Below are positions 1 through 64,000 of a stretch of DNA of 64,000 nucleotides, one piece after another (position 1 is the stretch's first letter; each line of letters starts with the position of its first letter). Source of the DNA: Crossiella cryophila (lineage in GTDB: Bacteria; Actinomycetota; Actinomycetes; Mycobacteriales; Pseudonocardiaceae); assembly GCF_014204915.1 (NCBI RefSeq), contig NZ_JACHMH010000001.1, forward strand, positions 1,736,001 to 1,800,000. The letters are read 5' to 3'. Under the pieces are notes generated by a model, which searched no databases, was not told the DNA's origin, and saw only the letters and a list, made by a program, of their open reading frames with translations. The translations under genes and the position numbers were made by a program.

Positions 1-446
1 TCGGCGACGCCCGCTGGGAGAGCATGGTCGTGCCGGGCGTGGTGCTCGTGCTGGCACTGGCCGCGGGCATGGCGGTCGGGCGCTGGCTCAACCTGCTCTC
101 CGCGGGCGATGACGGGGCCGCCGCACTCGGCGTTGACCCGAAGAAACTGCGGCTGCTGGCCCTGATCGGGGTCGCGCTGCTGGCGGGTACCTCGGTCACG
201 GTGGCAGGCGGCATCGCCTTCGTCGGACTGATCATCCCGCAGGCGGCCGCGTTCCTGGTGGGCGCGGACGCCCGGCGGCTGCTGCCGGTGGCCGCGCTGC
301 TCGGCGGGGTGTTCCTGGTCGCGGCGGACCTGCTGGCCAGGGTGGTGATCGCGCCGCTGGAGATCCCGGTCGGCGCGGTCACCTCCTCGGTGGGCGGGGT
401 GGTGTTCCTGGTGATGCTCTACCGGCGGCGGGGGAGGGCGGCATGA
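1..446 (+). CDS. FecCD-family ABC permease, C-terminal part
   Basis: This is the end of a membrane permease that imports ferric siderophores or haem; the start lies before the window and the reading frame is open from base 3. The visible 147 residues hold about four membrane segments and the family motif region GGIAFVGLIIPQ, followed by a final helix and a short RRR tail that should face the cytoplasm. The stop overlaps the start of the ATPase gene by four bases (ATGA), so the two are translationally coupled. Family assignment is firm; the substrate cannot be read from the sequence, although the FhuF-like gene downstream suggests a ferric siderophore. Confidence 0.9.
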   Translation, partial: GDARWESMVVPGVVLVLALAAGMAVGRWLNLLSAGDDGAAALGVDPKKLRLLALIGVALLAGTSVTVAGGIAFVGLIIPQAAAFLVGADARRLLPVAALLGGVFLVAADLLARVVIAPLEIPVGAVTSSVGGVVFLVMLYRRRGRAA

Positions 447-1216
447 GCGTGCGCACCGAAGGCGTGCGGGTGGCCCTTGGCGGCCGCATCGTGGTGGACG
501 GCGTGGACCTCGAACTGGGTGCCGGTGAGGTGCTGGGACTGGTGGGGCCCAACGGTTCCGGCAAGACCTCGCTGCTGCGCACGCTGTACCGGGCACTGGC
601 CCCGGCCGGCGGCGCGGTGCTGGTGGACGAGCGGCCGGTCGCCGGGTTCGGACGGCGGGAACTGGCCAGGACACTGGCCGCGACCACCCAGGAATCCGAG
701 CACGCGGCCGCGCTGACCGTGACCGAGGTGGTCACCCAGGGCCGCACCTGCCACCGCGGCTGGCTGGAATCGCTGCGGGCCGATGACCACGCCGCGGTCG
801 GCGAGGCGATCAAGCTGGCCGACCTGGAAGCCTTGCGGGACCGGGATGTCCGCACCCTCTCCGGTGGTGAACGGCAACGCGTCTCCATCGCCCGCGCACT
901 CGCCCAGCAGCCCCGGATCCTGGTGCTGGACGAGCCGACCAACCACCTCGACCTGCGGCACCAGCTCGCCGTGCTGGAACTGCTGCGCGCCCGCGCGGGC
1001 GAGGGCCTGTCCGTGCTGCTCACCCTGCACGACCTGCGGCTGGCGGTGGAACACTGCGACCGCCTGGTGGTGCTCGAGGAGGGCAGGGTGGTCACCGCCG
1101 GACCGCCAGTGCGGGTGCTCACCGCGGACCTGCTCGCCGGGGTTTTCGGCGTGCGCGGTCAGCTCAGGGAGCTGGCCGACGGACGGTCCACAGTGGACAT
1201 AGCGGGCACGGTATGA
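443..1216 (+). CDS. ABC transporter ATP-binding protein, FecE/FhuC type
   Basis: This is the 257-residue ATPase subunit that powers the preceding FecCD permease. Walker A (GPNGSGKT) is at residues 35-42, the signature LSGGERQRV near residue 140, Walker B with the D-loop (ILVLDEPTNHLD) follows, and the H-loop is in TLHD. Length and motif order are those of siderophore and haem importers. The ATG overlaps the permease stop. No substrate-binding lipoprotein is visible downstream, so it is probably upstream of the window. The next gene is on the opposite strand, so transcription of this operon should end near 1220. Confidence 0.93.
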   Translation: MSVRTEGVRVALGGRIVVDGVDLELGAGEVLGLVGPNGSGKTSLLRTLYRALAPAGGAVLVDERPVAGFGRRELARTLAATTQESEHAAALTVTEVVTQGRTCHRGWLESLRADDHAAVGEAIKLADLEALRDRDVRTLSGGERQRVSIARALAQQPRILVLDEPTNHLDLRHQLAVLELLRARAGEGLSVLLTLHDLRLAVEHCDRLVVLEEGRVVTAGPPVRVLTADLLAGVFGVRGQLRELADGRSTVDIAGTV

Positions 1217-1221
1217 GCTGC

Positions 1222-2082
1222 CTAACCAAGTTCCTTGGCGAACTGGCGGATCAGGCGCAGCGAGTCCGTTGTGCTCAGCGCGCGTTCCAGGGCCTGGTCG
1301 AAGGCGGAGTCGAACTCGCGCAACCGCACCGGGTGGTCGAGGAGCGAGGTCGCGGTCACCGTCTCCTGCCACAGCAGCGCGGGCAGTCGCGGGCCGGGGA
1401 ACTCCAGCAGGTGGAACCCGCCGCCGCCGAGGGCGTGGAATGCCTCCGCGGTGAACGGCACCAGCCGGATGTCCACAGTGGACGGACGCTGCTCCACCAT
1501 CGCGGCCAGGTGCCGCAGTTGCGCGGCCAGCACCGCGCGGCCGCCGACCTGCTGGTGCAGCACGGCCTCGGTGACCACCGCGGTCAGCCGCAACGGGTCG
1601 GGGCCGTCCAGCCGGTGCTGGCGGATCAGCCGGGCCTCCAGGACCCGCTCGACGTCGGCCATCCGGATGTTCGGCCCGGCGCCGCGGATCACCGCGCGGG
1701 CGTAGTCCTCGGTCTGCAGCAGGGCCGGGATCAGTCCGCCGTCATAGGAGCGGATCGCGGCCGCGCCGTGTTCGTAGCCGAAGAAGCGCAGCGTGTCGTC
1801 GTTGAACAGCCCGCCGTAGCCCTGCCACCAGGACCGCTGCTCGGCGGCCGAACGCAGCTCGATCAGCCCGGCGTAGGACTCCTCGCTGAGCCGGTAGGCC
1901 TTGGCCAGCGCCTTCAACCGCACGTCGGTGATCTTCAGCTTCCCGCCCTCGACCCCGGAGACGTAGGGCTGGGTGAGCCGGGCGGCCTTGGCCGCGGCGA
2001 CCGCGGTGAGACCGGTCAGTTCCCGGTGCTCGCGCAGCCGGAGACCGAGTTCCCAGTTGGCGACGGTGGGTGAAGTGGGCAC
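1222..2082 (-). CDS. HTH regulator of the DUF5753 (Scr1-like) family
   Basis: A 286-residue regulator with an N-terminal XRE-type helix-turn-helix (residues about 10-65, LRLREHRELTGLTAVAAAKA then QPYVSGVEGGKL) and a C-terminal half typical of actinomycete DUF5753 proteins (LQTEDYARAVI motif, then QLRHLAAM and a late ALLWQE segment). Such proteins are abundant in Streptomyces and relatives, often paired with small DUF397 proteins; none is visible here. The start chosen is the GTG at 2082, which has GGAG eight bases upstream; a GTG two codons earlier (2088) is possible. It is divergent from the FhuF-like gene, with 73 bp between them, so it may control that gene (inference). Confidence 0.85.
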   Translation of the reverse strand: MPTSPTVANWELGLRLREHRELTGLTAVAAAKAARLTQPYVSGVEGGKLKITDVRLKALAKAYRLSEESYAGLIELRSAAEQRSWWQGYGGLFNDDTLRFFGYEHGAAAIRSYDGGLIPALLQTEDYARAVIRGAGPNIRMADVERVLEARLIRQHRLDGPDPLRLTAVVTEAVLHQQVGGRAVLAAQLRHLAAMVEQRPSTVDIRLVPFTAEAFHALGGGGFHLLEFPGPRLPALLWQETVTATSLLDHPVRLREFDSAFDQALERALSTTDSLRLIRQFAKELG

Positions 2083-2105
2083 TAACACAACTCCAGATGA
2101 CGGTG

Positions 2106-2115
2106 CTGATATCAG
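2106..2115. promoter_or_regulatory. Perfect palindrome between divergent genes
   Basis: CTGATATCAG is a perfect 10-bp palindrome in the 73-bp gap between the HTH regulator and the FhuF-like gene. Its position and symmetry suit an operator, but a 10-bp palindrome can occur by chance and no second copy was noticed. Confidence 0.3.
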
Positions 2116-2155
2116 TGCAGAAGTCTCGCACACCGCCTCCGGCCACGAAGGAGTG

Positions 2156-2824
2156 ATGGCAGCCGCCTGCCCGGAGATCCGCATCCGCTGCGACCCGGCC
2201 CCGCCGGAGGCATTGTCCTGCGCCCGGGTCGCGGCCGAGCCGGAGGTGGCGTTGGGGCTGGTCGCGGCGGAGATGGCCGCGACCGCGCACCGGGTCGAGG
2301 CGGCGGCCGCGCGCACCGCGATGTCGGTGTACGCGATCAAGATCGGCCAGGCCACGGTGCTGCCCTGGGCGCTGGGGCTGGGCTGGTGGCACCCGGACCG
2401 GGTCCGGCTGGGTGGTGATGGCGGGCATGGCTGGCACACCCTGCACCTGCCGGGCGCGCCGTCGCCGGTCGGTCTGGCGGAGTTGGTCGAGGGGATCTTC
2501 GAGGGGCATCTGTTCCGAGTGGCCGGACACCTGGCCGCCGTACGCGGCTGCGCCCGCCCGACCATGCTCGGCCAGATCGGCTTCGGCATCGGCACCGCCT
2601 TCGCCCGCGCCGCCCGCGGTGGCGCCGATCCGGCCCGACTTTCCCTTGCCCACCAACAGTTGTGTGCCACCCTCCCGTGGCTGGCCCCAACCGGCCGCCT
2701 GCTCCCCGGCCCCCACGGCCTGACCTACCTGCGCAACCACTGCTGCCTGTTCTGGACTGCCCCGGATGAGGCCGCCTGCCGCAGCTGCCCCCGCCGCACT
2801 GACGAGGACCGCCTCAGTACTTGA
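2156..2824 (+). CDS. FhuF-like (2Fe-2S) ferric-siderophore reductase
   Basis: A 222-residue cytoplasmic protein whose C-terminus carries the FhuF iron-sulphur signature: two adjacent cysteines, ten residues, a cysteine, two residues, a cysteine (CCLFWTAPDEAACRSC). FhuF-type proteins reduce the ferric siderophore after import so that iron is released. The N-terminal two thirds are rich in Ala and Leu and fit the rest of the family only loosely. The ATG at 2156 sits two bases after AAGGAG, which is close; an overlapping GTG at 2153 is equally possible. It lies beside the FecCD/FecE importer genes, which supports a role in siderophore iron use. Transcription runs into the repeat region at 2839. 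Confidence 0.75.
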   Translation: MAAACPEIRIRCDPAPPEALSCARVAAEPEVALGLVAAEMAATAHRVEAAAARTAMSVYAIKIGQATVLPWALGLGWWHPDRVRLGGDGGHGWHTLHLPGAPSPVGLAELVEGIFEGHLFRVAGHLAAVRGCARPTMLGQIGFGIGTAFARAARGGADPARLSLAHQQLCATLPWLAPTGRLLPGPHGLTYLRNHCCLFWTAPDEAACRSCPRRTDEDRLST

Positions 2825-2838
2825 TCCTCTTCCTCGGC

Positions 2839-2904
2839 GTGTTGGCCGTTCTGGTACGGCGTGTTGGCCGTTGTTGTACGGAGTGTTGGCCGGTGTGGGC
2901 GGGT
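2839..2904. repeat. Three tandem 22-bp repeats (GTGTTGGCC family)
   Basis: Three exact 22-bp units lie head to tail at 2839-2860, 2861-2882 and 2883-2904. Each begins GTGTTGGCCG; the first two end with GTACGG plus one base, and the third has diverged in its second half. The same unit recurs at 3203-3363 and at 36538-36637. The array starts 15 bp after the stop of the FhuF-like gene. The surrounding 2825-3353 stretch (529 bp) shows no gene: it holds only this array, the inverted repeat at 3005-3154 and the second array. Confidence 0.9.
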
Positions 2905-3004
2905 TGGTGCACGAGCGAAGGTCAAGATCAAGGGCGTCCTCGCCGGACGGGCAGAAATCAAAGGATGGGGGGAGAAGATCAAAGGCAGAGAACAGTGCTC
3001 AGGT

Positions 3005-3154
3005 GCGGTTCCCCATCCCCGTCAGCCTTCCGATACCAAACCACATCCCGGGCAAGCGGCCGGTCACGGTTGGGTGGCTAGGGTTTCGCAGGTTGCGGGC
3101 CGCTTGCCCGGGATGCGGTGTGTCCTCTCCAGGCTGACGGGGATGGGGAACCGC
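3005..3154. repeat. Long imperfect inverted repeat, 57-bp arms
   Basis: Arms 3005-3061 and 3098-3154 are inverted copies of each other. The outer 24 bp match perfectly (3005-3028 with 3131-3154), the next block differs, and the inner 21 bp match at 20 positions (3041-3061 with 3098-3118). The spacer is 36 bp. No open frame or transposase is present and no clear target duplication flanks it. It could be a MITE-like remnant or encode a long hairpin RNA between two convergent genes. Confidence 0.85.
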
Positions 3155-3202
3155 TCGGCAGATGTTTGAAAAGCCACCCCGGCCGCCTGTTCTCCGGGCT
3201 TC

Positions 3203-3363
3203 GCCCGCCCACAACGGCCAACACACCGTCCCACTTCGGCCAACACACCGTCCCATAACGGCCAACACTCCGGCAGGGTCTGGAAACACCTGCCGGAGTG
3301 TTGGCCGTTCTGGTACGGCGTGTTGGCCGTTGTTGTACGGGGTGTTGGCTGTTTTAGCTGAAG
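3203..3363. repeat. Head-to-head 22-bp repeat array with a 20-bp stem
   Basis: Three units in reverse orientation (3203-3224, 3225-3246, 3247-3268) face three in forward orientation (3298-3319, 3320-3341, 3342-3363). At the centre, 3257-3276 pairs perfectly with 3290-3309 (20 bp) around a 13-nt loop. The last unit runs into the stop codon of the 3354-3857 gene. The hairpin sits between convergent genes, so it may also stop transcription, but it lacks a T-tract. Confidence 0.9.
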
Positions 3364-3857
3364 GCGACCGGGATGAAGACGTCGAAGCTGCGGTCGCTGG
3401 CCTGCCAGTGGTCGCGGCGGGTGATGATGGCGCAGGTTTCCACGGCGCAGTTCAGGCCGCCGGTGTTCTCCTTGAGGTAGATCTTGGCGGTGAAGGAGCC
3501 GTTGGCGGCGATGGGGTAGGTGTTGCCGCCGAGGGGGGTGTTGGTCACCCAGGCCGACGGTCCGATGCCGGTGCCGCCCTGGCCGTCGCCGCCCTGGCAG
3601 GGGCCGGGCTTGACGCCGTAGCTGAGGTCCGCGGGGACCTTGCACAGCGCTACGTAGTAGCCCTTGTCGGTGTGGTAGCCGGTGCCGGTGACGGTGATCT
3701 CCTGGCCGTTGACCGCGATCGCGGTGGCCTCGGAGGCGGTGATGGTGCGGCCGTTGCGGCTGGCCGAGTCGGGGGCCGCGAGGGCCTGGCCGGTCATGGT
3801 CAGCACACCGGCGATCGCGCCGACGGAGACGAGAGCGGCCTTCACCTTGTTGTTCAT
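3354..3857 (-). CDS. Secreted neocarzinostatin-fold-like protein
   Basis: A 167-residue exported protein: a signal peptide ending near ALAAPDS (about residue 28), then one beta-rich domain. It contains the block GTGYHTDKGYYVALC shared with the proteins at 8155-8832 and 8915-10051. Two cysteine pairs (one after YYVAL and about a dozen residues later; one as C-x4-C in CAVETC) match the disulphide layout of neocarzinostatin apoprotein, so an immunoglobulin-like fold is likely (inference). There is no wall anchor, so it should be released. It is the last gene of the haem operon, coupled to the beta-propeller gene by an ATGA overlap. Its ligand is unknown; the setting suggests haem or iron. Confidence 0.75.
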   Translation of the reverse strand: MNNKVKAALVSVGAIAGVLTMTGQALAAPDSASRNGRTITASEATAIAVNGQEITVTGTGYHTDKGYYVALCKVPADLSYGVKPGPCQGGDGQGGTGIGPSAWVTNTPLGGNTYPIAANGSFTAKIYLKENTGGLNCAVETCAIITRRDHWQASDRSFDVFIPVAFS

Positions 3858-5332
3858 GCTGTTTCCCTCTTCTTGGTTCGGTGGTGGAACAGCAGCAGGG
3901 CGGTGCCGGCCGTCAGGAGGGCCAGCCCGGTCAGTAGCGGGAAGATCGGTTCCGCGCCGGTGTTGGCCAGCCGCGGGGTGGGCGGCTGGGTGGGTGCCGG
4001 TGGCGGTGCGACGGCCGGGGTGGTGGTCGTCGTCGTGGGGGGAGTCGTGGTGACCGGTGTGGTGGTGCCGGTGGGGGGTGGGGTGCTGGTGGTCGTGGGT
4101 TGGCCGCTGGGCACGGTGAGGACGGCGGCGGCAGTGGTTGTGCTGCCGGTGGGGTTGGTGAACATGGCGCGGAACTGCCTGCCGGACAACCGGATCTCCG
4201 CGGTCACGGTCAGCGCCTCGCCGGTCTCGCGCAGGTCGGTCCAGCTGCGGCCGCCGTCGATGCTCTCCTGCCAGCGGGTGCTCACCGCGCCCCTGGCGCT
4301 CGCGCTGAACCGCGCCGGACTGCCCGCGGCGACCTCGACGCTGGTGGGTTCGGTGAGCAGTACCGGTGCGGCGAATCGGGCGAAGACCTGGATGTTGGCG
4401 CCGTCGGCCACGTACACCGCGCCGGTGTTCGCGTTGACCCCGATGGAGCCGGGGGCGGCCACCTCCAGGGTGCCGATCGTCTTGCGTCGCACGGGATCCA
4501 GTACCGCGACCTGGCCGAGTTCGGCCTGCGAGGTGTAGAGGAACCCGGTGGCCGGATCGACCGCGGCCCGGCCCGCGCCCGCGCCGGCGGCGAAGGGCTC
4601 GCCGAGTACCTGGGCGGTGCGGGTGTCGATGGTGGTGACGGTGCCGTTGGCCTGGTTCACCGTGTACAGCCGGTGCAGCACCGGGTCCAGGGCCAGTCCG
4701 CGCGGGTTCGCGCCGACCGGGATGGTGGCGATCACCTTGTGCGCCTTGGTGTCCAGCACCGAGACCGTGTTGTCGTCCAGGTTGGCCACGTAGGCCCGGC
4801 CCTGGTGCACCACCACCTGGTCCGGTCCGGAGCCGACCGGCACCGAGGCGATCACCTTCTGCTGCACGGGATCGAGCACCGAGACCACGGCCGCGCCGCC
4901 CTCGGCCACGAACACCAGTCCGCTGTCCTCGTCCACGCCGATGCCGTTGGGACCGGCGCCGACCGGGATGGTCGCGGTGACCTGCCTGCTGACCGCGTCG
5001 ATCACCGAGACCGAGGGCTTCTTGTCGATCACCCCTCGGTTGACCGCGAACACGGTCCTGGTGCGGGTGTTCGCGGTGAGCTGGGCGGTCAGGTTGCCGA
5101 GTTTCGCTGTGCTGCCGAGGATCTGGTGGTTGCCGCCGAGTGCGCCCGCGGTGTTGCTACGGGTGCTGGTGAACCAGGTCTCGCCGCCCAGTGCCGCGAA
5201 GGAGTTGATCCCTGGCACGGCCACCGTGGCGGCCTTCTCGTGCCGCACCGGGTCGGCCGCGTGCGCGAGCGGCGCGGCGGCGATCAGGATCGCGCCCGCG
5301 GCCAGCAGGGCCGCGGGGAGTCGGTGGAACAT
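3854..5332 (-). CDS. LAxTG-anchored YVTN-type beta-propeller surface protein
   Basis: A 492-residue surface protein. It has a signal peptide (cleavage near AHAAD), about seven repeats of the YVTN/NHL type (VSVIDAVSRQVTATIPVG, VSVLDTKAHKVIATIPVG and similar) up to about residue 325, an immunoglobulin-like segment (about 330-405, TRWQESIDGGRSW), a Thr/Pro-rich stalk, then LANTG, a hydrophobic helix and a basic tail. LAxTG is the sorting signal of class E sortases in high-GC actinobacteria. The gene starts 14 bp after hmuV and overlaps the next gene by four bases, so it belongs to the haem operon. A role as haem or haemoprotein receptor is inference from context. Confidence 0.85.
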   Translation of the reverse strand: MFHRLPAALLAAGAILIAAAPLAHAADPVRHEKAATVAVPGINSFAALGGETWFTSTRSNTAGALGGNHQILGSTAKLGNLTAQLTANTRTRTVFAVNRGVIDKKPSVSVIDAVSRQVTATIPVGAGPNGIGVDEDSGLVFVAEGGAAVVSVLDPVQQKVIASVPVGSGPDQVVVHQGRAYVANLDDNTVSVLDTKAHKVIATIPVGANPRGLALDPVLHRLYTVNQANGTVTTIDTRTAQVLGEPFAAGAGAGRAAVDPATGFLYTSQAELGQVAVLDPVRRKTIGTLEVAAPGSIGVNANTGAVYVADGANIQVFARFAAPVLLTEPTSVEVAAGSPARFSASARGAVSTRWQESIDGGRSWTDLRETGEALTVTAEIRLSGRQFRAMFTNPTGSTTTAAAVLTVPSGQPTTTSTPPPTGTTTPVTTTPPTTTTTTPAVAPPPAPTQPPTPRLANTGAEPIFPLLTGLALLTAGTALLLFHHRTKKRETA

Positions 5333-5346
5333 GACGGTCTCCCAGC

Positions 5347-6165
5347 TCAGTCAGGGTCGCGGCGGGGCAGCACCAGCGGCGCCCCGGTTCGTGGATGGGC
5401 CAGCACCTCGACCTCGTGCCGGTAGACCCGGCTCAGCAGCTCGCCGGTGAGCACCTCGGCCGGGCTGCCCGCGGCGGCGAGTTCGCCACCGGCCAGCAGT
5501 GCGACCCGGTCCGCGTAGGCCGCGGCCAGGCCGAGGTCGTGCAGCACCACGACCACCGCGTCCCCGGCCTCGGCCCGGCGTTTCGCGATGCGCAGCACGG
5601 CTTCCTGGTGCCGCAGGTCGAGGGCGGCGGTGGGTTCGTCCAGCAGCAGCAGGCCGGTCCGCTGGGCCAGCACCCTGGCCAGCGCCACCCTGGCCCGTTC
5701 GCCGCCGGAGAGCGAGGGGAAGCGGCGGTGCGCGAACTCGGTGACCTCGGTCTCCCGCATGGCTTCCGCGATCGCCTCCTCGTCCTGCTCGGCCGCCGGG
5801 GTGCCCGCCCAGGGCGCGCGGCCCATCTCGACCACCTCGGCCACGGTGAACGGGAAGGACAGCAGCACCTGTTGCGGCAGCACGGCCCGGCGCACCGCCA
5901 GCTCCCTCGGCCGGTACCCGGCAAGGGGTTTGCCGTGCACCAGCACCTGTCCGGCGGTCGGCGTGACATCTCCGGCGAGCGCGGCCAGCAGGGTGGACTT
6001 GCCCGCGCCGTTGGGGCCCAGCAGCGCGAGCACCTCGCCGGTGCGTGCGGCCAGGCCCACCCGGTGCAGGATCTGTTGTCCGCCAAGGTGCACGTCGATC
6101 GCGACCGCCTCGGCGACCACGGTGCCCGGCGGCGCGGGCGCGGGGAGTTCGAGTCTCATGCCCAC
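5347..6165 (-). CDS. hmuV: Haem ABC transporter ATP-binding protein
   Basis: A 272-residue ATPase with Walker A GPNGAGKST near residue 50, the stretch RRAVLPQQVLLSFPFTVAEV that is characteristic of HmuV, signature LSGGERARV, Walker B LLLLDEPTAALDLRHQ and an H-loop VVLHD. It should energise haem import through HmuU. The start overlaps the end of hmuU by ten bases; an ATG two codons further in (6159) is also possible. It is the fourth gene of an operon that begins at 8832 below two iron boxes. Confidence 0.92.
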   Translation of the reverse strand: MGMRLELPAPAPPGTVVAEAVAIDVHLGGQQILHRVGLAARTGEVLALLGPNGAGKSTLLAALAGDVTPTAGQVLVHGKPLAGYRPRELAVRRAVLPQQVLLSFPFTVAEVVEMGRAPWAGTPAAEQDEEAIAEAMRETEVTEFAHRRFPSLSGGERARVALARVLAQRTGLLLLDEPTAALDLRHQEAVLRIAKRRAEAGDAVVVVLHDLGLAAAYADRVALLAGGELAAAGSPAEVLTGELLSRVYRHEVEVLAHPRTGAPLVLPRRDPD

Positions 6166-7187
6166 CCGCCCTGACTGGCCCTGGTGCGGCGCAGCAGCCA
6201 GAAGAAGAACGGCCCGCCGACCAGCGCGGTCAGTGCCCCGATCGGCAGTTCCACCGGCGCCATCACGGTGCGCGCCACCAGGTCCGCGGCCACCACGACC
6301 ACCGCGCCGCCGAGTGCGCTGACCGGGATCAGGAACCGGTGTCCCGGCCCGATGACCATGCGGACCACGTGCGGCACCACGAGTCCGACGAACCCGATCA
6401 TGCCTGCCACCGCGACCGCGGCCGAGGTCAGCAGGGCCACGACGAACATCAGCGTGCCGCGCAGCCGTTCGATGTGCACACCCAGGTGCCGGGCCGGGCG
6501 TTCGCCGAGTGCGAGCAGGTCCAGCTGGCGGGCGAACAGCGGTGCGAGCAGCAGACCGAGGATCGCGCAGGGCAGCACCGCGAACACCTTGGGCCAGGTG
6601 GTCTGGGCCAGGCTGCCCATCATCCAGAACACCACCGAGCGCAGCTGGGCGTCGTTGGAATAGGTGAGCAGCAGGTTGATCACCGCGCCGGTGGCCGCGT
6701 TGACCGCGATCCCGGTCAGCACCAGGGTGACCACCTCGGTCCGCCCGCCGGAGCGCGCGACCAGGTACACCGCGGCCACCGTGACCAGCCCGCCGATGAA
6801 GGCGGCCGCGGGCAGTGTCCAGGCGCCCAGCGCGGTCACGCCGAGCACGGTCACCGCACTGGCCGCCATGGCCGCGCCGCCGGACACGCCGACCACCGCG
6901 GGCTCGGCCAGCGGGTTGCCGAACACGCCCTGCATCACCGCGCCCGCACAGGCCAGCGAGGCCCCGACCAGCACGCCGAGCAGCACCCGGGGGAAGCGGA
7001 TCTGCCAGAGCACCGCGTCCAGGTAGCCGGCGCCGGTTGGCGCCTCGGCCAGGCCGAGGCGGTGCGCGATCGAGGCGAGCACATCGGCCACCGGACTGGG
7101 GAACGCGCCGATGCCCGCGCCCAGCAGGCAGAGCAGCACGAGTGCGATCCCCAGACCCAGTACGAGCGCCAGGCGACGTGCGCGCAT
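6156..7187 (-). CDS. hmuU: Haem ABC transporter permease
   Basis: A 343-residue FecCD-family permease with about nine or ten membrane helices. Family landmarks are GASLACAGAVMQGVFGNPLAEP near residue 75 (the coupling region with GNPLAEP), GIAVNAATGAVINLLLTYS and the late AGMIGFVGLVVPHVVRMVIGPGHR loop that contacts the ATPase. It forms the membrane channel for haem with HmuV and HmuT. The start codon shares one base with the hmuT stop (TGATG), which indicates coupled translation. Confidence 0.92.
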   Translation of the reverse strand: MRARRLALVLGLGIALVLLCLLGAGIGAFPSPVADVLASIAHRLGLAEAPTGAGYLDAVLWQIRFPRVLLGVLVGASLACAGAVMQGVFGNPLAEPAVVGVSGGAAMAASAVTVLGVTALGAWTLPAAAFIGGLVTVAAVYLVARSGGRTEVVTLVLTGIAVNAATGAVINLLLTYSNDAQLRSVVFWMMGSLAQTTWPKVFAVLPCAILGLLLAPLFARQLDLLALGERPARHLGVHIERLRGTLMFVVALLTSAAVAVAGMIGFVGLVVPHVVRMVIGPGHRFLIPVSALGGAVVVVAADLVARTVMAPVELPIGALTALVGGPFFFWLLRRTRASQGGWA

Positions 7188-8158
7188 CAGCGCAGACCCT
7201 CGGCCAGCGCGGTGACCACCAGTGCGGTGCGCGGCCCGAAGTTGAGCAGCACGCCGTCCTCGATGGCCACCACCCGGCGATTGGCCGCGGCCGGGGTCTG
7301 CGCGACGCCGGGCAGCTTGAGCAGCCCGTCCACCCCCTGCACCGAGTCCAGGCCCTTGCTCATCACCAGGAACACGTCCGGTTGCGCCTTGACCAGCGCT
7401 TCGGCGGTCAGCGGGGTGAACGGTCCGAGTCCGAGTTCCATGCCGACGTCACTGGCGCCGGCCGCGTCGATGATCGAGTCCGCGCCGGATCCCTTGCCGC
7501 CCAACAGGTAGACCGCGGCCTGCCCGCGCAGGTACAGGAACGCCACCCGCGCTTTCCGTTGCCCCTGCGGCAGTGTGGCCCGTGCGGCGTCGACCTCGCC
7601 CTTGGTCCGCTCGGCCAGTTCCCGGCCCGCGCCTGGCACGCCGAGCGCGGCGGCGACGGCCTCGATCCGGGTGTAGGTGTCGGCCATCCGCTTGGCCTCG
7701 GGCAGCACCACCACCGGCACCCCGGAATCGCGCAGCTGGCTGAGCGCCTCGGGCGGTCCGACCCCGGGTTCGGTGAGGATCACGGTGGGGCGCAAGGACA
7801 ACGTGCTCTCCGCGGACACGTCGTGCCCGGAGGTCACCACCGGCAGCGCCCGCGCGGGCTCGAAGGTGGCCGCCACGTCCCGCCCGACCACGTTCGCGCC
7901 GAGTCCGAGGGTGAACACCACCTCGGAGATCGACCCGGCCAGGGGGATGATCCGGGAGACGTCGGTGACGGTGATCCGGCGCCCGTCCACCGAGTCCACC
8001 GTGACCGGCAGCGCGGGGGTCGGCGTGGCCAGGGGTTTGATCCGTTGCGCGTTGACCTCGGTCGCGCCCGCGCTGGTCGGGGTGCTCGCCTGCGGTGCGG
8101 GCGCGGCGCAGCCGGCCAGCGCGAGTACGAGCGCACCGGCCAGTAATCGGCGGCTCAT
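7187..8158 (-). CDS. hmuT: Haem-binding lipoprotein of the HmuTUV importer
   Basis: A 323-residue substrate-binding lipoprotein. The N-terminus MSRRLLAGALVLALAGC is a lipoprotein signal with the lipid-modified cysteine at residue 17. The mature part has the class III periplasmic-binding fold with the HmuT-typical stretches IIPLAGSISEVVFTLGL, VVGRDVAATFEPA and LPVVTSGHDVSAESTLSLRP. It captures haem outside the membrane and delivers it to HmuU. I chose the ATG at 8158: it overlaps the stop of the gene upstream (ATGA) and gives a proper lipobox; the frame stays open further upstream but there it would overlap that gene. Confidence 0.92.
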   Translation of the reverse strand: MSRRLLAGALVLALAGCAAPAPQASTPTSAGATEVNAQRIKPLATPTPALPVTVDSVDGRRITVTDVSRIIPLAGSISEVVFTLGLGANVVGRDVAATFEPARALPVVTSGHDVSAESTLSLRPTVILTEPGVGPPEALSQLRDSGVPVVVLPEAKRMADTYTRIEAVAAALGVPGAGRELAERTKGEVDAARATLPQGQRKARVAFLYLRGQAAVYLLGGKGSGADSIIDAAGASDVGMELGLGPFTPLTAEALVKAQPDVFLVMSKGLDSVQGVDGLLKLPGVAQTPAAANRRVVAIEDGVLLNFGPRTALVVTALAEGLR

Positions 8159-8832
8159 GCGGCGGACCGCCTGCGCAGCACCCGGATCACCAGCACCACG
8201 GCGACCAGTGCCACCACCACGCCGAGGCCGACCAGCACGATCGGCGTGGTCGAGCTGCCCTGCGGGGTGGCGGAGGTCTCGGCCGCCGCGACGGGTTCTG
8301 GGCCGAACTTCACCGGCACCACCACGTCCTGGGTGCGGTCGGCGGTGCGGGTGTGGTCGGTCCGGCTGACCAGTGCGCACTTCACCCCGCTGTCCCGGCA
8401 GTCGATCCTCGGCTCGGCCGAGAGCACCGGGCTGATCTTCAGCTCCGCGGTGAAGGTGCCGTCCGGGCCGAACGGCTTGGCCAGGTCCTTGCCGTAGGAC
8501 GGCGGGTTGTTGGAGATCCACTTGGACGAGCCGCCGGCCCCGCTCATGTCCGCGCCGCCACCGCACGGACCCGGCTGCTTGCCCGGCCCGTTGTCCACGC
8601 AGAAGGCCACGTAGATGCCCTTGTCCACCCGGTAGCCCTGGCCGGTGACGGTGACGTTCGCGCCCGTCTCGTCCAGGCCCTTGGTCTTGGACACGGTCAG
8701 CTGCTGGCCGTAGCCGCCGGTGACCGTGGTGCCTGCCGCGCCCTCGGTGACGGCTCCCGCGCCGGGTACCCGGCTCACGGTCACCGCCGACGGCGGCACG
8801 TAGCCGCTCGGCGGGGTGGTCTGCTCGGTCAT
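8155..8832 (-). CDS. Neocarzinostatin-like domain protein with C-terminal membrane anchor
   Basis: A 225-residue protein, first gene of the haem operon. Residues about 50-160 repeat the pattern seen in the other two paralogues: GQGYRVDKGIYVAFC, then PGPCGGGADMSG, a WISNNPPSYGKDLAKPFG block and SRTDHTRTADRTQDV. A hydrophobic helix (TTPIVLVGLGVVVALVAVV) and RRR tail close the protein. Unlike its paralogues it has no recognisable signal peptide: the first 40 residues are polar, and an in-frame TAG upstream leaves ATG 8832 as the earliest start. How it reaches the surface is therefore unclear. Iron boxes lie 15-53 bp upstream, so it should be expressed under iron limitation. Confidence 0.75.
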   Translation of the reverse strand: MTEQTTPPSGYVPPSAVTVSRVPGAGAVTEGAAGTTVTGGYGQQLTVSKTKGLDETGANVTVTGQGYRVDKGIYVAFCVDNGPGKQPGPCGGGADMSGAGGSSKWISNNPPSYGKDLAKPFGPDGTFTAELKISPVLSAEPRIDCRDSGVKCALVSRTDHTRTADRTQDVVVPVKFGPEPVAAAETSATPQGSSTTPIVLVGLGVVVALVAVVLVIRVLRRRSAA

Positions 8833-8846
8833 TCCGCCCCCACTAG

Positions 8847-8885
8847 CCAGGTGAGACTTACCTATCTATTGTTAGCCTAACCTAA
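8847..8885. promoter_or_regulatory. Two tandem DtxR/IdeR-type iron boxes
   Basis: Against the DtxR/IdeR consensus TTAGGTTAGSCTAACCTAA, positions 8867-8885 match at 15 of 19 (right half TTAGCCTAACCTAA is perfect) and 8847-8865 match at 13 of 19 with the symmetric core AGGTGAGACTTACCT. The boxes are offset by 20 bp, about two helical turns, as expected for co-operative binding of repressor dimers. They lie between the divergent starts at 8832 and 8915, so both the haem operon and the wall protein gene should be repressed when iron is plentiful. Confidence 0.85.
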
Positions 8886-8914
8886 GTAGGTCGTTTTGTT
8901 GATGGGGTGAACGG

Positions 8915-10051
8915 ATGATGCGAACGGTCCGGCTGACCGCGGCGCTGCTGCTGGGGCTGATCTTCGCCCTGCCGGGAACCGCTGTGGCCCAACAGGTTCC
9001 GCAACTCTCCGCCGATCGGTCCAGTGGCCTGGACCCGGCGGGGGAGCGGATCGTGGTGCGCGGCACCGGCTTCGCCGCCAACGCCACCCTGGCCCTTGGC
9101 GCCTGGTCCGGCAGCACCGCCGACCCGGCCGGTCCGGCCGCCATCACCACCGCGCCCGACGGCGGATTCGCCACCGAACTGCTGGTCAGCCCGGCCTTCG
9201 CGCCCGCTGGCGGCCCGGTCGAACTGCGGGTCAGCGTGGCCGGGGTGGCCCCGCTGCCGCTCGGCTTTGGCGGGAACCCGCCAGCCACCAGCACCCCGGC
9301 CACACCCCCGGCGACCAGCACTCCGGTCACCTCCACGCCCGGCACTGCCACCAGCGCGCCGCCCGCCGCGCCGCGTATCGACGCGCCGCAGGCCGAGGCG
9401 GCGGCCGCGCCGAAGCTGGCCGCGTCCAAGACCCAGGGCCTCAACGCCGCCGGGGAGAAGGTCACCGTGACCGGATCCGGCTACAACGAGGCCAAGGGCA
9501 TCTACGTCGCGGTCTGCGTGGACAACGGCTCCGGCAAGATGCCGACCCCCTGCCTCGGCGGCGCGGACCTCTCCGGCAAGAACGGCAACTCGGCCTGGAT
9601 CTCCAGCAACCCGCCGCCCTACGGCAAGGACCTGGCCAAGCCCTACGGCCCCGGCGGCAGCTTCTCGGTCGAGCTGACCGTGACCGCCAAGGACGAGTAC
9701 ACCGACTGCAACGTGCTCAAGTGCGCGATCGTCAGCCGCGCCGACCACACCCTGGGCGCGGACCGCAGTCAGGACGCGATCCTGCCGATCACCTTCGGCG
9801 GCAACGGAAACCCGCCGCCCACGACCACCACCACGCCGCCGCCCGGCGGTGGCGGTGGTGAACAGCCCGGCGGGGGCACGGGTGGCGGCGGGGGCGGCAC
9901 CGGCGGCGGTGGTGGGGGAGGTGGCCGGTCCGGGGGGCTGGCCAACACCGGCGCCGGGCCGATCCTGCCGATCACCCTCGGCGGCCTGGCCCTGCTCGCC
10001 GGTGGCGCCTTCGCGCTCTACGCCGGGCGTCGACGCTCCACTGTGGACTGA
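8915..10051 (+). CDS. LAxTG-anchored surface protein with two neocarzinostatin-like domains
   Basis: A 378-residue wall protein: signal peptide (cleavage near AVAQQ), a first Ig-like domain (about 28-115), a Thr/Pro-rich linker, a second domain (about 165-290) with TGSGYNEAKGIYVAVC, a C-x11-C pair, WISSNPPPYGKDLAKPYG, a C-x4-C pair and SRADHTLGADRSQD, then a long glycine-rich stalk, LANTG, a hydrophobic helix and a basic tail. The second domain is closely related to the protein encoded divergently at 8155-8832. It shares the iron-box promoter region, so it is probably an iron-regulated surface component of haem capture. ATG codons at 8915 and 8918 are both possible. Confidence 0.85.
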   Translation: MMRTVRLTAALLLGLIFALPGTAVAQQVPQLSADRSSGLDPAGERIVVRGTGFAANATLALGAWSGSTADPAGPAAITTAPDGGFATELLVSPAFAPAGGPVELRVSVAGVAPLPLGFGGNPPATSTPATPPATSTPVTSTPGTATSAPPAAPRIDAPQAEAAAAPKLAASKTQGLNAAGEKVTVTGSGYNEAKGIYVAVCVDNGSGKMPTPCLGGADLSGKNGNSAWISSNPPPYGKDLAKPYGPGGSFSVELTVTAKDEYTDCNVLKCAIVSRADHTLGADRSQDAILPITFGGNGNPPPTTTTTPPPGGGGGEQPGGGTGGGGGGTGGGGGGGGRSGGLANTGAGPILPITLGGLALLAGGAFALYAGRRRSTVD

Positions 10052-10097
10052 CTAATTCGGTTGCGGCCGCGCGGGCCCGGCTGCGACCGTCAACGGC

Positions 10098-11705
<1,608 letters not shown>

Positions 11706-11717
11706 GCCGGCGGCCGA

Positions 11718-11746
11718 GAGCGGGCACCCCCGACTGGCACCCGCTC
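11718..11746. terminator. Stem-loop between convergent genes
   Basis: GAGCGGG at 11718-11724 can pair with CCCGCTC at 11740-11746 around a 15-nt loop. It sits in the 61-bp gap between the convergent ABC-F and glutamate-cysteine-ligase genes. There is no T-tract, so this is a weak call. Confidence 0.35.
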
Positions 11747-11766
11747 CCGACCTCGTTAATTGGCTC

Positions 11767-13266
11767 TCAGCCCCCGACCGGCCAGGTGTGCACCGGCTCG
11801 CCGGAGTGCATCAGTTCCAGGTATCGCCGCAACATCCCGGTCAGCGCCGCGTCCCGGTCCAGGCCCCGGCTCTCCAGCCGGGCCACCGTCTCCCGCTGCC
11901 AGGTCGACCCGGTGCGCCGTGCCACGCACCGCTCTTCGATCACCCCGAGGTAGCGCTCGCGGGCCGCGTCGGAGACCCCGCACAGCCGAAGTCCCTCGTG
12001 CGCCATCGGCAGCAGCCGCCGCAGCACCAGCTCATCCGGCGGGATCCAGCCGATGCCCGGCCAGTACAGCTGCGCGTTCATCCCGTGCCGGGCGCCGCTG
12101 TAGAGGTTCTCCTCGGCCGCCTGGAAGGACATCTGGGTCCACACCGGGCGGTCCTGCTCGGTCAGCGCCCGCTGCGCGCCGTAGAAGAAGGCCGCGTTGG
12201 CCAGCACGTCCAGCACGGTCGGGCCCGCGGGCAGCACCCGGTTCTCCACCCGCAGGTGCGGCACCCCGTCCACGATGTCGTAGACCGGCCGGTTCCACCG
12301 CCAGATGGTGCCGTTGTGCAGCCGCAGTTCGGAGAGCTTCGGCGCCCGCCCGGCCGCCAGCGCCTCCAGCGGGTCTTCCGGCTCGGTCTCGGGCAGCAGC
12401 GCCGGGAAGTAGCGGACGTTCTCCTCGAACAGGTCGAAGATCGAGGTGATCCAGCGTTCGCCGAACCACACCCGTGGCCGCACGCCCTGGTTCTTCAGCT
12501 CCTGCGGCCTGGTGTCGGTGGCCTGCTCGAACATCGGGATCCGGGTCTCGTGCCAGAGCGCCTTGCCCAGCAGGAACGGCGAGTTCGCGGCCAGCGCGAC
12601 CTGCACCCCGGCCAGGGTCTGCGCGGCGTTCCAGTGCGCGGCGAAATCGTTCGGCTCCACCTGCAGGTGCAACTGCACCGAGGTGCAGGAGGACTCCGGC
12701 AGGATCGAGTCGGTGTAGCTGCGCAGCCGCTCGGGTCCCTTGCCGGGCATCGGCGCGCCCTCCATGTCCAGCAGCATCTCCTCGCCGCGCGCGCCGAAGA
12801 TCTGCGCGTTCAGCAGGGAGTAGCGCGGACTGGTGGAGAGCCACCTCGGGTCGAAGTGCTCCCGGCGCAGCGTCGGCAGCATGCCGATCATGGCCAGCGC
12901 GGCGCCCGCGTCATGGGCCTTGCCGTCGGCGGCGTCGAGCTGCTGGCGTAGCTCCTCCTCAAGCTCAAGCGCCTCGTCCCCGGCCAGCGGCCGCGGCGCG
13001 ACGTTGATCTCGATGTTGTACTGGCCTAGTTCGGTCTGGAAAGCAGGGTCGGAGATCTTCTCCAGGACCACCGTGTTCGCCATGGCAGGCTTCAGCGTCT
13101 CGTCGACGAGATTCAACTCGATCTCCAGCCCCATCTGTTGCCGGGGAAAGGAGAAGTGGTTCTCGGCGAGCATCCGGGCGAGTGCGTCCAGGCAGCGCTG
13201 GACCTTGTCCCGGTATCGCTGACGATCCTCCCTGGTGAAAGTCCGGTTGGTCACGTCCCTTCCCAT
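11767..13266 (-). CDS. Glutamate-cysteine ligase family (GCS2-type) protein
   Basis: A 499-residue cytoplasmic enzyme related to carboxylate-amine/glutamate-cysteine ligases. Recognisable parts are the N-terminal FPRQQMGLEIELNLVD strand with the GxEIE glutamates that bind Mg-ATP (about residue 55), YNIEINVAPRP, SCTSVQLHLQV and RVENRVLPAGPTVLDVLANA. Family members ligate glutamate to an amine or cysteine; this long actinomycete subgroup has no assigned substrate that I know of. The ATG at 13266 has GGGAGG four bases upstream. It is divergent from the methylase gene and stands alone. Confidence 0.8.
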   Translation of the reverse strand: MGRDVTNRTFTREDRQRYRDKVQRCLDALARMLAENHFSFPRQQMGLEIELNLVDETLKPAMANTVVLEKISDPAFQTELGQYNIEINVAPRPLAGDEALELEEELRQQLDAADGKAHDAGAALAMIGMLPTLRREHFDPRWLSTSPRYSLLNAQIFGARGEEMLLDMEGAPMPGKGPERLRSYTDSILPESSCTSVQLHLQVEPNDFAAHWNAAQTLAGVQVALAANSPFLLGKALWHETRIPMFEQATDTRPQELKNQGVRPRVWFGERWITSIFDLFEENVRYFPALLPETEPEDPLEALAAGRAPKLSELRLHNGTIWRWNRPVYDIVDGVPHLRVENRVLPAGPTVLDVLANAAFFYGAQRALTEQDRPVWTQMSFQAAEENLYSGARHGMNAQLYWPGIGWIPPDELVLRRLLPMAHEGLRLCGVSDAARERYLGVIEERCVARRTGSTWQRETVARLESRGLDRDAALTGMLRRYLELMHSGEPVHTWPVGG

Positions 13267-13481
13267 GCCGCCTCCCAATCGGTCGGCTGGTTGGCCGGGC
13301 ACACCAGCGGCGTAGCGAACGCCCACCGTGGCACAGCGTTTCCCGGGCTGGCCAGCCGCCAAACCGGTGCTCTCTGTTACATCGTCTTAACCAACAGCAA
13401 CAACATGCAGGTCAGCGCGTTGCTTCCGGATCTACGTTACTGGACAGTCTCTCTCGAATCGTGGGATGGCACACTGATCGG

Positions 13482-14300
13482 GTGGTGCAGGTGATCCAGA
13501 TCGACGACCCGGCCGATGAGCGTCTCGCCGACTTCCGCGACCTGTCTACCGCCGACCGGCGGCCGGACCGTCCCGGCGGGCGCGGCCTGGTGCTGGCCGA
13601 GGGCGTGGTGGTGGTCGAGCGCCTGCTCGCCTCGCCCTACCCGGTGCGCGCCCTGCTGGGCGTCCAGCGCCGGATCGAGGCCCTGGCCGACCAGCTGGAA
13701 TCCGTCGACGTCCCGGCCTATGTCACCAGCGCGGAGATCATGGCCGAGGTGGTCGGCTTCCACCTCAACCGCGGTGTGCTGGCCAGCGCGGACCGCGCGC
13801 CCATGCCCGCGCCGGCCGACCTGGCCGCCCGGTCCCGCTGCCTTGCGGTGCTGGAGGGCGTCGGCGACCACGAGAACCTGGGATCGATCTTCCGCAACGC
13901 CGCCGCGCTCGGTGTGGACGGCGTGCTGCTCGGGCCCGGCTGCTCCGATCCGCTGTACCGGCGCAGCGTCCGGGTCTCCATGGGCCACGTGCTCCGGGTC
14001 CCGTTCAGCACCGTCGAACCCTGGCCGGACGGCCTGAAAACCCTGCGCGACAACGGCTTCCGGATCGCCGCCCTCACCCCGAGGGCCGATTCCCGGTCGC
14101 TGCGGACCGCGGTGGCCGGGGTCGGCAAGGTCGCGCTGCTGCTCGGCTCGGAGGGCCCCGGCCTGACCGAGGAGGCCATCACCGCCGCCGACCTGCCGGT
14201 GCGCATCCCGATGGCGCCGGGCGTGGACTCGCTCAACGTGGCCACCGCGGCGGCCGTGGCCTTCTACGAGGTCACCCAAGCCCTTGACCCGGACCACTAG
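13482..14300 (+). CDS. SpoU/TrmH-family RNA 2'-O-methyltransferase
   Basis: A methyltransferase with the SPOUT trefoil-knot motifs: motif 1 NLGSIFRNAAALGVDGVLLG, motif 2 KVALLLGSEGPGLTEE and motif 3 IPMAPGVDSLNVATAAAVAFYE. It methylates a ribose 2'-OH in tRNA or rRNA using S-adenosylmethionine. The N-terminal 100 residues are the usual substrate-binding extension. Several in-frame GTG codons (13461, 13482, 13485, 13491) could start it; I chose 13482 because MVQ-type N-termini fit the family, but no clear ribosome-binding site decides this. In Mycobacterium tuberculosis the equivalent gene also precedes the DUF2537 gene and sepH. Confidence 0.85.
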   Translation: MVQVIQIDDPADERLADFRDLSTADRRPDRPGGRGLVLAEGVVVVERLLASPYPVRALLGVQRRIEALADQLESVDVPAYVTSAEIMAEVVGFHLNRGVLASADRAPMPAPADLAARSRCLAVLEGVGDHENLGSIFRNAAALGVDGVLLGPGCSDPLYRRSVRVSMGHVLRVPFSTVEPWPDGLKTLRDNGFRIAALTPRADSRSLRTAVAGVGKVALLLGSEGPGLTEEAITAADLPVRIPMAPGVDSLNVATAAAVAFYEVTQALDPDH

Positions 14301-14303
14301 GCT
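14298..14303 (+). promoter_or_regulatory. Possible -10 box for a leaderless transcript
   Basis: TAGGCT (TANNNT form) lies eight bases before the GTG at 14312 and no ribosome-binding site is present between them. This is the arrangement of leaderless actinobacterial transcripts. The box overlaps the stop codon of the methylase gene. Confidence 0.4.
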
Positions 14304-14311
14304 CCGGCGAC

Positions 14312-14893
14312 GTGGAACTGCACGCTCGCGAAGCCCGCGCCGTTCTCCTGCGCCCACTCGGCCAGGACGGGGAGCCGCTCGAGGTCGACCTCGGCACGCT
14401 GACGTTGCCGGCGGGCCTGGCCGAGGCACTGCACGAGTGGGCCGAGGTGGCCGAGGCGGTGGAACTCTCCGAGGGCGCCGGTGAGGCCGTCTACCAGCGC
14501 GGACGGCATCTGGCCTGGCGGCTGGCCTGCGCGCTGGACACCCCGGTGCGCTATGTCGACCCGGTGACCGGGGAGACCGAGGAGATCCTGCCGCCGCCAC
14601 CGCTGCCGGTGCGCCCGGCGGAGCCGGTGGAACCGACCCCGTGGGCGACCGGGCTGACGGTGAGCGTGTTCGTGGCCGCGATCGTGGTGGTCTCGATCGT
14701 CGCGCTGTCCCAGGGGCTGAGCCAGGCCAGCCCGCTGCTCGCCGTGGGGGCGAACGTGGTGATCGCGGGTGGCCTGGCGCCCTCGGTCTGGCTGGCGCGG
14801 CGCACCCCGGTGTGGCGCTGGGTGTCCTACGGCGTGGTCACCGGGATCGGCGTGGCGTGGCTGGCCCTGTTGCTGAGTCTGCTGGGACCGTGA
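14312..14893 (+). CDS. DUF2537-type membrane protein
   Basis: A 193-residue protein with a soluble N-terminal half (about 1-105, acidic, ending in a Pro-rich segment) and three membrane helices (about 110-132, 140-160, 168-190). It resembles the DUF2537 proteins encoded next to sepH in mycobacteria and other actinobacteria. The function is unknown. It starts at a GTG 11 bp after the methylase stop and ends 18 bp before a structured element that separates it from the convergent sepH. Confidence 0.75.
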   Translation: MELHAREARAVLLRPLGQDGEPLEVDLGTLTLPAGLAEALHEWAEVAEAVELSEGAGEAVYQRGRHLAWRLACALDTPVRYVDPVTGETEEILPPPPLPVRPAEPVEPTPWATGLTVSVFVAAIVVVSIVALSQGLSQASPLLAVGANVVIAGGLAPSVWLARRTPVWRWVSYGVVTGIGVAWLALLLSLLGP

Positions 14894-14911
14894 CGGCCCC
14901 TGGACCGGCAA

Positions 14912-14991
14912 AAGGGAAGAGCGCACCTGCTCCTCGCTGTCACCGAGGCAGTGGACCCCTGCAGGTGGTCCGCGGTCGCCGCTCTTCCCTT
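14912..14991. terminator. 80-nt structured element between convergent genes
   Basis: AAGGGAAGAGCG (14912-14923) pairs perfectly with CGCTCTTCCCTT (14980-14991). Inside it CACCTGC (14924-14930) pairs with GCAGGTG (14961-14967), and CCTCG (14932-14936) pairs with CGAGG (14944-14948). It lies 18 bp past the DUF2537 stop and 21 bp past the end of sepH, so a bidirectional terminator is the simplest reading; the nested stems are more elaborate than usual and a small RNA is possible. Confidence 0.55.
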
Positions 14992-15012
14992 GTCAACGCC
15001 ACGTGCGCTCCT

Positions 15013-15984
15013 CTAACCCCGCTGGGAACGCACGCCGAGTAAGACGTCCTCCCAGGAAGGCACGATCGGGTGGTTCTTCCGACCGCGCTTGCCCGCGGGT
15101 TCGGTCCGCCTCGCCGGGGCGTGCGTGCCCAGGTCGCCCTCTGCCGCCTCTGTCTTCTCGACCTCTTCCGCCTGCACCGGCTCGGTCGGTTCGATCAGGG
15201 GCGCGTCGGCCTGCTGGGCCAGCTCCTCCGGGAGCGGCTCTGGCTGGTAACGCTGACCGTTGCTCGCCGGGGCCTGCCGGGGTTCCGCCACGGGGGGTGG
15301 CGGCGGCATGGACTCGTCGATCACCGGCAGGATCTTGGTGTCGCCGTCCAGCTCCAGTGCCTGCTGCGCGAGCGGGGTGATCGCGCGCACGGTGCGGAGC
15401 GGACGGCCGGGGGTCGGGTCGATCAGGTCGGCGGCGTGCTCGTCCAGCGGCGTGATGGTGCCGCCGTGCGCGCCGGGGTGGAAGATCCAGTGCGCCCGGT
15501 TGTCCGAACGACCGGCCCGCCAGCGCAGCTGGATGACCCACTTGCCGTCCTCGCCGCGCCAGGAGTCCCAGTGCGCCACCGAGTAGTCCTGGCCGCGCAG
15601 GCCGAAACCGTGCGCAACGACCTCGCCGAGGGTGGAGACGTCCGGGCCGTCCTCGCGCACCGGGTGCGCGCGCTGGGCCAGCTCCGCGGTGCGGGACCGC
15701 TCCAGCAGCACCGGGTAGGCGTAGCGCTCCACCCGCTGGGCGGGCAGTCCGGATGCGGCGGCCACCTGCTCCACCGATTCGCCACCGCGGATGCGGGCCT
15801 GGATCTCGCGCGGACGCATCTGGCTTTCCAGCTCGATCTGCGCCTGGCCCAGCCGGGTGATGTCGCCTCGGGCGGCGGCCTTGAGCCGCTCGTCAGCCGG
15901 CAGCGAGAAGCGTTCGCCGCGCTCGTCTTCGAGGACAAGCACCTGCGCGTCCTCGTCGAGCCCGACTACTCGCAGCGCTCGCAT
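15013..15984 (-). CDS. sepH: Septation protein SepH
   Basis: A 323-residue protein with the SepH (DUF3071) architecture: a conserved N-terminal DNA-binding-like domain (MRALRVVGLDEDAQVLVLED through about residue 175, with a helix-turn-helix stretch RIRGGESVEQVAAASGLPAQRVERYAYP), a long variable acidic/Pro-rich middle, and the conserved C-terminal PSWEDVLLGVR motif. SepH stimulates FtsZ assembly during actinobacterial division. It lies immediately downstream of serC on the same strand and is convergent with the DUF2537 gene, as in mycobacteria. The start matches the family N-terminus. Confidence 0.92.
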   Translation of the reverse strand: MRALRVVGLDEDAQVLVLEDERGERFSLPADERLKAAARGDITRLGQAQIELESQMRPREIQARIRGGESVEQVAAASGLPAQRVERYAYPVLLERSRTAELAQRAHPVREDGPDVSTLGEVVAHGFGLRGQDYSVAHWDSWRGEDGKWVIQLRWRAGRSDNRAHWIFHPGAHGGTITPLDEHAADLIDPTPGRPLRTVRAITPLAQQALELDGDTKILPVIDESMPPPPPVAEPRQAPASNGQRYQPEPLPEELAQQADAPLIEPTEPVQAEEVEKTEAAEGDLGTHAPARRTEPAGKRGRKNHPIVPSWEDVLLGVRSQRG

Positions 15985-16027
15985 GACGGCCTCCCGGAAA
16001 CTTCACCTCGCTAGCGGACACGGTATG

Positions 16028-16061
16028 TCGGCGAGCCTGCTTGACGGGGCAGGCGCGCCGA
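16028..16061 (-). terminator. Stem-loop after serC
   Basis: TCGGCG (16028-16033) pairs with CGCCGA (16056-16061) and GCCTGC (16035-16040) with GCAGGC (16049-16054) around an 8-nt loop. It lies about 90 bp past the serC stop and 44 bp before the sepH start. There is no T-tract; it may end serC transcription or sit in the sepH leader. Confidence 0.45.
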
Positions 16062-16153
16062 CACCACGACTATCTGCACCCGATCTTGCCTGATCGGGGC
16101 ACAGGCTCGCACCCGCAAATCACAGTGGTGTCACTTCGCGGGAGGTGACGGGG

Positions 16154-17374
<1,221 letters not shown>

Positions 17375-17394
17375 TTACCAGTGGGTGCCCCAGC

Positions 17395-18519
17395 TCACCC
17401 AGCCTGAATCGTGTCCCAGCCCTCGACTTCGGCAGGCGTGCGCGGCCCCGGCCCGAGGTACTGGGCCGAGGGCCGGACCAGTCGCCCGGTGCGCTTCTGC
17501 TCCAGGATGTGCGCGCACCAGCCGGCGGTCCTGGCGCAGGTGAACATCGCGGGCATCATGTGCGGCGGTACCTGCGCGAAGTCCAGGATCACCGCGGCCC
17601 AGAACTCCACGTTGGTCTCGATCGCCCGGTCCGGGCGGCGCTCGCGCAGTTCGGCCAGCGCGGCCTGCTCCAGTGCGGCGGCCACCTCGTAGCGTGCCGC
17701 GCCCAGCTCCTGGCAGGTCCGGCGCAACACCCTGGCGCGCGGGTCCTCGGCCCGGTAGACCCGGTGCCCGAAGCCCATCAGCCGTTCCTTGCGGTCCAGG
17801 ATCCCGGCCACGAACTTGCGCGCGTCGCCGGTGCGCTCCACCGCCTCGATCATCGGCAGCACCCTGGCCGGCGCGCCGCCGTGCAGTGGGCCGGACATGG
17901 CGCCGATCGCGCCGGACATGCAGGCCGCCACGTCCGCGCCGGTGGAGGCGATCACCCGCGCGGTGAAGGTGGAGGCGTTGAGGCCGTGCTCGGCCGCGGA
18001 GACCCAGTAGGCGTCCACCGCCTGCACGTGCCTGGGGTCGGGCTCGCCGCGCCAGCGGGTCATGAACCGCTCGGTGACCGAGGAGCACTCGTCGATCCGG
18101 GACTGCGGCACCGCGGCCACCCCGATGCCGCGGGCGGACTGGGCCACGTAGGACAGCGCCATCACCGAGGCCCGCGCGGCGTTCTCCCGCGCCTGCTCGT
18201 CGGTGATGTCCAGCAGCGGCTGGTAGCCCCAGATCGGGGCCAGCATGGCCAGCGCGGCCTGCACGTCCACCCGGACGTCGCCGGTGTGCACCGGGATCGG
18301 GAACGGCTCGGCAGGCGGCAGGCCGCGGCCGAAGCGGCCGTCCACCAGCAGTGCCCACACGTTGCCGAAGGTGACCGTCCCGGCCAGGTCCTCGATGTCC
18401 ACCCCGCGGTAGCGCAGCGCGCCGCCGTCCCGGTCCGGCTCGGCGATCTCGGTCTGGAAGGCGATCACGCCCTCGAGACCGGGCCGGAAGGTCTGGTCGG
18501 CTGCCAGGTTCTGCACCAC
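17395..18519 (-). CDS. citA: Citrate synthase, CitA type
   Basis: A 374-residue citrate synthase of the secondary actinobacterial CitA type, condensing acetyl-CoA and oxaloacetate. Catalytic histidines lie in AAEHGLNAST and GFGHRVYRAEDPRA. Where classical enzymes have the catalytic aspartate (NVDFYSG) this protein has ETNVEFW, i.e. glutamate; to my knowledge this is normal for the CitA branch. I chose the GTG at 18519: it follows AGGGAGAGGGG at good spacing and gives the family length (about 373 residues), whereas the ATG at 18597 adds 26 residues with no family match. A second, GltA2-type enzyme is at 32487. Confidence 0.9.
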   Translation of the reverse strand: MVQNLAADQTFRPGLEGVIAFQTEIAEPDRDGGALRYRGVDIEDLAGTVTFGNVWALLVDGRFGRGLPPAEPFPIPVHTGDVRVDVQAALAMLAPIWGYQPLLDITDEQARENAARASVMALSYVAQSARGIGVAAVPQSRIDECSSVTERFMTRWRGEPDPRHVQAVDAYWVSAAEHGLNASTFTARVIASTGADVAACMSGAIGAMSGPLHGGAPARVLPMIEAVERTGDARKFVAGILDRKERLMGFGHRVYRAEDPRARVLRRTCQELGAARYEVAAALEQAALAELRERRPDRAIETNVEFWAAVILDFAQVPPHMMPAMFTCARTAGWCAHILEQKRTGRLVRPSAQYLGPGPRTPAEVEGWDTIQAG

Positions 18520-18692
18520 GGTGTGCCCCTCTCCCTGCGCGTTGGCGCCACCCTTCCGCGTGCGCGCGGTGTCGGCAATCACCTCCTGTGGTGGCATCCA
18601 TCACCACTCAGGCGGTTTCGCATTTGTGGATTTCGCCGTACGGTCCGCTGTCACGGTGCTACGCGGGGTGCCCCGTCGGGGAGGAGTTCGAC

Positions 18693-19346
18693 ATGCCGGA
18701 CGCCAACATCACACTCCCGGCGATGAGAGTGTCGTACGAGGCAGGAGCCTTGGACGAGACCTCGCTCGCCGGTACCTGGCACGAGCAGCTCCAGTTGTGG
18801 CTGAACGACGCGGTAGGCGCGGGACTGCCCGAACCGAACGCGATGATCCTGGCGACATCGGACACCGAGGGCCGACCGTCCTCACGCACCGTGTTGACCA
18901 AGGGACTTGATGCACGCGGATTGGTGTTCTTCACCAACTACACCTCCACGAAGAGTCACGACTTGCTGGCCACCCGGTTTGCCTCCGCGACTTTTCCCTG
19001 GTTCGCGATGCAGCGGCAGGCCACGGTGCGCGGCGCGGTGGAGAAGGTGAACGCCGCGGAGACCGCCGAGTACTGGAACTCCCGGCCACGCGGTTCCCAG
19101 CTCGGCGCGTGGGCCTCCCCGCAGTCGCGGGTGATCAACGACCGGCACGTACTGGAGTCGGCGCTGAACATGGCCAAGCGCCGCTTCGCCGAGTCCGAGC
19201 GGATCCCGGTGCCCCCGCACTGGGGTGGCTGGCGGATCCGGCCGGAGATGGTCGAGTTCTGGCAGGGCCGCCCGGACCGGATGCACGACCGGCTGCGCTT
19301 CCGGGCCAGCCGGGACGGCTGGCAGGTGGAACGCCTGGCGCCGTGA
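18693..19346 (+). CDS. pdxH: Pyridoxamine 5'-phosphate oxidase
   Basis: A 217-residue FMN enzyme that oxidises pyridoxine or pyridoxamine phosphate to PLP. Family landmarks are PNAMILATSDTEGRPSSRTVLTKGLD, FFTNYTSTKSHDL, ERI-PVPPHWGGWRIRPEMVEFWQGRPDRMHDR and the closing W-x-ERLAP. The ATG at 18693 is preceded by GGGGAGGAG six bases upstream. It is divergent from citA. Its product is the cofactor of SerC, encoded nearby, although the genes are on opposite strands. Confidence 0.93.
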   Translation: MPDANITLPAMRVSYEAGALDETSLAGTWHEQLQLWLNDAVGAGLPEPNAMILATSDTEGRPSSRTVLTKGLDARGLVFFTNYTSTKSHDLLATRFASATFPWFAMQRQATVRGAVEKVNAAETAEYWNSRPRGSQLGAWASPQSRVINDRHVLESALNMAKRRFAESERIPVPPHWGGWRIRPEMVEFWQGRPDRMHDRLRFRASRDGWQVERLAP

Positions 19347-19379
19347 GCGCCGTGTCCACCTGCTGACAAACGCATTCCC

Positions 19380-19403
19380 TTAGCCAAGCTAACGGCCTAA
19401 CAT
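19380..19403 (+). promoter_or_regulatory. Inverted repeat and -10 box before the MFS gene
   Basis: TTAGCCAAGCTAA (19380-19392) is an inverted repeat (TTAGC, three bases, GCTAA). TAACAT (19398-19403) is a good TANNNT box seven bases before the GTG at 19411, with no ribosome-binding site, so the transcript is probably leaderless. The inverted repeat overlaps the promoter and loosely resembles a degenerate iron box (about half of the consensus), so a regulator site is likely but its identity is open. Confidence 0.45.
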
Positions 19404-19410
19404 CCGATGG

Positions 19411-20772
19411 GTGACTGGGGACCCCGACGCCGTGCGCGTCGACACTGACAAGCCCCCCAGTCCTGGCCTCCGGGCCAGGCTGGGGCGCGTCCTGCTGGAC
19501 ACCAGACCGCTGAAGCACACCGCGTACCGGCGGTTGTGGCTGTCCAGCACGATCACCGTGATCGGCTCCCAGCTCACCACCGTCGCCGTGCCCAAGCAGC
19601 TGTACGACCTGACCGGCTCGTCCGCCTATGTCGGACTGGCCGGTCTTTTCGGTGTGGTGCCACTGATCATCTTCGGCATCTGGGGCGGCGCCGTCGCGGA
19701 CACCGTGGACCGGCGGAAACTGTTGCTGGTCACCAACACCGGCGTGGCGATCACCTCGGTGCTGCTGTGGGTGCAGGCGATCACCGGCATCGGCTCGGTG
19801 TGGGCGGTGCTCGGGCTGTTCGCGGTGCAGCAGGCGTTCTTCGCGATGAACATGCCCGCGCGCAGTGCCGCCATCGCCCGGCTGGTGCCGCTGGACCAGC
19901 TGCCCGCCGCGCAGGCGCTGGGCTCCACCGTGTTCATGTTCGCCGCGGTGTTCGGGCCGCTGGCCGCCGGCTCGCTGATCGCGGTGCTCGGACTGTCCAC
20001 TTTGTACCTGATCGACGCGATCGCGTTGTGCGCCACGCTCTGGGCGGTCTGGAAGCTGCCGCCGATGCCGCCGCTGAACGGTCCGGCGCGCCGGGCCGGC
20101 CTTGGCGATGTGCTCGACGGTTTCCGCAACCTGATCGGCCAGAAGGTGCTGCTGGCCTCCTTCCTGCTCGACATCATCGCCATGGTCGCGGGCATGCCGA
20201 GGGCGCTGTACCCGGAGATGGCGGTGCGCACCTTTGGCGATCCCGAGGGCGGCGGTTTCGCGCTGGGCTGGCTGTACGCGGCGATGCCGCTGGGCGCCGG
20301 GCTGTTCGGCCTGTTCTCCGGCTGGAGTTCGCGGGTCTCCCGGCACGGTGTGGCGCTGACCTTCGCGATCATCGGCTGGGGGCTGGCCATCATCGGGCTC
20401 GGCCTGGCCACCGAGCTGTGGGTGGCGGTGCTGTTCCTGGCGCTTGGTGGCGCGGCCGACGTGGTCAGCATGATCTTCCGCGGCGCGATGCTGCAGCAGG
20501 CGGTCACCGACGACATGCGTGGCCGGACCCAGGGCGTGTTCACCGTGGTGGTGGCCGGCGGACCGCGGTTCGCCGACCTGGCGCACGGCACCGCCGGCGC
20601 GGCCTTCGGCACCGCGATCGCGGTCTCCGGCGGCGGGGTGCTGGTGATCGTGCTGACGGTGATCGCGGTGCTGTGCATCCCGGTGATCTGGCGCTACCGG
20701 GCGCCGACCGTTGATCAGCCCAATGTGGACAGTGTGGTGGCCAAGGAGAAGCCAAGCAGCAACGGCCAGTAG
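19411..20772 (+). CDS. MFS exporter, EntS-like
   Basis: A 453-residue transporter with about twelve membrane helices. The N-terminus (TAYRRLWLSSTITVIGSQLT then VPKQLYDLTGSSAYVGL) and the loop GGAVADTVDRRKLLLVTN are typical of the MFS_3/EntS group, whose founding member exports enterobactin. A siderophore or small-metabolite exporter is the best guess. The hydrophilic tail after about residue 425 overlaps, on the opposite strand, the last 58 bp of the next gene. The GTG start fits a leaderless promoter at 19398. Confidence 0.8.
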   Translation: MTGDPDAVRVDTDKPPSPGLRARLGRVLLDTRPLKHTAYRRLWLSSTITVIGSQLTTVAVPKQLYDLTGSSAYVGLAGLFGVVPLIIFGIWGGAVADTVDRRKLLLVTNTGVAITSVLLWVQAITGIGSVWAVLGLFAVQQAFFAMNMPARSAAIARLVPLDQLPAAQALGSTVFMFAAVFGPLAAGSLIAVLGLSTLYLIDAIALCATLWAVWKLPPMPPLNGPARRAGLGDVLDGFRNLIGQKVLLASFLLDIIAMVAGMPRALYPEMAVRTFGDPEGGGFALGWLYAAMPLGAGLFGLFSGWSSRVSRHGVALTFAIIGWGLAIIGLGLATELWVAVLFLALGGAADVVSMIFRGAMLQQAVTDDMRGRTQGVFTVVVAGGPRFADLAHGTAGAAFGTAIAVSGGGVLVIVLTVIAVLCIPVIWRYRAPTVDQPNVDSVVAKEKPSSNGQ

Positions 20773-22010
20773 AGCAGCCGGGGCGCCAGGTTGTCCCGCC
20801 AGCGGATCAGTGCGATCGGGGTGCGCGCGGTGACCAGCAACGCGTTGATCGCGCTGATCAGCACCACCAGGTAGAGCCCGAAGGAAAAATATTCCAGGTA
20901 CACGATGCCGGGTGCGGCGGTGGCCTCCCGGATCGCGTTCTGCCGCACCGCGACCACCAGCACCATGCTCACCGCGAAGCTGATCACGCCGAAGCTGGTG
21001 AACCCGACGAAGGTGCGCCGCAGCTCATCGCCGTTGGTGGTGATGAACAACGCGGCGAAGACCAGCACCGCGATGAACCCGATCGGCACCAGCGTCTCGA
21101 ACAGCGGCCCGTGGAACTGGCGGTTGACCAGCAGGTTGAAGTACAGCTCCGGGAACGGCGGCCGGTCGGTGTAGCGGCCGAGGCCGAAGTTGGTGGTGTA
21201 GCTGTGCTTGGAGAAGCTGAACGCGGTGGACTGCGGCTGCCAGCGCGCGGTGACGAACTGCGGGTCGAGGCCGTGCATGCGCTCGGGGTGCCAGGGCTGC
21301 GGGTAGGCGCGGAAGTCCGGCACCAGCAGCACGCCCCGGTTGAAGTCCGGGTGCCACATCCGGATCCACACGTCCTGGCGGTCCAGCGGGTAGCGGGAGT
21401 AGTCGAACTTCTGCACGAACGCGGTCTTGAAGTACCAGCCGATCACCTCGGCGTCGCCGTCCCGGTGCCGGTATGCCTGCTTGGTCGGGTAGGAGTCATC
21501 GGCCTCCGGCAGCACCACGCCGCGGGTCAGCCCCGGCGGCAGGCTGTCCGGGTAGCGCTGCCAGACGTACCCGCTGACCTGCACCTCGTTGCTGGCGGCG
21601 AACCGGATCGACTCCAGGTAGACCCCGGTGGGGATCTGTGCGGTGGTGTTGCCCGGCGGCAGCTCGCCTGCCAGGTAGGCCGTGGTCTCCTCGGTGGAGC
21701 GGACCACCTGGCCGATCACCACGTGCTTGTCCTCCTCGTGCACCTGGTCCCACACCACGATCAGCCCGGCCAGGCAGAACAGGCTGAAGGAGGCCGAGCA
21801 CACCCAGTACCGCCAGGCCTGCCGCCCGAACGGCCGGACCAGCAGCACCACCACCCCGGTCAGGCAGAGCAGCGCGGTGAGCACCCTCGGCGCCAGTTCG
21901 TGGCCGGGATCGAACACCGAGAGCAGCACGAACGCGGTCGCGCTGAGCACGCACAGCCCGGCGACGGCCCAGTCCACCCGGCGGTAGCGCTCTTGCCCCA
22001 TGCGGGCCAC
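20715..22010 (-). CDS. Membrane protein resembling a pentameric ligand-gated channel
   Basis: A 431-residue protein that I do not recognise as a named family. It has three N-terminal membrane helices (about 14-34, 42-59, 67-87), an extracellular region of about 200 residues, then four helices (303-324, 335-355, 367-393, 411-429). The extracellular part contains YPLDRQDVWIRMW (207-219), which resembles the (F/Y)PxDxQ loop of Cys-loop-type channels. The passage LYFNLLVNRQFHGPLFETLVP entering the first of the four helices resembles the pre-M1/M1 of bacterial channels such as GLIC, including the M1 proline. The three extra N-terminal helices are unusual. The assignment is by my own comparison and needs a profile or structure search. 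The 3' end overlaps the MFS gene by 58 bp. Confidence 0.5.
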   Translation of the reverse strand: MARMGQERYRRVDWAVAGLCVLSATAFVLLSVFDPGHELAPRVLTALLCLTGVVVLLVRPFGRQAWRYWVCSASFSLFCLAGLIVVWDQVHEEDKHVVIGQVVRSTEETTAYLAGELPPGNTTAQIPTGVYLESIRFAASNEVQVSGYVWQRYPDSLPPGLTRGVVLPEADDSYPTKQAYRHRDGDAEVIGWYFKTAFVQKFDYSRYPLDRQDVWIRMWHPDFNRGVLLVPDFRAYPQPWHPERMHGLDPQFVTARWQPQSTAFSFSKHSYTTNFGLGRYTDRPPFPELYFNLLVNRQFHGPLFETLVPIGFIAVLVFAALFITTNGDELRRTFVGFTSFGVISFAVSMVLVVAVRQNAIREATAAPGIVYLEYFSFGLYLVVLISAINALLVTARTPIALIRWRDNLAPRLLYWPLLLGFSLATTLSTLG

Positions 22011-22054
22011 AGTGGCGCGATCACCCGGTCCGCGCCCAGTGGGCCAGGCCAGGT

Positions 22055-22957
22055 TCAGCCGGTCGGGGAAGCCAGTGCCCGCGCCAGGATGTCGGTGAGC
22101 AGCGCGGCGCAGCGGCCGTCGGGGTCCAGGTCAGGGTCGTAGATGCCCAGGTCCAGGCCGAGGCAGCCCGGCGCGTGCAGCAGTCCGGCGAGCAGTTCGG
22201 TCAGCTCCCGCGCGGTCAGCCCGGCCGGGTTGGGCGAGTCCACCGCGGGCATCAGGCTCGCGTCCAGGGTGTCCACGTCCAGGTGGATCCAGAACCCGTC
22301 CAGCCCGGCGAAGCGGTCACTGGTCCAGGCCGCCACCTCGGTCGCGCCCAGTGCCCTGATGTCCTTGGCGGTACGCACCCCGATGTCCGTTGTGGACAGT
22401 TCAGTGACATCGGACTCGTCCTCCGGGCCCATGCCCAGCAGCACCGCGTCCGCGTCGGCCACCAGTGGGCGCAGTCCGTCCAGATCGGTCAGGTCGGCCT
22501 GCCCGCGACCGGTGACCAGGGCCAGCGCCTCACCGCCTGCCGCGCCGACCCGGTCGGAGTTGCCGGGGTGCCGGAAGTCCGAGTGACCGTCCACATAGGC
22601 CAGTCCGAACCGGCCGGATCGCCTTCGCAGCGCCAGCATCGGGCCGAGCGCGATCGAGCACTCGCCGCCGAGCAGCAGCGCCAGCTCACCCCGTTCGTGG
22701 ATGGCGTCGACCCGGTCGGCCAGCTTGCGCGCGTAGTCACCGATCTGCCGCGCGTGGAAGACCCCGTCGCCTTCCCGCCAGTCGCCCCGGTCGTAGCGCG
22801 GGGCCACCAGGCAACCGGCGTCCCTGGCGTTGATCCTGCTCAGCAGGCCCGCGTCGCGCAGGGCGCCGGGCGCCTTCGCGCAGCCGGGCACCGCACCCGG
22901 CGCGGGCGGGCGCAGGCCCAGGTTGGACGGCGCGTCCAGCACCGCGATGGTCCGCAT
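22055..22957 (-). CDS. Arginase/agmatinase superfamily hydrolase
   Basis: A 300-residue binuclear-manganese enzyme. Metal ligands are visible in LLGGECSIALG, AYVDGHSDFRHPGN (D-x-H-x-D) and WIHLDVDTLDASLMPAVDSPNPAGLT (D-x-D). The family hydrolyses arginine, agmatine, formimidoylglutamate or related guanidino compounds; the SPNPAGL pattern is closer to arginase than to classical agmatinase, but the substrate is not determined by sequence alone. It is a single gene downstream of the ABC pair's divergent promoter. Confidence 0.85.
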   Translation of the reverse strand: MRTIAVLDAPSNLGLRPPAPGAVPGCAKAPGALRDAGLLSRINARDAGCLVAPRYDRGDWREGDGVFHARQIGDYARKLADRVDAIHERGELALLLGGECSIALGPMLALRRRSGRFGLAYVDGHSDFRHPGNSDRVGAAGGEALALVTGRGQADLTDLDGLRPLVADADAVLLGMGPEDESDVTELSTTDIGVRTAKDIRALGATEVAAWTSDRFAGLDGFWIHLDVDTLDASLMPAVDSPNPAGLTARELTELLAGLLHAPGCLGLDLGIYDPDLDPDGRCAALLTDILARALASPTG

Positions 22958-23014
22958 AGGACCTACTCATACCCGACACGGTGGAATCAGCCCACCGAGT
23001 TGTGCCGGGGCGGC

Positions 23015-23020
23015 TACGGT
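23015..23020 (+). promoter_or_regulatory. Possible -10 box for a leaderless transcript
   Basis: TACGGT lies exactly six bases before the GTG at 23027 and there is no ribosome-binding site, consistent with a leaderless ABC-transporter mRNA. Confidence 0.45.
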
Positions 23021-23026
23021 GGGCCG

Positions 23027-23905
23027 GTGCTCACTGCGTGGGGCCTGACCAAGGCCTATGAGGGACGTACGGTTGTCGATCAGGTGAGTTTCGAACTCCA
23101 GCCCGGCACCGTGACGGCCTTCCTGGGGCCCAACGGGGCGGGCAAGTCGACCACCCTGCGGATGGTCACCGGACTCACCGTGCCCAACGCCGGCCGGGCC
23201 ATGGTCGCCGGCCGCCCGTTCACCGCCTGGCCCAACCCCTCGCACGTGGCCGGGGTGCTGCTGGACGCCGCCGCGGTGCACCCTGGCCGCAGTGGCCGTG
23301 GGCACCTGCGGATGGCCGCCACCCTGGCCGGGGTGCCTGCCCGGCGCGCGGACGAGGTCCTGGAGACGGTGGGCCTGGCCGACGCGGCCACCCGCAAGAT
23401 CGGCAAGTACAGCCTGGGCATGCGCCAGCGACTGGGCATCGCGCACGCGCTGCTCACCGACCCGCCGCTGCTGGTGCTGGACGAGCCGATCAACGGCCTG
23501 GACCCCGAGGGCATCCGTTCGGTGCGCAACCTGCTGCGCGGGCACGCGTCCAGGGGTGGCACGGTGCTGCTGTCCAGCCACGTCCTGTCCGAAGTGGACC
23601 AGACCGCGGACCGGGTGCTGGTGATCGGCAACGGCCGCATCGTGGCCGACGGCCCACTGTCCACATTGACCACCTCCTCGCGTTCGCTGGTGCGCGCCAG
23701 GGACATGAACAAGCTCGCGGAGACCCTGCAACGGGCCGGGATCGCGATCCAGCCCGCGCCGGACGGCCTGATGGCCGCGCACGCCTCGGTCGAGCAGGTC
23801 TCCGACATCACCTTCGCCGCGGGCATCCCGTTGCTGGGCCTGCGCGAGGAACAGATGAACCTGGAGGACCTGTTCTTCCGGCTCACCGGGGGAGGACCGG
23901 CATGA
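23027..23905 (+). CDS. ABC transporter ATP-binding protein (drug/peptide exporter type)
   Basis: A 292-residue ATPase with Walker A GPNGAGKST near residue 33, a non-canonical signature YSLGMRQRLGIA, Walker B LLVLDEPINGLDPEGI and an H-loop LSSHVLSEV. The LDPxGI and YSLGM features are those of CcmA/BcrA-type exporters, which work with ABC-2 permeases like the one encoded next (ATGA overlap at 23902). The C-terminal 90 residues form the usual accessory domain. The GTG at 23027 gives the proper N-terminus; the frame stays open far upstream without homology. Confidence 0.9.
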   Translation: MLTAWGLTKAYEGRTVVDQVSFELQPGTVTAFLGPNGAGKSTTLRMVTGLTVPNAGRAMVAGRPFTAWPNPSHVAGVLLDAAAVHPGRSGRGHLRMAATLAGVPARRADEVLETVGLADAATRKIGKYSLGMRQRLGIAHALLTDPPLLVLDEPINGLDPEGIRSVRNLLRGHASRGGTVLLSSHVLSEVDQTADRVLVIGNGRIVADGPLSTLTTSSRSLVRARDMNKLAETLQRAGIAIQPAPDGLMAAHASVEQVSDITFAAGIPLLGLREEQMNLEDLFFRLTGGGPA

Positions 23906-24957
23906 CCCACGGCTACCCAGGCGGCCAGCCCACACCGGGCTACCCGCCCCAGCCAACCGGACCCCAGCCCACCGGCCCGCAGCCGATGCCCGGCGGCTAC
24001 CCGGGCCAGCCGATGCCCGGCGGTCCGCAGGGCTATCCCGGCCAGCAGCCCGGCTTCCCGCCCGGCCCGCCCACCGGCGGCCAGCCCGCGGTCCACCCAG
24101 GTCAGCACCCCGGCCTGCCCGGCCCGCCCACCGGCCAGCAGCCCGCCATGCCACCCGGTCAGCTGCCCGGCCAGCCGGTCCAGGGCCACTCCGGCCCGCT
24201 CTCCAACGGACCGTGGGCCGAGCGCGCGGCCAAGTCGGCGAGCTTCCTGCGCCTGGTACTGGTGGAGTTCCGCAAGCTGGTCGGCACCCGCTCGGACAAG
24301 ATCGTGCTGGCCTTCGCGCCGCTGTTCCTCATCGGCGTGCTGTGCCTGATCATCCTGCCGCAGTTCTACCTGCGCTCGGCCTCCGACCAGATCCTGCCCA
24401 ACCTGCTCGGCGTGCAGCTCGGCCAGCTGCTGCTGTTCGTCGCGGTGATCAAACTGGTCGCCGGGGAATGGCAGTACAAGAGCGTGCAGCCGACGCTGCT
24501 GGTGCAGCCCTCCCGGCTGCGCTACATGCTCGCCCAGCTCTCGGTGCTGGTCGGGGTGTGGCTGGCGGGCACCCTGGTGACCTTCATCGCCGGTCCGCTG
24601 CTGGTGAAGACCCGCGCCGCGATGAACGTGCAGTCCTACTGGCTGGGCATGCGGCCCGGCTGGACGCTCGGCGTGATCGGGCTGGCCACCGCGCTGGTGC
24701 TGCTGTCCGCGATGGTGATCGCCACCCTGATCCCGAACACCGCGGCCGCGGTCACCGTGTTCTTCGTGGCGGTGCCGCTGCTGACCTTCGCCAGGGCCGG
24801 GCTGCCCGAGATCATCGGCCTGATCTACCCGCTGGAGGCCGCCTACGCGATGGCCGGACTCGGTGCGGGCGTGGCGCAGACCATTGTCTCGGTGATCGTC
24901 TGGCTCGGCCTGCTGGTGCTCGGCGGACTGGTGGTCAGCAGGCGCGACGCCGGCTGA
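23902..24957 (+). CDS. ABC-2 type permease with Pro/Gly/Gln-rich N-terminus
   Basis: A 351-residue permease. Residues 1 to about 105 are a low-complexity tail of repeated PGQ, GYPG and QPTGPQP units, predicted disordered and cytoplasmic. Then come the amphipathic LVLVEFRKLVGTRSDK segment and six membrane helices typical of ABC-2 exporters. It pairs with the overlapping ATPase gene. Similar Gly/Pro/Gln-rich extensions occur on actinobacterial membrane proteins; here it may recruit partners. The substrate is unknown. Confidence 0.85.
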   Translation: MTHGYPGGQPTPGYPPQPTGPQPTGPQPMPGGYPGQPMPGGPQGYPGQQPGFPPGPPTGGQPAVHPGQHPGLPGPPTGQQPAMPPGQLPGQPVQGHSGPLSNGPWAERAAKSASFLRLVLVEFRKLVGTRSDKIVLAFAPLFLIGVLCLIILPQFYLRSASDQILPNLLGVQLGQLLLFVAVIKLVAGEWQYKSVQPTLLVQPSRLRYMLAQLSVLVGVWLAGTLVTFIAGPLLVKTRAAMNVQSYWLGMRPGWTLGVIGLATALVLLSAMVIATLIPNTAAAVTVFFVAVPLLTFARAGLPEIIGLIYPLEAAYAMAGLGAGVAQTIVSVIVWLGLLVLGGLVVSRRDAG

Positions 24958-24960
24958 GCC

Positions 24961-25605
24961 TCAGCTCTTGCGGCTGCCGCCATCGGGATCGATGGCGGCC
25001 AGCACCTTGGTGGCGAACTCGCGGGCGCGCGGGCAGAGCCGGTCCCGGCTGGTGACCGGGTCGAACTTCTCATCCAGCTTGCGCTGCACCTCGGCGTCCT
25101 TGTCCGGGACGTAGATGGTGACCTTGAACGGGGTGGACGAGCCGGTGTCCACCACCAGGTCGCAGCTGGCGTTGTCATAGCCAAGGGTCTGCACCGCGTA
25201 GTAGCGCTCGGCCAGGATCAGCCGCTCGAAGTACCGGCCGGTGGCGTCGTCGCCGGTCCACACGTCGGAGAAGAACTTCTCCTCGGACTTGCGGTCGCTC
25301 TGCTTGTACTGGGCGATGGAGTACTCGCCCCACTCCTCCTTGCCGATGCAGGCGGAGTTGCCGAAGCCGGTCCTGGGCGCGGTGGTCAGCCCGAGCAGGG
25401 TGGTGATGTTCTGCGGCAGCGTCTTGCAGGTGTTGTCGAAGACCGGCGGGCGGCTCTTCCGGAAGTCCAGGTTGTCGTAGGCGATCGCGTCCCGCTCCAG
25501 CGCGGGCGCTGGCGAGCCCACCGCCGGCTCCGGCGGCGAGGTGCAGGCCGAGGCCACCGCGAGGGTGGCCAGCGTGGCGGAGACCAGGACTGCGCGCTTG
25601 CCCAT
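24961..25605 (-). CDS. DUF3558-like lipoprotein
   Basis: A 214-residue lipoprotein: signal MGKRAVLVSATLATLAVASAC with the lipidated cysteine at residue 21, then an acidic/Pro spacer and a globular domain with four cysteines (FDNTCKTLPQ, NSACIGKEEW, NASCDLVVD, RDRLCPRAREFATKVLAAI). The cysteine spacing and the closing helix are like DUF3558 proteins, which are abundant and uncharacterised in Pseudonocardiales. It ends three bases from the convergent ABC permease and is divergent from the amino-acid permease gene. Confidence 0.7.
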   Translation of the reverse strand: MGKRAVLVSATLATLAVASACTSPPEPAVGSPAPALERDAIAYDNLDFRKSRPPVFDNTCKTLPQNITTLLGLTTAPRTGFGNSACIGKEEWGEYSIAQYKQSDRKSEEKFFSDVWTGDDATGRYFERLILAERYYAVQTLGYDNASCDLVVDTGSSTPFKVTIYVPDKDAEVQRKLDEKFDPVTSRDRLCPRAREFATKVLAAIDPDGGSRKS

Positions 25606-25716
25606 GTCCGGTAGTTCAGCACATTCGGCCCAGCAGGGTGACGATTTGGTGTACCTAGTTCGAAACACGGTCGGGTGGCTCCCGGCACTCGCTGTGACCA
25701 GGCACACTTTTTGCTT

Positions 25717-27108
25717 ATGGCGAGCGAAGCGAAAGCCCAGGGGGCTCCCGACACGAACGCCGGTCAGCCCGAGCTGAAGCGGGCCATCGGGTCGAAGCTG
25801 CTGCTGTTCTTCGTGATCGGCGACATCCTCGGCACCGGTGTGTACGCGCTGACCGGGACGGTGGCAGGCAAGGTCGGCGGGGCGCTGTGGGTGCCCTTCC
25901 TGCTGGCCTTCGTGGTGGCCTTCCTGACCGCGTTCAGTTACCTGGAACTGGTCGGCAAGTACCCGAAGGCCGCGGGCGCCGCGCTGTACACCAACCGCGC
26001 GTTCCGGATGCCGTTCCTGACCTTCATGGTGGCCTTCGCGGTGATGTGCTCCGGCATCACCTCGGCCTCCTCGGCGGCGGTGGCCTTCGGCGGCACCTAC
26101 CTCAAGGCGTTCGTGGAGACCCCGGGCCCGTGGGTGGCCATCGGGTTCCTCGCGCTGCTCGCCTTCATCAACTTCCGCGGCGTCGGCGAGTCGGTCAAGG
26201 CCAACGTGGCGCTGACCATCGTCGAGCTGGGCGGCCTGCTGATCGTGATCGGCATCGGCGTCTACGCGGTGTCCAACGGCATGGGCGAGCCGTCCCGGCT
26301 GCTCGAGTTCAACACCGCCGACCAGAGCACGCTGATCGCGATCACCTCGGCCACCTCGCTGGCCTTCTTCGCCATGGTCGGGTTCGAGGACTCGGTGAAC
26401 ATGGCCGAGGAGTGCAAGGACCCGGTGCGGATCTTCCCGCGCTCGATGCTGATGGGCATGGGCATCGCGGGCTCGGTCTACCTGCTGGTCGCGATCACCT
26501 CCTCGCTGCTGGTGCCGGCCGGTGACCTGGCCGCGGCCAAGAGCAGCGCACTGCTGAAGGTGGTCCAGATCGGCGCCCCGGCCTTCCCGCTGGCGCTGTT
26601 CGCCTTCATCGGCATGTTCGCGGTGGCCAACTCGGCGCTGATCAACATGCTGATGGCCAGCAGGCTCGTCTACGGCATGGCCAACGAGCGGATCATCCCG
26701 CTGCCCTTCGGCAAGGTGCACCAGACCCGGCGCACCCCGTGGATCGCGATCCTGTTCACCAGCATCATCGCGGTGATCCTGGTGTCCACCCTGGACATCA
26801 GCATCCTGGGCGGCACCACCGCGTTGCTGCTGCTGATCGTGTTCACCGTGGTCAACATCGCCTGCCTGGTGCTGCGCAAGGAGAAGGCGGCGCACAAGCA
26901 CTTCAGGGCGCCCACCGTCGTGCCCATCCTGGGTGCGGTGACCTGCGCCTACCTGGCGCTGCCGTTCTCCGGGCGACCGTGGGACGACTACAAGCTGGCC
27001 GGCATCCTGCTCGGTATCGGCCTGTTGCTGTGGTTCGTCAACTGGTTCTTCGTCCGCCGGACCAACGGCAAGATCGAGTTCGACGCCGCCAACCTCGGCA
27101 AGAACTAG
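25717..27108 (+). CDS. APC-family amino-acid permease
   Basis: A 463-residue transporter with about twelve membrane helices. The N-terminal LLLFFVIGDILGTGVYALTG is the APC-superfamily substrate-binding helix 1 with the GTG turn; FFAMVGFEDSVNMAEECKDPVRIFPRSM is the conserved helix-6/loop region of amino-acid permeases. It probably imports an amino acid or polyamine. The ATG at 25717 has no strong ribosome-binding site. It stands alone between a divergent lipoprotein gene and the aldose epimerase gene 22 bp downstream. Confidence 0.88.
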   Translation: MASEAKAQGAPDTNAGQPELKRAIGSKLLLFFVIGDILGTGVYALTGTVAGKVGGALWVPFLLAFVVAFLTAFSYLELVGKYPKAAGAALYTNRAFRMPFLTFMVAFAVMCSGITSASSAAVAFGGTYLKAFVETPGPWVAIGFLALLAFINFRGVGESVKANVALTIVELGGLLIVIGIGVYAVSNGMGEPSRLLEFNTADQSTLIAITSATSLAFFAMVGFEDSVNMAEECKDPVRIFPRSMLMGMGIAGSVYLLVAITSSLLVPAGDLAAAKSSALLKVVQIGAPAFPLALFAFIGMFAVANSALINMLMASRLVYGMANERIIPLPFGKVHQTRRTPWIAILFTSIIAVILVSTLDISILGGTTALLLLIVFTVVNIACLVLRKEKAAHKHFRAPTVVPILGAVTCAYLALPFSGRPWDDYKLAGILLGIGLLLWFVNWFFVRRTNGKIEFDAANLGKN

Positions 27109-27130
27109 GCAGCGTGTTTGACTGCTCGCC

Positions 27131-28036
27131 GTGACGGTGAATGGCGAGCAGTTCGAGATCACCGACGGCCCGGTCCGGGCGGTGATCAACGAGGTGGGGG
27201 CGGCGCCGCGGATCCTGGAGATCGGCGGCCTGCCCTACCTGGAAACCTATCCCGATGAGCACACCCCGCCGATGGGCTGCGGCGCGGTCCTGGTGCCATG
27301 GCCCAACCGGGTGGGCGGCGGCCGCTGGACCTACGCGGGCGAGACCCAGCAGCTCGCGCTGACCGAACCGGCCCGCGGCAACGCCAGTCACGGCCTGGTG
27401 CGCTACACCTCCTGGCAGCCGGAGTCCCGTTCCGCCGCGGAGATCACCCTGGGCGCGGACGTCAACGTGCAGCCCGGCTGGCCGGTCCGGCTGCGCACCA
27501 CGGTGACCTACCGGGTGCACGCCGAGGGCCTGACCGTCACGCACACCGTGGCCAACCGCGGTCACCGGGAGATCCCGTTCGGCGTGGGCGCGCACCCGTA
27601 CCCGAGGGCGGGCGCGGCCGCCACCGACGACTGCACCCTGGAACTGGCCGCCACCACCGCGGTCGAACTCGACCCCGAACGCAAGATCCCTACCAGCGCA
27701 CCGGCCCCGATCGCGGGGACCGACCTGGACTTCCGCACCGCCCGCCCACTGCGGGGCGTCGAGCTGGACACCGCCTTCGGCGGCTGCCTGCCGGCCGAGG
27801 ACGGCCTGGTGCACCACCTGCTGCGTGGCCAGGACGGCGGCGTGGAGCTGTGGGCGGACCCGGTGTTCTCCTGGGTGCAGGTCTACACCCCCGACGGGTT
27901 CCCCGGCCGCGGCCGCGCGGTGGCCATCGAGCCGATGACCTGCCCGCCGGACGCGCTGAACAACGGCCTGGACCTGATCACCCTCGAACCGGGACAGACC
28001 TGGTCGGCGAGCTGGGGGATCAGAGCAGTCGGTTGA
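27131..28036 (+). CDS. Aldose 1-epimerase family protein
   Basis: A 301-residue galactose-mutarotase-like enzyme with the family stretches VPWPNRVGGGRW, NASHGLVRYTSW (catalytic histidine), GVGAHPYPRAG (second histidine) and AIEPMTCPPDALNNG (catalytic glutamate). It interconverts alpha and beta anomers of a hexose. It starts at a GTG 22 bp after the permease stop, so the two may be co-transcribed. Its last 17 bp overlap the convergent hydrolase gene. Confidence 0.9.
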   Translation: MTVNGEQFEITDGPVRAVINEVGAAPRILEIGGLPYLETYPDEHTPPMGCGAVLVPWPNRVGGGRWTYAGETQQLALTEPARGNASHGLVRYTSWQPESRSAAEITLGADVNVQPGWPVRLRTTVTYRVHAEGLTVTHTVANRGHREIPFGVGAHPYPRAGAAATDDCTLELAATTAVELDPERKIPTSAPAPIAGTDLDFRTARPLRGVELDTAFGGCLPAEDGLVHHLLRGQDGGVELWADPVFSWVQVYTPDGFPGRGRAVAIEPMTCPPDALNNGLDLITLEPGQTWSASWGIRAVG

Positions 28037-28832
28037 TCTCCGCGGCCACCAGCCCGGGTTGCTGCACCGGGACCAGGTGGTCGGACTCCTCGGCGAGGAC
28101 GTGCCTGCCGTGCGGGAGTCCGGCGGCGAAGTCCCGGTGCGCGCTGATCAGCAGCGGCCGCAGCTTCTTCTCCACCGGCCCCGTGCGGCCTGCCGAGATC
28201 ACCGTGGTCGGCACCTGCGGCGGACTCAGCGGTGGCAGTTCGGCCAGGCCGCCGGGCAGCGCGCGCACCTCGGTGGCCGCGGTGCGCAGGAAACCGGGGC
28301 TCAGCTCCTCGGCGGTGATCTCCCTGGCCGCCTCCGGCGGGAAATCCCGGTGCAGCCGCCCGGCCAGCAACGCCGTCAGCAGGCCGGTGCGGGCCAGTAG
28401 CGCGCCGGCCCGGTAGCCCAGGCTGACCAGCCGGAAATGCCGATCCTGGTGGTAGTGCGGCAGTTCCTCCTGCACCTGGTCCACCAGCACCAGTCCGGCG
28501 ACCAGGTCCGGCCGCAGGTGCGCGAGGTGCCGGACGACCACCCCGCCCAGGCTGTGCCCGACCAGCACCGCGCGCTGGATCCCTTCGGCGGCAAGGAGAT
28601 CGAGCAGATCGGCGGTCATCCTGGCCACCGTGCGCCCGCCCGGATCGGGGTCGCTGCGGCCCAGTCCGGCCCGGTCGTAGACCAGGGTGGCCGCCCGCAC
28701 CAGTGGTTCCACCAGGGTCCAGCTGCCGCGGTTGGCGCCGATGCCGGACTCGAAGACCACCACCGGTTCGCCCGCACCGCGGCGGATCCGGTGCAGCAGA
28801 CGGCCATCGCGGGTACGCGGGTGCTCGGTCAT
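28020..28832 (-). CDS. Alpha/beta hydrolase
   Basis: A hydrolase of about 270 residues with the full catalytic set visible: oxyanion region ESGIGANRGSW, YDRAGLGRSDP, nucleophile elbow GHSLGG, and a late histidine in EESDHLVPVQ. The fold fits small-molecule esterases or lipases; the substrate is unknown. The ATG at 28832 is chosen over one at 28850 because the extra six residues look non-conserved; neither has a clear ribosome-binding site. It overlaps the convergent epimerase gene by 17 bp. Confidence 0.82.
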   Translation of the reverse strand: MTEHPRTRDGRLLHRIRRGAGEPVVVFESGIGANRGSWTLVEPLVRAATLVYDRAGLGRSDPDPGGRTVARMTADLLDLLAAEGIQRAVLVGHSLGGVVVRHLAHLRPDLVAGLVLVDQVQEELPHYHQDRHFRLVSLGYRAGALLARTGLLTALLAGRLHRDFPPEAAREITAEELSPGFLRTAATEVRALPGGLAELPPLSPPQVPTTVISAGRTGPVEKKLRPLLISAHRDFAAGLPHGRHVLAEESDHLVPVQQPGLVAAEINRLL

Positions 28833-28927
28833 CGCCGCGCAGGGTGCCATGGCACGAGCGGATGAACCCCGGCAACACGCCGCCCGTCCCGTTGGCCGCC
28901 CCGCCCGGCCGCTGTTTCACTACCCGA

Positions 28928-29794
28928 ATGGCCCAAATCCAGGTGCAGCTGGGCGATGTCCAGGAAACCCTGCTCGCCACCCTGTACGCCCGCGCGGTCG
29001 AGACCGGCAAGAAACGGGGCCTGCTGCGCGATGAGACCGCGGCCCGGATGGTGGCCCGGATCGACTACGACTTCACCCGTTTCGGCCGCTCGCCGATGCT
29101 GCTCGGCTCGGTGCTGCGCACGCTGATCCTGGACGAGTGGGTGCGCGAGTTCATCGACGCGCACCCCGGCGGCACCGTGATCGAGATCGGCGCCGGGCTG
29201 AACACCCGGTTCGAGCGGCTGGACAACGGGCGGGTGCACTGGGTCGACCTGGACCTGCCGGACGCGATGGCGCTGCGCCGCCGGTTCTTCACCGAATGCG
29301 ACCGGCGCAAGCTGCTCGGCGCCTCGGTGCTGGCTGAGGACTGGCCGGATGCCGTCCGCGAGCTGCCCGGACCGTACTTCTTCGTGGCCGAGGGCGTGCT
29401 GCTGTACTTCCCGCCGGCCCAGGTCCGGCTCGCGCTGGCCGGGCTGTCCCGGCACTTCCCCGGCGCGGGCCTGGCCTTCGACACCGCGGGACGCTGGCTG
29501 GTGGACAACCAGGACGCGCCGGTGTTCGAGAAGACCGTGGCCGCCAGCTTCCGCTGGGGCTGCGACGACCCGGCCGAGATCGCCGGCTGGGGCCTTGGCC
29601 TGGCCCACCGCGAGTCCCGCACCCTGCTCCAGCTGCCCAAACGGCTGGCCCGCTCGCTGCCGCCGCAGACCCGCGCCACCCTCGGCGTGGTGCGGGCCGC
29701 GCTGCGCAGCCGGGCCCGCGGCTACCAGGTGAGCCTGTTCGACCTGGAACCGCACGTGCCCGAACCGACCTCACCGGGTGACCGGATCACCTGA
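28928..29794 (+). CDS. Class I O-methyltransferase, LCM/TcmP type
   Basis: A 288-residue S-adenosylmethionine enzyme of the leucine-carboxyl-methyltransferase-like group. It has RTLILDEWVREFI, the SAM-binding GTVIEIGAGLNTRFERL, the acidic WVDLDLPDAM and FFVAEGVLLYFPP. Members include TcmP-like O-methyltransferases of polyketide pathways and many of unknown substrate. It stands between a divergent hydrolase gene and the amidohydrolase gene and no biosynthetic genes adjoin it. Confidence 0.85.
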   Translation: MAQIQVQLGDVQETLLATLYARAVETGKKRGLLRDETAARMVARIDYDFTRFGRSPMLLGSVLRTLILDEWVREFIDAHPGGTVIEIGAGLNTRFERLDNGRVHWVDLDLPDAMALRRRFFTECDRRKLLGASVLAEDWPDAVRELPGPYFFVAEGVLLYFPPAQVRLALAGLSRHFPGAGLAFDTAGRWLVDNQDAPVFEKTVAASFRWGCDDPAEIAGWGLGLAHRESRTLLQLPKRLARSLPPQTRATLGVVRAALRSRARGYQVSLFDLEPHVPEPTSPGDRIT

Positions 29795-29835
29795 CCGAAC
29801 CGGACAAGACCCTTCGGCCCAGCCGCATACTCCGT

Positions 29836-29841
29836 TAGCGT
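29836..29841 (+). promoter_or_regulatory. Possible -10 box for a leaderless transcript
   Basis: TAGCGT lies seven bases before the GTG at 29849 with no ribosome-binding site between. The same hexamer at the same spacing precedes ahpD (56916-56921, minus strand). Confidence 0.45.
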
Positions 29842-29848
29842 TCCCGCC

Positions 29849-31069
29849 GTGGACATCGCGATCACCGGTGGATATGTGGTGCCCGTCGAGGGCGAGCCGA
29901 TCGACGGCGGAACGGTGCTGATCAGCGGCGGCAGGATCGTCGCGGTCGGCACCCAGGACGCCGTGGAGGTGCCAGAGGACGCGCAGGTCGTGGACGCGGC
30001 AGGCACCTGGGTGCTGCCCGGGTTCGTCGAGGGCCACGCGCACGTCGGCATCCACGAGGAGGCCGAGGGCTGGGCCGGCCAGGACACCAACGAGATGACC
30101 GACCCCAACGGCGCCCGGCTGCGTGCGATCGACGCGATCAACCCGGCCGACACCGGTTTCGCCGACGCGCTCTCCGGCGGGGTCACCACCGCGGTGGTGA
30201 AACCCGGCTCCGGCAACCCGATCGGCGGCCAGACCGTGGCGCTCAAGTGCTGGGGCCGGACCGTGGACGAGATGGTCGTGGTCAACCCGGCCAGTGTGAA
30301 GAGCGCGCTGGGTGAGAACCCCAAGCGGGTCTACGGCGACCAGAAGAAGCTGCCCTCGACCAGGATGGGCGTGGCCGCGGTCATCCGCGACACCTTCGTC
30401 AAGGCCCAGGACTACAAGGCCAGGCGCGAGCACGCCGCCGCCGAGCACAAGCCGTTCGACCGGGACCCCACGCTGGAGATCCTGGTCAGGGTGCTCGACC
30501 GGGAACTGCCCTGGGCCCAGCACAGCCACCGCGCCGACGACATCGCCACCGCGCTGCGGCTGGCCGAGGAGTTCGGCTACCGGCTCATCGTCCACCACGG
30601 CACCGAGGCGCACCTGATCGCCGACCTGCTGGTCGACCGGGACATCCCGGTGGTCATCGGCCCGCTGTTCACCGCCAGGTCCAAGGTGGAGCTGCGCCAG
30701 CGCTCCCTGCGCAACCCCGGCCTGCTGGCCAAGGCGGGTGTGCAGATCGCGCTGACCACCGACCACCCGGTGGTGCCCATCCACTTCCTGGTGCACCAGG
30801 CCACCCTGGCGGTCAAGGAGGGCCTGGACGCGCGCACCGCGCTGCGCTCCATCACGGTCAACCCGGCCAGGATGCTCGGCCTGCAGGACCGGATCGGCTC
30901 GCTCAAGCCCGGCGCGGACGCCGACGTGGTGCTCTGGTCCGGCGACCCGCTGGACGTGATGAGCCGCGCGCTGCGGGTCTTCGTGGACGGCCGCGAGGTC
31001 TACACCTTCGACGAGCACCGCGGCGAGGGCGTCGTGCTCAGCCCCTACCAGCGAGGAGCCAGTTCGTGA
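29849..31069 (+). CDS. Imidazolonepropionase-like amidohydrolase
   Basis: A 406-residue metal-dependent amidohydrolase. N-terminal small beta domain, then LPGFVEGHAHVG (metal ligands H-x-H) near residue 56, SGGVTTAVVKPGSGNPIGG, a second ligand region HSHRADDIATAL, HHGTEAHL and TTDHPVVP (catalytic aspartate), then a C-terminal metal-independent strand set LKPGADADVVLWSGDP. The family cleaves cyclic amides or dipeptides. It is coupled to the PfkB kinase by a GTGA overlap, which suggests a shared catabolic route. Confidence 0.88.
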   Translation: MDIAITGGYVVPVEGEPIDGGTVLISGGRIVAVGTQDAVEVPEDAQVVDAAGTWVLPGFVEGHAHVGIHEEAEGWAGQDTNEMTDPNGARLRAIDAINPADTGFADALSGGVTTAVVKPGSGNPIGGQTVALKCWGRTVDEMVVVNPASVKSALGENPKRVYGDQKKLPSTRMGVAAVIRDTFVKAQDYKARREHAAAEHKPFDRDPTLEILVRVLDRELPWAQHSHRADDIATALRLAEEFGYRLIVHHGTEAHLIADLLVDRDIPVVIGPLFTARSKVELRQRSLRNPGLLAKAGVQIALTTDHPVVPIHFLVHQATLAVKEGLDARTALRSITVNPARMLGLQDRIGSLKPGADADVVLWSGDPLDVMSRALRVFVDGREVYTFDEHRGEGVVLSPYQRGASS

Positions 31070-32001
31070 TCATCGTCGGCGGCGAGGCACTGGTCGACCT
31101 GGTCCCCGACCCGTCCACAATGGACGGTGAGCTGGGGCCGCTGCTGCCGCGCCTTGGCGGCGGGCCGTACAACGTGGCGGTGGCGCTGGGCAGGCTGGAC
31201 GTGCCGACCGGGTTCGTCTCCCGCCTGTCCACCGACCAGTTCGGCGACGCGCTGCTGGACCGGCTGGTCACCGCGGGCGTGGACGTCGGCGGCGTGCAGC
31301 GCGGCGCGGAGCCCACCACGCTGGCCGTGGTCGGCCTGGCCGCGGACGGCTCGGCCCGCTACTCCTTCCACACCGAGGGCACCGCGGACCGCCTGGTCAC
31401 CGACCCCGGTCCGCTGGACTCCAGGGCCACCGCACTGGCCCTTGGCACCCTCTCGCTGGTGCTGGAGCCCGGCGCGAGCGTGTACGAGCAGATGATGCGG
31501 CGGGAGGCCGGGCGCGGCCTGTTCGTCTCGCTGGACCCCAACATCCGGTCCGGACTCATCCCGGACGCCGAGGCCTACCGGGCCCGGTTCCGGAGCTGGC
31601 TGCCGCACGTCACCCTGCTCAAGCTGTCCGTGGAGGACGCCGCCTGGCTGGCCGACGGCGACCCGCAGGCCGCGGTCGCGGACTGGCTCACCGCCGGACC
31701 GGCCGCGGTCGTGCTCACCAGCGGCGGCGAGGGCCTGACCGTGCGCACCGCCGAGGGCCTGACCGCGCACGCGGCGGCGACCGCGGTGGACGTGGTGGAC
31801 ACCATCGGCGCGGGCGACACCGTGCACGCGGCCACCCTGGGCTGGCTGTCCCAGCAGGGCGCGCTGTCCCGGCAGGCGCTGCTCGCGCTGACCGGGCAGC
31901 AGTGGCGGCAGGCGCTGGAATTCGCCGGGCGGGCCGCCGCGCTGACCTGTTCGCGGGCCGGGGCCGAGCCGCCGTATGCGGCCGAACTCCAGGCTCGCTA
32001 A
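31066..32001 (+). CDS. PfkB-family carbohydrate kinase
   Basis: A 311-residue sugar kinase with GGGPYNVAVALGRL (PfkB signature 1), SLDPNIRSGLIP, and signature 2 VVDTIGAGDTVHAATLGWL containing the catalytic aspartate of GAGD. It resembles fructokinase-type members. Its GTG overlaps the amidohydrolase stop, and a strong hairpin follows 20 bp after the stop, so the two genes form one transcript. The sugar is not identifiable. Confidence 0.9.
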   Translation: MIIVGGEALVDLVPDPSTMDGELGPLLPRLGGGPYNVAVALGRLDVPTGFVSRLSTDQFGDALLDRLVTAGVDVGGVQRGAEPTTLAVVGLAADGSARYSFHTEGTADRLVTDPGPLDSRATALALGTLSLVLEPGASVYEQMMRREAGRGLFVSLDPNIRSGLIPDAEAYRARFRSWLPHVTLLKLSVEDAAWLADGDPQAAVADWLTAGPAAVVLTSGGEGLTVRTAEGLTAHAAATAVDVVDTIGAGDTVHAATLGWLSQQGALSRQALLALTGQQWRQALEFAGRAAALTCSRAGAEPPYAAELQAR

Positions 32002-32021
32002 TAGGTCGGATTTCGGCTGGA

Positions 32022-32065
32022 AAATATCGGATTCCGGTGTGTTCCGGCACACCGGACCGATATTT
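32022..32065 (+). terminator. Strong stem-loop terminator
   Basis: AAATATCGG (32022-32030) pairs with CCGATATTT (32057-32065), and TCCGGTGTG (32033-32041) pairs with CACACCGGA (32048-32056); a two-base bulge and a six-base loop complete it. The stem starts 20 bp past the kinase stop and ends in TTT, so it should terminate the amidohydrolase/kinase transcript. Confidence 0.75.
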
Positions 32066-32075
32066 CCCCGTGCTG

Positions 32076-32263
32076 GATCAAGGCCGATCAAGAATCACCG
32101 TGGGTAGCCGAACTGCGTTGCGCGGCCAACTGGTCCAGTCCACTGAGTGACCCCGGTTACTAGTGGGTACTCCACTACCCGATTGCGATCTTGATCGATG
32201 CATCTGGCACTGTAGTGAGCGTCACGTACCCCGCTGGCCTGCGGGGATCTGGTCTTGATCGAT
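32076..32263. promoter_or_regulatory. Repeated CTTGATC motifs upstream of gltA2
   Basis: The 485-bp gap 32002-32486 has no gene. Besides the terminator it holds CTTGATCGAT at 32190-32199 and again at 32254-32263, the inverted form GATCAAG at 32076-32082 and 32086-32092, and an inverted repeat TAGTGG/CCACTA at 32161-32176. Four copies of one heptamer within 190 bp suggest binding sites for a regulator of citrate synthase expression; the regulator is unknown. Confidence 0.45.
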
Positions 32264-32486
32264 CGGATTCCCTAGGTTGGACCCCACCGGTTCCACTCAG
32301 GTAACCGGACGGGCGTTATGTGATACCTGTCCCAGATGTGCCGCAAGGCCACTCACGCGGCTGCGCTGGGATGTAACGCCCACTAGCGTGACCACTGACA
32401 GGACCCCAACGAGGCGGTTGCTGCGGGTGGTGGCAAACCCACCCCGCGCGCGTGAAGCGCCTCGCCTTAGCGTGAGAGGGACTCGC

Positions 32487-33809
<1,323 letters not shown>

Positions 33810-33830
33810 TCGCCTGACACCACAGAAGCG

Positions 33831-33870
33831 GCCCCGGTTCGCATCCCCTGCGGATGTGCCGGGGCTGTTT
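33831..33870 (+). terminator. Stem-loop terminator of gltA2
   Basis: GCCCCGG (33831-33837) pairs with CCGGGGC (33859-33865); GCATCC and GGATGT pair inside. The stem is followed by TGTTT. It lies 21 bp after the citrate synthase stop. Confidence 0.7.
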
Positions 33871-33878
33871 GCTGTGGG

Positions 33879-33884
33879 TACCTT
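33879..33884 (+). promoter_or_regulatory. Possible -10 box for a leaderless transcript
   Basis: TACCTT lies exactly six bases before the photolyase ATG at 33891 and just after the gltA2 terminator; no ribosome-binding site is present. Confidence 0.45.
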
Positions 33885-33890
33885 CCCGGC

Positions 33891-35225
33891 ATGACGGCTG
33901 TGCTCTGGTTCCGGCGGGACCTGCGACTCGGCGACCACGCCGCCCTGCTGGCCGCGGCGGGCCGCTCGCCTGCCGTGCTCGCGGTGTTCGTGCTCGACGA
34001 CGCCCTGCTCCGCCCGTCAGGGCCGGTGCGCCGGAGTTTCCTCTACCGGAGCCTGCGCGCGCTGGAGGAGCAGCTCGACGGCCGCCTGCTGGTGCTGCGC
34101 GGCGATCCGGCGGCGGAGATCCCGAAGATCGCGGCGGCGGTCGGCGCGGGCAGCGTGCACGTGTCCGCCGACACCGGTCCGTACGGCAGGGCCAGGGACG
34201 AGCGGGTGGCGGAAGCCTTGGCGGACAAGGGGATCGAGTTCGTCCAGACCGGTTCGCCGTACGCGGTCACGCCCGGCAGGGTGCGCAAGGGCGACGGCAC
34301 CCCGTTCAAGGTCTTCACCCCGTTCCGCCGCGCCTGGGCCACCCACGGCTGGCGGGCGCCCGCGGACACCGATTCGTCCACAGTGGACTGGATTGCGCAG
34401 GCGGGTGGCGTGCCGATTCCCGCGGAGGAGGACCTCGGTGGGATCGTGTTGCCCGAGGCGGGCGAACGGGCCGCGCTGGCCGCCTGGGAGTCCTTTGTGG
34501 ACGAACGGGTGACCAGGTACGCGGAACGGCGGGACCGGCCCGATGTGGACGGCACCAGCCGGATCTCGCCCTACCTGCGCTGGGGGCAGCTGCACCCGCG
34601 CACGCTGCTCGCCGAACTGGCCGGGCGGGAGGGCGAGGGCGCGGAGACCTACCGCAGTGAGCTGGCCTGGCGGGAGTTCTACGCCGATGTGCTCTGGCAC
34701 CGCCCGGACACCGCCCGCGGCAACTACGACCGCCGCTTCGACCGGATCGAGCACAACACCGACGAGGAGCTGTTCACCGCCTGGCGGCTGGGCCGGACCG
34801 GCTTCCCGATCGTGGACGCCGGCATGCGCCAGCTGCTGGCCGAGGGCTGGATGCACAACCGGGTCCGCATGATCACCGCCAGCTTCCTGGTCAAGGACCT
34901 GCACCAGCCGTGGTGGCGCGGGGCCAGGCACTTCATGCGGCACCTGGTGGACGGCGACCTGGCCTCCAACCAGCACGGCTGGCAGTGGACCGCGGGCTGC
35001 GGCACCGACGCGGCCCCGTACTTCCGGGTGTTCAACCCGGTCACCCAGGGCGAACGTTTCGACCCGGCAGGGGACTACGTGCGCCGGTACGTGCCCGAAC
35101 TCCGTGGTGTGCCGGGGAAACGGGTGCACAAGCCGGGCGAGGTGCCCGGCTACCCGGCGCCGATCGTGGACCACGCCGAGGAACGCGAGGTCGCGCTGGC
35201 CCGGTACGCGGCCACCCGGGACTAG
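33891..35225 (+). CDS. phr: Deoxyribodipyrimidine photolyase
   Basis: A 444-residue light-driven DNA repair flavoprotein that splits cyclobutane pyrimidine dimers. It begins VLWFRRDLRLGDH (antenna-binding domain); the FAD-binding half has SRISPYLRWGQLHPRT, ELAWREFYADVLWHRP, TGFPIVDAGMRQLLAEGWMHNRVRM and the signature DLASNQHGWQWTAGCGTDAAPYFRVFNP, whose Trp residues belong to the electron-transfer chain. Length is typical of class I photolyases. The 3' end overlaps the convergent pseudogene by four bases. Confidence 0.95.
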   Translation: MTAVLWFRRDLRLGDHAALLAAAGRSPAVLAVFVLDDALLRPSGPVRRSFLYRSLRALEEQLDGRLLVLRGDPAAEIPKIAAAVGAGSVHVSADTGPYGRARDERVAEALADKGIEFVQTGSPYAVTPGRVRKGDGTPFKVFTPFRRAWATHGWRAPADTDSSTVDWIAQAGGVPIPAEEDLGGIVLPEAGERAALAAWESFVDERVTRYAERRDRPDVDGTSRISPYLRWGQLHPRTLLAELAGREGEGAETYRSELAWREFYADVLWHRPDTARGNYDRRFDRIEHNTDEELFTAWRLGRTGFPIVDAGMRQLLAEGWMHNRVRMITASFLVKDLHQPWWRGARHFMRHLVDGDLASNQHGWQWTAGCGTDAAPYFRVFNPVTQGERFDPAGDYVRRYVPELRGVPGKRVHKPGEVPGYPAPIVDHAEEREVALARYAATRD

Positions 35226-36537
35226 GCGCCGGGGCAGGAGCCCGAACTAGCGCGGCCGGTGCGGAAGAACTCCACCGCCTCGCGCGCGCAGGGCAGTCCG
35301 GACAGCGAACCGTGGTGGTCGTCCTCGACGGTGAGCACCGTGCCGCCGATCCGCTCCCGCATCAGCCCGGTCCACTCGTACGGGGTGACCGGCTCGAACC
35401 GGTGCCCGACCAGCTGCAGCGGACTGGTCCCCGGCCTGAACTCCCAGGGCCGCACCGGCAGCTCCCAGCCCGCGCAGGTGCCGTCCCAGAAGCCGGGGGA
35501 GCCCAGCAGCGGGTACTTCTGGATCCGTTCCTGGCGCAGCCGGTAGATCGTCTCGAAGTCGCGGGCGCTGGTCGAGGAGTTGCACAGCACCGCGGTCTGC
35601 TGGAAGGAGTTGCCGCCGGTGGGCGTGGTGTCCCAGCCGGAGCGCTCCGCGCCGCCACCGCCGTCGCGCAGCGCGGCCAGTGCCTTGGCCGCGCTCGGCC
35701 AGTCCCAGCGCGGCCCGGCCAGGTGCTGTTGCGCCTGCTCGCCGTGCTTGTCCCGCAACTGCTTCAGCGCCGCCAGCACCGCGGCCTGGGTGCGGCCGAA
35801 GTGGTACTCGCGGTCGCGCTGGGCCAGCCAGGCGGCGAAGTCGTGCACGGACCGCTCACCGGCCGCCACCTGCCCGTCGTCCATTGTGGACAGACTCAGG
35901 TCCGGCGTCATCACCGAGTCCAGCAGCATCCGGTCCACCTGCCGGTCGAACTGGCTGCGGTAACTAGCGCCCAGCGCGGTGCCCCAGGACACCCCGTAGA
36001 AGCCGATCTTCCGCTCGCCCAGCGCGATCCGGATCCGGTCCACGTCCCTGGCGATGTTCTCGGTGGTCAGGTTGCGCACGAACTCGGTGTCCAGCCCGAC
36101 GCACCGCCGGTTCACCCTGGCAGCACGCTCGAAGACGAACCAGGCCTTCTCCTTGTCGGACAAGGACGGCGGCGGTTCGGCGGTGTCACCGGGTTCGTGC
36201 GGGCAGGGCACATCCGCGCTGTACTGCACGCCGCGCGGGTCGAAGCCGATCAGGTCGTGCTCCCGCCCGATCCCGGCCGCCCTGCTCTCGCTGATCTTCC
36301 CCGGCTGGGTGATCCCGGCATGCCCCGGACCACCGGGGTTGAACACCACCACACCCCGCCGGCGAGCCGGATCGGTGGGCCCGCACCCGAGAGACCGCGA
36401 TACCGATGCTGCGCCCGCCCGGCCGCGCGTAGTCCACCGGCACGGTCACCATCGCGCACTCGGTGCGCAGATCCTCCGGCGACCAGTCCCTGGCAATGTC
36501 CTTACACAACCGCCAGCCCAGCCCAGGCCCCGCCGGC
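35222..36537 (-). pseudogene. Secreted alpha/beta-hydrolase peptidase (S33, TAP-like), frameshifted and 5'-truncated
   Basis: The 376-residue frame from 36352 has the core of tripeptidyl-aminopeptidase-like secreted hydrolases: FNPGGPGHAGI, IGFDPRGVQYS, nucleophile FYGVSWGTALG and a late histidine in EDDHHGSLSG. The missing N-terminal part is found upstream in another frame (LGWRLCKDIARDW, then ECAMVTVPVDYARPGG and IAVSRVRA). Removing one base from the G run at 36377-36379 joins the frames as ATDPARRRGVVVFNPGG, so there is a single-base frameshift. No signal peptide or start precedes the upstream part: at 36538 the sequence passes directly into the 22-bp repeat array. Either the gene is dead or the frameshift is a sequencing error; the lost 5' end argues for decay. 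Confidence 0.75.
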
Positions 36538-36637
36538 GTGTTGGCCGTTGTCGTACACAGTGTTGGCCGAACTGGTACGCCATCCGGCCAAGACACCGTC
36601 CACAACGGCCAACACACCGTACGAGAACGGCCAACAC
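36538..36637. repeat. Second locus of the 22-bp GTGTTGGCC repeat
   Basis: Two forward units (36538-36559 and 36560-36581) are followed by a partial reverse unit ending at 36594, a 21-bp reverse unit (36595-36615) and a 22-bp reverse unit (36616-36637). They belong to the same family as the arrays at 2839 and 3203, but here the units point towards each other. The array fills the space between the broken peptidase gene and the stop of the ABC permease gene. Confidence 0.88.
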
Positions 36638-36642
36638 GGTCT

Positions 36643-37851
36643 TCAGGCGGACTTGAGTGCGTCGCGCAGCTTGACGCGGCCGCCGGTGCGCAGCACCGCG
36701 CTGGAGTAGATCCGTCCGGCCAGCCGGATGAAGGCGAACAGTCCGGCCACGGTGAGCACCACTGACACCGCGATCTCCCAGCCCGCGGCCACATCCATCG
36801 CGATCCGCGCGGGCATGATGATCGGCGCGAACGGCGGGATCATGGACAACACCTGGAGCAGCGTGCTGTCCGGGCTGCGCGGCAGCATCAGGAAGGTGAG
36901 CACCGCTGGCAGCACCGCGGCCATCATCACCGGCTGCACCACCGAACCGACCTCCTCCTGCCGGGCGACCAGCGCGGCCGAGGCGGCGAAGAGGGTGCCG
37001 AAGGTGAAGAACCCGGCCAGGTACCACAGCACCCCGGTCACCAGGGTGCCGGTGATCTGCCCGCCGGGCAGGGTGAGCTGGTCGGTGCTGGTGGCCGCGG
37101 TCAGCGCCACCGCGGTGATCACACTCATCTGCAACAGCCCGGCCAGCCCGATCCCGGCGACCTTGCCTGCCAGCAACTGCCACGGCCGCACCGTGGAGAG
37201 CAGCAGTTCCACCACCCGGCTGGACTTCTCCTCCACCACGCCCTGCGCCACCGCCATGCCGAAGATCATCAGCGACATGTAGAGCAGTGCGGTGAGGCCG
37301 ATCGCGATGCCCAGCCGCTGCCCGCGTTCCGGATCCTCCGGCTCGATCTTGTCCACCTGCACCCTGGCCTCGGCCAGCGTCCGGCGCACCTGCGCCGGGT
37401 CAAGCCCGGTCTGCGCCTGGGCCAGCTGGGCGTCCAGGGCCTGCTGCCGGACCACCTCGTCCAGGCTGCCGCGCACCGCGTCGTTGAGGCTGTTCTTCAC
37501 CAGCACCCGCAGCGAGCCCGGCGCACCGCTGACCAGCACGTCGATCGCGCCGTCCTTGAGCTGCTTCTCGCCGTCGGCGGCATCGGGCACCTCGACGGTG
37601 TCCACCTGCTCGCCGAAGCCCTTGGCGGTGGCCTTGAGCTGCTCAGCCACCGCGCTGGCCTGACCGGTCAGGCCGACCGTGCTCTTGGAGTTGGACTGGC
37701 TGATGAAGTAGATGAGGCCGACGTAGGCGCCGATCAGCGCGATGATCACCAGGGTGCTGATCACGAAGGACTTGGAGCGCACCCGGGTGTTCAGCTCGCG
37801 GCGGGCCACCAGCCACACCGCGCGGGCCGGGGTCAGGGGGCTGCTGCTCAT
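36643..37851 (-). CDS. ABC-2 permease, NatB-like
   Basis: A 402-residue permease with one N-terminal helix (about 30-52), a large extracellular domain (about 55-180) and five or six C-terminal helices. The opening VWLVARRELNTRVRSKSFVISTL, and IFGMAVAQGVVEEKSSRVVELLLSTVRPWQLLAGK in the middle, are hallmarks of NatB-type sodium or drug exporters. It is encoded directly after its ATPase (ATGA overlap at 37848). Its stop is six bases from the repeat array. Confidence 0.88.
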   Translation of the reverse strand: MSSSPLTPARAVWLVARRELNTRVRSKSFVISTLVIIALIGAYVGLIYFISQSNSKSTVGLTGQASAVAEQLKATAKGFGEQVDTVEVPDAADGEKQLKDGAIDVLVSGAPGSLRVLVKNSLNDAVRGSLDEVVRQQALDAQLAQAQTGLDPAQVRRTLAEARVQVDKIEPEDPERGQRLGIAIGLTALLYMSLMIFGMAVAQGVVEEKSSRVVELLLSTVRPWQLLAGKVAGIGLAGLLQMSVITAVALTAATSTDQLTLPGGQITGTLVTGVLWYLAGFFTFGTLFAASAALVARQEEVGSVVQPVMMAAVLPAVLTFLMLPRSPDSTLLQVLSMIPPFAPIIMPARIAMDVAAGWEIAVSVVLTVAGLFAFIRLAGRIYSSAVLRTGGRVKLRDALKSA

Positions 37852-38759
37852 GCCGGGGTTCCCTCGGTGACGACGTTGCGGAACAGTTCGGTCAGCGTGG
37901 GCCGGTGCGGGCTGAACTCGCGCACCTCGCCGGTGCGTACCGCCGCGGCCAGCACGGTCTGGCTGTCCGTGCCCGGCGCCAGCTCGATCAGGAACCGGGA
38001 CCCGTCCACGCTCAGCTCGGTGACCCCTGGCAGCTCACGCGCCCAGTCCGCCGGCGCGTAGGGCAGGTCGAGCAGGTAGCGGTCGCTGCCGCCGGTGCGC
38101 AGCTCGGACACCTTGCCGTTGACCACCATCTGTCCACTTCGGATGATCCCGACCCGGTCGCAGAGCCGCTCAACCAGGTCGAGCTGGTGACTGGAGAACA
38201 TCACCGGCACCCCGGCCGCGCACTTCTCCCGCAGCACCTGGCTCATCACGTCCACCGCCACCGGGTCCAGCCCGGAGAACGGCTCGTCCAGCACCAGCAC
38301 CTCGGGATCGTGCACCAGCGCCGCGGCCAGCTGCACCCGCTGCTGGTTGCCAAGGCTGAGCTTCTGGACCTCCTCGTCCCGGCGCGGGGCCAGGCCAAGT
38401 CGTTCGGTCCACTCCTCGGCGGCCTTGCGCGCGCCCTTGCTGGAGAGCCCGTGCAGTTCGGCCAGGTAGACCAGCTGCTCAAGCACCTTCATCTTCGGGT
38501 ACAGGCCGCGTTCCTCCGGCATGTAGCCGATGTTGCGGCGGGTCTCGAAGTCCACCGGGCGCCCGTTCCAGCGCACTTCGCCGGAGTCGGCGGCCAGCAC
38601 ACCCAGCGCGATGCGCATGGTGGTGGTCTTGCCCGCGCCGTTGCTGCCGACGAAGCCGAACAGCTCGCCGGCCCCGATCGAGAAGGTCATCTCCCGCAGG
38701 GCGACCACTTCGCCATAGCGCTTGGAGACCCGATCGATCTCCAGCACTGCCTCAGCCAC
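37848..38759 (-). CDS. ABC transporter ATP-binding protein, NatA-like
   Basis: A 303-residue ATPase with Walker A GSNGAGKTTTM near residue 42, YMPEERGLYPKMKV (the NatA-type Q-loop region), signature LSLGNQQRVQLA, Walker B VLVLDEPFSGLDPVAVD and H-loop FSSHQLDLVERLC. It should drive the NatB-like permease. The GTG at 38759 follows GAGAGGA at normal spacing; the frame upstream shows no homology. Confidence 0.9.
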   Translation of the reverse strand: MAEAVLEIDRVSKRYGEVVALREMTFSIGAGELFGFVGSNGAGKTTTMRIALGVLAADSGEVRWNGRPVDFETRRNIGYMPEERGLYPKMKVLEQLVYLAELHGLSSKGARKAAEEWTERLGLAPRRDEEVQKLSLGNQQRVQLAAALVHDPEVLVLDEPFSGLDPVAVDVMSQVLREKCAAGVPVMFSSHQLDLVERLCDRVGIIRSGQMVVNGKVSELRTGGSDRYLLDLPYAPADWARELPGVTELSVDGSRFLIELAPGTDSQTVLAAAVRTGEVREFSPHRPTLTELFRNVVTEGTPA

Positions 38760-38895
38760 GGCGTTTTCCTCTCGGTTGTCCACTTCGCGCCCAGGACGCG
38801 GGTGCCGGTGTCCACTATCTCCCAGCCAGCCGATAATCGAGCTGATTCCGGGCCGTCGTGAGCAGCCTGACACCCAGCGCCCAGAACCGCAGCGG

Positions 38896-40704
38896 CTAAC
38901 CCGCGCGTTGCGCGAGCACCCGGTAGGCGTTGCCGCCGTTGCCGCGCTTGATCACCTGGTGCGCCAGCTTGTCGGTCAGCCAGCTCAGCACCAGCAGCGG
39001 CGCGCCCGCCAGCATGATCGTCCGGTACCGGGCCCGCCGCCACCAGGTGGCAGGCACCGGCCGCCAGGGCTGGTTCGGGTTGCGGGCCAGCCGGTTCAGG
39101 CCCAGCGCGAGGGCCATGGTGAGGTCCATCGACTGGTCCGCGCGGCCGCGGTCCTGGGCCACCACGGCGAAACCGCGTTCGGTCAGCGCGCGCACCAGGT
39201 TGTCCCTGGGGATCATGTGCTGGTGCTGCGGCGGGAACCAGGGCATCCAGTAGGTGCGCAGCAGCCGCCCGTAGCCCGAGGCCGGGTTGGGCACCTCGAT
39301 GAGCAGGAAACCCCCTGCGGACAACACCTTCGCCGCCGCGTCCAGCTCCTCGAAGGGCTCCCTGGTGTGCTCCAGGTAGTGGAACATGCTGAGCACGTCG
39401 TAGCGACCGGCGAGTTCGGCGGCCAGCTCCGGGAACTGGCCGCGGTAACCGCGGTCCACCCAGCCGCGCCGGGCCGCCTCCTCGATGCCTGCGCCCAGGT
39501 CCAGGCCGTCGAAGGCGGTCTCCGGCCAGACCTCGCGGGCCAGGTTGGCGAAGTGGCCGTGCCCGCCGCCCACGTCCAGCCAGGTCTTCGGGGTGGTGAA
39601 CGGGGCCACCATCTCGGCCCGCCGCCGGTACACCGCGGGGCCGGCGGAGAACGCGGTCTCCGCGGTGCGCGCGCCCTCGCCGTCGTAACAGTCGCGGTAG
39701 TAGAAGTCGAGTCCGGCCAGGTTGAGCCGGGGGTTCTGGAACACGTGCCCGCAGCCTGCGCAGCGTTCCAGGGTGAACCGGCCTGGCTTGTTCAGCACCA
39801 GGTCGGCGCAGCGCACGTGCGGGGACAGCGCCGCCGAACCGCACCACGGGCAGTCCGGGCGGCGGGACTCGAAGAAGCGGTCGGTGCCCTGCGCGAGTTC
39901 GGCGGCGTAGGCAGCGCGCAGTTCGGCCACCCGGTCGCCGCGGGTCCTGGTGCGCCACAGCGCGGCCAGTGTGCGGGCCCAGTTCGCCGGATCCAGCACC
40001 AGCCGCAACGCGACCTGGCGGTGCAGGTCGGCCGGGCGGACCGGGCTGCTCGCGAAGACCAGGTAGGGCTGCAGGCTGAACAGCGCGAGCGCGCCAAGGC
40101 CCAGGATCGGTTGCGCGACAACGGAGGTGAGCAGCGCGGCGTAGCAGACCAGCGGCGGCAGCACGGCGCGGAACAGCCCGCGTTCGGCGCGCAGCCGCCC
40201 GGCACGCTGGGCCGGGGACTCGGTGAGCGCGCCGAGTCCGGGGGCGACCGCGAAATCCGTTGCGGTGCAGGCCAATCGCTTCAGTCTGGTGGTGAGTCCG
40301 GCGGTGGTCACGGTGTCCGGGTCCGCGATCAGTTCCTCGCGTTCGGCCACCCTCGGCGCGACCAGCAGCGCGTGCCCGGCCCCGCCCGCACTGGCCAGCC
40401 GGTTGGCCAGGAAGTCCTTGCCCAGCCCCGCGCGGGCCAGGTCCAGCGCCCTGGTCACGCCGAGACCGCGCGGGATCAGGTCCAGCACGGCCAGCCCCTG
40501 CCTGCGCGCCCAGTCCTCGGCCGCGGCCATGGTCCGCTCCGGCAGTTCGGCGCCCTTGGCGAGCACGAACTGGAAGCGGCCGTGCGGACCGGGTTCCTCA
40601 TCATCGAGCACGGGCAGCCAGCCGAGCTGCCCGCGCAACCGGAAACCGTTGAGCACCAAGGCGATCATCGTGATCACCGGCAGCCAGCCCAACATCGAAC
40701 TCAT
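38896..40704 (-). CDS. Membrane-attached zinc-ribbon SAM methyltransferase
   Basis: A 602-residue protein, last of a four-gene operon. A single helix (about 4-20) opens it; residues 25-155 are a soluble domain I do not recognise; a hydrophobic pair spans about 180-218; a zinc ribbon follows with C285-x2-C288 and C315-x2-C318; the C-terminal domain is a class I methyltransferase (TWLDVGGGHGHFANLA at 374-389, FHYLEHTREPFEELDAA, GGFLLIEVPNP). The zinc ribbon plus methyltransferase pair resembles sugar C- or O-methyltransferases of natural-product and polysaccharide pathways. The ATG overlaps the glycosyltransferase stop. The N-terminal fusion is unusual. Confidence 0.75.
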   Translation of the reverse strand: MSSMLGWLPVITMIALVLNGFRLRGQLGWLPVLDDEEPGPHGRFQFVLAKGAELPERTMAAAEDWARRQGLAVLDLIPRGLGVTRALDLARAGLGKDFLANRLASAGGAGHALLVAPRVAEREELIADPDTVTTAGLTTRLKRLACTATDFAVAPGLGALTESPAQRAGRLRAERGLFRAVLPPLVCYAALLTSVVAQPILGLGALALFSLQPYLVFASSPVRPADLHRQVALRLVLDPANWARTLAALWRTRTRGDRVAELRAAYAAELAQGTDRFFESRRPDCPWCGSAALSPHVRCADLVLNKPGRFTLERCAGCGHVFQNPRLNLAGLDFYYRDCYDGEGARTAETAFSAGPAVYRRRAEMVAPFTTPKTWLDVGGGHGHFANLAREVWPETAFDGLDLGAGIEEAARRGWVDRGYRGQFPELAAELAGRYDVLSMFHYLEHTREPFEELDAAAKVLSAGGFLLIEVPNPASGYGRLLRTYWMPWFPPQHQHMIPRDNLVRALTERGFAVVAQDRGRADQSMDLTMALALGLNRLARNPNQPWRPVPATWWRRARYRTIMLAGAPLLVLSWLTDKLAHQVIKRGNGGNAYRVLAQRAG

Positions 40705-41876
40705 GTCAGCATCTCCACCTGGTCGGCCGCCGCCGCGGTGCCACCGGCGTCGGCGAAGGACGCCCGGATACGTTCGGCCGCCGCTCGGTACCCAGGGAAG
40801 GTCAGCACATCCAGGATCGACTCCCGCAGCTCGGCCGGTCCGACCCGGCCGAACCGCACCCGGCGCCCCGCCCCCGCTTCCACCACCTGGTTGGCGATGG
40901 TCGGCTGGTCGTCGCGGATCGGTGCGACCACCAGTGGCAGGCCATGTGCGAGTGACTCGCACACCGTGTTGTGCCCGCCATGGCATACCACCGCGTCGGT
41001 CCTGGCCAACACCTCCAGTTGGGGCACGAACTCCCGCACCAGCACATGGGCCGGAAGTTCTCCAAACAACTTGGGTGGCGCGGCGATGGTGACCTGGAGC
41101 CGGGAGCCCAGCGGCTCGACCGCGGCGAGCACCGCGTTGAGGAAGCGGGCCCCGTTCTCCCGGTCCACCGTGCCCAGGGTGACCAGCAGGTGCTGCCGCC
41201 GCCCGTCCAGCCAGTGCCACGGGTAGTCCACGGTGGCGGCCCTGGCGCCGAGCGAGGGGCCGACGAAGGCGTAGTGATCGGGGAACTCCCGCTGCGAGCC
41301 GACCAGGCAGCGGGTGGTGTAGGCGAGCACCAGGTACTCGGAGAAGCGCAGGTCGCCACGTTCGGCCACGGCCAGCGGCACCCGGTGCGCGCGTTGCAGC
41401 CCGTCCAGCTGCTCGCGTACCCAGGCGCCGAACTTGGGCACGGTGACGAACGGGTCGGTCAGTTCGGCCGAGGTGGTGGCCGAGGTGACCCAGGGCAGCC
41501 CGTGCTGCCTGGCGACCACGCCACCGGCCAGCGCCTGCTGGTCCACCACCAGCAGGTCGGGCCCGAACCGGCCGACCGCCTCGGCCACCCCTGGCAGGCT
41601 GGACTCGGCCAGCGGGATCAGGAAGTCCCGCCAGAGGAACTGGAAGGCGGCCGGTCCGCGTAAGCCGTGCGAGCGGGCGACCACCTCGGTCAGCCAGTCA
41701 TCCGGCCCGCGCTGCACCGGGATGAGCCGGTCCGGGTCGGGCAGCAGCGGGGCGATCACCTCGCGGTGCCCGACCCAGGCGACCTCGTGCCCGCGCCCGG
41801 CCAGCTCGTGGCCCAGCGCCACCGTCGGCAGGGTGTGCCCGGCCAGCGGCGGCACCACGAACAGCACCCTGCTCAC
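40701..41876 (-). CDS. GT1-family glycosyltransferase
   Basis: A 391-residue UGT/MGT-type glycosyltransferase. The N-terminus LFVVPPLAGHTLPTVALGHELAGRGHEVAWV is the GT-B acceptor domain start, and the C-terminal donor motif is AVVCHGGHNTVCESLAHGLPLVVAPIRDDQP. It should transfer a nucleotide-activated sugar to a lipid, polyketide or other small acceptor. The GTG at 41876 overlaps the hydrolase stop (GTGA). Its partners (ACP, hydrolase, methyltransferase) suggest glycosylation of an acyl-derived molecule. Confidence 0.88.
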   Translation of the reverse strand: MSRVLFVVPPLAGHTLPTVALGHELAGRGHEVAWVGHREVIAPLLPDPDRLIPVQRGPDDWLTEVVARSHGLRGPAAFQFLWRDFLIPLAESSLPGVAEAVGRFGPDLLVVDQQALAGGVVARQHGLPWVTSATTSAELTDPFVTVPKFGAWVREQLDGLQRAHRVPLAVAERGDLRFSEYLVLAYTTRCLVGSQREFPDHYAFVGPSLGARAATVDYPWHWLDGRRQHLLVTLGTVDRENGARFLNAVLAAVEPLGSRLQVTIAAPPKLFGELPAHVLVREFVPQLEVLARTDAVVCHGGHNTVCESLAHGLPLVVAPIRDDQPTIANQVVEAGAGRRVRFGRVGPAELRESILDVLTFPGYRAAAERIRASFADAGGTAAAADQVEMLT

Positions 41877-42637
41877 CGCAACCACCTGGCCAGCACTTCC
41901 CTGACCAGGCCGGTCGCCCTGGTCAGCAGCATGTGCGACTGCTCGGGCAGGATCTCCAGCTCCAGCTGCGGCAGGTACTTCTGCAACACGCTGACCTCCG
42001 GCAGCAGCTCGGACTCGGACCCGTAGACGGCCAGCACCGGCATGCTCACCATGGCGTAGCGCTCCGGGCTGAACGGCTCCTGCTCGCCCATGTCCGCGAC
42101 CAGGGTGGTGTGCCCGATGAGCTGTTCGACCTGGTTGACCGTCCGGTCCCACTTGCGGCCGCTCATGTGCGTGAAGTTGTGGTCGAAGGCCCCGACGGCG
42201 GCGTCGGTGAGGGTGTCGGCCATCCGCTCGCCCCAGCCGGGGGTGGGCACCAGCGACTCGATCAGCATGATCCGCTCCACCCGGTCCGGGCAGTGCGCGG
42301 CGAAGGCCAGCGCGAGCAGGCCGCCGTAGCTGTTGCCGACCAGCCGGACCGGGCGGTGCTCGCCGAGGGCGTCCAGCAGCGCGTGCAGGTCGGTGACCGA
42401 ATCGTCCAGGGTGTAGCCGGTCGGCGGCCGTTCGCTGCGGCCGTGGCCGCGCAGGTCGTAGCAGAGGGTGCGCGTTCCGGTGGTGGCCGCGGGGGTGGCC
42501 AGGGTGAGGTAGAGGCCGGAGAGGTTGTCCACGACCAGGCCGTGCAGGAAGACCACCAGGGGGGCATCAGGGCTGGTCTGCGGGGTGGACAGGGGCTGGA
42601 CGTGGAAGGTGAGGTTGTTGGCGCGGACCTCGGTCAT
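41873..42637 (-). CDS. Alpha/beta hydrolase (possible thioesterase or acyltransferase)
   Basis: A 254-residue hydrolase with LVVFLHGLVVDNLSG, YDLRGHGRSERPPTGY, nucleophile elbow GNSYGG and a late histidine in PEQSHMLL. The ATG overlaps the stop of the acyl carrier protein gene, so it probably acts on the acyl-ACP or its product, as a thioesterase or acyl transferase (inference from context). The nucleophile elbow has Asn-Ser-Tyr instead of the usual His-Ser-x, which many hydrolases tolerate. Confidence 0.82.
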   Translation of the reverse strand: MTEVRANNLTFHVQPLSTPQTSPDAPLVVFLHGLVVDNLSGLYLTLATPAATTGTRTLCYDLRGHGRSERPPTGYTLDDSVTDLHALLDALGEHRPVRLVGNSYGGLLALAFAAHCPDRVERIMLIESLVPTPGWGERMADTLTDAAVGAFDHNFTHMSGRKWDRTVNQVEQLIGHTTLVADMGEQEPFSPERYAMVSMPVLAVYGSESELLPEVSVLQKYLPQLELEILPEQSHMLLTRATGLVREVLARWLR

Positions 42638-42954
42638 GGGGCGGCTCCGCGCTCGCCTGCCAGGCAGTCGGCGAGGTAGCGGACCAGGTGGCCGACGGTC
42701 AGCCCGACCGTCTCGGCCACGTCCTTGTCGGCCAGGAAGGCGGCGAAGTTGACCCTGCTGCCGTAGTGCTCGCGCAGCTTGGCCGAGAGCGCGACGAACT
42801 CGATGCTCTCCAGTTCCAGGTCCTCGTTGAACGAGGTGTCCATGGTGATGTCGATGCTCTGCGCGTACTCCTGGCCGATCACGGCCGTGAGCAGCTCGGT
42901 CACCGTGGCGAGCACCTGCTGCTCCACCGCGGGCGCCAGATCTGCGTAACTCAT
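42634..42954 (-). CDS. Acyl carrier protein
   Basis: A 106-residue acidic helical protein. The phosphopantetheine attachment site is DLELESIEFVAL with serine at residue 50, preceded by a long helix and followed by the recognition helix. At 106 residues it is longer than fatty-acid ACPs (about 80), as seen in carriers of specialised pathways. It heads an operon with a hydrolase, a glycosyltransferase and a methyltransferase, all overlapping by four bases. No ketosynthase or adenylation gene is nearby, so the acyl group must be loaded by an enzyme encoded elsewhere. Confidence 0.85.
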   Translation of the reverse strand: MSYADLAPAVEQQVLATVTELLTAVIGQEYAQSIDITMDTSFNEDLELESIEFVALSAKLREHYGSRVNFAAFLADKDVAETVGLTVGHLVRYLADCLAGERGAAP

Positions 42955-43092
42955 CGCGTTTCACTCCTGTCACGGTGGCTGCGAACACCGGTGATGACGG
43001 GACACCGCGGACGTGGGCCGCAGGGGGCCGTCCTTTGTGGAGGGTCCAGGGCGGTGCTTTCCCCAAGGTGACAGGATTCAAGCCGGAATTGC

Positions 43093-43124
43093 TTGTCGTT
43101 GCGGCGAAAACGCCGCCAAGACAA
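43093..43124 (-). terminator. Stem-loop between glpD and the ACP operon
   Basis: The 14-bp arms 43093-43106 and 43111-43124 pair with two mismatches around an AAAA loop. The hairpin is 53 bp past the glpD stop and about 140 bp before the ACP gene on the same strand, so it may terminate glpD or attenuate the ACP operon. The rest of 42955-43176 shows no gene and should hold the operon promoter. Confidence 0.5.
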
Positions 43125-43176
43125 CCCGTTTGAATGACGCCGCAAGCAATTTACCGGCGGCGGCTACGCTGTGTCG

Positions 43177-44766
43177 TCAGAGACCCTCGTGCGCCCTGCG
43201 CACCAGCTCGGTGACGGAGTCCAAGGCCCGCAACCGATCCGCGGGCACCAGGCCGATCCGGCTGCGCCGGTCCAGCACGTCGTCGGCGTCCAGCGCGCCC
43301 TCGTGCCGCACCGCCCACACCACCTCGGCCGCGGTGACCCCGAGTCCGTCGGCGACCTCGGCGCCCAGCCTGGGGTCGAGCTGGGCCAATGCGGACAGTC
43401 GCACGGCTTCCGCGCCATAGCGGGCAACCAGCCGCGGCGCAGCCTCCATTGTGGACAGATATTCGGCAGGCGCGGCGCCGACCAGCGGGACCTGGGTGCT
43501 GCGCGAGGGGCCCGCGGCCAGGCCGCGGCGGGCGATCGCGGCGTCCACCGCGTCCGCGGCCATTTTCCGGTAGGTGGTGAGTTTGCCGCCCACCACCGTG
43601 GTAACCCCGTCCGGCGAGGTGAGCACGGCGTGTTTGCGGGAGAGGTCCGCGGTGCGGCCACGAGTACCCGGAAGATCGATCAAGGGGCGCAGACCGGCGA
43701 ACGCGCCGAGCACGTCGGCCGGGCCGAGCCGCCGGGCCAGCACGGTGTTGGCCACGTCGAGCAGGAAGTCCACGTCGGCCTGCGGGACCTCGGGCACGTC
43801 GGGGACCGGGCCGTCCATGGGTTCGTCGGTCAGGCCGAGGTAGACCCGGCCGTCGAGCTGGGGCAGCAGCAGCGCGAACCGGTTGCGCTCGCCGGGCACC
43901 GGCACGGTCAGCGAGGTGCCGCCGATGCCCACCGTGCCCGCGTCCAGCACCAGGTGGGAGCCCCTGGAGGGCCGCAGCCGGACCCCTGGCACGAGGCGGT
44001 CGGCCCACACGCCGGTGGCGTTGACGACGGCCTTGGCCCGGATGGTGACCCTCGCGCCGGTGAGCCCGTCCACGATCTCGCCGCCGGAGCCGTCCAGGTG
44101 CAGGGCCCTGGCCCTGGTGATGATCCGGGCGCCGAATCCGGCCGCGGTGCGGGCCAGCGCGACCACCAGGCGCACGTCGTCGACCAGCTGGCCGTCGTAG
44201 GAGAGCAGTCCGCCCCGCAGTCCGCTCACCCGCAGGCCGCCTGCCAGCGCCAGCGCCTCCGCGGCCGGGACCCGGCGGGGTGGCGGCAGCAGGGCGCCGG
44301 GGGTGCCCGCGGTGCGGCGCAGCAGGTCGCCCGCGCGCAGGCCGGTCATCAGCACGGTCTCGTTGCCGCGGCTGACCCCGGCGCCGCGGGCGCTGCGGTG
44401 CAGTGGGATGAGCTGGGGCAGGGTGCGCACCAGGTGCGGGGCGGTGCGGGTCATCAGCAGGCCGCGTTCGACCGCGCTCTCCCTGGCCAGGGCCACATCG
44501 CCCTTGGCCAGGTAGCGCAGGCCGCCGTGCACCAGCTTGCTGGAGAACCGGGAGGTGCCAAACGCCAGGTCCTGGGCCTCGACCAGGGCCACGGACAGGC
44601 CGCGGGCGGCCGCGTCCAGGGCGACCCCGGCGCCGGTGACGCCGCCGCCGACCACCAGCAGGTCGACCTGGCCTCCGGCAGTGAGCCAGGCCAGGTCAGC
44701 GGCCCGGCGGGTGGCGTTGAGCGAGGTCGCGCGCAGGGACCCGGTGGGCAGCGTGGGCACGGTCAT
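43177..44766 (-). CDS. glpD: FAD-dependent glycerol-3-phosphate dehydrogenase
   Basis: A 529-residue membrane-associated flavoenzyme that oxidises glycerol 3-phosphate to dihydroxyacetone phosphate and feeds electrons to quinones. Seen are the FAD dinucleotide fold VDLLVVGGGVTGAGVALDAAARG, SSKLVHGGLRYL, NATGVWAD, and LAGAFAGLRPLI-type and VVGGKLTTYRKMA motifs of GlpD. The C-terminal helical domain is present. It is coupled to an upstream TetR gene by an ATGA overlap. The divergent neighbour is an alkyl-DHAP-synthase-like enzyme that would use a DHAP derivative. Confidence 0.93.
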   Translation of the reverse strand: MTVPTLPTGSLRATSLNATRRAADLAWLTAGGQVDLLVVGGGVTGAGVALDAAARGLSVALVEAQDLAFGTSRFSSKLVHGGLRYLAKGDVALARESAVERGLLMTRTAPHLVRTLPQLIPLHRSARGAGVSRGNETVLMTGLRAGDLLRRTAGTPGALLPPPRRVPAAEALALAGGLRVSGLRGGLLSYDGQLVDDVRLVVALARTAAGFGARIITRARALHLDGSGGEIVDGLTGARVTIRAKAVVNATGVWADRLVPGVRLRPSRGSHLVLDAGTVGIGGTSLTVPVPGERNRFALLLPQLDGRVYLGLTDEPMDGPVPDVPEVPQADVDFLLDVANTVLARRLGPADVLGAFAGLRPLIDLPGTRGRTADLSRKHAVLTSPDGVTTVVGGKLTTYRKMAADAVDAAIARRGLAAGPSRSTQVPLVGAAPAEYLSTMEAAPRLVARYGAEAVRLSALAQLDPRLGAEVADGLGVTAAEVVWAVRHEGALDADDVLDRRSRIGLVPADRLRALDSVTELVRRAHEGL

Positions 44767-45380
44767 GGGCGCAGCACCGCGTCCAGGCCGTGTCGCAGCT
44801 CGGCCAGCAGCCCGGTCTCATCCGGTTCGGCCACGGCCAGCCGCAGCGAGAACACCACCGACTGCACCATCAGGAACAGCAGCCTGCACTGCGCGGCCAC
44901 GTCGCCGGGCCGCACCGAGCCGTCCGCGTGCCCAGCGAGGACCTGTTCGCGCAGGAACTGTTCGGCCAGCCGCTGGGTGCTGCCCACCCGTTGCACCAGG
45001 TAGGGCAGCAGCAGTTCGGGGTCGACCTCCAGGATGGTGCGCATCAGCGGGTTCACCGCGACCGCGTGCCCGGCGGCCACCGCCCCGGCGACCAGCCGGG
45101 CCCGCGCGTTCGGTTCCGTGGCCGCCTCGGCGGCGACCGCGCTGAGCAGGCCGCGGAACTCGCGGGTGAGCAGTGCGGCGACCAGGCTGGTGACGTCGGG
45201 GAAGCGCCGGTACAGGGTCATCCGGCTCACCCTGGCCCGCCGGGCGACCTCGGTCAGCGTGGTGCGGCGCACGCCGACGGCCAGCACGCAGTCCTTGGCC
45301 GCGGCGAGCAGGACCTCGTCATCCACCCGCTGGCCGCGGACCACCGGTGGTGCTTCGGAGGTGTGACACTCGGACCCCAT
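44763..45380 (-). CDS. TetR-family regulator next to glpD
   Basis: A 205-residue regulator with an N-terminal HTH (about 22-70; RTTLTEVARRARVSRMTLYRRFPDVTSLVAALL) and a helical ligand-binding domain. It overlaps glpD by four bases and its start codon lies between the two halves of a palindrome shared with the divergent flavoenzyme gene, so it probably represses both transcripts and itself. The inducer could be glycerol 3-phosphate or a lipid derivative (inference). No other start has a better ribosome-binding site. Confidence 0.85.
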   Translation of the reverse strand: MGSECHTSEAPPVVRGQRVDDEVLLAAAKDCVLAVGVRRTTLTEVARRARVSRMTLYRRFPDVTSLVAALLTREFRGLLSAVAAEAATEPNARARLVAGAVAAGHAVAVNPLMRTILEVDPELLLPYLVQRVGSTQRLAEQFLREQVLAGHADGSVRPGDVAAQCRLLFLMVQSVVFSLRLAVAEPDETGLLAELRHGLDAVLRP

Positions 45381-45389
45381 GTGTCACAC
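45361..45389. promoter_or_regulatory. Palindromic operator between TetR and flavoenzyme genes
   Basis: GTGTGACAC (45361-45369) and GTGTCACAC (45381-45389) form a perfect inverted repeat with an 11-bp spacer. The TetR start (45380) lies in the spacer, and the flavoenzyme start (45397) is eight bases past the right half. Binding would block both genes. Confidence 0.75.
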
Positions 45390-45396
45390 TGTAGCG

Positions 45397-47049
45397 GTGA
45401 CCGAGCGCATCGACCACACCCTCCGCAACACCTGGACGCCCGAGGGCGCGAAGGCGGCCCACCTGCCGCCGCACGCGCTGCGCTGGCTCCGCTCCCGGAT
45501 CGGCCTGGCCGAGGTGGCCACCCCGGTCGGCCCGGCCTCGCTGCACACCGTGGCCGATTCGGCGCTGCCCCCGGCCGCGCTGGCCGCCCTGGTGGCGGTG
45601 GTCGGCACGGCAGGCGTGCTGACCGACCGGGACGCCAGGCTCGGCCGCTCCGGCGGACTGTCCTATGTGGACCTCATGCGGCACCGGGGCGGCGGCGAGC
45701 CCGCGGTGCCGGACGCGGTGGTGCTGCCTGCCGATCCCGAGCAGGTGCAGCGGGTGCTGGAGGTCTGCGCCGAACACGGCGTCGCGGTGGTGCCCTTCGG
45801 CGGCGGAACCTCGGTGGTCGGCGGGGTCAACCCGCTGCGCGGGGACAAGGCCTCGGTCATCGCCCTCGACCTGCTCCGGCTGGACAAACTGGTCTCGGTC
45901 GACCCGATCTCGCACACCGCGGTCTTCCAGGCCGGGGTACGCGCGCCGGACGCGGAACGGCTGCTGGAGGCGCACGGCTTCACCCTCGGCCACTTCCCGC
46001 AGTCCTTCGAGCGGGCCACCCTCGGCGGGTTCGCCGCCACCCGCTCGGCCGGGCAGGCCTCGGCGGGCTACGGCCGGTTCGAGGACATGGTGCACGCGCT
46101 GCGGCTGGCCACCCCCGCCGGTGAGCTGCGCCTGGGCGGCAGCCCAGCCTCGGCCGCCGGTCCGGACCTGAAACAGCTGGTCATCGGCAGCGAGGGCGCG
46201 TTCGGCGTGATCACCGAACTCACCCTGCGGGTGCGCGAGGCGCCCACCTTCCACCACTACGAGGGCCTGGTCCTGGACGGCTGGGAACGCGGTGCGCTGG
46301 CCCTGCGCGCACTCGCCCAGCAGCGGGTGCTCGCCGATGTCACCCGCCTGTCCGACATGGACGAGACCGAGGCATCCCTGGAACTCGCGGGCGGCTGGAA
46401 GGGCAAGGCACTGCGGGCCTACCTGCGCACCCGCGGCGTGGTCGCGCCCTGCCTGCTCATCCTGGGCTGGGAAACCACCTCCCCGCGCGAGCTGGCCACC
46501 CGGCGGCAGGCCGCGCTTCGCGCGCTGCGCGAGTTCAGTCCGGTGCGGCTGGGCCGCCCGCTGGGCGAGGCCTGGCGCAAGGGCCGCTTCGGTGGACCCC
46601 GGCAGCGGGATCTGCTGCTGGACGCCGGGGTGTGCGTGGAAACCCTGGAGACCGCCACCGACTGGGCCGGGCTGGCCGCGTTGCGCACCGGCGTGCGCGG
46701 TGCGCTCACCGACTCGCTGAGCACCGCGGGTTCGCGGCCGGTGGTGATGTGCCACGTCTCGCACGCCTACGAGACCGGCGCCTCGCTCTACTTCACCGTG
46801 CTCAGCCCGCGTGCCGAACAGGCGCCGCTGGAACAGTGGCAGCGCGCCAAAATCGCGGCCTGCGAGGCCATCGTCAACCACGCCGGCACCATCACCCACC
46901 ACCACGCGGTCGGCGTGGACCACGCGCCCTGGCTGGCCGCCGAGGTGGGCGAACTGGGCCTGGACGTGCTGCGCGCGGTCAAGGCCCGGCTGGATCCGAC
47001 TGGAGTTCTTAACCCCGGAAAGCTGGTGTCACCGGGGGAGAGGCCCTAG
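45397..47049 (+). CDS. FAD-binding oxidase, alkyl-DHAP-synthase-like
   Basis: A 550-residue flavoprotein of the VAO/PCMH group. The FAD P-loop-like VVPFGGGTSVVGGVNP is near residue 130, followed by GFTLGHFPQSFERATLGGFAATRSAGQASAGYGRFEDMV, which closely resembles alkyldihydroxyacetonephosphate synthase, and the HHHAVG motif (ITHHHAVGVDHAPWL) near residue 505. True AGPS makes ether lipids from acyl-DHAP. Actinobacterial members have no proven substrate that I know of. The GTG at 45397 gives a natural N-terminus; an ATG at 45379 would place the start inside the operator spacer. Confidence 0.85.
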   Translation: MTERIDHTLRNTWTPEGAKAAHLPPHALRWLRSRIGLAEVATPVGPASLHTVADSALPPAALAALVAVVGTAGVLTDRDARLGRSGGLSYVDLMRHRGGGEPAVPDAVVLPADPEQVQRVLEVCAEHGVAVVPFGGGTSVVGGVNPLRGDKASVIALDLLRLDKLVSVDPISHTAVFQAGVRAPDAERLLEAHGFTLGHFPQSFERATLGGFAATRSAGQASAGYGRFEDMVHALRLATPAGELRLGGSPASAAGPDLKQLVIGSEGAFGVITELTLRVREAPTFHHYEGLVLDGWERGALALRALAQQRVLADVTRLSDMDETEASLELAGGWKGKALRAYLRTRGVVAPCLLILGWETTSPRELATRRQAALRALREFSPVRLGRPLGEAWRKGRFGGPRQRDLLLDAGVCVETLETATDWAGLAALRTGVRGALTDSLSTAGSRPVVMCHVSHAYETGASLYFTVLSPRAEQAPLEQWQRAKIAACEAIVNHAGTITHHHAVGVDHAPWLAAEVGELGLDVLRAVKARLDPTGVLNPGKLVSPGERP

Positions 47050-47052
47050 GGT
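47047..47052 (+). promoter_or_regulatory. Possible -10 box overlapping a stop codon
   Basis: TAGGGT begins with the TAG stop of the flavoenzyme gene and lies six bases before the ATG at 47059, so the next gene may have its own leaderless transcript. Confidence 0.4.
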
Positions 47053-47058
47053 CCGAAA

Positions 47059-48093
47059 ATGGCCGGTGATGTGCTGATCCGTTCCGTCCGCCCGTGGTCC
47101 TCCGCGGCCGACACCCCGGCGATCGATGTGCTCTGCCAGGCCGGGGCGATCGCCGCGCTGGGATCCGATCTCACCGCGCCACCAGGGATTCCCGAGGTCG
47201 ACGGCGGTGGCGGGGTGCTGCTGCCCGGCCTGGTCGCCGCGCACGTCCGGCCGCGCCCGGGACAGGCCGAGGCCACCCTGGCCCGGCTGGTCGAGGCCGG
47301 CGTCACCCTCGCACGGGTGCACGGACCGGCCGAGGACCTGGACGAGGTGCTGGCCGCCCGCGAGCTGTTCGCCGACCGGGCCAGGATCCAGGTCGTGGCC
47401 TTCGTGGCCGGTGGGCTCATCCGCGAGGAACGCGGCGAGAAACTCCTGGACGCCGCGGTGGCCGCGGGCGCCGACCTGCTCGGCGGGCTGGACCCGGCCG
47501 GGCACGACCGCGATCCGGTGCGCCACCTCGACCTGCTCTTCGAGCTGGCCCAACGGCATTCGGCCGGCATCGACCTGCAACTGCGCGACCCCGGCGAACT
47601 GGGCGCCTTCGAGATCGAGCTGATCTGCGAACGGGTCGCCGCCCTTGGCATGCGTGGCCGGGTCACCCTCTCGCACTGCCTCGCACTGTCCACAGTGGAG
47701 GATCACCGGCGCGAGCTGCTGGCCGAACTGCTGGCCGAGCACGGCATCTCGGTCACCACGCTGGCCACCGCCTGGGGCGATCCGCTGCCGCTGCGCCGGT
47801 TGCGCTGGGCCGGGGTGCCGGTCGGCCTCGGCGATGACGGCGGCGATCTGCTCGACCAGGCCTGGCTGCTGGCCCAGGCCAATGAGTTCGAGCGGGACGA
47901 CGAGGTCGAACTGTGTGCCGACGTGGCCACCAGGGACGGCGCGCGGGCGCTGCGGGTCGGCGGCTACGGCGTGATCGAGGGCGACCGGGCCGACCTGATG
48001 GTGCTGGCCGCGGACTCCGTCGCCGAGGCGGTACGGCAACGGCCGCCGCGCACCCTGGTGGTGCACGACGGCCGCGTGGTCCGCAACGCTTAG
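47059..48093 (+). CDS. Amidohydrolase-like protein lacking the H-x-H metal motif
   Basis: A 344-residue protein with the amidohydrolase/cytosine-deaminase layout: N-terminal beta strands, LLPGLVAAHVRPRPGQ, a TIM-barrel core, VTLSHCLALS, VGLGDDGGDLLDQAW and a C-terminal IEGDRADLMVLAADS strand set. In active relatives the first motif is H-x-H; here the second histidine is arginine (AAHVRPRP). The later histidine and the GDD aspartate remain. It may be an inactive or altered member. It follows the flavoenzyme by nine bases. Confidence 0.7.
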   Translation: MAGDVLIRSVRPWSSAADTPAIDVLCQAGAIAALGSDLTAPPGIPEVDGGGGVLLPGLVAAHVRPRPGQAEATLARLVEAGVTLARVHGPAEDLDEVLAARELFADRARIQVVAFVAGGLIREERGEKLLDAAVAAGADLLGGLDPAGHDRDPVRHLDLLFELAQRHSAGIDLQLRDPGELGAFEIELICERVAALGMRGRVTLSHCLALSTVEDHRRELLAELLAEHGISVTTLATAWGDPLPLRRLRWAGVPVGLGDDGGDLLDQAWLLAQANEFERDDEVELCADVATRDGARALRVGGYGVIEGDRADLMVLAADSVAEAVRQRPPRTLVVHDGRVVRNA

Positions 48094-49100
48094 ACGGTCA
48101 CCAGCATCTTGCCGGTGTTGGCGCCCTTGAGCAGGTCAAGGAACGCCTGCGGGGCGTTGGTCAGACCGTCCACCACGGTCTCCCGGTAGGTGAGCTTGCC
48201 CTCGGCCAGCCAGGTGCCGACCTCGGCGAAGAACTGCTCCTGCATGGGCTGGTACTCCGAGACGATGAAGCCGCGCACGTTCAGGCCCTTGGCCAGCACC
48301 TGGATCATGTTGCGCGGGCCGACGGTCTCGCCGGTCTCGTTGTACTGCGAGATGGCCCCGCACAGCGCGAACCGGGCGCCCTGCTTGGCCGAGTAGATCG
48401 CGGCCTCCAGGTGCTCCCCGCCCACGTTGTCGAAGTAGACGTCGATGCCCTCGGGCGCGGCCTCGGCCAGCAGCTCGGCGACCGGGCCGTCCTTGTAGTT
48501 GAACGCGGCGTCGAAGCCCAGCTCCTTGACCAGGTACTCCACCTTCTCCGCGCTACCGGCCGAGCCGATCACCCTGGAAGCGCCCTTGAGCTTGGCGATC
48601 TGGCCCACCAGCGAGCCGACCGCGCCGGCCGCGCCGGAGACGAACACGACATCGCCCTCGCGGAACTGGGCGGCGGCCAGCAGACCGGCGTAGGCGGTCA
48701 GGCCGGGCATGCCAAGCACACCGAGGAAGGCGCCTGCCGGGGCCAGGTTCGCGTCCACCTTGACCACCTGCTTGGCCGCGACCTTGGCGTACTCGCGCCA
48801 GCCGCCCATGTGCAGCACCAGGTCACCGACGGCGAAGCCGGGGTCGTTGGAGGTCACGACCTCGCCGACCGCGCCGCCCTGCAGCGTCTTGCCCAGCTCG
48901 AACGGCGGGATGTAGGACTGCGTGTCGTTCATCCGGCCACGCATGTACGGGTCGACGCTCATGACCTTGTTGCGCACCAGCAACTCACCCTCGCCTGGGG
49001 TGGGCACCTCGGCCTGGACCAGGTCGAAGTTGTCCTGGGTGGGCCAGCCCTCGGGACGGGAGGCGAGACGGATTTCCAGGCCGGTGGACGGGGTGGTCAT
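48090..49100 (-). CDS. NADP-dependent MDR oxidoreductase (prostaglandin/curcumin reductase type)
   Basis: A 336-residue zinc-free medium-chain reductase. VDPYMRGRM near residue 45, GMPGLTAYAGLL, the nucleotide-binding VVFVSGAAGAVGSLVGQIAKLKG and FDNVGGEHLEAAIYSAKQGARFALCGAISQYN are typical of leukotriene B4/curcumin-reductase-like enzymes that reduce alkenal or alkenone double bonds. GAGGAGC lies six bases before the ATG at 49100. It is divergent from a TetR gene that probably controls it. The 3' end overlaps the convergent amidohydrolase-like gene by four bases. Confidence 0.92.
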   Translation of the reverse strand: MTTPSTGLEIRLASRPEGWPTQDNFDLVQAEVPTPGEGELLVRNKVMSVDPYMRGRMNDTQSYIPPFELGKTLQGGAVGEVVTSNDPGFAVGDLVLHMGGWREYAKVAAKQVVKVDANLAPAGAFLGVLGMPGLTAYAGLLAAAQFREGDVVFVSGAAGAVGSLVGQIAKLKGASRVIGSAGSAEKVEYLVKELGFDAAFNYKDGPVAELLAEAAPEGIDVYFDNVGGEHLEAAIYSAKQGARFALCGAISQYNETGETVGPRNMIQVLAKGLNVRGFIVSEYQPMQEQFFAEVGTWLAEGKLTYRETVVDGLTNAPQAFLDLLKGANTGKMLVTV

Positions 49101-49123
49101 GCTGAGCTCCTCAACTGAGAATG

Positions 49124-49138
49124 TGTCACTCACTGACA
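49124..49138. promoter_or_regulatory. Inverted-repeat operator candidate
   Basis: TGTCA (49124-49128) and TGACA (49134-49138) form an inverted repeat with a five-base spacer, 24 bp upstream of the oxidoreductase start and in the region shared with the divergent TetR gene. It is a plausible TetR site. Confidence 0.5.
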
Positions 49139-49179
49139 AAAAACATACCATGACAATAGGCGTTCGGCGACACCTGGCG

Positions 49180-49185
49180 TAGACT
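49180..49185 (+). promoter_or_regulatory. Possible -10 box for a leaderless transcript
   Basis: TAGACT lies seven bases before the GTG at 49193, with no ribosome-binding site. Confidence 0.4.
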
Positions 49186-49192
49186 GACGGAT

Positions 49193-49840
49193 GTGAGCAT
49201 GGTCAAAGAGGAGCTGGGCCTGCGCGAGCGCAAGAAGTTGCGCACCAAGAACGCGCTGGTCGACGCCGCCCTGGAGCTGTTCTTCAGCAAGGGGTTCGAG
49301 GCCACCACGGTCGAGGAGATCGCCGCCGCGGTGGAGATCTCGCCGCGCACCTTCTTCCGGTACTTCGCCGGCAAGGAGGACGTGGCGCTGTCCCAGTTCG
49401 CCGAGCTGGACGAGTTCTGCATCGCCGCACTGGCGCAGCGTCCGGCCGACGAGCCACCGGTGGCCGCCACCCGCACCGCCTACCTGGCCATGTTCGACCA
49501 CATCGCCGCCTTCGACGGCGGCCCGGCCCGCTACAGCGCCACCCACCGGCTGATCAGTCAGACGCCGACCCTGTTCGCCCGCTGGCTGTCCACCTCGGCG
49601 GTCTCCGAGCGCAGGCTGGCCGAGGTCATCGCGACCCGGCAGGGCGTGTCCGCGGCCGAGGACATCCGCTGCCGGCTGCTGATCCGGGTGCTGTGCGCGA
49701 GCGCGCGACTGGGCATGGAGGTGGCCTGCCAGCGCGGCTACTCGACCCTGGACGAGCTGCGGGCGCAGGTGATCGAGTCGATGGACCTGGGCATCGCTGG
49801 CCTGCCCGCCGCCTGGTCCAGCTCCGGCGAACGCTGGTGA
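49193..49840 (+). CDS. TetR/AcrR-family regulator
   Basis: A 215-residue regulator with the N-terminal HTH (about 12-62; LRTKNALVDAALELFFSKGFEATTVEEIAAAVEISPRTFFRYFAGKED) and a helical effector domain. It is divergent from the MDR oxidoreductase gene, with an inverted repeat between them, a common repressor/target arrangement; the effector may be an electrophilic alkenal or ketone (inference). GTG 49193 and ATG 49199 are both possible starts. Confidence 0.88.
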   Translation: MSMVKEELGLRERKKLRTKNALVDAALELFFSKGFEATTVEEIAAAVEISPRTFFRYFAGKEDVALSQFAELDEFCIAALAQRPADEPPVAATRTAYLAMFDHIAAFDGGPARYSATHRLISQTPTLFARWLSTSAVSERRLAEVIATRQGVSAAEDIRCRLLIRVLCASARLGMEVACQRGYSTLDELRAQVIESMDLGIAGLPAAWSSSGERW

Positions 49841-49846
49841 GTCCGG

Positions 49847-50218
49847 TCAGTCCCGGCGCCGGATCAGCCCGCCTCGCTTGCGCAGCAACTCCTCCAGCGC
49901 GGTCTGCGCGGCCTTGATCCGCGCCGTGCGCTGCTCCATGGACAGCCCGTCGGCTGGCAGCATCGGCTTGGGCAGCGGCTTCATCTGGAACCAGCGCTCG
50001 TCGTAGAACAGGTTGCCGACCTCGCGCCAGCTCTCCTTGAGGTCCGCCTCGGTCTCCTCGAGCTGCCGCTCGGCCTTCTCGTGCCGGGCCTTGGCCTGGC
50101 GGACCACCTCGGACAGCTCCTTGGCGCGTTCGGCGTCCACCTTCTGCATCCGGCGCACCGCCTCGTCCACCTGGCCGGTGATCGCCCGGTAGCGCTCGCT
50201 CGCGGACGGCTCGTTCAC
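49847..50218 (-). CDS. Coiled-coil protein of the FtsK operon
   Basis: A 123-residue, highly charged protein that I do not recognise. Residues about 8-65 are a long Glu/Lys/Arg-rich coiled coil (ERAKELSEVVRQAKARHEKAERQLEETEADL), followed by SWREVGNLFYDERWFQMKPLPKPMLPADGLS and a basic helix ending RKRGGLIRRRD. There is no signal peptide or membrane helix. Its GTG overlaps the FtsK stop (GTGA), so it is the last gene of that operon and probably a cytoplasmic partner of the ATPase. Confidence 0.75.
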   Translation of the reverse strand: MNEPSASERYRAITGQVDEAVRRMQKVDAERAKELSEVVRQAKARHEKAERQLEETEADLKESWREVGNLFYDERWFQMKPLPKPMLPADGLSMEQRTARIKAAQTALEELLRKRGGLIRRRD

Positions 50219-53010
50219 GGTTGGCCCTCCCCGCTGGCCTCTGCGGTGTCGAACGGGATGACGACCTCGGGCCTGGCGTGCTCGGCCCGGTCGAAGAACA
50301 GCCCGCGCCGGGGCCGCGGCGACCAGCTGATCAGCTGCCCGGCGGCCAGGCTGGACAGGTCCGGCCCGTGCACGTCCAGCGCCACCCAGGCGCCAAGGTC
50401 CTCGATGCCGCCGCCCAGGAATCCGCCCTTGAGCCGCTGCACGCTGCGCCACCAGCCAATGGTGTGGGTGGCCAGTTCGGGGCCGTGCTTGAGGATCTGC
50501 TTGAGACTGTCCACTCCGGACTGCCGGGTGCCCGGATCCTTCTGTTCCAGCAACGGGTAGGCCGCGTCGATGGCGTAGAGCACCAGGTAGTGCGGGCGGG
50601 CCGGTTCGTTGTTGCCGGCGCCGCTGGCCGCCCGCGCGCCCAGGTCGGCGGCCAGCGCGTCCAGCGCGGCACGCACCCCGTCGGTGTCGATCAGCTCGAC
50701 CTCGTTGCCGGAGTCCTTGAGCGCGCAGGTCAGCGTCTCGGCCTGGGGCCGGGCGTCCTCGGCCACGCAGACCAGGGTGAACCTGGCCTCGCCGGGCAGG
50801 TGCTGCCGGGACAGCGACAGCGTGGCCGCGGCCAGCACGCTGGTGGCATCGCGCAGCACCGAGCCGAAGGCGGCGATGTTGCGGCCGGGGGTGCGGGCCA
50901 GGGTCACCCCGGCCGCGCTGCCCGCCACGTCGATCACCTGTCCCAGCAACGCCACCGGCGGCCTGCCGCGCCGTGGTTCCAGCAGCCGGAAATCCTCCAC
51001 AGTGGACAGTGCGGGCACGTGGTCGCCGTCGAAGAGCCGGGGTTCGCCCAGGTGCGCCGGCCGGCGTTGCCACAGCTCGACCTGGAGCGCGTCGAAGGTG
51101 CCGCGGCTGGTGGCGTCCGGGATCCGGGCCACCTCGTTGCCGTGCCGCACGCCGGAATCGTGGTTGATCACCGCGTGCCGCCGGGGGATCTCGATCGCGG
51201 CCTGGTTGGTGTCCACCAGCACCCGGCGTGCCTTGGGCAGCGCGATCCGCACGATGAACTGCTCGAAGATGGCCGGCTTGCCCCAGAACGCCTCGATGCC
51301 GGAGACGTCCTGGCTGGAGAGCACCAGGTGGATGCCCTGCGAGCGCCCGCGCCTTGCCACGTCCTCCAGCAGTCCGGCCGCCTGGTTGGTCACCGCGTCG
51401 CGTTCGGCGAAGAGGAACTGGAACTCGTCGATGACCGCCACGATCCGCGGCCAGCGCCCCTCCGGGTCCTCGGTGCGCAGTTCCTCCAGCTTGGTGACCT
51501 CGTGCCGTTTGGCCGCCTCGGCCCGGCGGCGCATCTCATCGGCCAGGTACTTCAGCAGTGCCAGCCCGAACTCGCGGTCGGCGTTGACGTTCACCCCGAC
51601 CAGCCGGGCGTGCGGCAGCCAGCTCGGGTCCTTGCGGCCGGGGGTGAACTGGGCGAAGGAGACGCCCTCCTTGAAGTCGAGCACGTACAGCTCGAGTTCG
51701 TCGGGGGAGTAGCGGGCGGTGAGGCTGCCCAGCATGGCGTAGAGGAAGTTGGTCTTGCCGGAGCCGCTTGGCCCGCCGATCAGCGCGTGCGGCGAGGAAT
51801 CGCCAAGGTGCAGCAACACGTCCTGGCCGTCGCTGCGGCCGATCGGCGCGCTCACCCCGGTGGCCGAGTGCTCGGCCCAGCGGGTCTCGGGCAGCAGGTC
51901 GGCGAAGGTGCACACCCGGCTGCGCCGCTCCAGCAGCGCGTCCGCGATGGCCCCGCAGGCAACCGGCACCCGGTCCCTCGGCAGTGGATCGTCCAGGGTG
52001 ACGGTGGCGTGCTCGCCGGTCATGCTGGCGGTGACGGTGCCGTCCCGGTGCAGTTCCACCGTTTCCAGCGGGCTGTTCACCGACAGCCGCATGTCCACCA
52101 TGATCAGCTGGATGCCGCAGGCCAGTCCGTTGCGGGCGACCCGCTGCAACTGCTGGCGGAGCTGGTCGTCCAGGTCCTCCCGGTTGCCGAAGAGGATCGC
52201 GATCCGCCACGGTTCCGAACGTTTGCCGGTGGCCGTGGTCAGCGCGCGCAGCGAGGCGTGCCCGTCGACCAGGATCCGGGTGTGCACCCGGCGGATGTGC
52301 TCGGAGAACTCGGTGAGCAGGTCCTGCAACCGGCTCGGGTCGTGCACGGTGAGCAGCCCGGCGCGGGCCAGCGGGTACAGGCCGGGCAGCGAGCCGGTGA
52401 ACTGGCCGGTGTCCCACACGTGCACCTGCACCAGCCCCGGCTGGAAGTAGGACAGCGCGCGCAGCACCAGCGTTTCCACCAGTGCCTCGGCGTGCATCCG
52501 GGTGCTGTGGTCGGAGAGCACGTGCAGGTGGCCGTGGTCGAGCAACGGCACCGCGGCCGGGAACTCCTCGGCCAGCGAGGCGTCCTCGATCCGGGCCGAG
52601 CCGATCCGCCACAGCCCCGGCGCCGGGACGCTGCCGTCGTGCGTGCCCGGCAGGCCAAGCCAGTGTTCCCAGTGATCCCCTGCCGAGCCGGGCGCGTGCT
52701 CGCGGACCAGTTCGGCCAGGGTGGCCGGGCCGTTCCCGGTCCACTGCGCGAAAACCTGCTCGTGCTCGGCCAGCGCGTGTTCGGCCAGCGGGCGCAGCGC
52801 CGGGTCGGCGTACTGCCCGGCGAAGGCCGGATCCGCCTGCACCGCACGGATTCCCTGCTTGCGCAGGGTCAGCTCGAACTCGGCCCGGCGGTGCTGCGCC
52901 TCGGCCACGGTGTGCTCCTGCCTGGCCGCGCCCAGCGCCATCGCCACCGCGTCGTGGAACTCGCCGAAGACCTCGCCGATCCGCGCCCGCCGCTCGATTT
53001 TCTTGCTCAC
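50215..53010 (-). CDS. Soluble FtsK/SpoIIIE-type ATPase
   Basis: A 931-residue protein without membrane helices. Residues 1-90 are helical, and 130-360 form an N-terminal domain unlike FtsK alpha/beta domains. The FtsK motor core follows: Walker A GGPSGSGKT (412-420), LYVLDFKEGVSFAQF, Walker B IVAVIDEF (523-530) and HLVLSSQD (561-568). The last 240 residues look like a second, degenerate motor domain (TPGRNIAAFGSVLRDATSV in place of a P-loop). Proteins of this type pump DNA or act as secretion motors (EccC). Here there is no membrane anchor and no other type VII secretion component, so the substrate is open. It sits between two small helical-protein genes and a coiled-coil gene. Confidence 0.8.
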   Translation of the reverse strand: MSKKIERRARIGEVFGEFHDAVAMALGAARQEHTVAEAQHRRAEFELTLRKQGIRAVQADPAFAGQYADPALRPLAEHALAEHEQVFAQWTGNGPATLAELVREHAPGSAGDHWEHWLGLPGTHDGSVPAPGLWRIGSARIEDASLAEEFPAAVPLLDHGHLHVLSDHSTRMHAEALVETLVLRALSYFQPGLVQVHVWDTGQFTGSLPGLYPLARAGLLTVHDPSRLQDLLTEFSEHIRRVHTRILVDGHASLRALTTATGKRSEPWRIAILFGNREDLDDQLRQQLQRVARNGLACGIQLIMVDMRLSVNSPLETVELHRDGTVTASMTGEHATVTLDDPLPRDRVPVACGAIADALLERRSRVCTFADLLPETRWAEHSATGVSAPIGRSDGQDVLLHLGDSSPHALIGGPSGSGKTNFLYAMLGSLTARYSPDELELYVLDFKEGVSFAQFTPGRKDPSWLPHARLVGVNVNADREFGLALLKYLADEMRRRAEAAKRHEVTKLEELRTEDPEGRWPRIVAVIDEFQFLFAERDAVTNQAAGLLEDVARRGRSQGIHLVLSSQDVSGIEAFWGKPAIFEQFIVRIALPKARRVLVDTNQAAIEIPRRHAVINHDSGVRHGNEVARIPDATSRGTFDALQVELWQRRPAHLGEPRLFDGDHVPALSTVEDFRLLEPRRGRPPVALLGQVIDVAGSAAGVTLARTPGRNIAAFGSVLRDATSVLAAATLSLSRQHLPGEARFTLVCVAEDARPQAETLTCALKDSGNEVELIDTDGVRAALDALAADLGARAASGAGNNEPARPHYLVLYAIDAAYPLLEQKDPGTRQSGVDSLKQILKHGPELATHTIGWWRSVQRLKGGFLGGGIEDLGAWVALDVHGPDLSSLAAGQLISWSPRPRRGLFFDRAEHARPEVVIPFDTAEASGEGQP

Positions 53011-53040
53011 GCTGCACCGCCCAAGATCACGCCGCCAGTC

Positions 53041-53292
53041 TCACAGGGAGGTCATCAGGCCTTCCACCCGGTCCAGCGCCGCGGTGAGCAGTTCCACGCT
53101 GCGCTGGTGCTGGGTGCTGGCGCCGAGCAGTTCGGGCGGGGTCAACGACTCCGAGTGGTGCTTGCCGAGTCTGGCCAGCACGGCCAGGGACTCCCCGAGC
53201 AGCTCATCGGCCTCGGTCAGGCCCTGGTGCGCCTGGAGCAGTTGGTCCCGCACGGTGCCCAGTACGGCCAGCACCTCCGCGACAGAGGACAC
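53041..53292 (-). CDS. Small helical protein of the FtsK operon (83 aa)
   Basis: An 83-residue, Leu/Ala-rich protein predicted to be two helices (about 3-45 and 55-82) joined by a short turn at SLTPPEL. There is no signal peptide, no Trp-x-Gly motif and no cysteine. It starts at a GTG seven bases after the stop of the first gene and is followed 30 bp later by the FtsK gene. It is similar in size and shape to its upstream neighbour, so the two may form a pair. I do not recognise the family. Confidence 0.7.
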   Translation of the reverse strand: MSSVAEVLAVLGTVRDQLLQAHQGLTEADELLGESLAVLARLGKHHSESLTPPELLGASTQHQRSVELLTAALDRVEGLMTSL

Positions 53293-53298
53293 CGGCGC

Positions 53299-53559
53299 CT
53301 ACAGCCGGTTGGCGTAGCCCTCGGCGGTGCTGATCGCGCTTTGCACCTGACTCTGCGTCTCGCCGATGCTCGACACGGCCTGGGTGAGCAGGTTGGCGGC
53401 CTGTTCGGCGTCGGACTGGCTGCTGCCCTGGGTCACCTGGTGCAGCGCGGTCTGGGCTTCTTCGAGGGCTGTCACGGCCTGTTGGAGGGCGTTGACGCTC
53501 TCCCTCGCCTTCTCCGTGGCCTGTGAGATCCCGTGGCGTACCTGCTCCACACTTGCCAT
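53299..53559 (-). CDS. Small helical protein of the FtsK operon (86 aa)
   Basis: An 86-residue protein, first gene of the operon. It is almost entirely helical, with a Gln/Ser-rich turn (TQGSSQSDAEQ) in the middle, giving a helical hairpin of the size of ESAT-6-like proteins but without their WxG motif. The ATG at 53559 is preferred (MASVEQVRHGISQ); an upstream GTG would add 15 residues. An inverted repeat 29 bp upstream may be its operator. Function unknown. Confidence 0.72.
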   Translation of the reverse strand: MASVEQVRHGISQATEKARESVNALQQAVTALEEAQTALHQVTQGSSQSDAEQAANLLTQAVSSIGETQSQVQSAISTAEGYANRL

Positions 53560-53587
53560 CTCGCGCCCAGCTCCTCCATGCGACTCC

Positions 53588-53613
53588 AGCCGTGCCACGG
53601 ACATGGCACGGCT
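53588..53613. promoter_or_regulatory. 10-bp inverted repeat upstream of the FtsK operon
   Basis: AGCCGTGCCA (53588-53597) and TGGCACGGCT (53604-53613) are perfect inverted copies with a six-base spacer. The left half begins 29 bp before the first gene of the operon. It could be an operator or a leader hairpin. The rest of the gap 53614-53800 shows no gene. Confidence 0.6.
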
Positions 53614-53800
53614 TATTTAGTTGAAGGTAGTACCCAAACACCTCCTCAGTACAACCAAGATCGGGTTGATTTCCACCGCCATTGGGGTGAGGGCGGGGAC
53701 TACGCGCCGTGCCGTCCACCAGCCGTCTGGGGCTTGCTCCAGGTCACGGGCGCATCACAGGATCGAGCGGTACTGATCCTCTGGAAGGACGGCTGCTCAC

Positions 53801-55534
53801 ATGGCGAAACGCCTTTCCGTGCTGCGCACCGCGCTGGCCGCCACCGCGGTCGCCGCGGCCGCGCTGCTGCCCGCACCCGCGCTGGCGGCACCGGGAGCCG
53901 CTGCCGACGCGGCGCAGATCCTGCACGTCACCGCCCCCGGCGACCCGGCCGAACTGGGCCGCAGGCTGGCCGAGGCCGGTCTGGACGTCCTGGGCCGGGA
54001 GGGCTCGGCGATCCTGGTCCGTAGCCAGGACGGCGTGCCCGGCACGCTGGCCGGGCTCGGCGCGCGCACGGTCCGGGTCCAGCAGGTCCCCGCCGCGGTC
54101 ACCCCGCGCGCGGCCGCGGCCTACCCGAAGCCGAAACGACTGGCGGGCAAGGAATATCCGACGTTCTACGGCGGCTACCGGACGGTCGAGGGTTTTCACT
54201 CCTTCGTGGCCGACGTTGCCAAGCACTACCCGGACCTGACCAGGCGGGTGGCCTACGGCGAGTCCTGGGAGCGCGGGCAGGACCCGGCAAAGGGCAACCA
54301 GCTCGAAGCGCTGTGCATCACCGCCGAGGCCTGGCGCGGCTGTGAGCTGAAGCCGGACTCGGCCAAGCCGAGGTTCCTGCTGATGGCCCAGATCCACGCC
54401 CGCGAGGTGACCACCAGCGAGCAGGCATGGCGGTTCATCACCCGGCTGCTCGACGGCGCCTACGGCGAGGCCGAGGTGGCCGCGCTGCTGGGCGGCACCG
54501 AGGTGTGGGTGGTGCCGCAGGTGAACCCGGACGGCATCGGCGTGGTCCAGGACGGCCTGACCAACGCGGGCACCTCGGCCAACAGCTCGGCCTGGCAGCG
54601 CAAGAACCGCAACGACAGCAACAGCGTCACCCCGTGCCCCGGCCCGTGGAGCAGCAACCACGAGGGCATCGACCTCAACCGCAACTGGGACTCCCGCTGG
54701 GGCGGGGTCGGCACCTCGGGCAACGCCTGCGCGCAGACCTACCGCGGCCCGAAGGCGGCCAGCGAGCCGGAGACCCACCAGCTGGCCGGGCTGTTCGAGA
54801 AGCTGTTCCCGGACCAGCGCGGACCGGGCGAGACCGACGCCGCCCCGGCGACCGCCCGCGGTGCGATGATCACCTTGCACACCTACGGCAATCTGGTGCT
54901 GATGCCATGGGGCCACGACCCGAAGGTCAAGACCCCCAACGACGCCGGGCTGCGCTCGATGGCCTTCCGGATGAGCGGCTACAACGGCTACACCACCGGC
55001 CAGCCGGGCGAGGTGCTCTACAACGTCACCGGCGCGGCCGACGACTGGGCCTACGACAAGCTGGGCATCGCCGGTTTCACCTTCGAGATCGGCCCGAACA
55101 GCGGTGAGTGCAACGGTTTCCACCCGGCCTACACCTGCCAGGACAGGTTCTGGGAGCTGAACAAGGACGCGCTGCTCTACGCGGCCAAGTCGGCCAGGCA
55201 GCCCTACGTCTCCACGCTGGGCCCGACCGTGTCCGGCCTGACCGTCAAGCGCGGCCTGTTCAGCGTCGAGGTCAGCGCCAAGGCCGATGACAACGCCTAC
55301 GGCACGGTCGGCGTCGGCCGTCCGGCCGCGCAGAAGGTGGTCGAGGCGGAGATCTACTTCGACCGCGCGCCCTGGGACGGCGGCCGGGCCCGGCCGCTGA
55401 AGGTCAGCGGCGACGGCGCGACCGTGGAACTGGGTGGCAAGGCCGGCGCCTGGGGCCTGGAGCGACTGGCCTACGTGCGGGCCAAGGACGCCGACGGCAA
55501 CTGGGGTCCGGTCACCGCGGCGTGGGTGAAGTAG
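53801..55534 (+). CDS. Secreted M14-family zinc carboxypeptidase
   Basis: A 577-residue exported metallopeptidase. Signal peptide with cleavage near ALAAPG (about residue 30), a pro-region to about 118, then the M14 catalytic domain: zinc ligands H199 and E202 in QIHAREVTTSEQ, third ligand H360 in ITLHTYGNL, and catalytic E429 in FTFEIGPNSGEC. LNRNWDSRWGG is the substrate-binding region. A beta-sandwich of about 110 residues closes it. GGAAGGA lies upstream of the ATG. It probably digests peptides outside the cell; it is divergent from the FtsK operon. Confidence 0.92.
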   Translation: MAKRLSVLRTALAATAVAAAALLPAPALAAPGAAADAAQILHVTAPGDPAELGRRLAEAGLDVLGREGSAILVRSQDGVPGTLAGLGARTVRVQQVPAAVTPRAAAAYPKPKRLAGKEYPTFYGGYRTVEGFHSFVADVAKHYPDLTRRVAYGESWERGQDPAKGNQLEALCITAEAWRGCELKPDSAKPRFLLMAQIHAREVTTSEQAWRFITRLLDGAYGEAEVAALLGGTEVWVVPQVNPDGIGVVQDGLTNAGTSANSSAWQRKNRNDSNSVTPCPGPWSSNHEGIDLNRNWDSRWGGVGTSGNACAQTYRGPKAASEPETHQLAGLFEKLFPDQRGPGETDAAPATARGAMITLHTYGNLVLMPWGHDPKVKTPNDAGLRSMAFRMSGYNGYTTGQPGEVLYNVTGAADDWAYDKLGIAGFTFEIGPNSGECNGFHPAYTCQDRFWELNKDALLYAAKSARQPYVSTLGPTVSGLTVKRGLFSVEVSAKADDNAYGTVGVGRPAAQKVVEAEIYFDRAPWDGGRARPLKVSGDGATVELGGKAGAWGLERLAYVRAKDADGNWGPVTAAWVK

Positions 55535-56342
55535 CCACTTCCGGCACCCCGGCCGGTCCGGCGCTGAGCTGCAGGGCGATCACGCCAGCACTCGGCGCCG
55601 GGTCGGCCGACCAGTAACTGGCCGCGTGCTCGCCGTCCCATTCCAGCTCGGACCAGTTGTCCTCGCCGATCCGGGCCATCGCGTCCTTGAGCGCGGTCGC
55701 GGTGTCGCCGGGCACCAGTCCGAGGTCGAACTCGACCCCGAGCACCCCCGGTCCGCACGGGGTGAAGTCGGTCAGCTCGCCGTCGTGGGTGATCCGGCTG
55801 GCCACCGCCCTGGCCTGCCACTCCGCCCCGGCCCGCCGGTCCGCGGCCACGTCGACCGACAGCCGCAGCCGCTGCACCGGCCCGTCCGGCAGCACCACCG
55901 GCTCCGGCTCGGGGATCACCTCGTCCGGGTCCTCGTCGGCAGGCGCCTGCGGAAGCAGCGGACTCGCGCCCAGCCAGGCCTCCACCAGCACCCGCTCGCC
56001 GCCGGGCACCAGCTGGGTGACCAGGTCGGGATCGTCCAGCACGGTCCAGGCGGTGGGTAGCTCGCAGGACACCCTCGGCACGCTGACATCGGGTCCCAGC
56101 CCGCGCACGAAGGTGCGCACCGCCCTGGACAACGCCCCGGCGTCACTGGCCGCGGCCCGCTCGTCACTCGGCTGGCTGATCGTCACCGACCAGCAGCCCG
56201 GCTCCTCATCGGAGCAGTCACCCGCCTCGACGATCCGCCCGCCGCCCAGCGCTACCAGCCCCAGACAGGCATTCCGGGCCTGGGACTCGTTCTCGGCGGC
56301 GACCACCACGGTGATCAGCAGCTCCAGCTCGTCTTCCACCAT
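55512..56342 (-). CDS. Hypothetical acidic protein
   Basis: A 276-residue cytoplasmic protein that I do not recognise. It looks like two related halves: residues about 6-115 (LELLITVVVAAENESQARN then WSVTISQPSDERAAASDA) and about 150-265 (QRLRLSVDVAADRRAGAEWQARA), separated by a DEDPDEVIPEPEP linker. Such paired small alpha/beta domains may bind a ligand, but no catalytic motif is visible. Its 3' end overlaps the convergent carboxypeptidase gene by 23 bp. It starts 18 bp after the ahpD stop on the same strand. Confidence 0.65.
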   Translation of the reverse strand: MVEDELELLITVVVAAENESQARNACLGLVALGGGRIVEAGDCSDEEPGCWSVTISQPSDERAAASDAGALSRAVRTFVRGLGPDVSVPRVSCELPTAWTVLDDPDLVTQLVPGGERVLVEAWLGASPLLPQAPADEDPDEVIPEPEPVVLPDGPVQRLRLSVDVAADRRAGAEWQARAVASRITHDGELTDFTPCGPGVLGVEFDLGLVPGDTATALKDAMARIGEDNWSELEWDGEHAASYWSADPAPSAGVIALQLSAGPAGVPEVATSPTPR

Positions 56343-56359
56343 CGCCGGCCAATTGTCCC

Positions 56360-56908
56360 TCAGTGGTGTGAACAGGAGGTGCGGTGGGCCTCTTCCGCGG
56401 CCAGCACCACCCCCGCGGCGTGCACCACGGCCGCCACCCGCAGCACCTCGTGCACCTCATCCGCCGAGGCCCCGGCCGCCCGCGCCTTGCGCTCGTGCAG
56501 CTCAAGGCACACCTCGCAGCCGTTCACCGCGCTGACCGCCACGCACCACAGCTCGAAGTCGCCCTTGTCTACACCCGGCCGCGCCACCACCCGCATCCGC
56601 AACCGCGCGGGCATCTTCAGGTACTCCTGCTCGCCCAGCAGGTGCTTGGCCCGGTAGTAGACGTTGTTCATGGCCAGCACAGCCCCGGCCGCCCTGGCCG
56701 CGTCCCACGCCTGCGCCGACAGCCGGCCCTTGGCCTCCTCCACCAGCCCCGCCAGGGCCCCGGTCCGCCCGTCGGTGAGCGCCACCGCCACCACCGCGCC
56801 CCAGAGCCGCTGGGTGTTCAGCACGGACTCCCCGAGCACCGATTCCAGGCTGGCCCGGATGTCCTCGGCGTAGTCCGGCATCGCCGCCAGCACCGACCGC
56901 AACGTCAC
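56360..56908 (-). CDS. ahpD: Alkyl hydroperoxidase AhpD
   Basis: A 182-residue antioxidant enzyme. The CxxC pair is C131/C134 in NGCEVCLELHE with H138, matching the known layout of mycobacterial AhpD (Cys130, Cys133, His137), and the length equals the family. It regenerates AhpC using dihydrolipoamide or has weak peroxidase activity itself; ahpC is not adjacent here. The GTG at 56908 has no ribosome-binding site but is preceded at seven bases by TAGCGT, a leaderless-type -10 box that overlaps the edge of the MITE at 56923-57080. Confidence 0.92.
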   Translation of the reverse strand: MTLRSVLAAMPDYAEDIRASLESVLGESVLNTQRLWGAVVAVALTDGRTGALAGLVEEAKGRLSAQAWDAARAAGAVLAMNNVYYRAKHLLGEQEYLKMPARLRMRVVARPGVDKGDFELWCVAVSAVNGCEVCLELHERKARAAGASADEVHEVLRVAAVVHAAGVVLAAEEAHRTSCSHH

Positions 56909-56915
56909 CCGGGAA

Positions 56916-56921
56916 ACGCTA
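56916..56921 (-). promoter_or_regulatory. Leaderless -10 box of ahpD
   Basis: On the minus strand TAGCGT ends seven bases before the ahpD GTG (56908). Its first bases come from the CTAG (56919-56922) that borders the MITE-like element, so the element's insertion site forms part of the promoter. The upstream promoter region would lie inside the element. Confidence 0.45.
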
Positions 56922-56922
56922 G

Positions 56923-57080
56923 GGCATGTCCGCACAGCCACGCACGCGATAGCCGCGCCGAGGCGGCCCCTGGCGGCACGGCCGGACCACCCGAATACGC
57001 CCGGTATGAGGGCGGCCCGGCCGCGCCACCAGGAACCACCTCGATCACGACTCTCGCCCACGCGGCTCCGCGGACATGCC
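56923..57080. mobile_element. MITE-like element with 11-bp terminal inverted repeats
   Basis: GGCATGTCCGC (56923-56933) and GCGGACATGCC (57070-57080) are perfect terminal inverted repeats of a 158-bp segment. Both ends are bordered by CTAG (56919-56922 and 57081-57084), which reads as a four-base target duplication of the kind made by IS5-group elements. It has no gene of its own. It lies between the AraC gene, whose TAG stop is in the right CTAG, and ahpD, 14 bp from its start codon. Confidence 0.75.
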
Positions 57081-57833
57081 CTAGCCCCGGCAGCTGTCGC
57101 GGTACTCCGTCGGGGTGCGGCCGGTCAGCTCCAGGAAGGCCGCGTTGAACGCCGACAGCGAGGCGTAGCCGACCCGGAAGGCCACCTCGGTCACCGGTGC
57201 GTCCCCGGCGACCAGTTCCTCGATCGCCCGCGCCAGCCGCATCCGGCGCAGCACCGCCCGCCAGGTCATCCCGGTCTCCGCGGCGAACCGGCGGGCCAGC
57301 GACCGGGGCGCCAGCCCGACCCGCGCCGCCACCTCCTCGAAGCGCACTTCCTCGCCGAGTCGCGCCTCGGTCAGCCGCAGTGCCTGCCGCAGCTCCGCCG
57401 ACCGCCCGGCCGGGATGGTGACCGGGCTGGGCTGCTCGGCCAGCCGCCAGGTCACCGCGGCCAGGGCGGCGAACATCGTCTCCGCGTAGGGCGGCAGCTC
57501 CGCGTCGGGATCACCCCACGCCCCGCACTCGGCGACCAGGCACCGGGCCAGCGGACTGAGGTCGAACACGGCCAGCGGCGCGGACGGCGGCGGGGCGAAC
57601 CCGGTGTCGAAGAGCACCGAGGCCGTGCGCACCGGCCGGGGGATGCTCACCTGGATCGGCCGCCCCGCCTCGACCAGCGCGGCCCTGGCCGGCGGCAGCA
57701 GCCACACCTGGCCGTCGGCCGTCAGTCGCAGGGCCCCGGCCGAGGCGTACAGCAGGTAGTGCCGGTCGGTGCGGAGTTCCCGTTCGGGCCCCGCCTCGAC
57801 CTCCCGCACGAAGCTGTACGCCTTGGCCGTCAT
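57081..57833 (-). CDS. AraC-family regulator
   Basis: A 250-residue regulator with an N-terminal cupin-like sensing domain (about 1-130) and a C-terminal double HTH (about 155-248; FEEVAARVGLAPRSLARRFAAETGMTWRAVLRRMRLARA, then VTEVAFRVGYASLSAFNAAFLELTGRTPTEYR). It overlaps the upstream monooxygenase gene by four bases, so it probably controls that operon. Its stop codon coincides with the target duplication of the MITE. Confidence 0.9.
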   Translation of the reverse strand: MTAKAYSFVREVEAGPERELRTDRHYLLYASAGALRLTADGQVWLLPPARAALVEAGRPIQVSIPRPVRTASVLFDTGFAPPPSAPLAVFDLSPLARCLVAECGAWGDPDAELPPYAETMFAALAAVTWRLAEQPSPVTIPAGRSAELRQALRLTEARLGEEVRFEEVAARVGLAPRSLARRFAAETGMTWRAVLRRMRLARAIEELVAGDAPVTEVAFRVGYASLSAFNAAFLELTGRTPTEYRDSCRG

Positions 57834-58129
57834 CCGATCTCGACCGGCTCGGCCAGGAATCGCCTGCTCACCGGCGCCCCGACGGTGAGCGGCCGGACCA
57901 CCGCGCCGAAGCTGGCGAAGGATTCCGAGGCCAGGTAGCCGCGGAAGGACTCCTCGTCCACCCACTCGTGCAGCACGGTGATCTGCCCGTCGTCCTCCCG
58001 CGAGGCGAAGACCCGGAAATCGCGGTTGCCCGGCATGGCCCGCACCCGGTCCCGTTCGGCGTCGAACTGGGCGAGCGCGGCGACCCGGTCGGCGGGCGCG
58101 GTGCTGAAATCTACGGTGGCGATCAACAT
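57830..58129 (-). CDS. ABM-family (antibiotic biosynthesis monooxygenase-like) protein
   Basis: A 99-residue dimeric ferredoxin-like-fold protein: MLIATVDFSTAPADRVAALAQFDAERDRVRAMPGNRDFRVF, then ITVLHEWVDEESFRGYLAS and a C-terminal strand. The W in HEW and the central EESF stretch are typical. Members are small quinol or polyketide oxygenases or detoxification proteins. AGGAGG lies five bases before the ATG. It is the first gene of a two-gene operon with the AraC regulator. Confidence 0.85.
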   Translation of the reverse strand: MLIATVDFSTAPADRVAALAQFDAERDRVRAMPGNRDFRVFASREDDGQITVLHEWVDEESFRGYLASESFASFGAVVRPLTVGAPVSRRFLAEPVEIG

Positions 58130-58228
58130 GTGGACCTCCTCTGTCGTGGTTGCTGAGAAGATCCTCGCCCGAACACCACCTGGCACACTGCCGCCAGTCT
58201 GACAGATTCACGCTCCTATCGGACAGCC

Positions 58229-58906
58229 TCAGTCCAGCAGCTCAGCCACCCAAACCTGCCGCGTCGGCTCCCACCGAGCCTGCCCACCCCCGGTGAAGTG
58301 CACCGCGATCAGCCCATCCGTCCACGGCGTGGCCGACTCCACCCGGGCCACCGGCCCGATCTGGCCGTACCGCCGCACAAAATCGCCTTCCACCAGCTCC
58401 CGCGCGGTGATCAGGCTGTGGTTGCGCACCCGGGAGGCGGGCCGCAGCCGCACCACCGTGAGCTTCCACAGCCCGTACCCCAGCGCCGTGGTCAGCACCG
58501 GCCACAACGCGTTGCCCGCCAGGAACCCCAGCGAGACAAGGAATCCGCCGATGGCGCTGAGCAACCCCGAGCTGACCGGCCGATTGCCGACGAGCAGCCA
58601 CCCATGCGTGCGCACCAGCCCGTTGTCCAGCTGCCCACGCCAGGACCCGTGGCCCGCCGGGATCTCCTCCGCGCCGAAGGCCATGGTCGGCGGGGTATCG
58701 GCCGCCGCCGCGGCCCGGTCCACGGTCGCGGCGTCCACCGGCACCCGGTGACTGCACGCGGCACAGGCCAGGATCAGCCCCGTATCCGCCTCCCGATCAC
58801 TGAACAGTCCAAGCACCCCGTGCCCCTGCGGACAGCGGTAGGCCACCGGATTGGTCGGCGTCTGCCAGACACGCAGCACGCGCACCGCGTCGGTCGCATT
58901 CGTCAT
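58229..58906 (-). CDS. Membrane protein with zinc-ribbon-like N-terminus
   Basis: A 225-residue protein I do not recognise. The first 50 residues contain a CPQGHG and a CAACSHR pair, spaced like a zinc ribbon; two helices (about 115-150) form a membrane hairpin; the C-terminal 60 residues (VEGDFVRRYGQIGPVARVESATPWTDGLIAVHFTGGGQARW) look like a small beta barrel. GGAGG lies eight bases before the ATG at 58906, which shares one base with the stop of the preceding gene. Confidence 0.65.
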   Translation of the reverse strand: MTNATDAVRVLRVWQTPTNPVAYRCPQGHGVLGLFSDREADTGLILACAACSHRVPVDAATVDRAAAAADTPPTMAFGAEEIPAGHGSWRGQLDNGLVRTHGWLLVGNRPVSSGLLSAIGGFLVSLGFLAGNALWPVLTTALGYGLWKLTVVRLRPASRVRNHSLITARELVEGDFVRRYGQIGPVARVESATPWTDGLIAVHFTGGGQARWEPTRQVWVAELLD

Positions 58907-59466
58907 CACGCGGACCTCCAACGCAACCGGCCGTCACTGGCAGGCGCGCACACCATGGGTTTGCCGGTCTTGGACACCCCGACCGCACCCGCGGTCGAGC
59001 AGAACGCGCCGGGCGTCACCACCCCGGCGGGCGGCGGTTTCTGACTGCTGGGCGGAGGCGGCGGCGGCTTCGGCGTGCTCGCCCTGGTCGTCCGCGGCGG
59101 CGGTGGCGGTGGCGGTGCGGCCCTGGTGGTCCGCCCACCGGGCGGGGCAGGCGGCGGCTCCGCCGAACTCGACGGGACGGCCTCGGTGCTGCCGACCGGC
59201 GTGCTGGTGGCGGTGACCGAGCTGACCACGACGCTGGTGGTGCTGGTCCCCGCGGTGGTCGCGGACAGCGGCACGGTCGAACTGGCCGCGGTGGCGGCCA
59301 CGGTGACCGAACTGGTCACCGGCGGCATCGGCCCACGGACCGCACCCACCGTGCCGATCAGCCCGAACAGCAACAGAAACGCCCCGGCGAAGATCGACAC
59401 CCCCCGCTTCCAGTTCGCGGCCGACCACCACCACAGCCGAACCGGCCCAGGTTCCTCTTCCGGCAC
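58906..59466 (-). CDS. Membrane-anchored Thr/Ser- and Pro-rich protein
   Basis: A 186-residue protein: short cytoplasmic head, one membrane helix (about 22-44; GVSIFAGAFLLLFGLIGTVGAV), an extracellular Ser/Thr/Val-rich stalk (about 50-100) that may be glycosylated, a proline-rich stretch with repeated PPPPP, and a small C-terminal motif with two cysteines (GAFCSTAGAVGVSKTGKPMVCAP). The last motif is a short cysteine-paired module often found at the ends of actinomycete surface proteins. It is co-transcribed with the zinc-ribbon membrane protein. The gap 59467-59626 shows nothing further. Confidence 0.68.
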   Translation of the reverse strand: MPEEEPGPVRLWWWSAANWKRGVSIFAGAFLLLFGLIGTVGAVRGPMPPVTSSVTVAATAASSTVPLSATTAGTSTTSVVVSSVTATSTPVGSTEAVPSSSAEPPPAPPGGRTTRAAPPPPPPPRTTRASTPKPPPPPPSSQKPPPAGVVTPGAFCSTAGAVGVSKTGKPMVCAPASDGRLRWRSA

Positions 59467-59626
59467 TTCGACCCCTCGCTGTCCCGTTTTTCCGAGCAGA
59501 GATGGTGGTCAGGTCGCCGGAACCACGCCGGTTGTTACCAGGTACGACCAATCGGGTTCGAATTGGTCTCGATCGGCCGGATGCCGAAACAACCTGGCCC
59601 GTTCAGCCGAAAAGACAACCCTGGTC

Positions 59627-60415
59627 TCAGCCCAGCCAGGGCTTGCTGATCCGCGCCCAGGTCCCGTCGTGCAACGCCAGATTCAGCCACTGGTCGACCC
59701 ACTGCTGGAACACCACATCGCCCAGCGGCACCAGGTACGCCTTCTCACTGAAGGTGAACGGGGCCTCCGGGTGCACCGCGCACAGCTCCGGGCGTTGCCT
59801 TGCCTGCCAACGGGTTTCGGTCGCATCCGTCATCATCAGGTCCACCCGGCCGGCGATGATCTCGTCGAAGATCGTGTTGTTGTCCGGGTGCACGACGATG
59901 GTGGCGCGCTTGAGGCTGGCGCGGGCGAACTGTTCGTTGGTGCCGCCGGGGTTGACCACCGCGCGCACACCCGGCTGGTCGATCTGGTCCAGGGTCTGGA
60001 AGCGGTCCTTGTTCTCGCAGCGGGTGATCGGGGTTTTGCCGTCGCGTACGTAGGGCTTGCTGAAGAAGGCCTGCCGGGCGCGGTCCAGGGTGATCGAGAT
60101 GCCGCCGACGGCGATGTCGCAGTGCCTGCGGAAGTCGGGCAGCAGGGTGGACCAGGTGGTGGGGACGATCTTCAGCCGGACGCCGAGGCGGGTGGCCAGG
60201 TCGCGGGCCAGGTCCAGGTCGATACCGGTCCAGCTGCCGTCAGGGGCGCGGTAGGTGAACGGGCGGTAGTCGCCGGTGCTGCACACCCGCAGCTCACCGC
60301 GTGCGGTCACCAGGTCAAGGCGGCCGCGCGCCCCGGCGTCACCGGCCGGGGCGGCGGCGGAGACCCCGCCGATCAGCAACAGGCCGACTACCAGCGGCAG
60401 GATCCTGGACCTCAT
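59627..60415 (-). CDS. Secreted cyclohexadienyl-dehydratase-like SBP-fold protein
   Basis: A 262-residue exported protein with a signal peptide (MRSRILPLVVGLLLIGGVSAAA). The SBP_bac_3 fold carries stretches that match PheC (periplasmic cyclohexadienyl dehydratase): RVCSTGDYRPFTYRAPDG, FDIAVGGISITL-type SISITLDRARQAFFSKPYVRDGKTPITRC, NPGGTNEQFARA, HPDNNTIFDEI and MMTDATETRWQARQRPELC. PheC converts arogenate or prephenate to phenylalanine or phenylpyruvate outside the membrane. An amino-acid-binding role is the alternative, but no permease genes are adjacent. It ends alone at 59627. Confidence 0.75.
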   Translation of the reverse strand: MRSRILPLVVGLLLIGGVSAAAPAGDAGARGRLDLVTARGELRVCSTGDYRPFTYRAPDGSWTGIDLDLARDLATRLGVRLKIVPTTWSTLLPDFRRHCDIAVGGISITLDRARQAFFSKPYVRDGKTPITRCENKDRFQTLDQIDQPGVRAVVNPGGTNEQFARASLKRATIVVHPDNNTIFDEIIAGRVDLMMTDATETRWQARQRPELCAVHPEAPFTFSEKAYLVPLGDVVFQQWVDQWLNLALHDGTWARISKPWLG

Positions 60416-60430
60416 CGGCGCGCTCCTAGC

Positions 60431-61036
60431 TCACAGGGCGTGATAGGCGGAGCCCTCGATCTTGCCCTGCTGGCACACCGGGCCGAAAGACCAGCCGAGT
60501 TCGAACGGCGTGCGCTCGTCCGGCGGGATCACGCTGATCTTGGCCGGGGCGGGCTGGCAGGGGCCGGAGGTCGGCTCGCCGGGACCGGGCACCGCGCCCC
60601 AGTGCAGTTCCTTGCCGGCCTTGCCGCCGGGGCGCAACGTCACCAGCTTCGGTCCGGGACTGGGCTTGCGTTCCAGCTGGGTGCGCAGCGCGTTGCCGGA
60701 ACCGTCCAGCAGGGCCAGGCCGCCGTAGCCGTAGAGCGTGCAGTTGGCCTTGCCGGTGTTGGTCACCAGCAGCGTCGCGTAGCGCTGTCCGGCACCGGGA
60801 TCACCGGCCTTCAGCTCGCCGCGCAGCGTCGCCGCGGTGCACCGGCCGACCTGGGCCGCCGCGGTCACCTCCGGCGGCTGTTCCCTGGCCGCGGGCGTGC
60901 TGCTCGGACTGGCCGCCGCGCTGCTGCTCGCCGTGGCACTGCTCGGCGTGCCGCTGCCAGGGGACTGGGCGGCTGGTTGGCCGCAGGCGGCGAGCAGGGT
61001 CAGCGCGGACAGCGCCAGCAAAGGTCGGATGCGCAC
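60431..61036 (-). CDS. DUF4232-like lipoprotein
   Basis: A 201-residue lipoprotein: signal MRIRPLLALSALTLLAAC with lipidated cysteine at residue 18, a Ser/Ala/Pro-rich spacer to about residue 60, then a DUF4232-type beta domain (VTNTGKANCTLYGYGGLALLDGSGN and LHWGAVPGPGE). Four cysteines could form two disulphides. These proteins are common in actinomycetes and uncharacterised. The GTG at 61036 follows GGAGG and gives the lipoprotein signal. Confidence 0.8.
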   Translation of the reverse strand: MRIRPLLALSALTLLAACGQPAAQSPGSGTPSSATASSSAAASPSSTPAAREQPPEVTAAAQVGRCTAATLRGELKAGDPGAGQRYATLLVTNTGKANCTLYGYGGLALLDGSGNALRTQLERKPSPGPKLVTLRPGGKAGKELHWGAVPGPGEPTSGPCQPAPAKISVIPPDERTPFELGWSFGPVCQQGKIEGSAYHAL

Positions 61037-61088
61037 GTCAGTTCTCCTCCCGAGTCGGCCCCCTCGGGTTTCCCGCTGCCGGTGATCT

Positions 61089-62126
61089 TCACACGTGCCC
61101 GGCCGGCCAGCACGGCACCACGCGGAACCCGTCGGTGGCCGCGGTGAAGACGTAGGTCCAGCACACCGTGCCGTCGGCGAGGGCGAGCCGGATCCGTCGG
61201 TACTCCGTGCCCTCGTACTCATCCAGCACCGGCAGCGCGGCCACCGGATCGGCCAGCGGCAGCAGCCAGCCCGGCACCTCGCCGGCCGGGTCGATCCGCA
61301 GCCCAGGCCAGCCCTCGCCGGTGTCGTACAACGTGCCAGGCACACGCACCCGCCGCGGCGTCCCACCGACCAACGGGGCAGCCAGCGACCAGGCCGAACC
61401 ACCCGGCTGCAGGGTGCCGTAGACGAACACCCGGTCCGGCCACAGGCCCGGATCAGGGTCGCCGGTGATCTCGGTGACCGCCAGCCCGCAGGACCCCGGC
61501 TCGCCGGTCAGCTCCCGCGCCGCGGCCTGGGACAGCTCCTGACAGCGCACCGGCTCGCCGTCCACCAGCAGCGGTTCGCGCACCTCGCCGCGGGCCACGT
61601 AGGCGAGCACCCCGTCCAGGTGCGCGCCGGTGCCCAGGGTGACCCGGCCGGTGTGCACCCTGGCCAGCCGGTAGCGCTCGCCCCGCCCCTCCACCACGTC
61701 CAGCACCCGGAGCTGTTCGGGCGTGGCCAGCCACACCGCGTGCGTCTCGGTCACCCCCGGCATGGCGGCCAGGGTGGCCGGGCGGGCGCCGTCGCGTAGC
61801 CGGAACCCGCTGGCCCACACCGCGGCCAGGTCCGCGCAGTGCGCTCGCAGCACCACCACCGGCCCGGGTAGACGAAGGTTTTCCCGCAGCCAGGTGATCT
61901 TGGACGGGCATCGGTTGGAGCCGTAGGTCAGCACCGGGATCCGCCCGGACAACGGCGCCTCGCCGCGCTGGAGCAGCCATTCGTCCAGGTCAACCCCGTC
62001 GGGCTGGACCAGCGCGCCGGTGCTGGTCTCGTGCAGCGGCAGGCCGAGGCCGTCGGTGTGCAGGTAGGAGGTGGGCGGCACCGCGCCCGGGTACGGGTCG
62101 GCGGGGAAGTCCTCGTCGCGGTACAC
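61089..62126 (-). CDS. Tandem gamma-glutamylcyclotransferase-like protein
   Basis: A protein of about 345 residues with two GGCT/AIG2-like domains. The C-terminal one is clear: RVFVYGTLQPGGSAW (the YGTL substrate loop), PGTLYDTGEGWPGL and the catalytic-type acid in LDEYEGTEYRRIRLAL. The N-terminal one is more divergent but has VLTYGSNRCPSKI and, near residue 155, LDVVEGRGERYRLARVH in the equivalent place. Such enzymes cyclise gamma-glutamyl amines to 5-oxoproline. I chose GTG 62126; a TTG at 62138 is possible. Confidence 0.72.
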   Translation of the reverse strand: MYRDEDFPADPYPGAVPPTSYLHTDGLGLPLHETSTGALVQPDGVDLDEWLLQRGEAPLSGRIPVLTYGSNRCPSKITWLRENLRLPGPVVVLRAHCADLAAVWASGFRLRDGARPATLAAMPGVTETHAVWLATPEQLRVLDVVEGRGERYRLARVHTGRVTLGTGAHLDGVLAYVARGEVREPLLVDGEPVRCQELSQAAARELTGEPGSCGLAVTEITGDPDPGLWPDRVFVYGTLQPGGSAWSLAAPLVGGTPRRVRVPGTLYDTGEGWPGLRIDPAGEVPGWLLPLADPVAALPVLDEYEGTEYRRIRLALADGTVCWTYVFTAATDGFRVVPCWPAGHV

Positions 62127-62286
62127 GGCCCCAGCCAACCATCGACTTTCGTCAGCGCACCGCTCGACCTCCGGTCGTACTTCCGCACCGGGGGCCGCGG
62201 ATAACGTTCGTGGTGTTCAAAGCCCCACTGCGCAAAGCTCCGGCGAGAGGCCCCAACCCGGACCGCTGGAGCCGGGGGCGCTGACC

Positions 62287-62373
62287 AGGCGGGCGTCCAT
62301 CGGCATGGGGGAGAGATGGGCGCCCGCCTCCCTTACGAACGCGGCCGTTGCGTGTGACGCACCGGCCGCGTTC
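62287..62373 (+). other. Two consecutive strong hairpins upstream of the GH8 gene
   Basis: The 400-bp gap 62139-62537 has no gene. Hairpin 1 pairs 62287-62300 with 62316-62329 (14 bp with one G-T pair, 15-nt loop). Hairpin 2 pairs GAACGCGGCCG (62337-62347) with CGGCCGCGTTC (62363-62373) and, inside it, TGCGT with ACGCA around a GTG loop. They lie 165-250 bp before the ATG at 62538 and may be part of a structured leader RNA; neither is followed by a T-tract. Confidence 0.6.
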
Positions 62374-62537
62374 GGCTGCGTTCGGCCAGTTGGCACAAAC
62401 GATTGCCCCAAGCAGGCCAGTTTGCGCCGCAATAGACAGGAAAGTTACCTAACAACCTTGACGGCCGACGTGGCCTGGGTCACCCTCGGATCCCCCTGCC
62501 GCTTCTCCCGATCCGCTAGTCGAGAGGACGCGAAACC

Positions 62538-64000
62538 ATGAACGGCTCACCTCGGCTGATCACCGGTGTCGTGGTCACGACACTGCTCGCCGGTCTCTGC
62601 GTCGGCGCGGGCACCGCCTCCGCCGCCACCAACCTCGCCCTGGGTGCAAACGTCAGCACGTCCTCCGTGGAGGAGGCGTCGCTGGCCGGCCCCTCGGCCG
62701 TGGACGGCAACACCGGCACCCGGTGGGCCAGCGCCGAGGGCGCCGATCCACAGTGGATCCAGCTGGATCTGCGTGCTGCCAAGGACATCCGGCAGATCCG
62801 GCTCAACTGGGAGGACGCCTACGCCAGGGCCTACCGGCTGGAGGCATCCGACGACGGCAACACCTGGCGTGCCCTGCACAGCACCAGTTCGGGCGACGGC
62901 GGCCTTGACGAGATCAACGTCAGCACCACCGCCCGGCACCTGCGGCTGACCGGCACCCAGCGCGGCACCGTCTACGGCTACTCGCTGTGGGAGTTCGAGG
63001 TCTACGGCGTCGGCGGCCAGGAACCGCCGCCCACCGGTGGCTACCTGCCCGGCACGCTGCGCCCCTCGGTCTCCCAGGCCGAGCAGGACCAGGTGCTCTC
63101 CCGCTACTACCAGCAGTGGAAGACCAACTTCCTCACCACCAGCTGCGGCGGCGGCCAGTGGGCGGTGCGCTCGGTGGACGCCGACCACGCCTTCGTCGGC
63201 GAGGGCCAGGGCTACGGGATGACCATCTCCGCGCTGATGGCCGATGTCGACCCGCAGGCGCGCACGGTCTTCGACGGCATCCTGCGCTTCGTCAAGAACC
63301 ATCCCTCGGTGATCGACCGGGACCTGCACGCGGCCGAGCAGAACCCGGACTGCGTCAGCGTCAACGGCAGCGACTCGGCCACCGACGCGGACCTGGAGAT
63401 CGCCTACGCACTGCTGCTGGCCGACCGCCGGTGGGGCAGTGGCGGCGCCTACAACTACCGCCAGGAGGCGCTGCGGATCATCGCCGCGATCAAGCGCAGC
63501 GAGGTCCACGCCGGCAACAAGCTGCCGCTGGTGGCCGACTGGGCCAGCTCCGGCTCGCACAACAACGGCTCGCGCTCCTCGGACTGGATGCCCGGCCACT
63601 TCCGCGCCTTCGCCAAGGCCACCGGCGATTCCTTCTGGCACAACGTGCGTGGCGCGACCGAGAACGCGGTCACCCGGTTGCAGCAGCAGTTCGCGCCGAA
63701 CACCGGTCTGCTGCCGGACTTCGTGCAGGACACCCAGTCCTCGCTGCGGCCCGCGATCGGCAAGTTCCTGGAGAACGCCGAGACCGACGGCAAGTACAGC
63801 TGGAACGCCTGCCGCGACCCGTGGCGGCTCGGCGTGGACGCGATCACCGTCTCCGGCAGTGCGGCCCAGGCCCAGGTGCGCAAGATGAACGCCTGGATCA
63901 AGCAGGCCACCGGCGGTGACCCGAACCGCATCGCCAAGGGCTACGACCTCAACGGCGCGGTGGTGGAGAGCGGCAGCTCAGCCGCGTTCTTCGCGCCGTT
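62538..64000 (+). CDS. Secreted GH8 glycosidase with F5/8-type carbohydrate-binding module, 3' end outside
   Basis: The frame is open to the window end (487 residues seen). A signal peptide (cleavage near ASAATN, residue 30) is followed by a discoidin/F5-8 type C module (about 31-155; ATNLALGANVSTSSVEEASL, NTGTRWASAEG, DPQWIQLDL, LWEFEVYG), a short Pro/Gly linker, then a glycoside hydrolase family 8 catalytic domain with GEGQGYGMTISALM (catalytic Glu), SATDADLEIAYALLLADRRWG (catalytic Asp) and DWMPGHFRAFAKATGD. GH8 members cut cellulose, lichenan, xylan or chitosan. GAGAGG precedes the ATG. A hairpin-rich leader lies upstream. Confidence 0.9.
   Translation, partial: MNGSPRLITGVVVTTLLAGLCVGAGTASAATNLALGANVSTSSVEEASLAGPSAVDGNTGTRWASAEGADPQWIQLDLRAAKDIRQIRLNWEDAYARAYRLEASDDGNTWRALHSTSSGDGGLDEINVSTTARHLRLTGTQRGTVYGYSLWEFEVYGVGGQEPPPTGGYLPGTLRPSVSQAEQDQVLSRYYQQWKTNFLTTSCGGGQWAVRSVDADHAFVGEGQGYGMTISALMADVDPQARTVFDGILRFVKNHPSVIDRDLHAAEQNPDCVSVNGSDSATDADLEIAYALLLADRRWGSGGAYNYRQEALRIIAAIKRSEVHAGNKLPLVADWASSGSHNNGSRSSDWMPGHFRAFAKATGDSFWHNVRGATENAVTRLQQQFAPNTGLLPDFVQDTQSSLRPAIGKFLENAETDGKYSWNACRDPWRLGVDAITVSGSAAQAQVRKMNAWIKQATGGDPNRIAKGYDLNGAVVESGSSAAFFAP

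Follow-up and report, generated by a model that had tools for sequence, protein, structure and literature searches.

Canonical type VII secretion systems embed the ATPase in a large membrane complex, which makes it hard to study, and the ATPase3 domain of its EccC motor binds the C-terminal tail of the EsxB substrate. The operon described here bears on how little a type VII-like protein motor requires. The closest described systems are the EssC-like ATPase with its WXG100 pair found in CoCoNuT/TerY-P modules, and the HP0062/HP0066 system of Helicobacter. Regarding the former, the passages of PMC11090510 devoted to it report that an operon of EssC-like ATPase and WXG100 pair also stands alone in other genomes, cite Anantharaman 2012, and state that FtsK-superfamily ATPases are hexamers. 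The preliminary description of the present locus had overlooked that an EssC-like ATPase which is soluble and comes with two WXG100 proteins has already been published (PMC11090510). Note that the role of this relative is only predicted, so that the ATPase has not been traced to a family of known role.

The window, which is the whole 64,000-nucleotide stretch of the Crossiella cryophila chromosome that was analysed, carries on its minus strand a four-gene operon (49847..53559) in the order P1-P2-P3-P4 (Table 1). All four genes lie where they had previously been placed, with the same sizes and the same spacing, namely 6 bp between P1 and P2, 30 bp between P2 and P3 and a 4-bp overlap of P3 with P4. 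These open reading frames are true genes rather than chance ones, since P3 has matches at E <= 1e-40 in 160 of 200 sampled genomes (80%) of the Pseudonocardiaceae, a family of soil bacteria that includes many antibiotic producers. P1 is present in the same 160 genomes, 155 of which have a single P3 match, and P3 identity ranges from 49 to 98% among the matches listed. P2 is missing in two Pseudonocardia and two Actinokineospora loci. Most sampled Pseudonocardiaceae have apparently retained the operon by descent, and its presence in 160 of 200 genomes indicates that it does something of steady use. The literature searched gave no description of this family-wide operon. Upstream of P1 there is a perfect inverted repeat that is identical in two other Crossiella loci and absent from the five loci of other genera that were looked at. 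The motif GGTACTA also occurs upstream of P1 in 14 of 79 loci versus 0.7 in shuffles, these loci being related and thus not independent.

Table 1. Features of the operon and its upstream region (window positions).
Feature	Position	Strand	Basis
Inverted repeat, perfect 10-bp arms, 6-bp loop, upstream of gene 1	53588..53613	-	
Gene 1 (P1), 86 aa, helical hairpin with G-S turn, C-terminus Y-A-N-R-L	53299..53559	-	
P1 residues 82-86 (YANRL), candidate docking tail	53302..53316	-	putative function
Gene 2 (P2), 83-aa P1 paralogue, proline in turn, C-terminal Leu	53041..53292	-	
Gene 3 (P3), 931-aa soluble FtsK/EccC-type motor	50215..53010	-	
P3 residues 2-105, N-terminal helical hairpin	52696..53007	-	AlphaFold2 model
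P3 residues 134-365, degenerate RecA-like domain, like EccC DUF domain	51916..52611	-	
P3 Walker A, residues 412-420	51751..51777	-	
P3 Walker B, residues 523-530 (IVAVIDEF)	51421..51444	-	
P3 residues 686-919, degenerate RecA-like domain resembling EccC/EssC ATPase3	50254..50955	-	
Gene 4 (P4), 123 aa, sequence of coiled-coil type, no membrane helix	49847..50218	-	

The AlphaFold2 model of P3, which is confident (pLDDT 90), predicts an N-terminal helical hairpin (helices 2-52, 54-59, 61-68 and 73-105) followed by three RecA-like domains of EccC/EssC type, of which only the central FtsK ATPase is predicted to be live. The Walker A and B motifs named in the preliminary description are present in this domain, and 44 of the 46 aligned P3 homologues have kept the two motifs intact, with both degenerate in L085 and L127. 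The same description had recorded one degenerate motor domain besides the core; degeneracy is borne out by the model, while the count rises to two, and the N-terminal hairpin is an addition to what was reported. The motor also proves soluble as claimed, in that hydropathy along P3 stays below the transmembrane range (highest Kyte-Doolittle value over 19 residues, 1.59) and the N-terminus of the model shows no membrane-type helix. The best structural match of the P3 model is EccC.

P1 modelled with AlphaFold2 is a hairpin of helices 4-43 and 49-85 (pLDDT 93.3), and P1 and P2 are paralogues as judged by hhalign (96.5%). Of the two helical hairpins originally proposed, the one modelled is that of P1. 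The small proteins are related to each other in the family loci examined, and neither has a membrane helix (maximum 19-residue Kyte-Doolittle values of 0.29 for P1 and 1.16 for P2). The reported lack of a WxG motif is likewise correct, as neither window protein contains tryptophan or has a Pfam WXG100 match. Within the family, W-x-G occurs in 1 of 30 P1 sequences, located outside the turn, and in 0 of 29 P2 sequences, 10 of which carry P-W-[LV]-P in the turn. A P1 profile search returned apolipophorin (E 0.002), the T. curvata EsxA:EsxB structure 4lws_A (E 0.006) and ESAT-6 (E 0.1). The last residue is leucine in all 30 aligned P1 and all 29 aligned P2 sequences, with arginine preceding it in 24 of the 30 P1 sequences; some more distant partners do not end in leucine. 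The pair is probably a cargo or a switch of P3, and P1 is probably able to act as a homodimer too, because it is found in every sampled family genome that bears P3, with P2 sometimes lost. A P1-P2 read-through product was considered and dropped, as an antiparallel dimer could not form with so short a linker. Two relatives (L084 and L125) have a longer gene where P2 would be, and a third (L157) has a 272-aa protein with an N-terminus that is hairpin-like by eye; a cargo-fused P2 with toxin delivery is not claimed, because the P2 profile scores L125 weakly (E 0.03) and does not match L157.

P4 has no membrane helix (maximum 19-residue Kyte-Doolittle value of 0.04) and its 21 aligned family members share invariant Y10, W64, W76 and P83. 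The gene following the motor has no membrane segments in 35 of 35 Pseudonocardiaceae loci, and has membrane-type segments in 23 of 39 other relatives (22 of 38 in one count, plus L157). One of these 23 genes (L144) is J-domain-like rather than coiled-coil; in L137 such a gene is second after the motor and falls outside the 23, and L044, where the motor ends at the contig end, is left out of the 39. Genes of these relatives were called with our own GC-frame script (longest ORFs where GC <= 0.6), which may miss genes. That P4 is a homologue of the proteins that the relatives have at this position, minus their membrane helix, was not supported. Genes for Hsp70, J-domain and GrpE proteins adjoin the motor in L086 and in the Rhodococcus plasmid locus L157, a GrpE match just under the cut-off lies beside it in L044, and Hsp70- or J-like genes were recognised by eye in L137, L140 and L144. 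The window operon has no Hsp70 set. Pfam scans (E <= 1e-5) of its ten flanking proteins, two of which have no match at all, revealed no EccB, EccD, EccE, EsaA, EssA, EssB or mycosin, in keeping with the absence of EccB, EccD, EccE and mycosin reported before. Elsewhere in the same chromosome, at least 1.3 Mb from the operon, EccB is represented by five full genes and one fragment; an EccC-like match lies no more than about 11 kb from each.

We favor, at a probability of roughly 0.5, the view that this operon encodes a protein-handling machine derived from type VII secretion which docks a hairpin pair by its C-termini. P3 would be a soluble motor of EccC/EssC type and presumably hexameric, with one working ATPase between two dead RecA-like domains, the C-terminal of which would correspond to EccC ATPase3, and P1/P2 would be a paralogous WXG100-like hairpin pair. 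The P1/P2 dimer would dock its C-terminal leucine tail onto this C-terminal domain, docking would assemble or switch on the ATPase ring, and the ring would move both proteins, most likely through the membrane, via a partner encoded outside this operon. P4 may be an adaptor that links the motor to the membrane or to this partner; in many relatives, membrane-type segments occur in the product of the gene that follows the motor. With a single live ATPase domain, a domain like ATPase3 and a hairpin pair that is inherited with it, this soluble motor is small enough to reconstitute.

A tentative alternative, which we consider possible but doubtful, is that a type VII-type motor has lost its membrane part, or never possessed one, and now remodels, threads or assembles protein complexes in the cytosol, with P1/P2 as a regulatory clamp or adaptor instead of cargo for export; export would have been replaced by an intracellular task with the tail-docking switch kept. 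The lack of membrane helices in P3, P1 and P2, as well as in the gene after the motor in all 35 family loci, is consistent with this, as are the Hsp70, J-domain and GrpE genes of some relatives. However, that chaperone set lies outside the window's operon, the gene after the motor is of membrane type in 23 of 39 other relatives, and export machines are typified by two traits seen here, a C-terminal domain like a substrate-tail binder and a couple of the EsxA/B kind. The EccB loci with their nearby EccC-like matches raise another reading in which P3 loads P1/P2 into the EccB/C/D channels of the cell's own canonical ESX systems, but no shared component or linkage is seen and we regard this as unlikely.

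Of the three options put forward in the preliminary description, a minimal secretion relative has the most support: the top structural match of P3 is EccC, and P1/P2 form a paralogous couple like EsxA/EsxB. The other two, a DNA pump and a defence module, lack direct support. Clustering with defence genes is not seen, in that the ten neighbours give no PADLOC match at E <= 1e-5, and the PADLOC matches to P3 itself span the FtsK core only. Together with a distribution over 160 of 200 family genomes, mostly as one match per genome, this makes a defence or conflict module quite improbable, and a defence island was not kept as the leading idea. Least probable of all is an FtsK-like translocase for chromosome or plasmid DNA: the fold is compatible, and FtsK motors tie with EccC in Z, yet P3 has no FtsK gamma domain among its Pfam matches, its flanking domains follow the EccC order, and it keeps a strict partnership with a small helical protein.

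Relative to T7SSa-T7SSj, as these are outlined in sections of PMC11217815, the type VII-derived machine that we favor shares an EccC/EssC-type motor and small helical hairpins, and the DUF-, FtsK- and ATPase3-like domains of EccC are also present in the P3 model. In contrast, P3 is soluble with one RecA-like domain fewer than EccC, P1 and P2 have no W-x-G turn, and the locus has no other membrane component. The operon thus fails as canonical type VII secretion on the membrane ATPase and on the W-x-G turn. HP0062 of Helicobacter, according to excerpts of PMC4978471 and PMC3397514, is likewise a hairpin protein of 86 aa whose gene clusters with one for FtsK/SpoIIIE, within an HP0062/HP0066 'WXG100 secretion system' that is widely conserved within its species and includes a DnaK homologue, as in some P3 relatives. 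The turn of HP0062 is W-R-D and the protein pairs with itself in antiparallel homodimers, whereas the turn of P1 is G-S and a paralogue usually accompanies it; our W-x-D set matches HP0062, which is not among the P1 profile matches.

The L157 locus on a Rhodococcus pseudokoreensis plasmid has the order Hsp70-J/TPR-GrpE-FtsK-coiled coil-86-aa, with a motor that is 29% identical to P3 over 83% of the query and an 86-aa protein that has a G-S turn and C-terminal leucine like P1. Unlike the window operon it includes Hsp70, J/TPR and GrpE genes, and, unlike P4, the product of the gene that follows its motor has a hydrophobic segment of membrane type at its end. Finally, the soluble EssC-like ATPase of CoCoNuT/TerY-P modules, as characterised in the pertinent passages of PMC11090510, has three ATPase domains with only the central one active, as is predicted for P3; both have no membrane domains and carry an N-terminal coiled coil (here helices 2-52 and 73-105) in place of the FHA domain and membrane helices, this helical stretch being about 100 residues in P3 and able to exceed 200 in the CoCoNuT/TerY-P ATPase. 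Two small proteins accompany both motors, the hairpin being modelled here for P1 only; one hairpin of the CoCoNuT/TerY-P pair has W-x-G and neither P1 nor P2 does. CoCoNuT/TerY-P loci feature a nuclease fusion, HU-mimic, VWA, kinase or phosphatase, and neither these nor CoCoNuT genes are seen among the ten neighbours here. Unlike that module, the P3 operon has an extra 123-aa coiled-coil gene and resides at chromosomal loci in most of one family (PMC11090510).

Re-reading of the sequence showed the four-gene operon as the preliminary description had it, with the same gene sizes (86, 83, 931 and 123 aa for P1, its paralogue P2, the motor P3 and P4), gaps of 6 and 30 bp and a four-base overlap. 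A perfect 10-bp inverted repeat lies upstream and is a candidate operator or leader hairpin. This repeat is identical at two other Crossiella loci (L161 and L206), and it was not found in the five loci of other genera examined.

Coordinates of the operon and of the upstream repeat in the window
Feature	Position	Strand	Remark
Four-gene operon	53559 to 49847	minus	
Perfect 10-bp inverted repeat, AGCCGTGCCA-6-TGGCACGGCT	53588-53613	minus	upstream of gene 1

We explored the distribution of these genes by homology searches. The motor is present in 160 of 200 genomes sampled from Pseudonocardiaceae, the family of Crossiella, and in 35 of the 46 genera that these represent; 155 of the positive genomes have one match and 5 have two. 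The P1 profile likewise matched 160 of the 200 genomes, some with 2 to 5 matches, and a side-by-side comparison of the two lists indicated that the P1-positive and motor-positive genomes are identical sets. Gene order was read in 35 family loci (the window and 34 fetched loci, each representing a different one of the 35 positive genera) that were selected by motor presence and that also supplied the P1, P2 and P4 profiles; P1 precedes the motor in 35/35 and P2 in 34/35, and P4 lies downstream in 35/35. In loci L053 and L077, P2 lies farther from the called motor start (gaps of 1.1 and 0.7 kb). Among 80 named loci, also selected by the motor, 74 contain P1, P2 and P4, 2 are truncated where the contig stops, and in 4, from two Pseudonocardia and two Actinokineospora, P1 and P4 are present with neither P2 nor space for it. 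Thus, P1-motor-P4 constitutes the core, and P2 is a usual but dispensable partner. Loci retaining the core without P2 are L211 and L234 (Pseudonocardia), L222 and L228 (Actinokineospora) and L082.

The motor of Crossiella sp. S99.2 is 98% identical to that of the window. Labels among the best 80 named relatives include Saccharothrix, Saccharopolyspora, Lentzea, Kutzneria, Amycolatopsis, Prauserella, Actinokineospora and Pseudonocardia, genera of the same family as Crossiella. A few relatives carry other labels (one Nocardia, one Rhodococcus, one Actinomycetes). A phylum sample gave motor matches at E <= 1e-25 in 7 of 396 genomes, own genome counted. The class sample gave profile matches at E <= 1e-30 in 86 of 296, many of which span the EccC-like core alone (about positions 370-600). 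The P1 profile matched 18 of 197 class genomes, own genome counted; all 18 are also motor-positive in that class search, with P1 less than 2 kb from the motor on the same contig in 16 and on another contig in 2.

The predicted structure of P1 is a hairpin of helices 4-43 and 49-85 (pLDDT 93.3), and the glycine in its turn is invariant in the P1 alignment. Homology between P1 and P2 extends over their full lengths (hhalign 96.5%), and the P1 profile scores above 10 bits on 22 of 29 P2 sequences versus 1 of 1418 shuffled sequences scored. The single-contig 10.06 Mb host genome has no second P1 copy except one weak partial match (E 0.009). The aligned sets (30 P1, comprising 24 family rows and 6 picked from outside, and 29 P2) end in leucine without exception, preceded by arginine in 24/30 P1 and 17/29 P2. 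This leucine is not universal in relatives: L086 encodes three small proteins, with Ile, Ser and Ile as their last residues, the small protein of L126 has Asn there, and 7 of 9 W-x-D hairpins terminate in a residue other than leucine. None of the 29 aligned P2 sequences has W-x-G in the turn, and 10 carry a turn tryptophan as P-W-[LV]-P. This motif occupies the position where WXG100 proteins carry W-x-G.

Neither P1 nor P2 has a Pfam WXG100 match, and a structure search with P1 gave no fold match at E <= 0.001. A PDB sequence search with P1 placed apolipophorin (E 0.002) ahead of the T. curvata EsxA:EsxB entry (E 0.006) and ESAT-6 (E 0.1). The link of P1/P2 to WXG100 is thus structural and contextual, and is suggestive. 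More distant motors adjoin W-x-D hairpins instead. Nine of these hairpins were aligned, and 7 of them have a Pfam WXG100 match at E <= 0.01, with the one displayed score below the curated cut-off; best PDB matches for this set are to Helicobacter HP0062 (3fx7, 8.7e-14; 2gts, 6.8e-13), followed by EsxB entries. Profile comparison with the W-x-D set gave 2% for P1 and 58% for a broader G-S set, which is suggestive without amounting to proof.

Some relatives carry additional genes. Hsp70, J/TPR and GrpE genes occur at several loci, L086 (Pfam HSP70 1e-120, GrpE 3.6e-14, DnaJ below cut-off) and L157 on the Rhodococcus pseudokoreensis plasmid NZ_CP070617, which also encodes an 86-aa protein whose turn is G-S. 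The L157 order is Hsp70, J/TPR, GrpE, FtsK, a 203-aa protein with a hydrophobic tail, the 86-aa protein and a 272-aa protein that lacks a Pfam match; the latter appears hairpin-like by eye at its N-terminus and has HGNG and SCSTG motifs in its C-terminal part. Loci L088, L089 and L153, in small genomes from another class of the phylum, have JAB- and ThiF/E1-type genes (the Pfam check covered L153, where JAB and ThiF matched) with a W-x-D hairpin, and an E2-like gene by eye. These ubiquitin-system-like genes are upstream of an approximately 1150-aa motor relative, which is accompanied by the hairpin and a coiled-coil gene. L158, a Caballeronia plasmid copy, is within a VWA, WXG100, CARF, phosphatase and kinase cluster resembling the TerY-P/CoCoNuT arrangement. 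L085 (7950-10463, genome G403) and L127 (8354-10621, genome G753) contain an additional motor paralogue with both Walker motifs degenerate, a candidate pseudo-ATPase partner, which is followed by a gene with membrane-type segments.

In regards to mechanism, the T7SS ATPase3 domain binds the EsxB C-terminal tail according to excerpts of PMC6954902, and the conserved C-terminal leucine of P1/P2 together with the ATPase3-like C domain of P3 makes docking of the P1/P2 tail on that domain a natural prediction. By analogy with T7SS, P3 would then assemble into a ring and translocate, with export possibly proceeding via a partner outside the operon and P4 as adaptor. Downstream of the motor, the first gene called in the forward direction has membrane-type hydropathy at 23 of 39 loci outside the family, and the gene next to the motor on that side has it at 0 of 35 family loci. 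By judgement we prefer export, at a probability of roughly 50%, to a purely cytosolic role of the motor and hairpin pair, which we regard as about half as likely.

Several canonical ESX loci are present in the same Crossiella chromosome, as indicated by EccB genes, five of them full and one a fragment, near 0.47, 5.38, 5.97, 6.91, 8.83 and 9.52 Mb. Canonical T7SS have a membrane-bound ATPase, listed among the common components of T7SSa to T7SSj in the portion of PMC11217815 consulted, and a W-x-G turn; the window's operon, in contrast, has neither. Excerpts of PMC11090510 describe CoCoNuT loci with EssC-like ATPases that lack membrane domains, carry a coiled coil at the N-terminus and have three ATPase domains, the central one alone predicted active. 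Two WXG100 proteins accompany that ATPase, one without W-x-G; these excerpts predict secretion by a different mechanism and cite earlier work in which the ATPase/WXG100 operon also occurs stand-alone. In parts of PMC4978471, the combination of WxG and FtsK in H. pylori is termed a minimal set for type VII, and parts of PMC3397514 describe HP0062 as an 86-aa hairpin forming an antiparallel dimer. By comparison with these described systems, the operon does not amount to a new kind and represents a stand-alone, family-wide, W-x-G-less variant.
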